Shown here: positions 1 through 25,426 of the stretch, piece by piece | How the letters are laid out: each line of letters begins with the position of its first letter | Position numbering within the stretch: the stretch's first letter is position 1 | Source: a virus | DNA: 25,426 nt | Virus record (IMG/VR): IMGVR_UViG_3300034407_001302 | Coordinates: 1-25,426 of that record | Strand: one strand, 5' to 3' | Position numbers and translations under genes: made by a program | Notes under the pieces: generated by a model | What the model was told of the DNA's origin: nothing | The model's input: only the letters and a program-made list of their open reading frames with translations | Database searches by the model: none

Positions 1-131
1 AAACCATTATCACTACCATCAGGTTTAGGTGAGGAAACATTTAATATAGATGCTTCCCCACCGACCTTAATCGGCTTCAAATCATTACTTAGAGGTTGAT
101 TATCCCCTAATGTTATTTCATTTTTAGCCAT
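1..131 (-). CDS. Hypothetical protein, 3' end cut by window edge
   Basis: The N-terminal 43 codons of a gene running off the left edge. It begins MAKNEITLGDNQPLSNDLKP and is hydrophilic, with many Gly, Ser, Asn and Pro and no membrane segment. The ATG lies 7 nt after a TAAGGGC stretch that can act as a weak SD. It is the last visible gene of the head/lysis train, downstream of the endolysin and the Lys-rich peptide, so a virion or head-tail role is possible. I do not recognise the family and too little is visible to assign a function. Confidence 0.6.
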   Translation of the reverse strand, partial: MAKNEITLGDNQPLSNDLKPIKVGGEASILNVSSPKPDGSDNG

Positions 132-155
132 ACGAGAGCCCTTACCTTCTCATTT

Positions 156-218
156 TTATTTCTTTTTTTTATACTTTGTTTTGGTCATTTTTTTCTTTTT
201 CTTTTTGCCATATGCCAT
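156..218 (-). CDS. 20-residue lysine-rich micropeptide
   Basis: A very short ORF: Met-Ala-Tyr-Gly, six Lys, Met-Thr-Lys-Thr-Lys-Tyr, then four Lys and a TAA stop. Its ATG overlaps the stop of the preceding 51-aa gene (TAATG), so it can be translated by coupling. Thirteen of its 20 residues are basic. Its place just after the endolysin and holin-like genes suggests a lysis accessory or nucleic-acid-binding peptide, but this is inference. It could be a chance ORF in A-rich sequence; the tight overlap and the MAYGK start, which I recall from small marine-phage proteins, favour a real gene. Confidence 0.45.
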   Translation of the reverse strand: MAYGKKKKKKMTKTKYKKKK

Positions 219-373
219 TATTTACCTACTACTTTCTTGATACCGTTCCATATCATGTCTAATAAAATATCATCATATTTTGTTGGACTTAATTTTACTA
301 ACTTCTCTAAAACAAAAAATATTGCTAACGCAATATCCCAATTGTTCATAAATAAATCTATTATGCTTTGCAT
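218..373 (-). CDS. Small holin-like membrane protein, 51 aa
   Basis: The protein has one hydrophobic stretch at about residues 11-27 (NNWDIALAIFFVLEKLVKLS) followed by a polar tail with the pattern SPTKYDD. That layout of one membrane segment plus a K-L-S/T-P-T-K-x-D-D tail is familiar from small phage proteins placed next to endolysins, some annotated as holins. The start is supported by AAGGAG six nt before the ATG. It lies 9 nt downstream of the M15 peptidase gene and overlaps the Lys-rich peptide by TAATG. A holin or anti-holin role fits but is not proven. Confidence 0.7.
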   Translation of the reverse strand: MQSIIDLFMNNWDIALAIFFVLEKLVKLSPTKYDDILLDMIWNGIKKVVGK

Positions 374-382
374 ATCTTCTCC

Positions 383-775
383 TTATTTTATTTCAAAATG
401 TGGAAAGTCATCAAATCGATTATCTGATACTTCAAAATCAGAATCCCAATCGCCTCCCCACCTTAAATCAACATTAAATTTTCCTTTTGCAATACCTTTA
501 ACAAAACCTGCAAACAATGTCATGCGTTCTCTATCTTTCCAATCTATTGGATAAGGAACCACATCAACAGCAAGGCTTGGATAACTATTATGCCTACCAT
601 TAGGGAATTTGACTTTGGTTTTTCCTTCTTGGTATAACTTGTCTTGTCTATCTTGATTTCTATGCCCTTCGATAATAGTGCAATCAACATATTTGATAAC
701 TTCATTAAATATCCTCTGTAACCTTGTGTCGCAGGTCTGTAAATTTCTTAAACTTTTTTTGCTAAATTTATACAT
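383..775 (-). CDS. M15-family peptidase, probable endolysin
   Basis: A 130-aa protein resembling phage L-alanyl-D-glutamate or D-Ala-D-Ala peptidases of the M15 fold, which cut peptidoglycan stem peptides at lysis. The zinc and catalytic pattern is visible: EGHRNQDRQDKLYQEGKTKV at 36-55, RHNSYPSLAVDVVPYP at 61-76 (H62 and D71), RWGGDWDSD at 105-113 and PHFE at 126-129 (H127). There is no signal peptide, so a holin would be needed for export; a holin-like gene follows directly. The ATG has no SD: the 10 nt before it are U/A-rich and preceded by a large hairpin (786-847), suggesting special translational control. It is unusual for the endolysin to sit directly behind the major capsid gene. Confidence 0.85.
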   Translation of the reverse strand: MYKFSKKSLRNLQTCDTRLQRIFNEVIKYVDCTIIEGHRNQDRQDKLYQEGKTKVKFPNGRHNSYPSLAVDVVPYPIDWKDRERMTLFAGFVKGIAKGKFNVDLRWGGDWDSDFEVSDNRFDDFPHFEIK

Positions 776-785
776 ATATAAAAAA

Positions 786-847
786 GTGAAAGGGGATAAG
801 CCAAGAGAGACAAATGAACGAGAGTGAGCATATACTTATCCCCTCAC
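786..847 (-). other. Large hairpin between capsid and endolysin genes
   Basis: A perfect 10-bp inverted repeat (AGGGGATAAG at 791-800, CTTATCCCCT at 835-844), extended by GTG/CAC across a 2-nt bulge, encloses a 34-nt loop. In the minus-strand transcript the 3' arm is followed by UUUCACUUUUUU, so it can act as an intrinsic terminator or attenuator after the abundant capsid mRNA. Alternatively it may protect the capsid mRNA end or control the SD-less endolysin start about 10 nt downstream. It is GC-richer than its surroundings. The structure is visible; its role is inference. Confidence 0.6.
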
Positions 848-865
848 TATGATTATACTATCTCA

Positions 866-1810
866 TTATAGTTGAGTAGTATTTCCTGTTTCAAATAATG
901 TGAAACATCTTTTTTGGTTAGTGTCTTGTAACAGTGAACACCCATAAACCATATCTGCAACCATTTTATGTGCGATATAATCCATATCATATTCACTATT
1001 CACAGTAGGTTGTTTGCTATAAGCAATTCCTAATGCAGAATTGTGTACAACGTAACCACCTATAACAACATCATCAGCAACTGCTGTTCCTGCTTGGTTT
1101 ACTAGAGCGGCAGGTACTGCTGTTGTACCGTTGATTTGTGGACATTGTATAACATTCATACCAAATACAGTTCCTACTACACCTGAACCATAATTTGCTA
1201 ATCCTGTTTTAGATATGTGAATGAAATCATCAGATTTAAATAATGAAGCATATAAACCATTTGTAAGAACTAATGTACATTCTTCAGGGTCTACATTTTC
1301 ATTATAAAGTTCTGATACAACTGTGTGTAAAGCATCTTTGTCAAGAGATGCTGACGCACCTGCAGCAATATCAATACCATTAGTGTTAGCCGCTAATTTT
1401 GCTTGTAATGCAACTTCGATTCTTAATGCTAATTTATAAGCCATTGAATCTGCATAACCTGCAAATAAATCTTGACTAGATTGTACAACTGCTAAATCTT
1501 GTATCATAGCACTTGTGTAATAATGTTGATTAGGTTCAATAGTTAATTCAACTTCTGTTGGAGAAGAATAATCAACTGCATTACCTTCTGTTATTTCAGA
1601 TGCATCTGCTACATCTTGCATTGTTGGTATATGAATTTTATCTCCACCACCACTAACTAAAGATGAATAATCTCTTGCTAATGCACCTAATTTTAGTTTT
1701 TGTTTGAATGTTGCTCTTATAGAATCTGTCCATATTTCAGGTACAAATACATCAAGTTCAGTACTTTTTCTATAAGAATCGCCTGCGGCATAAACTTCTG
1801 TAGTTGCCAT
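866..1810 (-). CDS. Major capsid protein, HK97-fold type
   Basis: A 314-aa soluble protein with the composition and order of a phage major capsid: an N-terminal region with VFVPEIWTDSIRATFKQKL (about 22-40), then GGGDKIHIPTMQD, ITEGNAVDYSSP and long Ala-rich helical and strand segments. VPEIW near the N-terminus followed by a K-L-x-L-G-x-L stretch is typical of phage capsid proteins called as the P22-coat or HK97 type. It lies directly after a scaffold-like coiled-coil gene, as usual for capsid operons, and has a strong SD (AAGGAG, 5 nt before the ATG). The 85-nt gap upstream carries no clear promoter motif. Codon use is visibly less AT-rich, as expected for the most highly expressed gene. 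Confidence 0.85.
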   Translation of the reverse strand: MATTEVYAAGDSYRKSTELDVFVPEIWTDSIRATFKQKLKLGALARDYSSLVSGGGDKIHIPTMQDVADASEITEGNAVDYSSPTEVELTIEPNQHYYTSAMIQDLAVVQSSQDLFAGYADSMAYKLALRIEVALQAKLAANTNGIDIAAGASASLDKDALHTVVSELYNENVDPEECTLVLTNGLYASLFKSDDFIHISKTGLANYGSGVVGTVFGMNVIQCPQINGTTAVPAALVNQAGTAVADDVVIGGYVVHNSALGIAYSKQPTVNSEYDMDYIAHKMVADMVYGCSLLQDTNQKRCFTLFETGNTTQL

Positions 1811-1895
1811 AGTACTCCTTGTACAAATTTATCCTCTATCAACTGCTTGGTAGCCTTCAAGTAGGATTAGTTATAAAATATATGTTATCTGATTG

Positions 1896-2459
1896 TTACT
1901 TTTTGTTTTTGTAACTGCTAAACATGTCTTTCCATTTCGTTTTCTGCTCTTCTTTAGACATGTTCCAAAACTGACTTCTGTCTACATTTTCTCTAACTTT
2001 AGTTTGAGGAGATGTATTGGTTGTGGCGCTAGTTATATTTTTCTTAGATAAATGTTTTCTAAGTTGTTCATTGTTAAGTGTTCCATAAACTTCCTTATCA
2101 TTTTCATCTAACTGTGCTAACAATCCTTCTCTTACTTCGAGTTCCTTTTTATAATAAGTCTCCAATTTCTCTTTCAAAGATTTGTTCTCAGTAGATAATT
2201 CACTATTGAGTTCTTTGAATTTACCTTCTTCTTCCAATGCTTTTAGTCTAGCATTTTCTTGGTCTTCCTGAAATTTCTTAACTTGAGATTTCAGTTCTTT
2301 ATTTTGACTTATTACCTCATTAAAGCGAGGATAAGGAACAGCATTTTCAACAGTTTTGTTGTCGTTGCCTGTTTCAACGGAAGGATTGTCGCTTCCTTGT
2401 GCGGTATCTGTTTTTACACCTTGATTGTCGGTGGTAATATTTGTAGAATTATTTTCCAT
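1896..2459 (-). CDS. Capsid scaffold-like protein
   Basis: A 187-aa highly charged protein. Residues 1-40 are a low-complexity Asn/Thr/Asp tail. VPYPRFNEVISQNKELK at about 41-57 opens a long predicted coiled coil to about residue 115, and the C-terminal region is basic with a terminal KNKK. A disordered N-terminus, central coiled coil and basic C-terminus immediately upstream of the capsid gene is the classic scaffold layout; VPYxRFxEVxxxNKxL is a pattern I recall from phage scaffolds. GGGAG before the ATG supports the start. No protease gene is recognisable nearby. Confidence 0.75.
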   Translation of the reverse strand: MENNSTNITTDNQGVKTDTAQGSDNPSVETGNDNKTVENAVPYPRFNEVISQNKELKSQVKKFQEDQENARLKALEEEGKFKELNSELSTENKSLKEKLETYYKKELEVREGLLAQLDENDKEVYGTLNNEQLRKHLSKKNITSATTNTSPQTKVRENVDRSQFWNMSKEEQKTKWKDMFSSYKNKK

Positions 2460-2503
2460 AGTTCTCCCTTGTATTTTAATATTAGTTATTATTCAATTGC
2501 AAG

Positions 2504-2713
2504 TTATTTTTTTACTTTTTTTACAAAATCGTACACTAAATCGTATAGTGTGCTAAAAACTATTTCTTCATCTTTCTCTCTTAATAATGGAATATTGACA
2601 TTATCATTAATCATATCAACAAACTTATCTTTGTTTTCAGGATTGAATATTTCTTTTAATTCTTCTTCTACTTTATCTTTTACTAATTGTACAATAACTT
2701 TTTCTATTTTCAT
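2504..2713 (-). CDS. Hypothetical helical protein, 69 aa
   Basis: I chose the ATG at 2713 because GAGGA stands 7 nt before it; an in-frame ATG at 2737 would add eight residues but lacks an SD and overlaps the preceding stop. The protein (MKIEKVIVQLVKDKVEEELK...) is strongly charged and predicted all-helical, with no membrane segment or known motif. It lies between the 85-aa basic protein and the scaffold-like gene, so a role in head assembly is likely by position only. The family is not recognised. Confidence 0.65.
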   Translation of the reverse strand: MKIEKVIVQLVKDKVEEELKEIFNPENKDKFVDMINDNVNIPLLREKDEEIVFSTLYDLVYDFVKKVKK

Positions 2714-2730
2714 CTTGTCTTCCTCATTTT

Positions 2731-2988
2731 TTACCATTTTTTACAAGACCAATATCTTGCTTTTGTTTTAGGACCGGGATTAGAACAATTATGTCTTGCT
2801 CTAAATGATTTCCTAGCCTCTTTATTACTTTTTCTTATTCTCATATTAGGGTCGCCAAATGTTACTCTTTTAACTTTACTTCCATCTTTGACAAATACTT
2901 GGAACTTCTTCTTTCCATAACTTGGCTGACCTTTACTTATACGAGAGGGTTTATTTAATTTTACTGTTCTGCCTCTATATTTAGCCAT
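2731..2988 (-). CDS. Small basic head-module protein, 85 aa
   Basis: Very rich in Lys and Arg: it begins MAKYRGRTVKLNKPSRISKG, has FGDPNMRIRK near the middle and ends with SFRARHNCSNPGPKTKARYW then SCKKW. The C-terminal RxSFRARHNC...PGPKTKARYWSCK stretch with two cysteines is one I recall from small proteins, or C-terminal domains, of many marine phages. Its function is unknown to me; the basic charge suggests DNA contact in the capsid. It overlaps the preceding gene by TAATG, with GGAG 5 nt upstream of the ATG. Confidence 0.75.
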   Translation of the reverse strand: MAKYRGRTVKLNKPSRISKGQPSYGKKKFQVFVKDGSKVKRVTFGDPNMRIRKSNKEARKSFRARHNCSNPGPKTKARYWSCKKW

Positions 2989-3233
2989 TACTTCTCCATT
3001 AACATTTCTTCTATTCTGTCAAATCTTTCATCTATTTTAGTTTCTATCTTTGCAGTTGTTACTTTTAAGTCAGTAATATCTCTCTCGTTTTTTGATACTC
3101 TTTTAACTGTGTTTTTTTGTTCTGTTTCTAAATTCTCAATTTTTCCTGTATATGTTCCTGATGTAAAAAATAATGTTCCTACCACAGTTGCTATTGTAAA
3201 TATTGAGCCTATTGATATAGTTGTATCAATCAT
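2988..3233 (-). CDS. Membrane-anchored coiled-coil protein, 81 aa
   Basis: An N-terminal hydrophobic segment at about residues 5-26 (TISIGSIFTIATVVGTLFFT) is followed by a charged coiled coil up to the end (NLETEQKNTVKRVSKNERDI...ERFDRIEEML). This is the shape of inner-membrane spanins, haemolysin XhlA-like proteins or tail/head accessory proteins. It directly follows a second membrane/coiled-coil gene (102 aa) with an 8-nt overlap, so the pair could form a holin/spanin-type lysis unit. It is, however, separated from the endolysin by the capsid genes. SD GGAGGA lies upstream of the ATG. Confidence 0.65.
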   Translation of the reverse strand: MIDTTISIGSIFTIATVVGTLFFTSGTYTGKIENLETEQKNTVKRVSKNERDITDLKVTTAKIETKIDERFDRIEEMLMEK

Positions 3234-3534
3234 CTTTCATTCCTCCTTGTTCCATCATTCTTAGGAACTTATCTTTTAAACCATTACCTGATAGTCTTGC
3301 TATTATCTCTACTTGTGCTTTAAAAATACCATTAAGTTTCTTCTGTTCCATCTGCACTCTTTTTTGTTGGTCTATTAGTTTAATAATAATACCTTCCAAC
3401 CTCTTGAAATCTTGGTCTAGTTCTGTCATTAGAGTTTCTTGTATGAATCTGTTTTGTTTCCATATAAAGAATCCGAATGCTATTGTCATTGATACAGGTA
3501 TTCCAAATTGTTCCAATATTGTAAAAAAATCCAC
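3226..3534 (-). CDS. Holin-like (BhlA/UviB-type) membrane protein, 102 aa
   Basis: Short N-terminus MDFFTILEQFG, one membrane segment at about residues 11-26 (GIPVSMTIAFGFFIWKQNRF), then a long helical charged tail (RFIQETLMTELDQDFKRLEG...). This resembles BhlA/UviB-type phage holin-like proteins: short outer part, single membrane span, coiled-coil tail. It starts with GTG sharing a base with the upstream TAG stop, with GGGAG 9 nt before. With its 81-aa partner it forms a membrane pair inside the head module. Holin is the best guess; a membrane-bound virion component is the alternative. Confidence 0.6.
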   Translation of the reverse strand: MDFFTILEQFGIPVSMTIAFGFFIWKQNRFIQETLMTELDQDFKRLEGIIIKLIDQQKRVQMEQKKLNGIFKAQVEIIARLSGNGLKDKFLRMMEQGGMKDD

Positions 3535-4301
3535 TACTTTTTACTCCCATTTATTTCTTCTCCCCATAATATTGTTTTACCTTTGATTATTTCAACTATT
3601 TCTACATTATAATTTCCATTGTTATAAAAGTTTATTATTGCGAAAGCATGATTCCAATTTGTTAATTTTCCTCCTAACCAATCTTCGTCATGTTCTATGT
3701 CTTTTAGACAACCTAAACTCCAAGCACTTTTAGTTCCATCTAAATCTGTACTTGTGTATCTTTGTAAATCGTGAGTATGTCCATACATTATAGATTTACC
3801 ATAATGGTCAAGATGTTTCCAAGCATGATACTTAGTAGTAAACTTTCCATGAGTAAAATGTAACTTTCCTATACTTAATGGCTTTTTTCTATTGTATGGG
3901 TGAAATTCATAACCTCGCTGTTTTAACTTTAAAGCATTTTCAGTTTTGTAATGTTTTAAATAAGGATATTTAACTACAAAATTATCTAACCAAACTTCAT
4001 GATTTCCTTGAACAAAATGTCTTTCATTACAACCTATTTTATTTAGCGACCTATCAATTTGATTCATTCCTTTGTTTACTGCTTTTACATCTTTATCTAA
4101 AAGAGGAATCAAATCTTCTAAAGGTTTTTGATTTTTACCTTTCCAATAATGTTTACTAAAATATTCCCATTCTCCTGTGTCGCCTAAATCTACATATATA
4201 TCAGGTTTGACTTTTTCTATTGCCTTACAAACAACATTAATTGCTTTTTGACAATGAATTGGAAAGTGCTTATCAGGTGTTACAATAGCAGTTTTTGTCA
4301 T
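3534..4301 (-). CDS. Calcineurin-like metallophosphoesterase
   Basis: A 255-aa protein with the metallophosphoesterase signature in order: TPDKHFPIHC (D10, H12), YVDLGDTGEW (D41), QGNHEVWLDNF, FTHGKF and MYGHTHDLQRY. These supply the two-metal site that hydrolyses phosphodiesters or phosphomonoesters. Spacing and length fit the family, and no key His or Asp is missing. It overlaps the upstream head protein by ATGA and the downstream gene by one base, so it is translated with the structural train. The substrate cannot be deduced; nucleic-acid end processing or nucleotide hydrolysis during packaging or infection are options. Confidence 0.88.
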   Translation of the reverse strand: MTKTAIVTPDKHFPIHCQKAINVVCKAIEKVKPDIYVDLGDTGEWEYFSKHYWKGKNQKPLEDLIPLLDKDVKAVNKGMNQIDRSLNKIGCNERHFVQGNHEVWLDNFVVKYPYLKHYKTENALKLKQRGYEFHPYNRKKPLSIGKLHFTHGKFTTKYHAWKHLDHYGKSIMYGHTHDLQRYTSTDLDGTKSAWSLGCLKDIEHDEDWLGGKLTNWNHAFAIINFYNNGNYNVEIVEIIKGKTILWGEEINGSKK

Positions 4302-4792
4302 TTTTTACCTTCCGTTGATGCTTTAAATTTAATAGGTTGGTCTAAGTTCTCTCCTTGATATTCAACAGGAACTAATTGACAATTACAATTAGTACCACAC
4401 ACACTAAACTCACTTTTAGGTAGTCCAACTGTACTAAAATAACTTATATCTCCTGTCATACCATGTCTAGGTTTACAATCAGGACATATATTCTTTCCTA
4501 CTGTAATCCATTTATACTCATTATAATTTGCTTGTCTAAACTTTTGTAAAGAAGCAATATTACCTGCTTCTTCTATAGCATTTTTTGATATTCTATTTAC
4601 ACCATTTTTAAGTTGTCCAAATATTCTTCCGCCTGTTACTAAATCTGCTATTAATATTTTTCTAACTTCTGCTTGGCTCATTCCTGATAAAGACATTGAA
4701 TTTATCTTTGATAATAAATTAGAGGTAACAATTAATGCTAAGTCGTCAAATTGTTTAGATACTTTAACTTTTAAATCTTCGTATGTTTTCAT
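4298..4792 (-). CDS. Phage minor head protein, SPP1 gp7/Mu F-like C-terminal type
   Basis: A 164-aa protein. The C-terminal half has the cysteine pattern of phage head-morphogenesis proteins: WITVGKNICPDCKPRHG at about 94-110, then GLPKSEFSVCGTNCNCQLVP at about 123-142. This W-x7-CPxC...RHG...GLP...C...CxC layout is known from the Mu F/SPP1 gp7 family, which joins portal and procapsid. It is shorter than full-length members and lacks most of the usual N-terminal half; residues 1-90 are helical. ATGA overlaps tie it to both neighbours. Confidence 0.75.
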   Translation of the reverse strand: MKTYEDLKVKVSKQFDDLALIVTSNLLSKINSMSLSGMSQAEVRKILIADLVTGGRIFGQLKNGVNRISKNAIEEAGNIASLQKFRQANYNEYKWITVGKNICPDCKPRHGMTGDISYFSTVGLPKSEFSVCGTNCNCQLVPVEYQGENLDQPIKFKASTEGKK

Positions 4793-5235
4793 AGTCTTTT
4801 ATATAGTTTTACTAACTCTTTTTTAAGTAATCTTTCTATTTTTTTTATAGTTTGTGGATAAATATCAAACCATTCCCTCTTAGGAGGCTTACCTTTTACA
4901 TCTCCTCCTTTGTCATGCCATTGTGCTATTTTTGCTCTTTTATTAGCAACTCTTACTTGTGTTTTACCATTCTTTGTTGGTTTAACAGGAGGTAATTTTC
5001 TCATCATTCCTGTTGCTACTAAAGGTTTTATTGGATAACCTTTTTTAACTTTTTGTTTGGCGGTAGATAATTTCACTTTTGGAATTGGACCTCTTGGTCC
5101 TTTAGATGTGTCTAGTCCTGACTTTATGTCTTTGACGTTTATTTGTGCTGATAAAAATATAACTTTATCAATTGTTTTTTTGATATTGTCTTTAAAATCT
5201 ATTTGGTTTTTTATCTTTTTAAATTCTGCTTTCAA
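4789..5235 (-). CDS. Tail-completion/virion morphogenesis protein, HK97 gp10-like
   Basis: A 148-aa basic protein. Residues 80-130 contain YPIKPLVATGMMRKLPPVKP, then AKIAQWHDKGGDVKGKPPKR and EWFDIYPQTIKKIERLLKKE. The pattern L-xxTGxMR...A-x-xH-xxG...xPPRxWF/D is shared with Mu gpG and HK97 gp10-type proteins, which act at the head-tail junction or tail terminator. The start is a TTG overlapping the 3' end of the 80-aa gene; no better start is visible. Family membership is moderately sure. Confidence 0.7.
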   Translation of the reverse strand: MKAEFKKIKNQIDFKDNIKKTIDKVIFLSAQINVKDIKSGLDTSKGPRGPIPKVKLSTAKQKVKKGYPIKPLVATGMMRKLPPVKPTKNGKTQVRVANKRAKIAQWHDKGGDVKGKPPKREWFDIYPQTIKKIERLLKKELVKLYKRL

Positions 5236-5461
5236 TGCTATTTATTATCTTTTCGGCTTTTTTTTCACCTGCTTTTATTGCTTCTTGTATTTCATCTATA
5301 TTACTCTCGTAAAATTGTTTACCTAATTCTTTCATATATGCTTCAGGATTCAACATAAGAGCATCTATATCAATAACTTCTAATATTTTTGTAGATTCTT
5401 TTTCTACTCTATCTTGTAAAACAACTACTTCATTAAGATACGTTGTTAGTGTTTTCGCCAT
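5219..5461 (-). CDS. Hypothetical helical head-module protein, 80 aa
   Basis: All-helical charged protein (MAKTLTTYLNEVVVLQDRVE...) without membrane segments or cysteines. GAGG stands 7 nt before the ATG. It overlaps the portal gene's 3' end by 29 nt and the next gene by 17 nt, so it is embedded in the portal-to-connector block. I do not recognise a family. Its position and size would fit a small head-tail or chaperone-like protein. Confidence 0.6.
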   Translation of the reverse strand: MAKTLTTYLNEVVVLQDRVEKESTKILEVIDIDALMLNPEAYMKELGKQFYESNIDEIQEAIKAGEKKAEKIINSIESRI

Positions 5462-6758
5462 TGTTGCCTCTATTCAATGTAAATATGTTTTGTGGTGTAT
5501 CTGTTTCTACTTTTTTATCTTCTAAATATTTGATAGCAGTTTCTCTATCAGGAAACTTATCAGGGTCATTATGCATTAGATAATCATACTTATCAGCTAA
5601 TCCATGTTTAAACTTCCAATCCCATTCTTGTAATTCTCGTTCAGGGTCAGGGAATTTTACTTCTGTAAAGTCTACTGAAAAATCTTCAGGTAGATTAACT
5701 CCTGTTTCTGTTTGTGATATAACTTTCTCTATCTCATACATTTGTTTTTCAATTCTTCTAAATTTTTCTACTTCATCTTCTCTTGCTTCTAATAACTCTA
5801 AGTTTTCTAATTTTAATGCAACTCCTGATTTACTTCCTGATAAACCAAAGTCAAAATTAATATTATTATTATAAGCGATACTCTGTAATTGGAATTTAAT
5901 ACCTTCCATAATGTCTGATACTTGTATATTACTAGATATATTTTTCATTCCACCTTCATCTAATACAACTACTTTATTCAATCCTAATTGTATATTGCTT
6001 GCGTCTACTCTACCTTCTATAACATACTGACCTCCTGAACTTCTTATTTGATGTTGTAACATAGTCATAGCAATATCAATCTGCTTGTTACCTAATGCTA
6101 TATCCATAGCACCTTCATTAAAAAATTCATCTACCATACTGTTTGGTTGTAAAAATACAAAAGGTAAAACCCCATACGGATTAACATCTTCTTCATTTAT
6201 ATGAATAATTCTACCTGAGGTATCAAACATAAAATGTTGGTCTTTAGTCCAATAAACGTAAATGTCTTCATCTACTGCATTTATGTCTGCAATTCTTTTG
6301 TTTAGAATATATACAAGCCCTATTGGTTCTAAAGGATTCATTTCATCAAATATTGGTTCAAAATTTATAATAGGATTATATACAAATTTATTTTCATTCC
6401 ACCCTATGTGAATAGGTAATGTTCCAAGTAAGTTATGTATACGTTCAAAAGATTTCATTTTCCAATCTTTATCTATTGCATAACTTTCATAATTATCTGA
6501 TTCAATATTTCTAATTGGTGTATCTTTATATACTAATGATATTCTGTTGATTAATTTTTTTGTGAGGTTTATATTGTATAAAGGAATTTCTTGTTGTAAT
6601 GTTCCTCCAAAGTATTGGTCTATATATTTTGCTGTATTATTAAAAGTATAATAATCTAATGCCTCATCTCTAAGTTCCATTATCTTAGAATGATTTCTCC
6701 ATTTTAAATTTTGTATACTTTCTTTTATAACTTGTTCTGCACTGCTAAAAAATATCAT
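5433..6758 (-). CDS. Portal protein
   Basis: A 441-aa protein directly downstream of the large terminase, the standard portal position. It has portal-like features: helical N-terminus with LDYYTFNNTAKYIDQYFGG, NLTKKLINRISLVYKDTP at about 64-81, a middle strand-rich part with VYWTKDQHFMFDTSGRI, NPYGVLPFVFLQPN at about 196-209, then the long helical stem VDEFFNEGAMDIALGNKQID and MTMLQHQIRSSGGQYVIEG. The acidic C-terminus is also typical. It forms the dodecameric DNA-entry ring. A strong SD (AAGGAG) precedes the ATG. The length suits siphovirus portals. Confidence 0.88.
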   Translation of the reverse strand: MIFFSSAEQVIKESIQNLKWRNHSKIMELRDEALDYYTFNNTAKYIDQYFGGTLQQEIPLYNINLTKKLINRISLVYKDTPIRNIESDNYESYAIDKDWKMKSFERIHNLLGTLPIHIGWNENKFVYNPIINFEPIFDEMNPLEPIGLVYILNKRIADINAVDEDIYVYWTKDQHFMFDTSGRIIHINEEDVNPYGVLPFVFLQPNSMVDEFFNEGAMDIALGNKQIDIAMTMLQHQIRSSGGQYVIEGRVDASNIQLGLNKVVVLDEGGMKNISSNIQVSDIMEGIKFQLQSIAYNNNINFDFGLSGSKSGVALKLENLELLEAREDEVEKFRRIEKQMYEIEKVISQTETGVNLPEDFSVDFTEVKFPDPERELQEWDWKFKHGLADKYDYLMHNDPDKFPDRETAIKYLEDKKVETDTPQNIFTLNRGNNGENTNNVS

Positions 6759-6767
6759 TATAACTCC

Positions 6768-8048
6768 TTATGCCATATAAGTTTTTGTAACAGGTTTCTT
6801 GACAGGATATTCATAATCGACACTATAACGAAATGCGTCTGTTAAATGCGTTCTTTCAGGATTCGATTTATCTATTTCTCTCGTACCTTCTTTTAGAACT
6901 ACTTGTTCTAAGTCTTTTATAAACTCTTTACACTTTTCGTCTATAATAGTAAACTCCATTGCTTTATTAACAGCATTTACACTATCAACAATCAATGGTG
7001 CTTTCTTTTTTACCATTAAAGAAAAGCCTTGTTTACGAAGAACGTCATGGTCAGACATAAAACTTGATGTATGTCTGTTTTTACCACTTGGGTCAGGGTA
7101 ACAAATATAATGTCCTGTCATATCAACCTTTTGTTTTCTTTTTAACAGGTCAGGGCTCTTGTATGGATATTTTTCTTTTATTAGTTTAGCAATTCTTTCG
7201 GTCATTAATTCATTTCCTCCACTATGGCTTAATTGAACCTCATCAAATACTCGTATATAAGGTTTCTCTTTATATTTTTGCCATAGAACTGCAGAAATAG
7301 GATTAATATTAAAATCCATTGCTATTCTAATAGGTAGGTAAGGGTTATAATCTATATTTTTAGAAGTGTTTTTGGCTCTATCAAAACCGTAATAACACGT
7401 TCCATGTTGTAAATTTACAAAGTTTCCATGAATATAACTACTAATTAATTTATTATCATAGTTTTCATAAAGAGAATCTATAAAATCTTTTGGTAAAAAT
7501 GGATTATCTGTTGTTTTACCTTGTATTAAATTGTACCCTGTTTTTGGATTGTCTTTCCATAAATCATATACAAAATTAAAGCCTTCAGGAGTTGTTGTTA
7601 TCCAACCTGATAAATGTTTACCATCTCTTAACCTTGATAAACCCATATCCCAAGCTTTTCTATCTTTTAAAAGTGCAGCCTCATCAATACCAAAACCTGC
7701 GAGGTTTAATCCTGCCCATCTTCTCCAATTTTCAGCACTTCTTAAAATTATATTGCTGTGTCCCTTTTTCCAATGAATTGTATATTTAACTTCACTTGCT
7801 TTGTATTGATATGAAAAACCTAATTCGTGTAATAATTCTTCTAATGTAGGTTGTAATACATCTCTTATCATAGGGTAGGTAGGCTCGGCTAATAATATAA
7901 CCTTTTTAGGATTTCTTCCTGCTTCTAATATAGCTTTTAAACAAAAAGCAACTGTTTTTCCACTACCATAACCTGCTACAAGTGCAGGATATTTAGCATT
8001 ACTTCTAATAAAGTTACTCTGATGTTGGAACACTTGATATGACTTCAA
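6768..8048 (-). CDS. terL: Large terminase subunit (packaging ATPase/nuclease)
   Basis: A 426-aa protein with both terminase domains. ATPase: Walker A ALVAGYGSGKTVAFCLK at about 22-38, Walker B LAGFGIDEAAL with catalytic Glu, and motif III WITTTPEGF. Nuclease: IAMDFNINPISAVLW (first Asp), YPDPSGK and a final HLTDAFRYSVDY with metal-binding Asp. I choose the TTG at 8048 because GGAAGGA lies 7 nt upstream; an in-frame TTG at 8054 is only 1 nt from that SD. It overlaps the small terminase gene by 35 nt. It pumps DNA through the portal and cuts concatemers. Confidence 0.93.
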   Translation of the reverse strand: MKSYQVFQHQSNFIRSNAKYPALVAGYGSGKTVAFCLKAILEAGRNPKKVILLAEPTYPMIRDVLQPTLEELLHELGFSYQYKASEVKYTIHWKKGHSNIILRSAENWRRWAGLNLAGFGIDEAALLKDRKAWDMGLSRLRDGKHLSGWITTTPEGFNFVYDLWKDNPKTGYNLIQGKTTDNPFLPKDFIDSLYENYDNKLISSYIHGNFVNLQHGTCYYGFDRAKNTSKNIDYNPYLPIRIAMDFNINPISAVLWQKYKEKPYIRVFDEVQLSHSGGNELMTERIAKLIKEKYPYKSPDLLKRKQKVDMTGHYICYPDPSGKNRHTSSFMSDHDVLRKQGFSLMVKKKAPLIVDSVNAVNKAMEFTIIDEKCKEFIKDLEQVVLKEGTREIDKSNPERTHLTDAFRYSVDYEYPVKKPVTKTYMA

Positions 8049-8394
8049 TATCAAATCCTTCCACTATATCATCTTCTATTAATGTAGGTTGGTCTGCTTG
8101 TCCTAAATATTGTTTACCTAAAAAGATTAACATAGGAACTGAACCATCATTTTTATACTTAATTTTACCTGTTTCTTTATCTTTGTATGGTGTTCCTAAT
8201 GCTCTCTTCCATTGTGCTTGTCTAAGTCTTATTTTTCCTGCTTGTCTTCCTTTTGTTAAATATTCCGAATAACTCTTTTCTAAAAGGTCAGAACTGCAAC
8301 CAAATACAGAAGCAATTTCTATATTTGTACAACCAAAACTTGCTAGTTTTTCTACTTGTTCTACATCTATGTTATATTTTTTAGGTCTAGCCAT
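8014..8394 (-). CDS. terS: Small terminase subunit-like DNA-binding protein
   Basis: A 126-aa protein starting MARPKKYNIDVEQVEKLAS. Residues 10-40 form a helix-turn-helix (ASFGCTNIEIASVFGCSSDL), followed by a helical region (GRQAGKIRLRQAQWKRALGT) and a lysine-rich linker. This Lys-rich HTH layout directly upstream of terL is typical of small terminases, which recognise the packaging site. The C-terminal tail is acidic. SD GAGG precedes the ATG, which overlaps the ParB-like gene by 8 nt. Confidence 0.8.
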   Translation of the reverse strand: MARPKKYNIDVEQVEKLASFGCTNIEIASVFGCSSDLLEKSYSEYLTKGRQAGKIRLRQAQWKRALGTPYKDKETGKIKYKNDGSVPMLIFLGKQYLGQADQPTLIEDDIVEGFDIEVISSVPTSE

Positions 8395-9004
8395 TTAATG
8401 CCTCTGCTAATGCATATTCAAATGCTTTTCCATCTGTTTCATATCCACCAATTTCTTTAACTTTATCTTTCCACTTTAACCACATATCATACGTTGCTTG
8501 TGGAACTACTAATTTTATACTCTTTAAATCTTCTTCATCATATACAGGCTCTCCTTCATCTTCCCAATCAAAGTCTAGCATATTTTCAAGGTTTTCCATT
8601 TCTTCTACTGTATCAGGCATAAATTCTGCTAGTTCTTCTATAGAAAATTCTGTTAATACTTCATTTTTAAATAAGTCTGCATAGATTGTTAAATCATCAT
8701 CAAACCATTTATGATTTCTTCTTCTTGCTATTGTTATTGCTTTTGCTTTACTTATTTCTCCAAAGTTTTCACAAGGAACTTTTTTATACTTCATTCGTAT
8801 AAGTGCTTCAAGCCTATGATTACCATCAATTACTTCAAATTTATCTCCAACCTCTCTAACTGCTAACACTCCTACTGAATTATCTTGTTTAATACTATTA
8901 ATTAACTTTTCTATTTGTTCATCAGTACCATCTGTTTTATAGTTCCAATCTGCTTTGATTAAATCTTTTATATTCATTTTCACTAACTGTGTTTTTAATG
9001 CCAT
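8387..9004 (-). CDS. ParB/Srx-fold protein beside dpdA
   Basis: A 205-aa protein with a ParB/sulfiredoxin-fold N-terminal domain: LVKMNIKDLIKADWNYKTDG, SIKQDNSVGVLAVREV and the signature FEVIDGNHRLEALIRMKYKK (about 56-75), followed by AKAITIARRRNHKWFDDD. ParB-fold domains bind or hydrolyse nucleotides and some are nucleases. In bacterial Dpd systems DpdB, a DndB-like protein with a ParB-type domain, works with DpdA to insert the modified base; this gene overlaps dpdA by 10 nt, so a DpdB-like helper role is attractive inference. The alternative is a packaging-linked ParB nuclease, since terminase genes follow directly. The acidic middle part (DFDWEDEGEPVYDEEDL) resembles phage methyltransferase-linked ParB proteins. 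SD AGAGGA supports the ATG. Confidence 0.8.
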   Translation of the reverse strand: MALKTQLVKMNIKDLIKADWNYKTDGTDEQIEKLINSIKQDNSVGVLAVREVGDKFEVIDGNHRLEALIRMKYKKVPCENFGEISKAKAITIARRRNHKWFDDDLTIYADLFKNEVLTEFSIEELAEFMPDTVEEMENLENMLDFDWEDEGEPVYDEEDLKSIKLVVPQATYDMWLKWKDKVKEIGGYETDGKAFEYALAEALNG

Positions 9005-9858
9005 ACTATTCCTCTCTTATTCCATAAATTTGTATAATAATCTTGCATTTGTTTATATGCTTTTATTGCTAATTGCATTGTATATATTCTTGTTACTTTT
9101 TTATCTTCTCCACGCAAAATATTCAAATTCATACTTTTAGGTTTTTTTAAAAAGTGTTTTTCTTTGTTATAACTTAAACAAGTAAGTTTACCTTTATCAA
9201 AATATGGTATTGTTCCATACATTTGTGGTTGTAACCAACTTGCACTATCTACTGAGTAAAAAGGATAATTTTTTAATACTTCTATTTTTGTCATAGCAAA
9301 TCCATGAACTTTTATGCCTTGTTTATAGGCAGGTTTTAGATATTTATTATAATTTAATCTTGTCCTACCTTTTCTATCTCCTTCTAATGCTACATATCCA
9401 CTTTGAGTTTGTTTTAACATTTCTAAGTAATCTTTCCAATTACAACATCTTGGGTGGTAAACAGTTACACACTTATCAAATATATTATTATCTATAAGTT
9501 GTTGCCTCCATTGATTTACTTTTTTTTGTCCAACTATTTCACCTATGTCTAATTCTGCATAATAGTCATAATATTTATAGTTTTGAACTAACCATTTTAA
9601 ATAGTCAGCCATATACTCATCAGGTGTTCCTTTTGTTTTATTTTTCTTTTGTTTATTATTTGCACTAACAATACTTTCGTGTTCTGCAAAAAAACTATGC
9701 GCACCACTATCAATAAATACTAAATTATGATTTTTTTTAGCATTTTTAATACATTTTTTACCTGACCTTATATAGTAATAAGAATAAAAAGCATTTTTAA
9801 TATCACTTGCTACTAATTGTGGTCCTCCTTGCTCTACTCCTGCTAGATATATTTTGAT
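8995..9858 (-). CDS. dpdA: DpdA-like DNA transglycosylase with non-canonical start
   Basis: A 287-aa TGT-related protein that exchanges guanine for a 7-deazaguanine base in DNA. Reading the frame upstream of the first ATG (9612) adds 82 codons that carry essential motifs: MKIYLAGVEQGG at the N-terminus and FIDSGAHSFF at about 48-57, matching the TGT DSGGF motif (D50). Further motifs are YYAELDIGEIVG (D104), VYHPRCCNW, GYVALEGD, and VHGFAMTK followed by YPFYSVDSASW (D204, likely nucleophile). Between the upstream in-frame TGA and 9612 there is no ATG, GTG or TTG. The best start is ATC at 9858, 6 nt after AAGGAG; ATT at 9864 abuts the SD. It overlaps the glycosyltransferase gene by 16 nt. Family assignment is strong; the exact start codon is inference. 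Confidence 0.85.
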   Translation of the reverse strand: MKIYLAGVEQGGPQLVASDIKNAFYSYYYIRSGKKCIKNAKKNHNLVFIDSGAHSFFAEHESIVSANNKQKKNKTKGTPDEYMADYLKWLVQNYKYYDYYAELDIGEIVGQKKVNQWRQQLIDNNIFDKCVTVYHPRCCNWKDYLEMLKQTQSGYVALEGDRKGRTRLNYNKYLKPAYKQGIKVHGFAMTKIEVLKNYPFYSVDSASWLQPQMYGTIPYFDKGKLTCLSYNKEKHFLKKPKSMNLNILRGEDKKVTRIYTMQLAIKAYKQMQDYYTNLWNKRGIVWH

Positions 9859-10793
9859 TTCAATCTCCTTGCAGTATGTTCAAAGTTTATTACATCATAA
9901 GGTGTTGGTTTTATATAATTTTCTATATAAGAATGTATCATTTCTACTAATCCCGGTAATGTTTCATATCTATATGCAGTATTAATAGTTTCTTGGTAAC
10001 TCAATCTATTAGGACTTAAAGGAATACAACCTAAATTCATACTTTCTAACATTGCAATACCAAATGTTTCTTGTTGTGCAAAACTCAACGATATTTTTGC
10101 TCTTGATAATAAATTATAATATTCATCTTTACTTTTGCATTTTTCGGCTGTTTTTACCCACTTTATCTTGTTTGGATATTTATTATTATATAATTTTTTT
10201 ACATAGTCAAACATATCAGGTTGCTTTTCAGGAGCGAGTCTATGTGGAAATACAATTATATCTTCTTTCTTTTTTGGTTTATGATTATCTAAAAATATAG
10301 GAAATTTATCAACTGTTATGTGCTTAAATGGAAACACTTTTTGTATTAATTTTTTGTGATATTTTGTTGCAACTATTATTTCATCTGCTACCATACCCAT
10401 ACTAAATTCTAAACCTCTACACCATTTGTGTAATTCTTTTTTATACAAAAAATCATTTTTATCCCACGTTCCTGCGTGTAAATAACCTACTATTTTAAAT
10501 TTCATATCAAGACAATCTCTTATGTATGCAACATTAGTTACAATAGGATTCCATAAATCTAAAAATAACAAAGTATCATTATTAGTTATTTTACCTTCTT
10601 TAATCATATCACATATTTCAATGCCTTGTTGTAATTTAAATTTATTAGTACCTATTACATCAAGAAACTCTCCATCATATATTTCTTGTATTTCTTCACT
10701 ACCAATAACACCATCAACATAATTTTTCCAATCATCTAACCATTGTTTACTATATCTTTTATTGATTGGTTCTATATGTACTAAATATATCAT
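9843..10793 (-). CDS. GT-B (GT4-like) glycosyltransferase in the modification cluster
   Basis: A 316-aa protein. The C-terminal half has a GT4-type nucleotide-sugar site: IIVFPHRLAPEKQPDMFDYV at about 180-199, YYNLLSRAKISLSFAQQETF then GIAMLESMNLGCIPLSPNRL at about 227-266 (an E-x7-E-like pattern), and SYQE. The N-terminal half has VGYLHAGTWDKNDF and DEIIVATKYHKKLI, as in the acceptor domain of GT-B enzymes. It is soluble. It lies inside the deazaguanine gene train, overlapping dpdA and the 139-aa gene, so glycosylation of phage DNA or of a modified base is a natural hypothesis. Modifying virion protein or host surface is the alternative. Confidence 0.8.
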   Translation of the reverse strand: MIYLVHIEPINKRYSKQWLDDWKNYVDGVIGSEEIQEIYDGEFLDVIGTNKFKLQQGIEICDMIKEGKITNNDTLLFLDLWNPIVTNVAYIRDCLDMKFKIVGYLHAGTWDKNDFLYKKELHKWCRGLEFSMGMVADEIIVATKYHKKLIQKVFPFKHITVDKFPIFLDNHKPKKKEDIIVFPHRLAPEKQPDMFDYVKKLYNNKYPNKIKWVKTAEKCKSKDEYYNLLSRAKISLSFAQQETFGIAMLESMNLGCIPLSPNRLSYQETINTAYRYETLPGLVEMIHSYIENYIKPTPYDVINFEHTARRLKSKYI

Positions 10794-11209
10794 TCGTTAT
10801 TTCTATCATATTTGTAGTTATCAGGTTGAATTTCCATCAAGTGGCATTTAGTTATTTGATATACACGATACCAATCATCATCTAATGATACAGTATCAGT
10901 ATCTTTTAATTTTCTTACATTGTCATCTTGTATTCTATATATAATATGAACTCGATTATATATTCCTATTGGTATTTTGTTATATGTTTGTTTATCTGCT
11001 TCAATAGTTATGTATTGTTTTGTGTCTATTAAGTTGTATAATGTATCAAATGAACTTTCTTTTATACAACTTCGTATATATTCTATTGTGAAATATATAT
11101 GCGGATATTCTTTGTAATTTTTGGGTATTGTTTTTCTTACAAATACAGTTTCAACATCTGATAATCTACCTTCTACTTCTTTTCCATACCAATAACCTTT
11201 GTTATACAT
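10790..11209 (-). CDS. Conserved-looking phage protein, 139 aa, unknown
   Basis: Starts with MYNKGYWYGKEVEGRLSDVE if the ATG at 11209 is used; GGAG lies 9 nt upstream and the start overlaps the previous stop by 8 nt. In-frame ATGs further up give a few extra residues without better SDs. It is a mixed alpha/beta soluble protein with VFVRKTIPKNYKEYPHIYFT near residue 23-42 and WYRVYQITKCHLMEIQPDNY near the end. I do not recognise an enzyme motif. Its position between the QueD-like gene and the glycosyltransferase suggests a part in making or attaching the modified base. Confidence 0.6.
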   Translation of the reverse strand: MYNKGYWYGKEVEGRLSDVETVFVRKTIPKNYKEYPHIYFTIEYIRSCIKESSFDTLYNLIDTKQYITIEADKQTYNKIPIGIYNRVHIIYRIQDDNVRKLKDTDTVSLDDDWYRVYQITKCHLMEIQPDNYKYDRNNE

Positions 11210-11546
11210 ACACTTCTGCTCCATTCTCATTATCTTCAAATACTGAACAATATTCTAAATCAAAAAATTCTAATAACTCTGTTGCAAGCATTTCACAACT
11301 TCTATGTTCAAAGAAATGTATTCTCATCTCCTCATCATAATAATTGAACTTTAAATAATCAATTACGTCTTTTTTAAAAGTTATAAATTCAACATCTCTA
11401 TCATTATGTAAAACTCTTTTTTTGCATTTTATGTAAAACATATGCCTGTGCATATATTTTAAGTATCGTGCTTCACCTTTAGCTTTTCTCCATTGGTGTA
11501 ATCCTTCTACTTGTAGTTTTACTACTATATTTACTGTCTTGTTAAT
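11202..11546 (-). CDS. Small QueD/PTPS-like (T-fold) protein with AUU or AUA start
   Basis: The first in-frame ATG (11453) would give 83 aa, but 31 further codons upstream are open and encode VKLQVEGLHQWRKAKGEARY then LKYM, which runs into HRHMFYIKCKKRVLHNDRDV. The whole pattern (VEGxHxW, then HRH-hydrophobic, DRDVEF, SCEMLATELLEFF, VFEDNENGAEV) resembles a small phage protein family I recall, and the QueD/PTPS T-fold layout (H-x-H, D-x-EF, pTxExxA, V-x-E). No ATG, GTG or TTG exists between the upstream TGA and 11453. ATT at 11546 has GAGAGGA 8-9 nt upstream and gives 114 aa; ATA at 11528 is the other option. It lies between folE and a hypothetical gene. A role on 7-carboxy-7-deazaguanine is inference. 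Confidence 0.7.
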   Translation of the reverse strand: MNKTVNIVVKLQVEGLHQWRKAKGEARYLKYMHRHMFYIKCKKRVLHNDRDVEFITFKKDVIDYLKFNYYDEEMRIHFFEHRSCEMLATELLEFFDLEYCSVFEDNENGAEVYV

Positions 11547-12361
11547 GCTAAAAATTCCTCTCTTGCTATCATATCATCTTTCATTGCACCCATCAAACAA
11601 CTTGTAGTCATTTCTCCACGTTTTTTTACACCTCGCATTTCTTGACATAAATGTCTACCTCTTGCTATAACACCAATACCTTTTGGTTTTAGTTTTGACC
11701 ACAAATAATTAGCAATATTATTTGTAAAATATTCTTGTGTATTTAACATTTTAGAATAATACTCTACTGTTCTTGGTAATTTAGATATACCAATAATATT
11801 TTTATCAGGTATGTAACCAATATCAACTGTACCAAAGAATGGTATCATATGATGTTCACAAAACGTGTAAAACGTGATTCCTTTTTCTAAAATCATTTGG
11901 TCATAACCTTGTGCATCAAATACTGTTGGATTAAATTCAGGAGGTGTAGTTAATTCTTTCCAAGCTTTTGCTACTCTTTTAGGTGTATCAATTAATCCTT
12001 CTCTTGTTGGGTCTTCTCCTATACGTTCTAATACTCTAACTATATCACTTTCAAAACCTCTATCAAAACTATTCTCCCAAGGAAAGACTATCCAAGGTAA
12101 ATTAGGTTCAATTCTTTTGTCATACAAAAATCTCATTTCTTTTTTGTATTTTTTGTATTTGTTAGCAGTGTCGCCACTATCGTATATATCATCTATTATA
12201 ACATCACAATCTTCTATGTTATTAACAGCTCTACCTGTTAAACCTGCTATAACTTGTCCACCTCTTGGTATTCCATAATACTTAACATTAGGGTTGTGGT
12301 CTTTTGTTATTTCATGTAATCTTTTATATATTTCTTCCCATGTTACATTTTGAGATTTCAT
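11531..12361 (-). CDS. folE: Phosphoribosyltransferase-like domain fused to GTP cyclohydrolase I
   Basis: A 276-aa fusion. The C-terminal part (about 100-276) is FolE: RIGEDPTREGLIDTPKRVAK, the zinc motif FCEHHMIPFFG (C168, H170) and ARGRHLCQEMRG (C239). It converts GTP to dihydroneopterin triphosphate, the first step of 7-deazaguanine synthesis. Residues 25-75 look like a small type I PRTase domain: YYGIPRGGQVIAGL and CDVIIDDIYDSGDTANKY, the PRPP-binding loop. I start at the ATG at 12361, which overlaps the queE stop (ATGA) and has GGAG 6 nt upstream; an ATG at 12373 lies in-frame without SD. The PRTase part may salvage guanine to feed GTP; that is inference. Confidence 0.88.
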   Translation of the reverse strand: MKSQNVTWEEIYKRLHEITKDHNPNVKYYGIPRGGQVIAGLTGRAVNNIEDCDVIIDDIYDSGDTANKYKKYKKEMRFLYDKRIEPNLPWIVFPWENSFDRGFESDIVRVLERIGEDPTREGLIDTPKRVAKAWKELTTPPEFNPTVFDAQGYDQMILEKGITFYTFCEHHMIPFFGTVDIGYIPDKNIIGISKLPRTVEYYSKMLNTQEYFTNNIANYLWSKLKPKGIGVIARGRHLCQEMRGVKKRGEMTTSCLMGAMKDDMIAREEFLALTRQ

Positions 12362-12990
12362 AGAATACTCCATAATTTATGTTGCTGAACACTTAACTTC
12401 CATAAAGGATTGTCTAAACACATCTGTATACAATGTTCTAAATTTTCATTATTTATATTTTGTCCATCAAAATGTGGACTTATATAATAATTTTCAGACT
12501 GTATTTTTGTTTGTGGTATTTCTTGTCCTTTATGTCTAACCCATCTTAATTCGTTACAGTGTATATCTCCATCTAAAACATTCCATTTTTTTAAAATAAC
12601 ATGTTCTGCTACTTTTGGAGAAAGTACAACCCAATCACATAAAGGAGGTTGTTTTATTCCTGAACATTCAATAGCATTTTTATAGCCAAGATGTTTATAG
12701 TAATCTAATATTTCTTGATTAAGTTGGTCTGTTGGTTCTCCTCCTGTCCATACAATCCATTTACAATTATATTGCGATATATATTTATGTAAATCATTTA
12801 ATAACCATTCTTTACCACTTGTAAATTCTGTGTCGCATCTAACACCTGATTTATAACAAGCATTTTGTGCTGAACAACCTTGGAGTCTTATAAATATACT
12901 TGGGTGGCCTGCTCTATAACCTTCGCCTTGTAGTGAATAAAATATTTCACTAATCTTTAACGTATATTGCGGAGTTTTTACTGTGTTCAT
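12358..12990 (-). CDS. queE: QueE-like 7-carboxy-7-deazaguanine synthase (radical SAM)
   Basis: A 210-aa protein with the QueE order of motifs: EIFYSLQGEGYRAGHPSIFI at 15-34, the iron-sulfur segment RLQGCSAQNACYKSGVRCDT at 35-54, WTGGEP at 81-86 and a C-terminal LSPK motif with SVQQHKLW near the end. It would turn 6-carboxytetrahydropterin into 7-carboxy-7-deazaguanine. The cysteines are spaced C-x5-C-x6-C (39, 45, 52) instead of the usual CxxxCxxC, though RCDTEF is retained. It overlaps queD by 41 nt and has only a weak SD, so coupling to queD is likely. Confidence 0.88.
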   Translation of the reverse strand: MNTVKTPQYTLKISEIFYSLQGEGYRAGHPSIFIRLQGCSAQNACYKSGVRCDTEFTSGKEWLLNDLHKYISQYNCKWIVWTGGEPTDQLNQEILDYYKHLGYKNAIECSGIKQPPLCDWVVLSPKVAEHVILKKWNVLDGDIHCNELRWVRHKGQEIPQTKIQSENYYISPHFDGQNINNENLEHCIQMCLDNPLWKLSVQQHKLWSIL

Positions 12991-13378
12991 ATACTTCTAC
13001 TTTCTCAACTTTTATATTTTCAGGTGTATTCTCGTTTATAATTTTATAACAAAATTCTGCAAACTTTTCAATACCAACACCTTCTTCAAATATTCTTAAT
13101 TGAATAATGTTATAATAATCTAATCTTTTAAATGTTTCTAATTCAGGGTCGTCTTTGGCAATACATGTTTTGTGGTCAAAATAATCTTGTAGGATACTTT
13201 TTATTTTTTTGAATCCTCCAAAATCAAAAACCCAATTACGTTCATCTAATCCTGTTTTACTTCTTAACCATACTTTACAATACAATTCATATCCATGTAA
13301 GTATTTACAATGTGAATCTGCTTTCCATTGTCTAAAACATGTACTGCCTAGTTCTATTATCTTAGTACTCTCGTTCAT
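12950..13378 (-). CDS. queD: QueD-like 6-carboxytetrahydropterin synthase
   Basis: A 142-aa T-fold protein. Visible motifs are CFRQWKADSHCKYLHGYELY at 14-33 (H23, C24, H28), LDERNWVFDFGGFKKIK at 44-60, YFDHKTCIAKDDP at 66-78 (the Asp-His pair of the active site) and a C-terminal VEVYEHSKNSA. HGY replaces the usual HGH, so one zinc ligand may differ; SHC-x3-LHGY is a variant I recall in phage homologues. It makes 6-carboxytetrahydropterin from dihydroneopterin triphosphate. It starts inside the 3' end of the HNH gene without a clear SD, implying coupled translation. Confidence 0.87.
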   Translation of the reverse strand: MNESTKIIELGSTCFRQWKADSHCKYLHGYELYCKVWLRSKTGLDERNWVFDFGGFKKIKSILQDYFDHKTCIAKDDPELETFKRLDYYNIIQLRIFEEGVGIEKFAEFCYKIINENTPENIKVEKVEVYEHSKNSAIYVKD

Positions 13379-13646
13379 CTAAATATTTTGATAAGTAAAA
13401 ATATACAATTTCATAACTATTAATGTGATTTCTTGTTTCATACGTTTCTTTTCCTAAATCGTGATAGCTTCTATGACAAGGTCTACAAACAGGTATAGCA
13501 GAATAATGTTCTCTAAGATTTTTATTTCTATTTCTTCCCATACCTATAGTTTCTATATGATGTGGCTCTACTAATCCTTTTGTATAACATAAACTACAAT
13601 GTGGTTGTTTTCTGATATAGTCTAAATATTTTTTTGTTGAACTCAT
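13362..13646 (-). CDS. HNH/DUF968-like zinc nuclease, 94 aa
   Basis: Small protein with a compact zinc/HNH pattern: KQPHCSLCYTKGLVEPHHIE at 14-33 (CxxC and HH), GMGRNRNKNLREHYSAIPVC at 36-55, then RPCHRSYHDLG at 56-66. C-x2-C, EPHHI and IPVCRPCHRxYHD are characteristic of DUF968/HNH phage recombination proteins that cut or bind branched DNA. Its position next to rusA supports a role in resolving replication intermediates. It is coupled to rusA by ATGA and to queD by a 17-nt overlap. Confidence 0.8.
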   Translation of the reverse strand: MSSTKKYLDYIRKQPHCSLCYTKGLVEPHHIETIGMGRNRNKNLREHYSAIPVCRPCHRSYHDLGKETYETRNHINSYEIVYFYLSKYLDEREY

Positions 13647-14005
13647 GCTATTCTTTTAATAAGTGTATATTCTGTTTTTGATTTCATTTGTTCTACTATT
13701 AATTTTATAATAAATTTAGGACTATCATCATACAAAAAACCTTCATCACATAAAGCATCTATTAAATGTTTACAGCCTCCTACAAGATTATCATAATCTA
13801 TTTTTCTTTTTCTAAAAGATAAAATATACAGACTTACCTTTTCAGGTTCTGATATTTTTCTGATTTTATTTATATTCATTTGGTTTCGTATTAGGAGAGC
13901 ATATTCTTGTTTTAGTCTTTTTTTGACTGCCCAATGTGCCTTATACATCTCGTTCAAAGATTTTATTTTAACAGGCAAAGTAATTAAATCAATACTTTTA
14001 TCCAT
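13643..14005 (-). CDS. rusA: RusA-like Holliday-junction resolvase
   Basis: A 120-aa protein with the RusA signature: LPVKIKSLNEMYKAHWAVKK near the N-terminus, RKRKIDYDNLVGGCKHLIDA at 65-84 (D70, D72, N73, K79, D83) and YDDSPKFI at 92-99. RusA dimers cut four-way junctions; the three acidic positions are intact. It is the first gene of the long leftward train. The ATG at 14005 lies exactly 7 nt after the -10 element of its promoter and no SD exists, so the mRNA is probably leaderless; an in-frame TTG at 14011 would lie upstream of the transcription start. Confidence 0.87.
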   Translation of the reverse strand: MDKSIDLITLPVKIKSLNEMYKAHWAVKKRLKQEYALLIRNQMNINKIRKISEPEKVSLYILSFRKRKIDYDNLVGGCKHLIDALCDEGFLYDDSPKFIIKLIVEQMKSKTEYTLIKRIA

Positions 14006-14012
14006 ATCCAAA

Positions 14013-14040
14013 ACTATAACACAATATTTTAATTTTACAA
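14013..14040 (-). promoter_or_regulatory. Sigma70-like promoter of the late/modification train
   Basis: On the minus strand, TTGTAA (14040-14035) and TATAGT (14018-14013) are 16 nt apart, with an extended -10 (TGT before TATAGT). Only 7 nt separate the -10 from the ATG at 14005, so transcription should start at or next to the A of the start codon. Elements are read from sequence; use in vivo is inference. Confidence 0.7.
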
Positions 14041-14059
14041 GATTTTTTTTAATTTTGTT

Positions 14060-14090
14060 TTTACTTGGTAAAGATTTTATTGTGTAATAT
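14060..14090 (+). promoter_or_regulatory. Promoter of the rightward 85-aa gene
   Basis: TTTACT at 14060-14065 is 17 nt from TGTAAT (14083-14088) or 19 nt from TAATAT (14085-14090). The ATG is at 14099, only 8-10 nt beyond the -10, and no SD precedes it, again implying a leaderless or near-leaderless mRNA. It is back to back with the rusA promoter. Confidence 0.6.
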
Positions 14091-14098
14091 ATTTAATT

Positions 14099-14356
14099 AT
14101 GGACAAACCTTTTGAAACTAAATTAATTGAAACTTTGTTGAAAATGCAAAAAGAAATTAATGATATTTCAATTAAATTAGATTCTTTAGAAATGATGTTA
14201 AGCGATTCTAATGAAATACTGATTTGGCTTGAAACATTATTTTCTCCTCCTAAACCAATCGATAATGAAGAAGTAGTAACATTTACAAAAGAATTGTATA
14301 ACGAAATTTCTAAACATTGTGGAAAAGATGGTTTAAGGTTTATGGCTATAGCATAA
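14099..14356 (+). CDS. Hypothetical helical protein, 85 aa, isolated rightward gene
   Basis: An all-helical protein (MDKPFETKLIETLLKMQKEI...) with a coiled-coil-like heptad pattern over residues 8-45, a FSPPKPIDNEE linker and a short C-terminal helix with one Cys. There is no HTH or membrane segment. It is a single-gene transcription unit between a divergent promoter and a bidirectional terminator, facing against both neighbouring leftward units. That isolation at the early/late boundary would fit a small regulator or an anti-host protein; neither is shown by sequence. Confidence 0.75.
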   Translation: MDKPFETKLIETLLKMQKEINDISIKLDSLEMMLSDSNEILIWLETLFSPPKPIDNEEVVTFTKELYNEISKHCGKDGLRFMAIA

Positions 14357-14387
14357 AAAAAGAGGAACATTTCTGCTCCTCCTTTTT
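14355..14387. terminator. Bidirectional intrinsic terminator
   Basis: AAAAAAAGAGGAACA and TGCTCCTCCTTTTT pair imperfectly around a 4-nt loop, with A-run and T-run on either side. It lies between the convergent 85-aa (plus) and 94-aa (minus) genes and can stop transcription from both. Confidence 0.75.
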
Positions 14388-14414
14388 ACCTACTCAACTC
14401 CTCCAACAAGGAAA

Positions 14415-14699
14415 CTAAATCGTATGATAACCTTTCTTAATTGCTATTGATATTAATGCAGGATAATCTTTATGATGTCTAGGAACTAAAATTACAGGAT
14501 ATAAATGACCTATATTATTTTCAATTAACATATACTGAAATGTTAAATTTTCATCTATACCTTTAGCAATTTCTGCTAAGTTATCCATTGCTCTCATAGC
14601 ACCTTTTTCTGTTTTGTATGTGGTTGCATAATAAGCATTTGCATTATCTTTAATAAATACATCTAATCTATGTGCTCTTTTTCTATTAACTGCTTTCAT
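14415..14699 (-). CDS. Hypothetical protein, 94 aa
   Basis: Starts at the ATG at 14699, preceded by AGAAAGG 8 nt upstream; an in-frame ATG at 14741 lies within the promoter -10 region and is not used here. The protein begins MKAVNRKRAHRLDVFIKDNA, is basic at the N-terminus and mixed alpha/beta (YYATTYKTEKGAMRAMDNLA, VILVPRHHKDYPALISIAIK). I recognise no family. It is a single-gene early unit with its own promoter of the shared family and ends at the bidirectional terminator. Confidence 0.7.
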   Translation of the reverse strand: MKAVNRKRAHRLDVFIKDNANAYYATTYKTEKGAMRAMDNLAEIAKGIDENLTFQYMLIENNIGHLYPVILVPRHHKDYPALISIAIKKGYHTI

Positions 14700-14719
14700 A
14701 TTTAATACCTTTCTATTTT

Positions 14720-14748
14720 TATTATTTATTTCTTTAACCATATAATAA
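14720..14748 (-). repeat. Leader direct repeat, copy 1
   Basis: A 29-nt stretch (minus strand TTATTATATGGTTAAAGAAA and following nine nt) is identical at 15778-15806. Each copy covers the -10 element and the start of the 5' leader of an early gene, ending just before the AGAAAGG SD. A shortened version (TTATTATAAGGTTAAAGAAA) occurs on the plus strand at 18882-18901. Confidence 0.85.
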
Positions 14749-14778
14749 TATAAGGAGGATTCGGTCGTAAGTCCAACC
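14742..14778 (-). promoter_or_regulatory. Early promoter P1 (shared family)
   Basis: Minus-strand order: GGTTG (14778-14774), TTACGA (14770-14765), 17 nt, TATTAT (14747-14742). GGTTG to the -10 is 26 nt. A short hairpin TCGGT...ACCGA (14761-14780) overlaps the upstream element and could bind a regulator. Drives the 94-aa gene. Confidence 0.65.
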
Positions 14779-14796
14779 GATTTGTTTAAAAAAGTT

Positions 14797-14822
14797 AAAA
14801 AAAAACCCTCAATTAAGAGGGC
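14797..14822 (-). terminator. Intrinsic terminator of the ERF unit and small RNA
   Basis: On the minus strand GCCCTC, loop TTAATT, GAGGG, then nine T. A compact strong terminator for leftward transcription, just upstream of promoter P1. Confidence 0.88.
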
Positions 14823-14920
14823 TTTTCTTCTAAGGGAAAGGGAGCAGATTTTGGTGTGCTACATTGGTTAGATGTGCGGTTAAAGAAAAAAGAAAGGTCT
14901 GCTCCCAAGTTTTCATAAAA
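14797..14920 (-). ncRNA. Candidate small structured RNA
   Basis: A non-coding stretch downstream of the ERF gene. In the minus-strand RNA, GGGAGCAGA (14906-14898) pairs perfectly with UCUGCUCCC (14848-14840), enclosing a 49-nt central part with a second hairpin (GC-ACAU, loop, AUGU-A-GC, at 14858-14877). A U/C-rich single strand follows, then the intrinsic terminator. A promoter of the shared family (P0) lies just upstream and would start an RNA of about 120 nt. No ORF with an SD is visible inside. The same RNA could instead be a 3' UTR of the ERF mRNA. Confidence 0.6.
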
Positions 14921-14953
14921 CAACTATTTATAAGTTAAGTATAAATAATTGTT
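14919..14953 (-). repeat. 14-bp inverted repeat after ERF gene
   Basis: AACAACTATTTATA (14919-14932) and TATAAATAATTGTT (14940-14953) are complementary except one G-T pair, with a 7-nt spacer. It overlaps the -10 region of P0, so it may be an operator for P0, or an AT-rich hairpin ending the ERF message. Confidence 0.65.
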
Positions 14954-14963
14954 ATAAACAACC
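14927..14963 (-). promoter_or_regulatory. Promoter P0 for the candidate small RNA
   Basis: AAAAAGGTTG (GGTTG at 14963-14959), then 26 nt to TATAAA (14932-14927). The GGTTG to -10 spacing equals that of P1 and P3, and AAAAAGGTTG is identical to P3. The TTACGA element is not conserved here. Confidence 0.5.
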
Positions 14964-14966
14964 TTT

Positions 14967-15479
14967 TTAACAATCATTACCATCTGCATCATGTTGTGCA
15001 GTTCCTACAATAGCTGATAACCCATATCTTCTACCATATGTAACTGCTCCACCAACACCTTGTGCTGTAACTTTTTCTAATGGTAATTTAATTTTAGACC
15101 TTAACCATTGTCCTGATTTGTGCATTAATAAAGTTGTTACACATACTGCACTTGGTATAATCTCGTTACCTTGACTTACACTTAATCCATACTTAGATAA
15201 TATTGGAAATACTGCATTTTGTACTGCGTGTAAATCTGCATAACTTGGTTTACCGCTTTTGCTATAAAAAGTGTTTGCTTGATTTTTTGCAACACCTTCA
15301 TACTCTCCTTGAACTTTACTAAGTGCTTCTGCAAGTTTATCTATGTTTTCAGATTTCCAATCTAACACTTCCATAGATTCTGCTTTTACAAATGCAATTT
15401 GCTGTTCTTGCTCTTTTTTGTTTCGTGCATCTTTAGCATCTATTATTGCTTGTGCATCTACTCTACCATCATTAGCCAT
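14967..15479 (-). CDS. erf: ERF-family single-strand annealing recombinase
   Basis: A 170-aa protein. The ERF core is clear: NIDKLAEALSKVQGEYEGVA, GKPSYADLHAVQNAVFPILS then KYGLSVSQ, TTLLMHKSGQWLRSKIKLPL, and the hallmark TAQGVGGAVTYGRRYGLSAI followed by VG with DADGND at the end. ERF proteins form rings that anneal complementary DNA strands for phage recombination. Usual members are somewhat longer with a C-terminal extension, which is absent. SD AAGGAG lies about 7 nt before the ATG. Its neighbours (SpoVG-like protein with SSB-type tail, PD-(D/E)XK nuclease) suggest a recombination set. Confidence 0.9.
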   Translation of the reverse strand: MANDGRVDAQAIIDAKDARNKKEQEQQIAFVKAESMEVLDWKSENIDKLAEALSKVQGEYEGVAKNQANTFYSKSGKPSYADLHAVQNAVFPILSKYGLSVSQGNEIIPSAVCVTTLLMHKSGQWLRSKIKLPLEKVTAQGVGGAVTYGRRYGLSAIVGTAQHDADGNDC

Positions 15480-15630
15480 TTATGCTCTCCTTTTCTTTTT
15501 GCTCAACTATTTTAACTACTTCATACAATTCTTCTAACTTGAAAGTGTATTTATGAAAATATATTTCTTTCTTATTAGGATTATACGAAACTGCTTTTTC
15601 TCGTTTTTCTAAAATTACTTTTTCTTCCAT
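15472..15630 (-). CDS. Small hypothetical protein, 52 aa
   Basis: MEEKVILEKREKAVSYNPNK opens a charged 52-aa protein that ends KIVEQKEKESING. It has a purine-rich SD (GGAGAAAAAG) and overlaps the ERF gene by 8 nt, so both are likely co-translated. Helical with a short Tyr-rich middle part (KKEIYFHKYTFKLEELYEVV). No family recognised. Possibly an ERF partner by position. Confidence 0.65.
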   Translation of the reverse strand: MEEKVILEKREKAVSYNPNKKEIYFHKYTFKLEELYEVVKIVEQKEKESING

Positions 15631-15631
15631 C

Positions 15632-15766
15632 TTACTTTTTCTCCATATTTATATTTGCATCTATTCTTGTTTTATTTTTTCCATCAATCCTTATAGATAA
15701 ATATATCATTCTATTTGGATTTGGCTTTTCAATTATTGGTTGAAATATTAGTTTATTGTTTTTCAT
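15632..15766 (-). CDS. Small hypothetical protein, 44 aa
   Basis: First gene after promoter P2. MKNNKLIFQPIIEKPNPNRM is followed by a strand-like IYLSIRIDGKNKTRIDANIN and ends MEKK. AGAAAGG stands 5 nt before the ATG. The next gene starts 1 nt after its TAA, supporting an operon P2-44aa-52aa-erf. Function unknown. Confidence 0.65.
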   Translation of the reverse strand: MKNNKLIFQPIIEKPNPNRMIYLSIRIDGKNKTRIDANINMEKK

Positions 15767-15777
15767 TTTAACCTTTC

Positions 15778-15806
15778 TATTATTTATTTCTTTAACCATA
15801 TAATAA
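15778..15806 (-). repeat. Leader direct repeat, copy 2
   Basis: Identical over 29 nt to 14720-14748. It spans the -10 of P2 and the 5' leader of the 44-aa gene; see copy 1. Confidence 0.85.
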
Positions 15807-15827
15807 ATTAATATTGTTTAATCGTAA
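15800..15827 (-). promoter_or_regulatory. Early promoter P2 (shared family)
   Basis: TTACGA (15827-15822), 16 nt, TATTAT (15805-15800), followed by the 29-nt leader repeat. The upstream element is GGTTT instead of GGTTG and sits 5 nt closer. Upstream sequence has runs like AAGTTTAAAAAAGTTAAAAA, similar to the A/T tracts before P1 and P3. Drives 44aa-52aa-erf. Confidence 0.6.
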
Positions 15828-15884
15828 AACCTAATACTTTTTTAACTTTTTTAAACTTTTTTTTATTTCTCTTCTATAAATATC

Positions 15885-16310
15885 TTAAAGTTCTTTAAAA
15901 TAAACCATATCTAAATGTACAATTGGCTCTACATCATATTTATCTCTAGTTGTTTTAGTTCTACCTCCCCAAGTTATAGCGGGTTTAGGCATATCAGGTT
16001 TATAGACATAATAAAAATCTCCATCTAACATTCTTGTAGCAAAACAAAAAGGTAACTCTGTTTTATTATAATATTCTACTCCTGCTTTCCATTTTGATAA
16101 TGATAATATAACTTGTGGATAATCTGTTCGTTTTCTATTTAAACATTTTACCTCTAGCCAACTTCTAGCAACCCCATCTCGTAATAACATAAAATCTATA
16201 ATATGATGTTTATGCATTTTTTGCATTCTACAATCCCATCTCTGTTCTATATATTTTGCAAAATTAGATTCTGCTTTTAACGTGTTAACATTTTCGTACT
16301 GTTTTCTCAT
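15885..16310 (-). CDS. PD-(D/E)XK-type nuclease-like protein
   Basis: A 141-aa protein. HHIIDFMLLRDGVARSWLEV then KCLNRKR at about 35-58 gives the PD-(D/E)XK pattern: D39, then E53-x-K55 on the next strand. The N-terminal helix with a conserved-looking E (LKAESNFAKYIEQR) is also typical. Members include phage exonucleases and VRR-NUC resolvases. The start is the ATG overlapping the previous gene's TGA (ATGA); a TTG 6 nt upstream is less likely. Probably part of the recombination or host-DNA degradation set. Confidence 0.7.
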   Translation of the reverse strand: MRKQYENVNTLKAESNFAKYIEQRWDCRMQKMHKHHIIDFMLLRDGVARSWLEVKCLNRKRTDYPQVILSLSKWKAGVEYYNKTELPFCFATRMLDGDFYYVYKPDMPKPAITWGGRTKTTRDKYDVEPIVHLDMVYFKEL

Positions 16311-16477
16311 AACCAATAACCTTTTTTTAACCTTTCTTTTTTTATTTGATTTCTTTTATTGTTATATTCAGTCATACAGGGTTTGCAATATGCGCCTACC
16401 CTGTATTGACTTTTACTGTATTCTGTTGTCGGTTTAACAACTTTACATTTAGGACATTTCTTAGTTACCGAACTCAT
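16307..16477 (-). CDS. Small zinc-finger protein, 56 aa
   Basis: Start at ATG 16477, with GGAG 6 nt upstream. KKCPKCKVVKPTTEYSKSQY then RVGAYCKPCM forms a C-x2-C...C-x2-C zinc ribbon, followed by a basic tail (NNKRNQIKKERLKKGYWL). This cysteine ribbon is common at the N-terminus of phage HNH/endonuclease VII-like proteins, but here the nuclease part is missing. Likely a nucleic-acid-binding adaptor. It is coupled to the following PD-(D/E)XK gene by ATGA, so the two products may act together. Confidence 0.7.
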   Translation of the reverse strand: MSSVTKKCPKCKVVKPTTEYSKSQYRVGAYCKPCMTEYNNKRNQIKKERLKKGYWL

Positions 16478-16655
16478 ATCTATCTCCAAATAAAGTATTT
16501 AATTTAGACTTATGTAACTCGTTTGGTTTAGAACTACCATTTAACCAATTATGAACTAATGTATGTGAACAACCTAACTTTCTTGATAACCAACTTGGAT
16601 TCCTTTCTTCTTGTGTTAAGAAAAAATCTAAATAGTCTTTAAAATCTTTTTTCAT
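16461..16655 (-). CDS. XRE-like HTH DNA-binding protein, 64 aa
   Basis: Start at ATG 16655, preceded by AAAGGAGAG. The middle of the protein, SWLSRKLGCSHTLVHNWLNG at about residues 20-39, is a helix-turn-helix of the XRE/Cro type, with SKPNELHKSKLNTLF as the following helix. At 64 aa it is a bare DNA-binding domain, like Cro. It may control the divergent or early promoters in this region. The gene overlaps the zinc-finger gene by 17 nt. Confidence 0.78.
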   Translation of the reverse strand: MKKDFKDYLDFFLTQEERNPSWLSRKLGCSHTLVHNWLNGSSKPNELHKSKLNTLFGDRYEFGN

Positions 16656-16665
16656 ATTCTCTCCT

Positions 16666-16989
16666 TTAGAATGGTATATCATCTGATGTTTTAGTTGTTT
16701 GTGTTTCTATTGCTTCATCAGGTTGTTCCTGATTAACTTCATCAACAGTATCGGGACTTTCGTTATAATGATTAACTGCAAATTGGTTAAGCCTTTCACG
16801 TGTTTCTTTGAAACAATGGACAGTGTCAAACCATTCGCCATCTTTATTTTGTTGACTTGGAAATGATACAAATAATCCATTTATACCTTCCATAATTTTG
16901 AATCCTTTTAATATGAATCCATCTATACCTAAATCAAAAAATGCTCTGATTTTACCATAATTACCTTTACTCATTCTTACTATTTTCAT
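16666..16989 (-). CDS. SpoVG-like protein with an SSB-type C-terminal tail
   Basis: A 107-aa protein. Residues 1-75 match the SpoVG fold: an opening KIVRMSKGNYGKIRAFFDLG strand pair, DGFILKGFKIMEGINGLFVS then FPSQ, and WFDTVHCFKETRERLN. SpoVG proteins bind nucleic acids. Residues 76-107 are an acidic disordered linker ending TSDDIPF, the same tip that bacterial SSB uses to recruit repair and replication proteins. No other SSB is seen in the window, so it may act as the phage SSB or target proteins to ssDNA. The start ATG has an SD; it directly follows the 143-aa gene's stop. Confidence 0.78.
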   Translation of the reverse strand: MKIVRMSKGNYGKIRAFFDLGIDGFILKGFKIMEGINGLFVSFPSQQNKDGEWFDTVHCFKETRERLNQFAVNHYNESPDTVDEVNQEQPDEAIETQTTKTSDDIPF

Positions 16990-17421
16990 TTATTCTCCTT
17001 TTCTAAATGTTTTTAGTATTTGTTCATACAACGGGTGTTGTTCTGAATCTGTTTTTATTTGTTGTCTTTCTTTCCTACTTCTTTCAAGAATTTGTGCAAA
17101 AGCATTAACTTGTGTATTTGGCTTTGCTAAAAATTCTCTTTTTTCTTTCTCACGTTTTCTTTTCAATTTAAGTTGTGGATTAACTACATTTGTTATATAC
17201 CACTCCTTAACTTTCCAAGTTGATTTGTTTGGCTCAAATATACCTGCACAAATTGGACAACCTTTAGTTGCACATTCTATTAGCCAATTCATTCTTTCTT
17301 CATTACCTGTTAAACCTGTATTTCGAAGCATTACATAATTAGGTTCAAGGTCTCCATCTTTATCTATGTGGTTTGTAATGTCAATCATATTTCTGTGATG
17401 TATTACCATATTTTTTTTCAT
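16990..17421 (-). CDS. Hypothetical protein with C-x-x-C, 143 aa
   Basis: The start is the ATG at 17421, which overlaps the TGA of the upstream micro-ORF (ATGA); an ORF read from 17475 would run through that other gene. MKKNMVIHHRNMIDITNHID begins the protein, with ECATKGCPICAG at about residues 48-59 giving three cysteines, then a long charged helix (LKLKRKREKEKREFL). The C-terminus is basic and helical. It lies between the replication initiator-like gene and the SpoVG-like gene. No family recognised; a DNA-binding role is plausible. Confidence 0.65.
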   Translation of the reverse strand: MKKNMVIHHRNMIDITNHIDKDGDLEPNYVMLRNTGLTGNEERMNWLIECATKGCPICAGIFEPNKSTWKVKEWYITNVVNPQLKLKRKREKEKREFLAKPNTQVNAFAQILERSRKERQQIKTDSEQHPLYEQILKTFRKGE

Positions 17422-17531
17422 CTTGATAACCACCATTCTATAATATCTATTACATAGTAAACTATTAAATACCATACTAGAATACCACCTACCACTATAC
17501 TACTATATACTAATAAATTTAAATAATTCAT
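17418..17531 (-). CDS. 37-residue membrane micropeptide
   Basis: MNYLNLLVYSSIVVGGILVW then YLIVYYVIDIIEWWLSR: almost entirely hydrophobic, one membrane helix with a Trp/Arg C-terminal edge. AAGGAAAAA precedes the ATG, and ATGA overlaps tie it to both neighbours (55-aa gene upstream, 143-aa gene downstream). Conserved overlap architecture makes a real gene likely. Possibly a superinfection-exclusion or membrane-disturbing early peptide; this is inference. Confidence 0.65.
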   Translation of the reverse strand: MNYLNLLVYSSIVVGGILVWYLIVYYVIDIIEWWLSR

Positions 17532-17695
17532 TTTTTCCTTTCTTTTTTTAATTCAGTTTGATGTTCGTATCTTGCTCGTTTAGTTTTCATTCTTATTGTA
17601 ATAAATTTATAATCTTCATCTTTCATATTTCTACCAATATGTAATTTTTTTCTATCTATATTTATAAAGTGTATAAATTCAGTAACTCTACCCAC
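17528..17695 (-). CDS. Small basic protein, 55 aa
   Basis: Begins at a GTG (17695) that overlaps the TAG of the upstream replication gene, with AAGGTGG about 8 nt before. The first residues are MGRVTEFIHFINIDRKKLHI and the tail is rich in Lys and Arg (IRMKTKRARYEHQTELKKER). It ends in an ATGA overlap with the membrane micropeptide. No family recognised; nucleic-acid binding by charge only. Confidence 0.6.
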   Translation of the reverse strand: MGRVTEFIHFINIDRKKLHIGRNMKDEDYKFITIRMKTKRARYEHQTELKKERKK

Positions 17696-18461
17696 GACTT
17701 ACCACCTTTGCATTACAACAACTACTATCCAATACAGGATTCCATTTATCTAAAAATACAGTTGCTTTACATTTGCTACACATACCTAACCTTGCATTAC
17801 CTGTTTTATCAAATGGAAACTTTTCATCTAAAGTTTCTTGCTTAGGTTTTATATTCCAATCTTTAGCATTCTGAATCCATTTTAATAATCTACGTTTTAT
17901 ATCAAATGTTTTTTGCATTTCAAATTTCATCTTCTTACCACTTAAGTTCTTTTCTGTCCAATAATCTATAAAACTATCTTTTGTATCTTTATTGCAATCA
18001 ACATCTAAACCATTTACAAAATTAGTGAATTTTAATAATCGAGTTTCGATAGAAACTTTATTATCTTTATTTCTATCTTTATTTATATATTCTTGTTTGT
18101 TTCTTAGTTGTAACTTGTTACCAAGTTGGATATTCTGTAACTCATTGAATTTTAAGATAGTTATCATAGTTAATTTTTGATTTGTTTTTACTTCAATCAT
18201 ATTATCTTTTTGATATAATTTTAAGAAAGTTCCTAACTTACTATTACCCCAACCAAATTGTTTCATAAGTTTAACTTGTGATGTAATAATTTCTCCTTCT
18301 TTTAAATAATATATATCGCTACCTAAAATTACTTTTTGCTTTGAATAAGTTGCTCTTAATAATAACCAAACCCAAGCTTCGAAATAACTATATCGTTTAG
18401 AAAATTTTGCTAATGGATTTTTCAAAATCTTTCTATGTAAACTAATCCAACCTCTATCCAT
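17688..18461 (-). CDS. Replication initiator/helicase-loader-like protein
   Basis: A 257-aa protein. Residues 1-110 look like the DnaD/phage replication winged-helix domain: GWISLHRKILKNPLAKFSKR, SYFEAWVWLLLRATYSKQKV, LKEGEIITSQVKLMKQFGWG, NSKLGTFLKLYQKDNMIEVK. The middle is a polar linker; 150-215 is helical. The C-terminus has a zinc-ribbon-like CSKCKATVFLDKW...SSCCNAKVV. In phages such proteins bind the origin and load helicase. No helicase or polymerase is visible in the window, so host or other phage enzymes would be used. Coupled by overlaps to the 74-aa and 55-aa genes. Confidence 0.72.
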   Translation of the reverse strand: MDRGWISLHRKILKNPLAKFSKRYSYFEAWVWLLLRATYSKQKVILGSDIYYLKEGEIITSQVKLMKQFGWGNSKLGTFLKLYQKDNMIEVKTNQKLTMITILKFNELQNIQLGNKLQLRNKQEYINKDRNKDNKVSIETRLLKFTNFVNGLDVDCNKDTKDSFIDYWTEKNLSGKKMKFEMQKTFDIKRRLLKWIQNAKDWNIKPKQETLDEKFPFDKTGNARLGMCSKCKATVFLDKWNPVLDSSCCNAKVVSRG

Positions 18462-18678
18462 TAATAACTACTATCCATTTATGAGTTTTGCTATCTCGCA
18501 TAATTTTAACACTAACTTGACTTCTTAAAACTGAAGCTTTAATTTTTTCTGCAATATCACTTGCGAATCTAATACAATCAAAACTTAAAACAACTTTTGT
18601 ATGGCTAACATTATCCCAAACGGGAATAGTTGCAATATCGTTAATTAATAATTTATTTAGCTTTTCATTGACTTTCAT
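18454..18678 (-). CDS. Hypothetical protein, 74 aa
   Basis: First gene of the main leftward early unit, after promoter P3, with GAAGAAAGG before the ATG. MKVNEKLNKLLINDIATIPV is followed by a mixed alpha/beta stretch (FDCIRFASDIAEKIKASVLR, VSVKIMRDSKTHKWIVVING). There is no motif I know. It overlaps the replication protein by 8 nt, so it may be its partner. Confidence 0.68.
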   Translation of the reverse strand: MKVNEKLNKLLINDIATIPVWDNVSHTKVVLSFDCIRFASDIAEKIKASVLRSQVSVKIMRDSKTHKWIVVING

Positions 18679-18700
18679 AATAACCTTTCTTCTTTAACAT

Positions 18701-18737
18701 ATATAAATATAAGGATAAAAAATAATACGAATCAACC
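18701..18737 (-). promoter_or_regulatory. Early promoter P3 (shared family)
   Basis: AAAAAGGTTG (GGTTG at 18737-18733), then 26 nt to TTATAT (18706-18701), followed by GTTAAAGAAGAAAGG in the leader. ATTCGT stands in the place of TTACGA. Drives the 74-aa and replication genes. Confidence 0.6.
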
Positions 18738-18770
18738 TTTTTTTTTAAAAAGTTTAAACTTTGGTAGTCT

Positions 18771-18795
18771 TATATATATACGAAGTATATATATA
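18771..18795. repeat. Perfect AT-rich palindrome between divergent units
   Basis: TATATATATAC (18771-18781), GAA, GTATATATATA (18785-18795). It lies in the middle of the 233-nt gap between the divergent early units, between P3 and P4. It could be a cruciform, an operator shared by both promoters, a transcription barrier or part of an origin. Confidence 0.7.
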
Positions 18796-18807
18796 TAGAC
18801 GAGAAAA

Positions 18808-18915
18808 ATGAATAAAAAAATTAAACATTGTTTTAACTTAGTTAAACTTTTCGGTTGTCATTACGAAATAATAACTTTAAATTATTATAAGGTTAAAGAA
18901 AGGAGGTTAAATTGA
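18808..18915 (+). CDS. Possible 35-residue ORF upstream of sprT-like gene
   Basis: ATG at 18808 opens MNKKIKHCFNLVKLFGCHYE and ends with TGA overlapping the TTG start of the SprT-like gene (TTGA), the same overlap as between the next two genes. However, the SD is weak and the ORF runs across promoter P4, which would start transcription inside it. It is either a leader peptide used only from a promoter further left, or chance. Confidence 0.25.
   Translation: MNKKIKHCFNLVKLFGCHYEIITLNYYKVKERRLN
18853..18888 (+). promoter_or_regulatory. Early promoter P4 (shared family, plus strand)
   Basis: CGGTTG (GGTTG at 18853-18857), TTACGA (18861-18866), 16 nt, TATTAT (18883-18888), then AAGGTTAAAGAAAGGAGG. 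GGTTG to the -10 is 25 nt. It matches P1 closely although it is on the opposite strand. Drives the SprT-like operon. Confidence 0.6.
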
Positions 18916-19397
18916 ATTTAGAATTAGTTAAACATATAGCAAATAAAATGATAAATAAACATTCTAACAAAAATTGGTCATTCAAATTTGATAATGCTAA
19001 ACGAAGAGCAGGTTTATGTAGTTATAGAACAAAAACAATATCATTATCAAAAGAATTTGCACTAAGAAATGATAGGCCAATTGTTTTAGATACAATTTTA
19101 CACGAAATTGCACATGCCAATATTGGTTCAGGTAATGGGCATAATAAAAAATGGAAAGCAGAATATGCAAGATTACAAGAACAAGAAAATTTACCAATCA
19201 ACCCAAGGAGGTGTTACGATAGTCAAAAAGTTAATATGCCAAAAGGCAAGTTTAAATTAACTTGTACTAAATGTCATGGAAGTAATTATTACCTTAAAAG
19301 GTTACATTGGTTTTATACTAATGAAGATGGTTTTATAGCAGGTTATTGTAAATGCTCAAGAAAACAAAAAACAATAATAATAGAGGAGTTACATTGA
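18912..19397 (+). CDS. SprT-like zinc metalloprotease
   Basis: A 161-aa protein that starts at TTG, 5 nt after a perfect AGGAGG. The SprT-like core has the HExxH zinc site LHEIAHANIGSGNGHNKKWK at 63-82 (H64, E65, H68, third His H77). A zinc ribbon follows: LTCTKCHGSNYYLKRL at about 117-131 and GYCKC at 144-148. This is the standard SprT/Spartan layout; eukaryotic Spartan removes DNA-protein crosslinks. In a phage it may degrade host or crosslinked proteins on DNA. Its TGA overlaps the TTG of the next gene, so the two are coupled. Confidence 0.85.
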   Translation: MNLELVKHIANKMINKHSNKNWSFKFDNAKRRAGLCSYRTKTISLSKEFALRNDRPIVLDTILHEIAHANIGSGNGHNKKWKAEYARLQEQENLPINPRRCYDSQKVNMPKGKFKLTCTKCHGSNYYLKRLHWFYTNEDGFIAGYCKCSRKQKTIIIEELH

Positions 19398-19687
19398 AGA
19401 TAACATTAACAGAACAACATTTTTTAGATAGGTTTCGAGTCATAAGACCTAACGATTTCAGTTATGAAGGACTACAAGCCTTATTTGGTTGGTATGAATT
19501 GTTAGAAGAAGAATCTAATCAAGAATTTGAATTTGACCCAATAGCTATAAGTTGTGAATGGACAGAATACGACAACTTAAAACAATTTCAATCTGATTAT
19601 GGTAAAGATTATACTTGTATAGAAGATATATCTAACGAAACTCATGTTTTAGAAACAGAACATAGTTTTTTGGTTAGAGAATTTTAA
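19394..19687 (+). CDS. Acidic conserved-looking phage protein, 97 aa
   Basis: Starts at the TTG (19394) inside the TTGA overlap, with GAGGAG 5 nt upstream. The protein has 22 Asp/Glu against 7 Lys/Arg. Sequence runs MKITLTEQHFLDRFRVIRPN, then FSYEGLQALFGWYELLEEES and FEFDPIAISCEWTEY. The pattern F-S-x-E-G-LxALF...E-x-D-x-I-A-x-x-C-E-x-T-E-Y is one I recall from small phage and prophage proteins of unknown function. The strong negative charge could mimic DNA (antirestriction), or it may be a regulator of the SprT-like protease. Neither is shown. Confidence 0.75.
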   Translation: MKITLTEQHFLDRFRVIRPNDFSYEGLQALFGWYELLEEESNQEFEFDPIAISCEWTEYDNLKQFQSDYGKDYTCIEDISNETHVLETEHSFLVREF

Positions 19688-19699
19688 AGTTCTTTAAAA
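19682..19699. terminator. Possible weak terminator between convergent genes
   Basis: TTTTAAAG, TT, CTTTAAAA is a perfect 8-bp AT-rich inverted repeat at the junction of the rightward acidic-protein gene and the leftward tail gene. The stem is mostly A-T, so termination would be weak. A similar sequence (TTAAAGTTCTTTAAAA) lies at 15885-15900. Confidence 0.3.
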
Positions 19700-19721
19700 G
19701 TTTGTAAAATTAAAATATAAT

Positions 19722-20810
19722 TTACCAAGTTTCTTCTAATGTCATACTAAATGAATATAAGTTTGGTGCTTTTGGTGTTACATTTAAAGTGTTTTGTTTG
19801 ATTGTAACAATAGCAAAGTTATCAGGTCTGTTATGACTATCATCTAATTGTATTAGCATAGGTATAGTTCCGCCTAATGTTGGAATCCAAACATTGTTAA
19901 TAAAATTAGTTTCTTCTAGTAATGGATTATCATAACCTGTAAATGTATCTCCTGAACCATCAGGATATGCATCAGTTGATGTAAAAGGTAATATATTAGA
20001 TTGTTCTAATGCACCAAACACATCAGATTCACTTACAAGGTCAAATGTTAGTTTCCAACTTCTTCTACCTAGTCTACCTAAATTAAGTTTTGTTTCGTCT
20101 GTGTCCCATAATTCCCAAGCATTATGTCCCGACCAATTAGGATTACCAAGATAGTCAATATTATTAATAGTATGACCTCCTTTAGTTTTACTTGTTTTGA
20201 TACCATCAAATGATTTAGAAACAGTCATTGATAAATTAGGATTGTGTGGAAATGTATATGAGTTACCTAAAAATAGACTCCCTATAAATTTATCTCCTGT
20301 GTTACTTGTATTTGTTGAAAAAAATAAGTTTAATTTATTAACATTGTTGAGATTTAGTTTAGATGTAGACATACCAAATGAAAATCCATTATAAGTTGTA
20401 TCGTTACTTTGTCCATCACTTACATTAAGATTAATATTGTTTTCATGAAATACAGTAGAAGATATTAGTATCGAATCAATACTATCTTTACCATCAATTC
20501 TAAATGTTGTTCCTTTAAGATTGTGGTTAAGCAATGCAAAAGTATCAACTTTAATAGATGGATAATTCTTATCTGTTGCTCTATCTCTAAATTGAAATAT
20601 AGTTTTATTTCCTCCATCTAATGTAAACTTTAATAAGCTTTGTGGATTAGAGTATAATAAGTCTGTCATGTTTCCTGACACTATACCTTGACCTTGTGAT
20701 AAATCATAATCACTTTCGTTTCTGTCAAAATACTCACTATGTCCTGTTGCATGTAAATAAGATAACATATCTACAAATATCTTTGGTTTAACTACTCTTT
20801 GAAAACCCAT
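19722..20810 (-). CDS. Tail/virion structural protein, 362 aa
   Basis: A beta-rich protein (SLLKFTLDGGNKTIFQFRDR, NLNVSDGQSNDTTYNGFSFG, SNILPFTSTDAYPDGSGDTF, NRPDNFAIVTIKQNTLNVTP) with few cysteines and no membrane segment. It is the last gene of the tail block, with GGAGG 7 nt before the ATG, and begins MGFQRVVKPKIFVDMLSYLH. Its composition and place after the large tail protein suggest a distal tail or adhesion component. The closing VTPKAPNLYSFSMTLEETW looks like the C-terminal strand of a tail domain. No firm family match. Confidence 0.65.
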   Translation of the reverse strand: MGFQRVVKPKIFVDMLSYLHATGHSEYFDRNESDYDLSQGQGIVSGNMTDLLYSNPQSLLKFTLDGGNKTIFQFRDRATDKNYPSIKVDTFALLNHNLKGTTFRIDGKDSIDSILISSTVFHENNINLNVSDGQSNDTTYNGFSFGMSTSKLNLNNVNKLNLFFSTNTSNTGDKFIGSLFLGNSYTFPHNPNLSMTVSKSFDGIKTSKTKGGHTINNIDYLGNPNWSGHNAWELWDTDETKLNLGRLGRRSWKLTFDLVSESDVFGALEQSNILPFTSTDAYPDGSGDTFTGYDNPLLEETNFINNVWIPTLGGTIPMLIQLDDSHNRPDNFAIVTIKQNTLNVTPKAPNLYSFSMTLEETW

Positions 20811-21310
20811 TAATAACCTCCTGATGATGAAGTAGATACAGATACACTAGGTCTTTTAATCGTTTTATCTACTTTAAATATTTTGTTAGTTTCTTTTATA
20901 TGTTGTTGATTTACTATACTTGTAAATCCTGTTTTAGAATTAGACTTGTCTTTGTTTTTTATTGTATCCCAATTTTCAGTAAGTGATGTAAAGTCTGCAC
21001 CTCTGTAATATATATTGTTCCAATTTCTTTTAGGATTAGATATTGTAATATAAGTTTTACTTCTACCATCTGCTGTTCCAAATGCGTACCTTATTTTAAT
21101 CGTGCCTGTATATGTAAACAAGTTTTGTTCAGAATTTAACTTTTCATTAGACATGTTAAAGATTAGTATTTTGTTTTTGTTTGCTCTACAAACCCAACCT
21201 GTTGGTAAAGTTGGGTTTATAGTAATACTCCCTGTGTAATGTATTTCAATACCTCTTATATCTTGAGCATTGTATAATATAAAACTACCATTTTTTAATT
21301 CTGCATTCAT
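20810..21310 (-). CDS. Small tail-associated protein, 166 aa
   Basis: Begins MNAELKNGSFILYNAQDIRG. The first 95 residues are predicted beta strands (EIHYTGSITINPTLPTGWVC, YTGTIKIRYAFGTADGRSKT) like a small beta-sandwich; the rest is polar and ends in a Ser-rich low-complexity tail (VSVSTSSSGGY). It overlaps the upstream gene by TAATG and the downstream gene by one base. Virion component by context only. Confidence 0.6.
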   Translation of the reverse strand: MNAELKNGSFILYNAQDIRGIEIHYTGSITINPTLPTGWVCRANKNKILIFNMSNEKLNSEQNLFTYTGTIKIRYAFGTADGRSKTYITISNPKRNWNNIYYRGADFTSLTENWDTIKNKDKSNSKTGFTSIVNQQHIKETNKIFKVDKTIKRPSVSVSTSSSGGY

Positions 21311-24300
21311 TATGTCTCCAATATTAAATTTGCTAATCCTACTATATCTAAAACATTAACACCACCATCACCATTAACATCTGCTCTTATTAATTCGCCT
21401 TCTGTTGCGTCTTGTAATAAAATTATATCAACTAATCTTACAATATCAAGTACATTTATTATTGAATCTTGATTTATATCTCCAATTAAAATATCTTCAG
21501 AACTTTCTACAAAATCTTGGTGAAATGCTTTGTATATTCTTTCTCCTAAATTTGTAGTTATAATAATTCTACCACGTATTAAAGAATCAGTATTATTTTC
21601 TTGTTTTGGCTTTACTATTACATAACCATTATAATTGTTATCAGGATTTGCATATACAATAAATTCAAAACTATTTGTTTCTATTTCATAATCTTGCCAT
21701 ACACCATCTATTTTTTCCTGATATTGAACTGTCCAATTTTGTGAATCTACATCATATAACTTTGTCTGCAACACTTCTAACCTAATTGCACTTTCTTGAA
21801 TTTTAGGTAAAACAAAATTGTCTAAATACCATTCACATCTAAATTCGTTATTTATTTCTTCACTAGATTTTATAGGAGGTAAGAATTGTTCTTCAACATC
21901 AACACCAACGTAATTTCTTATTGTTCCATATTCTGTTATTTGTGATATAGATTCATAAGTATCAGGTAAAATATAATTGCTGTCTAAATTGTTATTAAAA
22001 ATTAACCATGATGGTAACCCATATTGTAATCTATGTAATCTTTTTAATTTGACTTGAACTTTGTTATTTGTTTTATTTACATCAGTTACAAAGTAAAAAG
22101 GATATAATAACTGTCCACCTTTTACTTCATATGCCCAATACTTATATCCTAAACCTTTTTTGTCTGACAATTGGTCAATGTATAACACATCTCCTACTTC
22201 TATATTATTATATTTATTAGTAAGTGTCAAATCAATCAATAGATGTTGATTTATCTTATCCATCAACATATGTTTTTTTAACAACTCAACAGTATAGGAG
22301 TTTCTTATATATTTTGCTTCAAACTCATTTACACTATCATCAATATTAATATTATATAGTTTATTCGCGTCATATAGCCAATTTTCAGGCATATTTTGCA
22401 TTGAGCCATATAAATACTCAGTTATTTCATTATAGTCTTTAAATAGTCTATTTTTAGTTTGTATTGTATTTCGTTTTGATACTTTATTGTATTCTTCATT
22501 TGCATAATCAAATTCATATGCGACTTCGTGTGTGTTATATACATCTTCAACTTTTGTTATGTCAAACTTATAATCTATAACATCATTTTTAGTTATATGA
22601 AAATTAACATCTTTCATATTATAAAAACTATTTTCTGATGTGAAGTTAAATTGACCATCTGATGTAAATCTTGGATACAACTTTGTGTTTTTTGATATTT
22701 CTTGTATTAATTCTTTTACTTTTATTTGTTCGTTTAACGTAAACCCTAGTTTCCAACCTTGATGTCTTGCTAGTGATTGATGTATTGATTCTTCGTCAAA
22801 TGAGTTAGTATTTATATCTGTTTCGTTTTCTAATAAATGTTTAAATATAAGTTCAGGTGTTTCTAATAGGTTTACAATTTCTTCGGTATATACTCTTGGA
22901 CTCCAACCATTATTAATATATTTAGTTTGTATTTGAGTTTGTGATTCTTCAGGTGTAAATCCTTGTTCCCAATCATTTAGAGTGCCTACTATATGATTCA
23001 TTCTTATAAACTTATATTTAAATGTATATGAATTAATTCTAAATGGCTCACTTGTGTATATTATAAATGGTTTATTTTCTTTTATAACTTCATTGTTTGT
23101 TGTAGTTCTTTCTAGGTTGTGATATTCACTTATTTTGTTATAGTGTGTATATATCCATATCCATTCAGGAGCATTTTCAAATTCTATATTATTTATAAAA
23201 TCATCAACTGTCATATCAGGATTACAATTTATTAACCAACCTGATTCTCCACCTGACGTATCATTACTGCTACCAAAGTCATATCTATAACCTAATCCTT
23301 GAATTGTAGTTCTAGCAACACTGTATGTATTAGTATTTGTTAATATGTTATTTAATTCGTCAGTAGTAAATGTATTTGTTTCAAATGAATTAAATGGTGT
23401 CCAAATATTTATATCATCTACTCTACCTTTAACATTAACATACCAATCTTTTTCATTTGGTTTTTCAATAAATGCGTCTTGTACTATATGCAAATAATTT
23501 AATGCACCTACTGTATGTTGTATACTATCAAAACCTTCTGCCTCAATATATTGTGGTTGTCCTATTTTTATATTTTTAAATTGTGATACAGTTGCCCATT
23601 CAGGAGCAACAGCACCATCTCTATTTAGTTTAGTAGAAGTTGTTTGTATTATATTGTTATATCCATTAACCTTTTCAGTTGTTACATTAATATTACCTAT
23701 GTTGTTGCCTTCAACAGGAGCAAATGTGTTCCAAGATATTCTCCAATCATTTTGACCTTCTTTATCTCCCCATTCATTATCTATACTATCAAATCTTAAT
23801 GAAGTTGCTTGTGGTATTTGACTAGACCAAAAAATACTTCCTGATAACCATTCATCAAAATCTTCAGTTCCATAATCTATATTTTCATTTTGATAATGAT
23901 AAATATCAAAGTAAAGTTTAGTAATACACTTGTTATCTATACCAATATCATCAAGTATAAAATCCCAATTTACATAACTACCTTGAGATTGAAAGTTACT
24001 ATGACCATAACCAAACCAACCTAAAGATTTGCTGTCATCATGATATATGTAATTTAAATAATTCTTTGGACTTAAATTAAACACACTAAAACTACCATCT
24101 TCTTTTGGTACATTCCAATTCTTAAACAATATAGATTCTACCTCATCTTCTTCAAAACCTGTTGTGTTTAGACCATCATCTAATTGAAATCCAAATGTAG
24201 TCATAGAATCAGACTCAAATGGAAATCTTGCTTCAGTTTGTAATTGATAATTTTCTTCATCAAATAAAGCGCGGTCCCATTTCATAGGAGGGTAATAACT

Positions 24301-25413
24301 TGTACCATCAAATACATCATCATCTAATGTAGAGGTAGTTGCATATAATCTACCTATAAATTCAGTTATATTGTCATCACCTCTCTCTGCTCGTACTGCT
24401 CTTTTTTGTCCACTTACATCTGTAAACTTTCTATATATTCTACTTATAATTGCACTATCTAAATCTAAACCACCTAATGATTCTGACTCTTTTAGTGCTT
24501 GTTGAAACTTAAAGTATTCTTCTGTAACCAATACTCTTGAATCAGACTTTTCAAAAAAAGTAGCATTCATATTTAGATTAATAGTCGTTTCTTGTTCTAT
24601 GATTGCTTCATAATCAATAGGAACTTTATTCAAAATATTTAAATAGTTTTCATCATGTATATATACAGGAGAGTTATAAAATAATTCACTAAATGCAGAA
24701 TCACCAACATTCACCATTGGATAACTTTCTGTATCTGTTTCAGCAAGTATGCTGTGTATAGGTTTACTATCACACTCTAAAGCCATTACAACTTCATTAC
24801 CTTCTGAATCTGATTCAAAAGGGTTTATGTTTTTTCTAGTTGGACTCTTAGTAACATGTCCATAAACAATAGGCATAGGTCTTGCTTGGTCTGTAAAAGC
24901 ATAGTCTGTACCTTCAATAAGTTCAGGTATTTTTTTATCTAATAATTTTTGTGTAAAATCTTCTGTTTCTAACTGAACAATATTTTTTTGTTGTACAAAT
25001 TTTGTTATTACTAACTGTGATACTAACATACAATCATCAATAGTTTTAGAAGATTGTGTTTTAAAATATATTCTAACAACACAATTAATTAATTTGTTTA
25101 CAGATTCGGAAAAAGATTCGCCATGAAATTCTGTGTTATTTATATCTAGTTTTACATTTTGTAATCTAAATTGTTTATTGTCTGTATCAATACTTTGTTT
25201 GTATGGAGGTGTTTTTGTTAATATTGGTTTGTAATAGTTTCCATCAAATGTTATGTTATTAGTAGATAGAAATATCTTATCTATATCTTCTACATTATTT
25301 ATTTCATCAATATTTGTTGTGTTTATAGTCTTATATATTATTACTAAAGGTATTGATTGTTGTGCATTACCTTCTGTATCAGTTTTATATCTTGTAGGTT
25401 TTATTATAGCCAT
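21310..25413 (-). CDS. Large tail protein with C-terminal dockerin-like repeat
   Basis: A 1367-aa protein, complete within the window. The N-terminal 250 residues (SIPLVIIYKTINTTNI, NITFDGNYYKPILTKTPP, VVRIYFKTQ, RPMPIVYGHVTKSP) resemble phage tail-hub or tail-tip proteins, and the long beta-rich middle fits a receptor-binding or hub structure. FTLNEQIKVKELIQEISKNT and VEVGD-type stretches near 900-1150 are typical of tail-associated modules. Residues 1311-1367 form two Ca-binding F-hand repeats, GDINQDSIINVLDIVRLVDI and ADVNGDGGVNVLDIVGLANL, as in type I dockerins. It lies just left of the window edge, with TAATG at its start suggesting an upstream coupled gene. Confidence 0.75.
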   Translation of the reverse strand: MAIIKPTRYKTDTEGNAQQSIPLVIIYKTINTTNIDEINNVEDIDKIFLSTNNITFDGNYYKPILTKTPPYKQSIDTDNKQFRLQNVKLDINNTEFHGESFSESVNKLINCVVRIYFKTQSSKTIDDCMLVSQLVITKFVQQKNIVQLETEDFTQKLLDKKIPELIEGTDYAFTDQARPMPIVYGHVTKSPTRKNINPFESDSEGNEVVMALECDSKPIHSILAETDTESYPMVNVGDSAFSELFYNSPVYIHDENYLNILNKVPIDYEAIIEQETTINLNMNATFFEKSDSRVLVTEEYFKFQQALKESESLGGLDLDSAIISRIYRKFTDVSGQKRAVRAERGDDNITEFIGRLYATTSTLDDDVFDGTSYYPPMKWDRALFDEENYQLQTEARFPFESDSMTTFGFQLDDGLNTTGFEEDEVESILFKNWNVPKEDGSFSVFNLSPKNYLNYIYHDDSKSLGWFGYGHSNFQSQGSYVNWDFILDDIGIDNKCITKLYFDIYHYQNENIDYGTEDFDEWLSGSIFWSSQIPQATSLRFDSIDNEWGDKEGQNDWRISWNTFAPVEGNNIGNINVTTEKVNGYNNIIQTTSTKLNRDGAVAPEWATVSQFKNIKIGQPQYIEAEGFDSIQHTVGALNYLHIVQDAFIEKPNEKDWYVNVKGRVDDINIWTPFNSFETNTFTTDELNNILTNTNTYSVARTTIQGLGYRYDFGSSNDTSGGESGWLINCNPDMTVDDFINNIEFENAPEWIWIYTHYNKISEYHNLERTTTNNEVIKENKPFIIYTSEPFRINSYTFKYKFIRMNHIVGTLNDWEQGFTPEESQTQIQTKYINNGWSPRVYTEEIVNLLETPELIFKHLLENETDINTNSFDEESIHQSLARHQGWKLGFTLNEQIKVKELIQEISKNTKLYPRFTSDGQFNFTSENSFYNMKDVNFHITKNDVIDYKFDITKVEDVYNTHEVAYEFDYANEEYNKVSKRNTIQTKNRLFKDYNEITEYLYGSMQNMPENWLYDANKLYNINIDDSVNEFEAKYIRNSYTVELLKKHMLMDKINQHLLIDLTLTNKYNNIEVGDVLYIDQLSDKKGLGYKYWAYEVKGGQLLYPFYFVTDVNKTNNKVQVKLKRLHRLQYGLPSWLIFNNNLDSNYILPDTYESISQITEYGTIRNYVGVDVEEQFLPPIKSSEEINNEFRCEWYLDNFVLPKIQESAIRLEVLQTKLYDVDSQNWTVQYQEKIDGVWQDYEIETNSFEFIVYANPDNNYNGYVIVKPKQENNTDSLIRGRIIITTNLGERIYKAFHQDFVESSEDILIGDINQDSIINVLDIVRLVDIILLQDATEGELIRADVNGDGGVNVLDIVGLANLILET

Positions 25414-25426
25414 TATCTAAAATCAT

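Follow-up and report, generated by a model that had tools for sequence, protein, structure and literature searches.

p110, a small QueD-shaped protein, is repeatedly swapped for QueC in phages, and the genomic rule is that a phage with the genes for 7-carboxy-7-deazaguanine (CDG) has either QueC or p110 and never both, a few having neither. The window analysed here, a 25,426-bp fragment from an IMG/VR virus record, carries p110 in a cluster that probably provides 7-deazaguanine for phage DNA by a branch leaving the classical route at CDG, with p110 in place of QueC and likely decarboxylating. In the proposed pathway, FolE, QueD and QueE would together make CDG; p110 would take CDG where QueC would otherwise convert it to preQ0, and would most likely strip the carboxylate to leave 7-deazaguanine; DpdA would swap guanine in DNA for this product; a phosphoribosyltransferase fused to FolE would probably return the released guanine towards GTP; and a glycosyltransferase, together with p139, would probably act later on the same deazaguanine base. 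Action of p110 on CDG in the place of QueC is the most likely interpretation because the two are repeatedly exchanged, do not co-occur and occupy the same slot, and decarboxylation to the 7-deazaguanine used by DpdA is our best guess for the reaction, although no T-fold decarboxylase acting on CDG is documented in the literature searched. The data support the gene identities, the fold and conserved residues of p110, its exchange with QueC, and the nesting of the glycosyltransferase and p139 on it. The phage DNA would probably contain plain 7-deazaguanine, possibly sugar-bearing, and not the usual nitrile or amine forms; p110, so read, would account for the making of a 7-deazaguanine DNA base by phages that have no QueC.

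All genes of the cluster lie on the minus strand. The phage-type QueD (6-carboxytetrahydropterin synthase; 12950..13378) matches Pfam PTPS (E=4.5e-18) and phrog_2389 (2.5e-36) and keeps C24 and D68-H69 (alignment A7), and is followed by QueE, the radical-SAM CDG synthase (12358..12990; phrog_2076, 1e-21; NCBIfam TIGR04508, 5.7e-30; alignment A2). The next gene (11531..12373) encodes a fusion in which residues 1-106 form a xanthine/guanine-type phosphoribosyltransferase (profile A6, matching 1vdm at 1.2e-14 and E. coli XGPRT 1a95 at 8.3e-11) and residues 108-279 a GTP cyclohydrolase I, FolE (Pfam, 1.2e-57). Then come p110 (11202..11534; phrog_17812, 7.6e-19), a QueD-fold (T-fold) protein and candidate CDG decarboxylase; p139 (10790..11209), a protein of 139 residues; a GT4-type (GT-B) glycosyltransferase (9843..10793; Pfam Glycos_transf_1, 2.7e-07) placed between p139 and DpdA; the DNA-guanine transglycosylase DpdA (8995..9858; phrog_887 'queuine tRNA-ribosyltransferase', 8.2e-22; alignment A8); and a ParB-like protein (8387..9004; phrog_620, 9.2e-13, and synteny), whose gene adjoins dpdA in close relatives and forms the edge of the swapped slot. 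Pfam, PHROGs and NCBIfam profiles place FolE, QueD and QueE together in the window and confirm them, and DpdA, where a prior sequence-only reading had put them; that reading was silent on the glycosyltransferase and on the phosphoribosyltransferase domain fused to FolE. Megablast of the window against phages returned no match, and DpdA as bait for relatives yielded no confirmed loci in viral_contigs.

Some gene boundaries required correction. The QueD-like frame, earlier given as 83 residues, is about 110 residues long (11202-11534): its first standard start, at 11453, would remove an invariant histidine, so the true start is predicted to be a non-standard codon upstream. DpdA, earlier taken as a 205-residue frame, extends to about 9858, the added part containing the conserved DSG motif, and its start is probably the ATC codon at 9858, which has AAGGAG 6 nt upstream. 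Its Asp motifs are DSG at D50 and VDS at D204, and D50, D104 and D204 are invariant in the A8 alignment.

The p110 family, phrog_17812, has more than 590 IMG/VR matches, and the searches of Pfam, PHROGs, NCBIfam and PADLOC gave it no assigned function. The AlphaFold (AF2) model of p110 (pLDDT 95) matches E. coli QueD (4ntk, 3qna) in Foldseek with a probability of 1.00 (E 3.6e-5; TM 0.72-0.74) and in VIA-align with Z 12.2 and an rmsd of 2.2 over 103 residues, the match to uricase (VIA, Z about 7) lying below. Across 49 sequences H13, H29, R46, E49, S79, C80, E81, E100 and D101 are invariant and H31 is nearly so. As in QueD and the PTPS enzymes, a three-histidine site is kept (H13, H29 and H31, predicted from motif position to be metal ligands), along with the ligand glutamates of QueD and the SxE and E/D ligand-type residues. 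Unlike QueD, however, p110 has by motif spacing an invariant Leu25 (H29-4) where the catalytic Cys of CxxxHGH would lie, and its 49-sequence alignment has no conserved Asp-His column. An ordinary duplication of QueD was rejected as an account of p110, since the Cys of QueD is missing and a separate, full QueD bearing both the Cys and the Asp-His residues resides in the same operon.

The exclusion of QueC by p110 is evident at the level of loci and of genomes. Within flanks of +/-10 kb, where distant genes can be missed, and with most loci being fragments, p110 was found in 144 of 241 phage loci, QueC in 65 and both in 0; the scan with FolE gave 38 loci with p110, 16 with QueC and 0 with both (Fisher p=1e-7), that with QueE 13, 49 and 0 (Fisher p=6.5e-7), and the p110 scan 80/80 loci without QueC. 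In whole records, full QueC is absent from 11/11 named p110 phage genomes, and phrog_17812 occurs in 0/33 QueC records (positive control, 7/7). Weak partial PF06508 matches in two named p110 genomes (32.8 and 16.2 bits, against 165-239 bits for full QueC genes in the same kind of search) are read as other ATP pyrophosphatases. The p110 and QueC labels change 18 times on the FolE tree, at least 11 of these on supported (starred) branches, the tree being a quick one (LG+G4, SH-aLRT only) with rough individual placements; independent pairs gave 0 the same way versus about 10.5 opposite (p about 0.001). A lineage effect alone was rejected as the cause of the exclusivity, since 11 or more of the exchanges fall on branches with support.

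These counts also bear on whether QueC is simply out of view. The 25,426-bp record contains 0 PF06508 matches, as the first inspection had it, and as a 25.4-kb fragment it would leave room for a queC outside its ends or for a QueC supplied by the host, the base then being ordinary preQ0 or derived from it; both host participation and a queC-less metagenomic phage with an incomplete genome have been discussed (Hutinet et al. 2019; PMC6884629). With full-length QueC in 0/144 p110 loci and 0/11 named p110 genomes, such an origin of the base appears quite improbable. QueC seems to be truly missing rather than cut off at the ends of the fragment, as p110 phages lack it as a rule, and a queC elsewhere in the genome of this phage is unlikely.

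Gene order places the exchange precisely. In L001, the nearest relative of the window, the order is folE-queC-dpdA-parB, with QueC in the position, between folE and dpdA, that p110 holds elsewhere; L003 and L004 have folE-p110-dpdA-parB, and the window folE-p110-p139-GT-dpdA-parB. The operon also includes a DpdA of phage type, both in the window and in the close relatives L001-L004, L006 and L016, which argues against these genes serving host tRNA queuosine or folate supply in place of DNA modification; FolE is indeed common to folate synthesis (PMC6884629), but we give such a role very little credence. A different challenge comes from L006, of the same phage group, which contains QueD, QueE, FolE and DpdA, with no QueC in its 20-kb record and no p110 in its locus, as would suit a DpdA that inserts CDG itself (dCDG) and a p110 that is accessory, for example carrying CDG or partnering with QueD or QueE. 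dCDG has reportedly been found in phage DNA. Hutinet et al. 2019 (PMC6884629) also allowed that Bipper, a phage without QueC, might use CDG directly. However, 11 or more exchanges with QueC and no co-occurrence with it are not what an accessory protein would lead one to expect, and the metal-type and ligand-type site of p110 is conserved in full, which makes direct insertion of CDG unlikely. Where the sequence-only reading had offered either CDG itself or a decarboxylated form, processing of CDG by p110 is favoured, so the decarboxylated form is the likelier and insertion of CDG itself recedes.

The phage pathway to preQ0 and dG+ is composed of FolE, QueD, QueE, QueC and DpdA, as in phages 9g, CAjan and Rosebush (Hutinet et al. 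2019; PMC6884629). The window shares the clustered FolE, QueD, QueE and DpdA and the base exchange by DpdA, but it lacks QueC, having p110 in the slot, and displays in addition the glycosyltransferase, p139 and the fusion of FolE to a phosphoribosyltransferase. Mycobacterium phage Bipper, QueC-less and DpdA-positive (PMC6884629), likewise has FolE, QueD, QueE and DpdA without QueC, and its DpdA is related to that of the window (24% over 90%), whereas tblastn with three p110 queries found no p110 match in the Bipper record. Cellulophaga phi38:2, which has QueC and QueF, and Flavobacterium immuto, which has QueF and a formyltransferase, both read as comparisons for a preQ1-type branch, are not among the p110 matches. 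Phages that carry dDG reportedly possess DpdL, a predicted 7-carboxy-7-deazaguanine decarboxylase, and p110 may be DpdL-like or perhaps that very protein, the likeness lying in the proposed role: a role on CDG is proposed for DpdL in phages of the dDG route, and p110 occurs in CDG-making phages without QueC. The linkage of p110 to the glycosyltransferase and p139 is, as far as we are aware, no part of DpdL.

This linkage is new here. The GT4-type glycosyltransferase occurs in 91/144 p110 loci versus 0/65 QueC loci, and p139 was seen only where p110 and the glycosyltransferase are both present (24/24 loci), giving nested classes of 65 QueC-only, 53 p110-only, 67 p110 plus glycosyltransferase, and 24 p110 plus glycosyltransferase plus p139 loci. 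The nesting predicts a further, perhaps glycosylated, base, and it provides a testable map of the base carried by each phage. Across 50,697 phage records, the 16 glycosyltransferase homologues with coverage of the ACP17 query of 80% or more all sit in p110 phages, while four others, weaker at 25% identity over 72%, are in phages without p110. ACP17 and PA5oct are among the p110 phages with the glycosyltransferase, and phiST is one that has p110 but lacks this enzyme. The window enzyme has the GT4 donor-site motifs R-x4-K and E-x7-E: over 90 homologues R186 and K191 are each conserved at 98% and E251 at 100%, and the window sequence also contains the second Glu of E-x7-E, whose conservation lies below 85%.

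Whether a sugar is added to 7-deazaguanine is a more tentative matter. It is possible, though we would not favour it over the alternatives combined, that p110 supplies the base for insertion by DpdA and that, before or after this step, the GT4-type enzyme adds a sugar with the help of p139. The glycosyltransferase link suggests a DNA purine that bears a sugar, of which we know of no report; if true, glycosylated deazaguanine would be the purine counterpart of the glucosylated hydroxymethylcytosine of T4. Plain 7-deazaguanine presents no obvious oxygen to a glycosyltransferase, so the link fits simple decarboxylation badly. p110 might instead alter CDG otherwise, for instance by an oxidative decarboxylation that needs no cofactor and leaves a hydroxyl, or by activating or carrying the carboxylate, to furnish a handle to which the glycosyltransferase, aided by p139, would add the sugar, and p110-only phages would then bear the unsugared form. 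The restriction of the glycosyltransferase to p110 loci and of p139 to loci with both, the 16/16 well-covered homologues in p110 phages (the four weaker ones excepted) and the retained donor-site residues are all consistent with such a handle, and since the conserved active-site residues of p110 are identical in loci with and without the glycosyltransferase, one product would serve both. However, the 53 p110 loci without a glycosyltransferase indicate that p110 is useful alone, and it is QueD, and not uricase, that its T-fold matches; a handle is thus rather doubtful, and decarboxylation to 7-deazaguanine is preferred.

The AF2 model of p139 (pLDDT 92) has no clear fold match. A degenerate QueE is not claimed: the best Foldseek E is 0.26, hhalign against QueE gives 1.6% probability, and E. 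coli QueE ranks fourth in VIA (Z 5.2, 112 aligned, rmsd 4.0). The earlier suggestion that the QueD-like and 139-residue genes process CDG or the modified base is supported for the former, and for the latter the support is the conserved linkage to p110 and the glycosyltransferase in 24/24 loci. Cultivated p110 phages include Cellulophaga phiST and phi13:1, Acidovorax ACP17, Pseudomonas PA5oct, X1 and Phosso, so the identity of the base is open to nucleoside mass spectrometry. The small gene after p110 in phiST was considered as p139 and rejected, as it encodes a P-loop AAA_18 protein.

The cluster lies on the minus strand of the window (28.6% G+C over 25,426 bp, a single IMG/VR record), flanked by a RusA/HNH pair and by ParB-TerS-TerL, and constitutes a 7-deazaguanine DNA-modification pathway in which the QueC step is probably replaced. 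The sequence-only reading had recognized QueD, QueE, FolE and DpdA here, an assignment on which Pfam, PHROGs and NCBIfam agree, and its claim that QueC is missing from the window held, with zero matches to PF06508 across the 25,426-bp record. Two gene models were corrected, namely those of DpdA (a 205-aa ORF) and of the QueD-like protein p110 (called as 83 aa). The dpdA frame extends upstream of the 205-aa ORF to ~9858, bearing a conserved DSG motif inside the added part, with ATC at the start position and AAGGAG 6 bases upstream. The p110 gene (11202-11534) really encodes ~110 aa in a frame open into the end of folE, and its added N-terminal part bears an invariant histidine. No ATG, GTG or TTG occurs at the conserved start of the window dpdA (9843-9612) or p110 (11534-11453); ATG is the start in the relatives L003 and L004, so in the window an unusual start codon or an error in the assembly would account for the difference. 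The gene for p139, a 139-aa protein (10790-11209, minus strand), is separated from dpdA by that of a GT4-type glycosyltransferase (GT; 9843-10793). The window QueD (12950-13378) keeps the Cys and Asp-His. In place of the AAH and HGH of canonical QueD it has FRQ and HGY, and it may therefore bind metal at a different kind of site.

Viral loci were found with FolE as bait (n=68), and the nearest relatives share the order QueD-QueE-FolE-slot-DpdA-ParB-TerS-TerL. The slot is filled by QueC in L001, whose FolE is 79% identical to that of the window, by p110 in L002-L004, by p110, p139 and GT in the window, and by p110 and GT in L016, where QueE precedes QueD. L006 has neither QueC nor p110, and a Vsr-type mismatch endonuclease (6786-7226; Pfam 5.7e-16) lies between its folE and dpdA. 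In Cellulophaga phiST (L083:12218-12697) and Chryseobacterium MA9V-3 (L084:12252-12722), a small P-loop protein comes after p110 and before a DpdA-like protein; in phiST this small protein matches AAA_18.

Profiles of p110 and QueC were run on six-frame translations of all loci. The FolE scan gave 38 loci with p110, 16 with QueC, 14 with neither and none with both (p=1e-7); the QueE scan, whose loci were chosen regardless of p110 or QueC, gave 13, 49, 18 and 0, respectively (p=6.5e-7), and QueC was missing from 80/80 loci of the p110 scan. Across all 241 loci, leaving out duplicates of QueC fetches, the counts were 144, 65, 32 and 0. Because these loci are not independent and their flanks reach at most 10 kb, whole-record and phylogeny tests were added. 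No full QueC was found in 43 long p110 records, 11 of them named phage genomes of 54-469 kb; four of the 43 gave partial, weak PF06508 matches of 16-33 bits, versus about 165-239 bits for full QueC genes detected with that family. Conversely, phrog_17812, the p110 family, was found in 0/33 QueC records (positive control, 7/7). On the FolE tree (142 rows), 18 switches of the p110/QueC label were counted, and starred branches hold no fewer than 11 of these; in independent pairs QueC moves opposite to p110 in ~10.5/11 and never in the same direction (median p=0.001). Repeated exchange without co-occurrence is the pattern predicted by functional replacement at the same step, and the replacement of QueC by p110 in these phages is well supported by genomics. 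In L094, L095, L097, L105, L125 and L134, several of them among the closest matches to the window p110, p110 is present and FolE, QueD and QueE were not found within the fetched flanks.

Known phage clusters use QueC or Gat-QueC, and the QueC-less phages Bipper and 7AX_2 were noted and left without explanation (PMC6884629). The window cluster resembles these known clusters up to CDG and at insertion, but differs in the middle step and has GT and p139 in addition.

The function-unknown family phrog_17812 was matched by 27/27 first-aligned p110 members, and no Pfam family was found for the window p110. Its AlphaFold2 model, built from 49 sequences (pLDDT 95.1), best matches E. coli QueD in Foldseek (E 3.6e-5, probability 1.00, TM 0.72-0.74), and the VIA-align score to this protein (Z 12.2, 103 residues) is far higher than those for aldolases (~8) and for uricase or FolE (~7). 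Residues H13, L25, H29, V41, R46, E49, S79, C80, E81, E100 and D101 are invariant, and R30, H31 and F33 nearly so. By motif position, H13/H29/H31 correspond to the metal site of PTPS, and the ligand-binding glutamates of PTPS/QueD have their counterparts in S-C-E and E-D. However, the catalytic Cys that QueD carries four residues before HxH is Leu25 in p110, the Asp-His pair of QueD is not conserved, and a complete QueD is encoded alongside. On model and sequence, p110 looks like a binder of pterins or deazapurines that has been repurposed to catalyse a different reaction, with a pathway product as its substrate. Since p110 replaces the CDG-using enzyme, CDG is its natural candidate substrate, which it would take at QueC's step. 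Decarboxylation, which requires no cofactor, is the best guess for its likely reaction. Both 7-deazaguanine and CDG nucleosides (dDG and dCDG) were reportedly found in phage DNA by Cui et al. in 2023, who are also reported to have proposed an enzyme, DpdL, that would decarboxylate CDG. The probable identity of p110 is this putative enzyme or a member of its family.

GT accompanies p110 in 91/144 loci and QueC in 0/65; it occurs without p110 in three loci, two cut at a contig edge and one a short fragment. In the phage collection, all 16 GT homologues that span 80% or more of the query were in p110 phages, and R186, K191 and E251 are retained across 90 homologues. At least 14 gains or losses of GT fall on the p110 tree. 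The p110 active-site residues are identical with and without GT, and therefore the p110 product is probably the same in both, GT adding a further step. Plain 7-deazaguanine has no hydroxyl at the candidate sugar attachment position, and a glycosylated base in phage DNA is a prediction. All 24 loci with p139 carry both p110 and GT; the p139 model is confident (pLDDT 92) but gave no convincing fold match.

At its N-terminus the window FolE (11531-12373) carries a domain similar to phosphoribosyltransferases of the purine and xanthine-guanine types (1.2e-14 to 1vdm; 8e-11 to E. coli XGPRT), with PRGG, DDxxDSG and WIVFPWEN conserved. DpdA-type exchange sets guanine free, making a salvage role for the fused domain reasonable: it would return guanine through GMP to GTP for FolE, and the fusion suggests guanine recycling coupled to DpdA. 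In other phages the domain is separate or absent; a free-standing phosphoribosyltransferase adjoins folE in Flavobacterium phage immuto, and an annotated XGPRT lies within the cluster of Synechococcus phage BUCT-ZZ01.

Follow-up and report, generated by a model that had tools for sequence, protein, structure and literature searches.

The locus described here can be compared with two kinds of described system. TGT-like proteins have been found in phage genomes together with FolE, QueD, and QueE, as reported by Hutinet et al. (2019, PMC6884629). As to start codons, the infC gene, which encodes IF3, starts with ATT in E. coli and with ATC in Streptomyces, IF3 represses starts of the AUH type, and in sigR of Streptomyces a GTC start within a translationally coupled operon has been experimentally proven to lower protein output, as described in one source (PMC5472188). 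According to another, AUU, AUA, CUG, and AUC yield 0.1–0.3% of AUG in E. coli, as compared with 5–20% in Clostridium butyricum and 7–17% in C. sporogenes, in one of two contexts (PMC9680021). The initial annotation of the present locus held that ATC starts are very rare, which is right, though one is known from infC of Streptomyces (PMC5472188). Our search of open-licence papers turned up no phage gene reported to start with ATC.

We analyzed the uncultivated-virus contig IMGVR_UViG_3300034407_001302; the whole stretch of 25,426 bases (G+C 28–31%) is called the window. Its terminase is about 35% identical to those of phages of several Gammaproteobacteria, no match was found for the gene at 5433-6758, and a comparison of 8 kb of the window with phages gave no DNA match. 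The minus strand carries an operon in the order QueD, QueE, phosphoribosyltransferase-like/FolE, a gene that we call gene X, a 149-aa ORF, a glycosyltransferase, dpdA, a ParB-like gene, and terminase genes. The main features are as follows.

12950-13378, minus strand: QueD-like 6-pyruvoyl-tetrahydropterin synthase (phrog_2389)
12358-12990, minus strand: QueE-like radical SAM protein (phrog_2076)
11531-12373, minus strand: GTP cyclohydrolase I (FolE), phosphoribosyltransferase-like in its N-terminal part
11202-11546, minus strand: gene X, function unassigned (phrog_17812), with a proposed ATT start at 11546-11544
9843-10793, minus strand: glycosyltransferase (group 1) gene (Pfam PF00534)
8995-9858, minus strand: dpdA, TGT-like (queuine tRNA-ribosyltransferase family), 287 aa (phrog_887, E 1.1e-30; TGT fold, Z 16.4)
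8387-9004, minus strand: ParB-like gene downstream of dpdA, which served as bait for relatives

The phosphoribosyltransferase-like part of FolE matches phrog_8995 weakly and is present in two related loci, L009 and L051, too. We noticed no QueC-like gene near FolE, QueD, and QueE (window 8995-13378); because the record is a fragment, this may mean nothing.

The assignment of DpdA rests on its phrog_887 match and its predicted fold. There was no Pfam or NCBIfam match, and the 26 phage records that matched the protein all did so at less than 60% identity (e.g., 25% over 90% of the query). In VIA-align 2, the match of an AlphaFold model (pLDDT 75, with residues 1–7 poorly modelled) to tRNA-guanine transglycosylases starts at residue 1 (Z 16.4 for 1iq8), and the best 50 rows were all TGTs, with Z 16.4 to 15.3, 255–265 residues aligned, and rmsd 3.5–4.1. 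The model also aligns with viral queuine tRNA-ribosyltransferase models. Foldseek against PDB returned nothing at E <= 0.001 and no TGT among the matches listed; VIA-align 2 applied to Foldseek's PDB list ranked TGTs first. The DSG motif (D50-S51-G52), whose aspartate we take to be catalytic, is invariant in all eight DpdA sequences compared, and FolE, QueD, and QueE are present in the dpdA neighborhood.

On the minus strand, the open frame of dpdA extends from 9879 to a stop that ends at 8995. From an ATC at 9858-9856 to the first ATG, 82 codons pass without ATG, GTG, TTG, or CTG. This had been claimed in the initial annotation, together with an AAGGAG 6 nt before the ATC, and the letters confirm both points. 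Three features define the region.

9865-9870, minus strand: AAGGAG, Shine-Dalgarno-like, 6 nt ahead of the ATC (spacer ATTGAA)
9856-9858, minus strand: ATC, which faces the Met codon of all close relatives in the alignment and is the most likely start of dpdA
9610-9612, minus strand: first ATG in the dpdA frame; a start here drops 82 residues including DSGAH

With seven codon types checked (ATG, GTG, TTG, CTG, ATT, ATC, and ATA), the frame ahead of ATG 9612 contains only ATT 9864, ATC 9858, ATA 9852, and further ATT and ATA codons, and the candidate with the best Shine-Dalgarno spacing is the ATC. The arrangement AAGGAGN6ATC was found once in the window against 0.12 expected from shuffles. Because Shine-Dalgarno sites are common at the gene starts of this window, the AAGGAG would suit an ATG here equally.

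Close DpdA relatives occur in ten viral contigs (L023 and L027 to L035), are 49–58% identical to the window protein, and are in some cases nearly identical among themselves. In every one of these contigs an ATG faces the window ATC, and a larger alignment (A3) used as the query returned the same 10 loci as A2. A scan with the pattern KI[YF]LAGVE, which is blind to the start codon, matched 18 loci, seven of which are DpdA by profile (six from contigs already among the relatives and one more distant, L142); ATG stands directly ahead of the motif in all seven, and the other 11 loci gave no profile match. Furthermore, the first 82 codons, which include the DSGAH motif, are conserved like the rest of dpdA (identity 0.57 vs 0.58 with L035). 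Based on the ATG of the relatives, the conservation of these 82 codons, and the fold match from residue 1, the predicted N-terminus of DpdA is the residue encoded at 9858. The initial annotation had regarded MKIYLAG as a natural N-terminus and the part upstream of ATG 9612 as translated; the Met aligned there in 10 of 10 contigs and the fold match bear this out, as does the homologue alignment that it had proposed as a check, in which no relative starts at 9612.

The junction with the upstream gene bears on the origin of the ATC. The glycosyltransferase gene ends at 9843 and overlaps the ATC start by 16 nt. In five of seven relatives compared (L023, L027, L032, L034, and L035), the dpdA ATG overlaps the upstream TGA as ATGA; the upstream stop is 3 nt further on in L028 and just before the ATG in L029. 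The glycosyltransferase ends in KRLK-stop in L035, whereas in the window RRLK is followed by SKYI and a TAG at 9845-9843. Thus, one G-to-C difference at 9856 accounts for both the lost dpdA start and the four-codon extension of the upstream gene, and this joint loss of start and stop by one base has the appearance of a single event, either mutation or miscall. The ATC occurs at the dpdA start of one contig only and is common to no relative. Peptide patterns from the window dpdA matched 32 stretches, none of them a relative, no hit came from an exact DNA pattern that allowed C or G in the start codon, and a scan of genome contigs for a sibling gave one distant locus only. Across 88 columns that are otherwise invariant, the window dpdA shows 3 private departures; since this lies within the range of the other sequences (1 to 14), nothing marks the contig as rich in errors. 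Of the ATC initiation proposed in the initial annotation, the start position stands; the real genome may carry the ATC, and a miscall is a rival because the codon is one base from the ATGA overlap of the relatives.

Gene X is a second gene of the operon that lacks a standard start. It was listed at 11202-11453 from its first ATG, and its relatives align about 30 residues further upstream: phrog_17812 matches the extended gene from profile position 3, as opposed to 37 with the listed frame. The upstream part holds no ATG, GTG, TTG, or CTG. Among 80 viral loci with gene X relatives (2 partial loci and 1 at an edge were left out), a standard start is present in 77 of the 77 evaluable (ATG in 70, GTG in 4, and TTG in 3). 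Compared by eye with L009, the junction shows no indel and several substitutions, with ATG facing ACA. We propose ATT 11546-11544 as the start, and the distance from this codon to the conserved NIVV is the same as that from the Met of L051. One further signal lies upstream.

11556-11563, minus strand: AGAGAGGA, Shine-Dalgarno-like, 9 nt ahead of the gene X ATT

An alternative candidate start would be ATA 11528, just past the FolE stop. Relative to the rest of the gene, the N-terminal part is about as conserved as in other pairs. In 39 invariant columns, gene X shows 4 private departures, more than any other of the nine sequences (0 to 3), and this excess may reflect faster change or errors at gene X. 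The overlap of FolE with gene X, at 16 nt, is the same as that of the glycosyltransferase with dpdA; equal overlaps at the dpdA ATC and the gene X ATT may be due to chance.

We also surveyed how common such starts are among the relatives. The count covered 31 sources, the window among them, once 25 loci that were duplicates or lay on the same contig, and then L032, had been removed. It took in 318 stop-to-stop ORFs, antisense included, that have homologues in another source; 25 were flagged as aligning upstream of their own first standard start, and 17 of these were rejected as shadows of longer ORFs. Eight were left: two window genes, the terminase of L034, a ParB-like gene in each of L034 and L051, and single ORFs of L009, L052, and L056. 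The missing standard start is supported by 17 of 18 homologues for dpdA and by 10 of 12 for gene X, and with the shadows removed these two window genes are the only ones with such support from many homologues. The flags on the two ParB-like genes were judged spurious because their own ATG fits, and the ORFs of L009, L052, and L056 have a single supporter each. In the large terminase gene of L034 (4364-5569, plus strand), a nucleotide-binding loop, which we take to be the Walker A motif, lies upstream of the first ATG, GTG, or TTG; there is one supporter among the loci, and CTG codons stand at the expected start position. This case seems real, with a probable CTG or ATA start, and because of it the relatives are not a perfectly clean control. 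Its apparent CTG start is a departure related to the putative AUH starts of dpdA and gene X. Start codon choice may be loose throughout this group, or errors may be common to its contigs. A cruder earlier tally covered 78 homologue starts and, in the narrow range tested, found no standard start for 7; six were gene X, with the N-terminus set too late, and one was the dpdA of Bacteroides phage BS162P1 (L002), which has an ATG further upstream. The latter gene (2923-3891) is annotated from 3064 and its homology extends upstream, so that the in-frame ATG at 2923 appears the likelier start.

We favor, with a probability of about 0.5, the hypothesis that a real ATC start replaced the ATG of dpdA and is used weakly; we infer the presence of ATC in the real genome, its use, and the extent of that use. 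The start codon would have changed from the ATG of an ATGA overlap with the glycosyltransferase stop to ATC, and ribosomes would initiate at the AUC at a low rate, aided by the AAGGAG, a strong site at a distance of 6 nt, and perhaps also by re-initiation of ribosomes finishing the glycosyltransferase 10 nt downstream, with fMet inserted at the AUC to give MKIYLAG. Non-AUG start codons tend toward stronger Shine-Dalgarno sites, as reported for GUG and UUG only (PMC5622118), and mutant initiator tRNAs allowed re-initiation from a non-AUG codon, which shows only the tolerance of the system (PMC2268962). Against a genuine ATC stand its occurrence in one contig with no relative sharing it, the single base that explains both oddities, and the putative nature of the gene X start. 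The main competitor is a sequencing or assembly error at base 9856, the true start being an ATG in an ATGA overlap. The ATG in all ten relatives, the same TGA at the end of the upstream gene in five of the seven compared, the economy of one base explaining why the start is gone and why the upstream gene is longer, and the origin of the record as an uncultivated-virus contig all speak for such an error, which we consider possible. It is countered by the absence of an excess of private changes in dpdA and by gene X, which also lacks a start and differs there from L009 by more than one base. Because the loss in gene X goes beyond what one miscall explains, genuine weak AUC initiation is favored as somewhat more likely than error.

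A real ATC could also be damaging: the variant would make DpdA in small amounts or not at all, and decay may extend to gene X. The low yield of AUC in E. coli (PMC9680021) fits this idea, as do the loss of two start codons within one operon and the report that a one-base start mutation of this type, ATG to ATA in rpoS, arose in laboratory culture (PMC12864459). The frames of dpdA and gene X are otherwise intact, and conservation of the gene X N-terminal part, measured against the rest, does not fall below that in other pairs, which argues against decay, although a recent change would give the same picture; we regard damage as unlikely. Similarly doubtful is an extension of the preferred reading to both genes, whereby dpdA (AUC) and gene X (AUU) would both have lost the ATG located at the stop of the preceding gene and now use AUH starts, each with a Shine-Dalgarno site and a 16-nt overlap, their output being set by IF3 stringency or re-initiation. 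A fusion produced by ribosomes shifting −1 from the glycosyltransferase into dpdA has in its favor that dpdA lies in the −1 frame and that an A_AAA tetramer (ending at 9852) follows AAGGAG by 9 nt. This tetramer is the weakest shift-prone one tested in E. coli according to PMC4066793, no X_XXY_YYZ heptamer can be read in the overlap, folding around the start and overlap is ordinary (z −0.10) with no stimulator, and the relatives have separate genes, making a frameshift very improbable. Translation from ATG 9612, ahead of which the frame has no standard start codon, would give a shorter protein that loses 82 conserved residues with DSGAH, and no aligned relative starts there; we consider it just as implausible. 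Frameshifting, the internal ATG, and a special RNA structure were accordingly set aside.

Several neighboring observations concern the modules around dpdA. The glycosyltransferase lies between FolE and DpdA in the window (9843-10793) and in several relatives (7021-7959 in L051), and it might act on the modified base. L009 has a similar order (QueD-QueE-FolE-X-...-ParB) with no glycosyltransferase and, as judged by eye, a clearly different DpdA-like protein in place (4120-5004); its DpdA module seems to have been exchanged. In the faecal phage record MT835482 (L003, 2911-5109), DpdA has 732 aa; SDSS and TTWLGG are separated by an in-frame insert that by eye looks like an intein.

Within the preferred reading of weak AUC initiation, the suggestion in the initial annotation that low initiation could keep DpdA scarce is speculative, and the relatives use ATG. 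Should they be genuine, the two AUH starts of this phage operon would offer a natural system for studying initiation stringency or coupling as dose control of modification enzymes. Gene callers depend on ATG, GTG, and TTG, as stated in PMC5472188, and genes such as dpdA and gene X are therefore shortened or missed; standard annotation of dpdA would lose the DSG motif of a predicted DNA-modifying enzyme.

Like the phage DpdA proteins described with preQ0/dG+ pathway genes (PMC6884629), the window combines a TGT-like protein with FolE, QueD, and QueE; it differs from them in that no QueC was noticed in the fragment, a glycosyltransferase precedes dpdA, and the sequence is distant. The putative start codon of dpdA is of the AUH type, like that of infC, and dpdA has no NTG in frame near its conserved N-terminus and a Shine-Dalgarno site at normal spacing, as infC-type genes do. 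Unlike the infC codon, which is well characterized and serves autoregulation (PMC5472188), the ATC of dpdA is found in one contig, with ATG in the relatives, so that the AUH start is not kept among them. With sigR, as described in the same source, dpdA would share a non-standard start, here ATC rather than GTC and read from sequence. If genuine, the ATC start of dpdA would be a further case of the AUC starts already known from infC of Streptomyces.

Follow-up and report, generated by a model that had tools for sequence, protein, structure and literature searches.

To our knowledge, verified AUU and AUC start codons are few. Natural AUH starts are found in infC, the gene for IF3, which begins with AUU in E. 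coli, with AUC in Streptomyces and with AUA in S. aureus (PMC5472188, PMC13009471). IF3 discriminates against AUH codons, among them the AUU or AUC with which infC itself begins (PMC5472188). In S. aureus reporters, AUU and AUA accompanied by Shine-Dalgarno sequences (SDs) gave about 10% of the activity of AUG (PMC13009471), and reinitiation from non-AUG codons has been shown with mutant initiator tRNAs (PMC2268962). Here we describe two phage genes predicted to act in DNA modification, in which the codons at the homologous start positions are AUU and AUC. Both lie in a stretch of 25,426 nucleotides (the window; IMG/VR record IMGVR_UViG_3300034407_001302) from a marine-type phage, and both codons are really present in its sequence.

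The two genes belong to a predicted 7-deazaguanine DNA modification module made up of FolE, QueD, QueE, a small gene and DpdA. The features of the region are:

8387-9004, minus strand: ParB-like gene, which follows dpdA in most relatives.
8995-9858, minus strand: dpdA-like guanine transglycosylase gene, read from ATC 9858 (phrog_887, E 8e-22); the N-terminus can be aligned to that of ATG-started homologues residue for residue.
9843-10793, minus strand: glycosyltransferase-like gene (PF00534, E 2.7e-7), with its stop 4 codons further downstream than in the relative L166.
9856-9858, minus strand: ATC, most likely the start codon of dpdA, where this gene overlaps the glycosyltransferase gene.
9865-9870, minus strand: AAGGAG, SD-like, 6 nt before ATC 9858.
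11202-11546, minus strand: small gene with a QueD fold, as read from ATT 11546 (114 aa, MNKTVNIVVKLQVEGLHQW...), recognized by homologues, an AlphaFold2 model and a PDB fold match.
11526-11528, minus strand: ATA, rival start codon of the small gene, 2 nt after the FolE stop, with no SD; first residue of the conserved core.
11531-12373, minus strand: FolE (GTP cyclohydrolase I; PF01227, E 1.2e-57; phrog_2197), its 3' end overlapping the small gene by 16 nt.
11544-11546, minus strand: ATT, 16 nt back from the end of FolE and most likely the start codon of the small gene, matching the queC ATG of the relative L079.
11556-11562, minus strand: GAGAGGA, SD-like, 9 nt before ATT 11546.
12358-12990, minus strand: QueE (phrog_2076, E 1e-21).
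12950-13378, minus strand: canonical QueD (PF01242, E 4.5e-18).

The closest phages by terminase (80-83%) have the order RusA-HNH-TerS-TerL and are without the whole module. In L147-L159, the place of window positions 8387-13378 is an empty site between HNH and TerS, and since the site is empty in these closest phages the module is an exchangeable cassette. FolE carries an N-terminal phosphoribosyltransferase-like domain (weak match to phrog_8995) that is also found in L079-L082 and is absent in L084. Elsewhere in the window, positions 21310-25413 encode a probable tail protein of 1367 aa that ends in two dockerin-like repeats (DINQDSIINVLDIVRLVDIIL, DVNGDGGVNVLDIVGLANLIL).

The frame of the small gene (stop at 11202) is open back to an in-frame TGA at 11576-11574. 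Its first ATG is at 11453, 31 codons downstream of ATT 11546, and the 40 codons before this ATG hold no ATG, GTG or TTG. In coordinates and frame this agrees with the original prediction, which had also put GAGAGGA 8-9 nt from ATT 11546, where we count 9. With the trinucleotide frequencies of the window, 31 (40) codons without ATG, GTG or TTG are expected by chance with P ~0.20 (0.12), so that the gap by itself is unsurprising; it was dropped as stand-alone evidence, and the weight comes from homology. A start at ATG 11453 was also rejected, as it would delete the invariant H17 and L29 together with the first strand.

Homologues of the small gene were found at 77 loci in the viral scan and in 26 records of the phage collection. 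The alignments of the viral homologues begin at the residue of ATA 11528, and in nearly all of them a canonical start lies just upstream of that residue, mostly an ATG 4 codons earlier (MKTN-I/V-I/V...). A canonical codon is present within 14 codons in 97 of the approximately 102 distinct viral homologues, the remaining five being longer or fused, and in the 22 cellular contigs it is present in 20/20 members placed with confidence. The window thus holds the sole member found without a canonical start (~102 viral, 20 assessable cellular). The homologues begin upstream and not at the methionine of HRHM, the orthologues in related phages have ATG, rarely GTG or TTG, at the homologous place, and nothing points to a frame error upstream. 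Since the homologous start lies upstream of 11453, the claim that the small gene needs a start other than ATG, GTG or TTG is borne out.

The best candidate for this start is most likely ATT 11546, ahead of ATA 11528. In the nearest FolE relative (L079, 79% identity), queC comes directly after folE, from an ATG that is 16 nt inside the folE sequence. In both junctions (AGCAAGAGAGGAGTTTTTAGATTT-ATGCAAAAAGCAGTA in L079, AGCAAGAGAGGAATTTTTAGC-ATTAACAAGACAGTA in the window) the distance to the end of the FolE stop is 16 nt, the same GAGAGGA ribosome site precedes the queC ATG of L079 and ATT 11546, and the first codons are in register (MNKTV in the window, MQKAV in L079 QueC). Since the site and the offset from the FolE stop are the same, ATT 11546 corresponds in position to an ATG start. 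It is unlikely that translation begins instead at ATA 11528, by termination-reinitiation without an SD. This codon adjoins the FolE stop and specifies the first residue of the conserved core, but no SD lies within suitable range of it, the starts of nearly all homologues are several codons (usually 4) upstream of it, and both the GAGAGGA site and the L079 junction favour ATT.

In the syntenic relatives L080-L082, the ATG of the small gene lies in a 4-nt ATGA overlap with folE, as it does in most junctions of these two genes. The FolE frame at the window junction reads GCA TTA, and an ATG at 11546 would create a TGA that makes FolE 4 residues shorter. Since several bases here differ from every relative, the origin of the AUU is less clear than that of the AUC at dpdA.

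The other modification gene said to have a non-canonical start proved to be dpdA, for which the homologous start is at ATC 9858-9856. The dpdA product of the window matches the phage transglycosylase family (phrog_887), with which it has conserved residues in common, and is predicted to carry out DNA transglycosylation. A search with the window dpdA alone gave no matches; an alignment-based search gave 43 loci. The first ATG of the frame is at 9612; a protein begun there would lack 82 residues, among them the conserved motif DSGAHS. The ATC-K-I-Y-L-A-G of the window corresponds exactly in position to the M-K-I-Y/F-L-A-G with which homologues begin, and the codon that aligns with ATC 9858 is ATG in 31 of them, GTG in 1, TTG in 1 and ATA in 2 (canonical in 33/35). 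In L166, the glycosyltransferase frame reads RLK-stop-KYF with ATGA at the dpdA start, against RLKSKYI-stop and ATCA in the window. The ATGA of L166 is likely the ancestral state. One G-to-C change (ATGA to ATCA) would convert the ATG start to ATC and the upstream TGA to TCA, giving a longer glycosyltransferase. A single substitution in the overlap would thus account for the dpdA start.

In L190:1282 and L195:3606, two records identical over 1833 nt, dpdA has ATA at the start position. These were set aside as an independent AUA start since they are ambiguous: an upstream out-of-frame ATG joins the frame (MKNKVFLSAVE) if a T8 were T7, and the gene can also be read as having an ATG start with T8/T7 slippage or an indel.

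As a background, 445 distinct homologous starts were tested for all gene families of the window in the fetched loci, and two were flagged. The flag in L151 was discarded as an alignment artefact in which an ATG follows immediately, and that in L190 is the ambiguous case above. Set against 1-2 in 445, 2 of about 30 testable window genes correspond to a binomial P of ~0.002-0.008, a rough value given that the relatives are not independent. With this excess over the background of relatives (1 ambiguous in 445), the expectation that two such genes are unlikely by chance was upheld. The suggestion of a host with relaxed start selection was not: the other assigned window genes start at ATG, GTG or TTG, and so do the genes of the relatives. 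Deliberate weak initiation, the other explanation offered in the original prediction, may apply. An SD of at least 4 nt is found in 16/35 window genes versus 7.8% of random positions. Neither AUH codon is kept in any relative, the orthologues having ATG, rarely GTG or TTG, so that lasting use of either is not seen in any lineage, and pattern scans of IMG/VR for near-identical junctions found none (such records may be absent from the scan). The terminase large subunit gene (window positions 6768-8054) starts at a TTG inside terS, and this TTG is common to the relatives L147-L159.

We propose, with a probability of roughly 0.7, that the small gene and dpdA are intact module genes in which the initiation codons have changed from ATG to AUU 11546 and AUC 9858, and that both proteins are probably made from these rare and weak start signals. 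AUU and AUC still pair with the initiator tRNA at the first two positions, and each codon follows an SD-like site at a suitable spacing and is located 16 nt inside the preceding gene. Since AU is kept, an SD-like site is present and the codons are positioned inside the preceding gene, initiation is likely to be SD-directed and weak, and would probably be aided by ribosomes terminating on the upstream gene. We infer the use of AUU and AUC, a low yield and coupling to the upstream gene. The module contains no nonsense or frameshift mutation, against 631 possible single-base nonsense mutations and 35 start-destroying ones.

It is doubtful that the two codons go further than this and represent an adaptive brake, by which two modification enzymes including DpdA would be held at a low, IF3-sensitive level coupled to the upstream genes. 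If true, such a brake would set the timing or extent of phage DNA modification.

A decaying module, with a recent loss of both start codons and no further production of the proteins, is rather improbable. Relatives do not share the AUH codons, and the whole module, missing from the closest phages by terminase, is dispensable, but there is no other lesion in the five genes, although decay should strike the 631 nonsense positions far more often than the 35 start-destroying ones. Both lesions would fall in start codons by random hits with P ~0.003, and AT is retained in both changes, as is an SD-like site. Very recently, the two genes may nevertheless have lost function.

It is very unlikely that consensus or assembly errors, perhaps promoted by modified guanines, made ATG into ATT and ATC. 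One base would be enough at each site, but we estimate that a rate striking 2 of about 36 start codons would leave the 25 kb with some 20 premature stops, and the conserved genes have open frames. Furthermore, the glycosyltransferase frame at dpdA stays open to a nearby stop, and related modified phages have an ordinary ATGA at these junctions. Finally, programmed -1 frameshifting, which would give FolE-small protein and glycosyltransferase-DpdA fusions and require no start codon, can practically be dismissed: both gene pairs are in the -1 relation and FolE has an imperfect heptamer (A TTT TTA), but the glycosyltransferase-dpdA junction has no slippery heptamer, and neither fusion occurs among the examined loci, where these are separate genes with their own starts.

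The AlphaFold2 model of the small protein (pLDDT 95.9, pTM 0.88) has as best PDB match in Foldseek E. coli QueD (4ntk; E 1e-4, TM ~0.7-0.75, best chains 0.73-0.75, 13% identity). The small protein resembles QueD/PTPS (PF01242) in its T-fold and in three His at the zinc positions, where H17 and H33, both invariant, and the nearly invariant H35 align with H16, H31 and H33 of QueD. It differs in that the catalytic Cys27 of QueD aligns with the invariant L29 and Asp70-His71 are unmatched, and sequence similarity is only marginal: the Pfam PTPS model (PF01242) gave no match above cut-off for the window small protein and weak matches in 7/74 members. The original label "QueD-like" therefore holds for the fold only: the small protein is not QueD, and its family is separate from the window's own QueD (12950-13378).

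QueC is absent from 59/59 small-gene loci and the small gene is absent from 16/16 QueC loci, in agreement with a check of whole records, and the small gene occupies queC's place after folE (L079 versus L080-L082). Since the small gene excludes QueC and takes its place after folE, the protein would fit a 7-carboxy-7-deazaguanine (CDG)-processing enzyme such as DpdL, which Cui and co-workers reportedly described in 2023 as a 7-carboxy-7-deazaguanine decarboxylase. The small gene has the gene context expected of DpdL, occurring with FolE, QueD, QueE and DpdA and without QueC, and DpdL would act on CDG in QueC's stead. With its QueD fold and its exclusion of QueC, the small gene makes a good candidate for a branch of phage 7-deazaguanine chemistry that is under-described.

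Several observations concern other members of the family. Phage phiST carries a homologue of the small gene. In Faecalibacterium phage Roos (L162:5989-6327), the annotated start is probably an internal ATG, with an in-frame ATG 30 nt upstream. In Chryseobacterium phage MA9V-3 (L161:5452-6333), the small domain is the C-terminal portion of a fusion whose N-terminal part is HNH-like by eye, and the neighbouring kinase-like and DpdA-like proteins are annotated as hypothetical. Along with the small gene and dpdA, 37/59 small-gene loci have a glycosyltransferase-like gene, which occurs in 0/16 QueC loci; this association suggests that the 7-deazaguanine modification bears a sugar or is extended in some other way.

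For annotation, gene finders limited to ATG, GTG and TTG would miss the first 31 codons of the small gene and the first 82 of dpdA, and with them a zinc-ligand position in the former and a conserved N-terminal part in the latter. The dpdA case also illustrates how, in an ATGA overlap, a single substitution alters a stop and a start together.

Natural AUU and AUC starts are already known from infC; those described here are in phage 7-deazaguanine modification genes, inside overlaps. Like infC, the window genes have a natural AUH codon at the start position, with no in-frame ATG, GTG or TTG before the conserved sequence, but in infC the AUH start serves autoregulation, whereas the AUH codons of the window are not conserved in relatives and have no known regulator. 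The cvfC1 (AUU) and ccpN (AUA) genes of S. aureus are similar in that an AUH start is aided by an SD, with about 10% of the activity of AUG in minimal medium (PMC13009471); they differ in being bacterial, with codons that are conserved and SDs that are extended, while the window genes are phage genes starting inside overlaps. The sigR gene of Streptomyces, whose non-canonical start reduces the yield in an operon with translational coupling (PMC5472188), is comparable, although its codon is GTC and not AUH, and its product is a regulator and not an enzyme.
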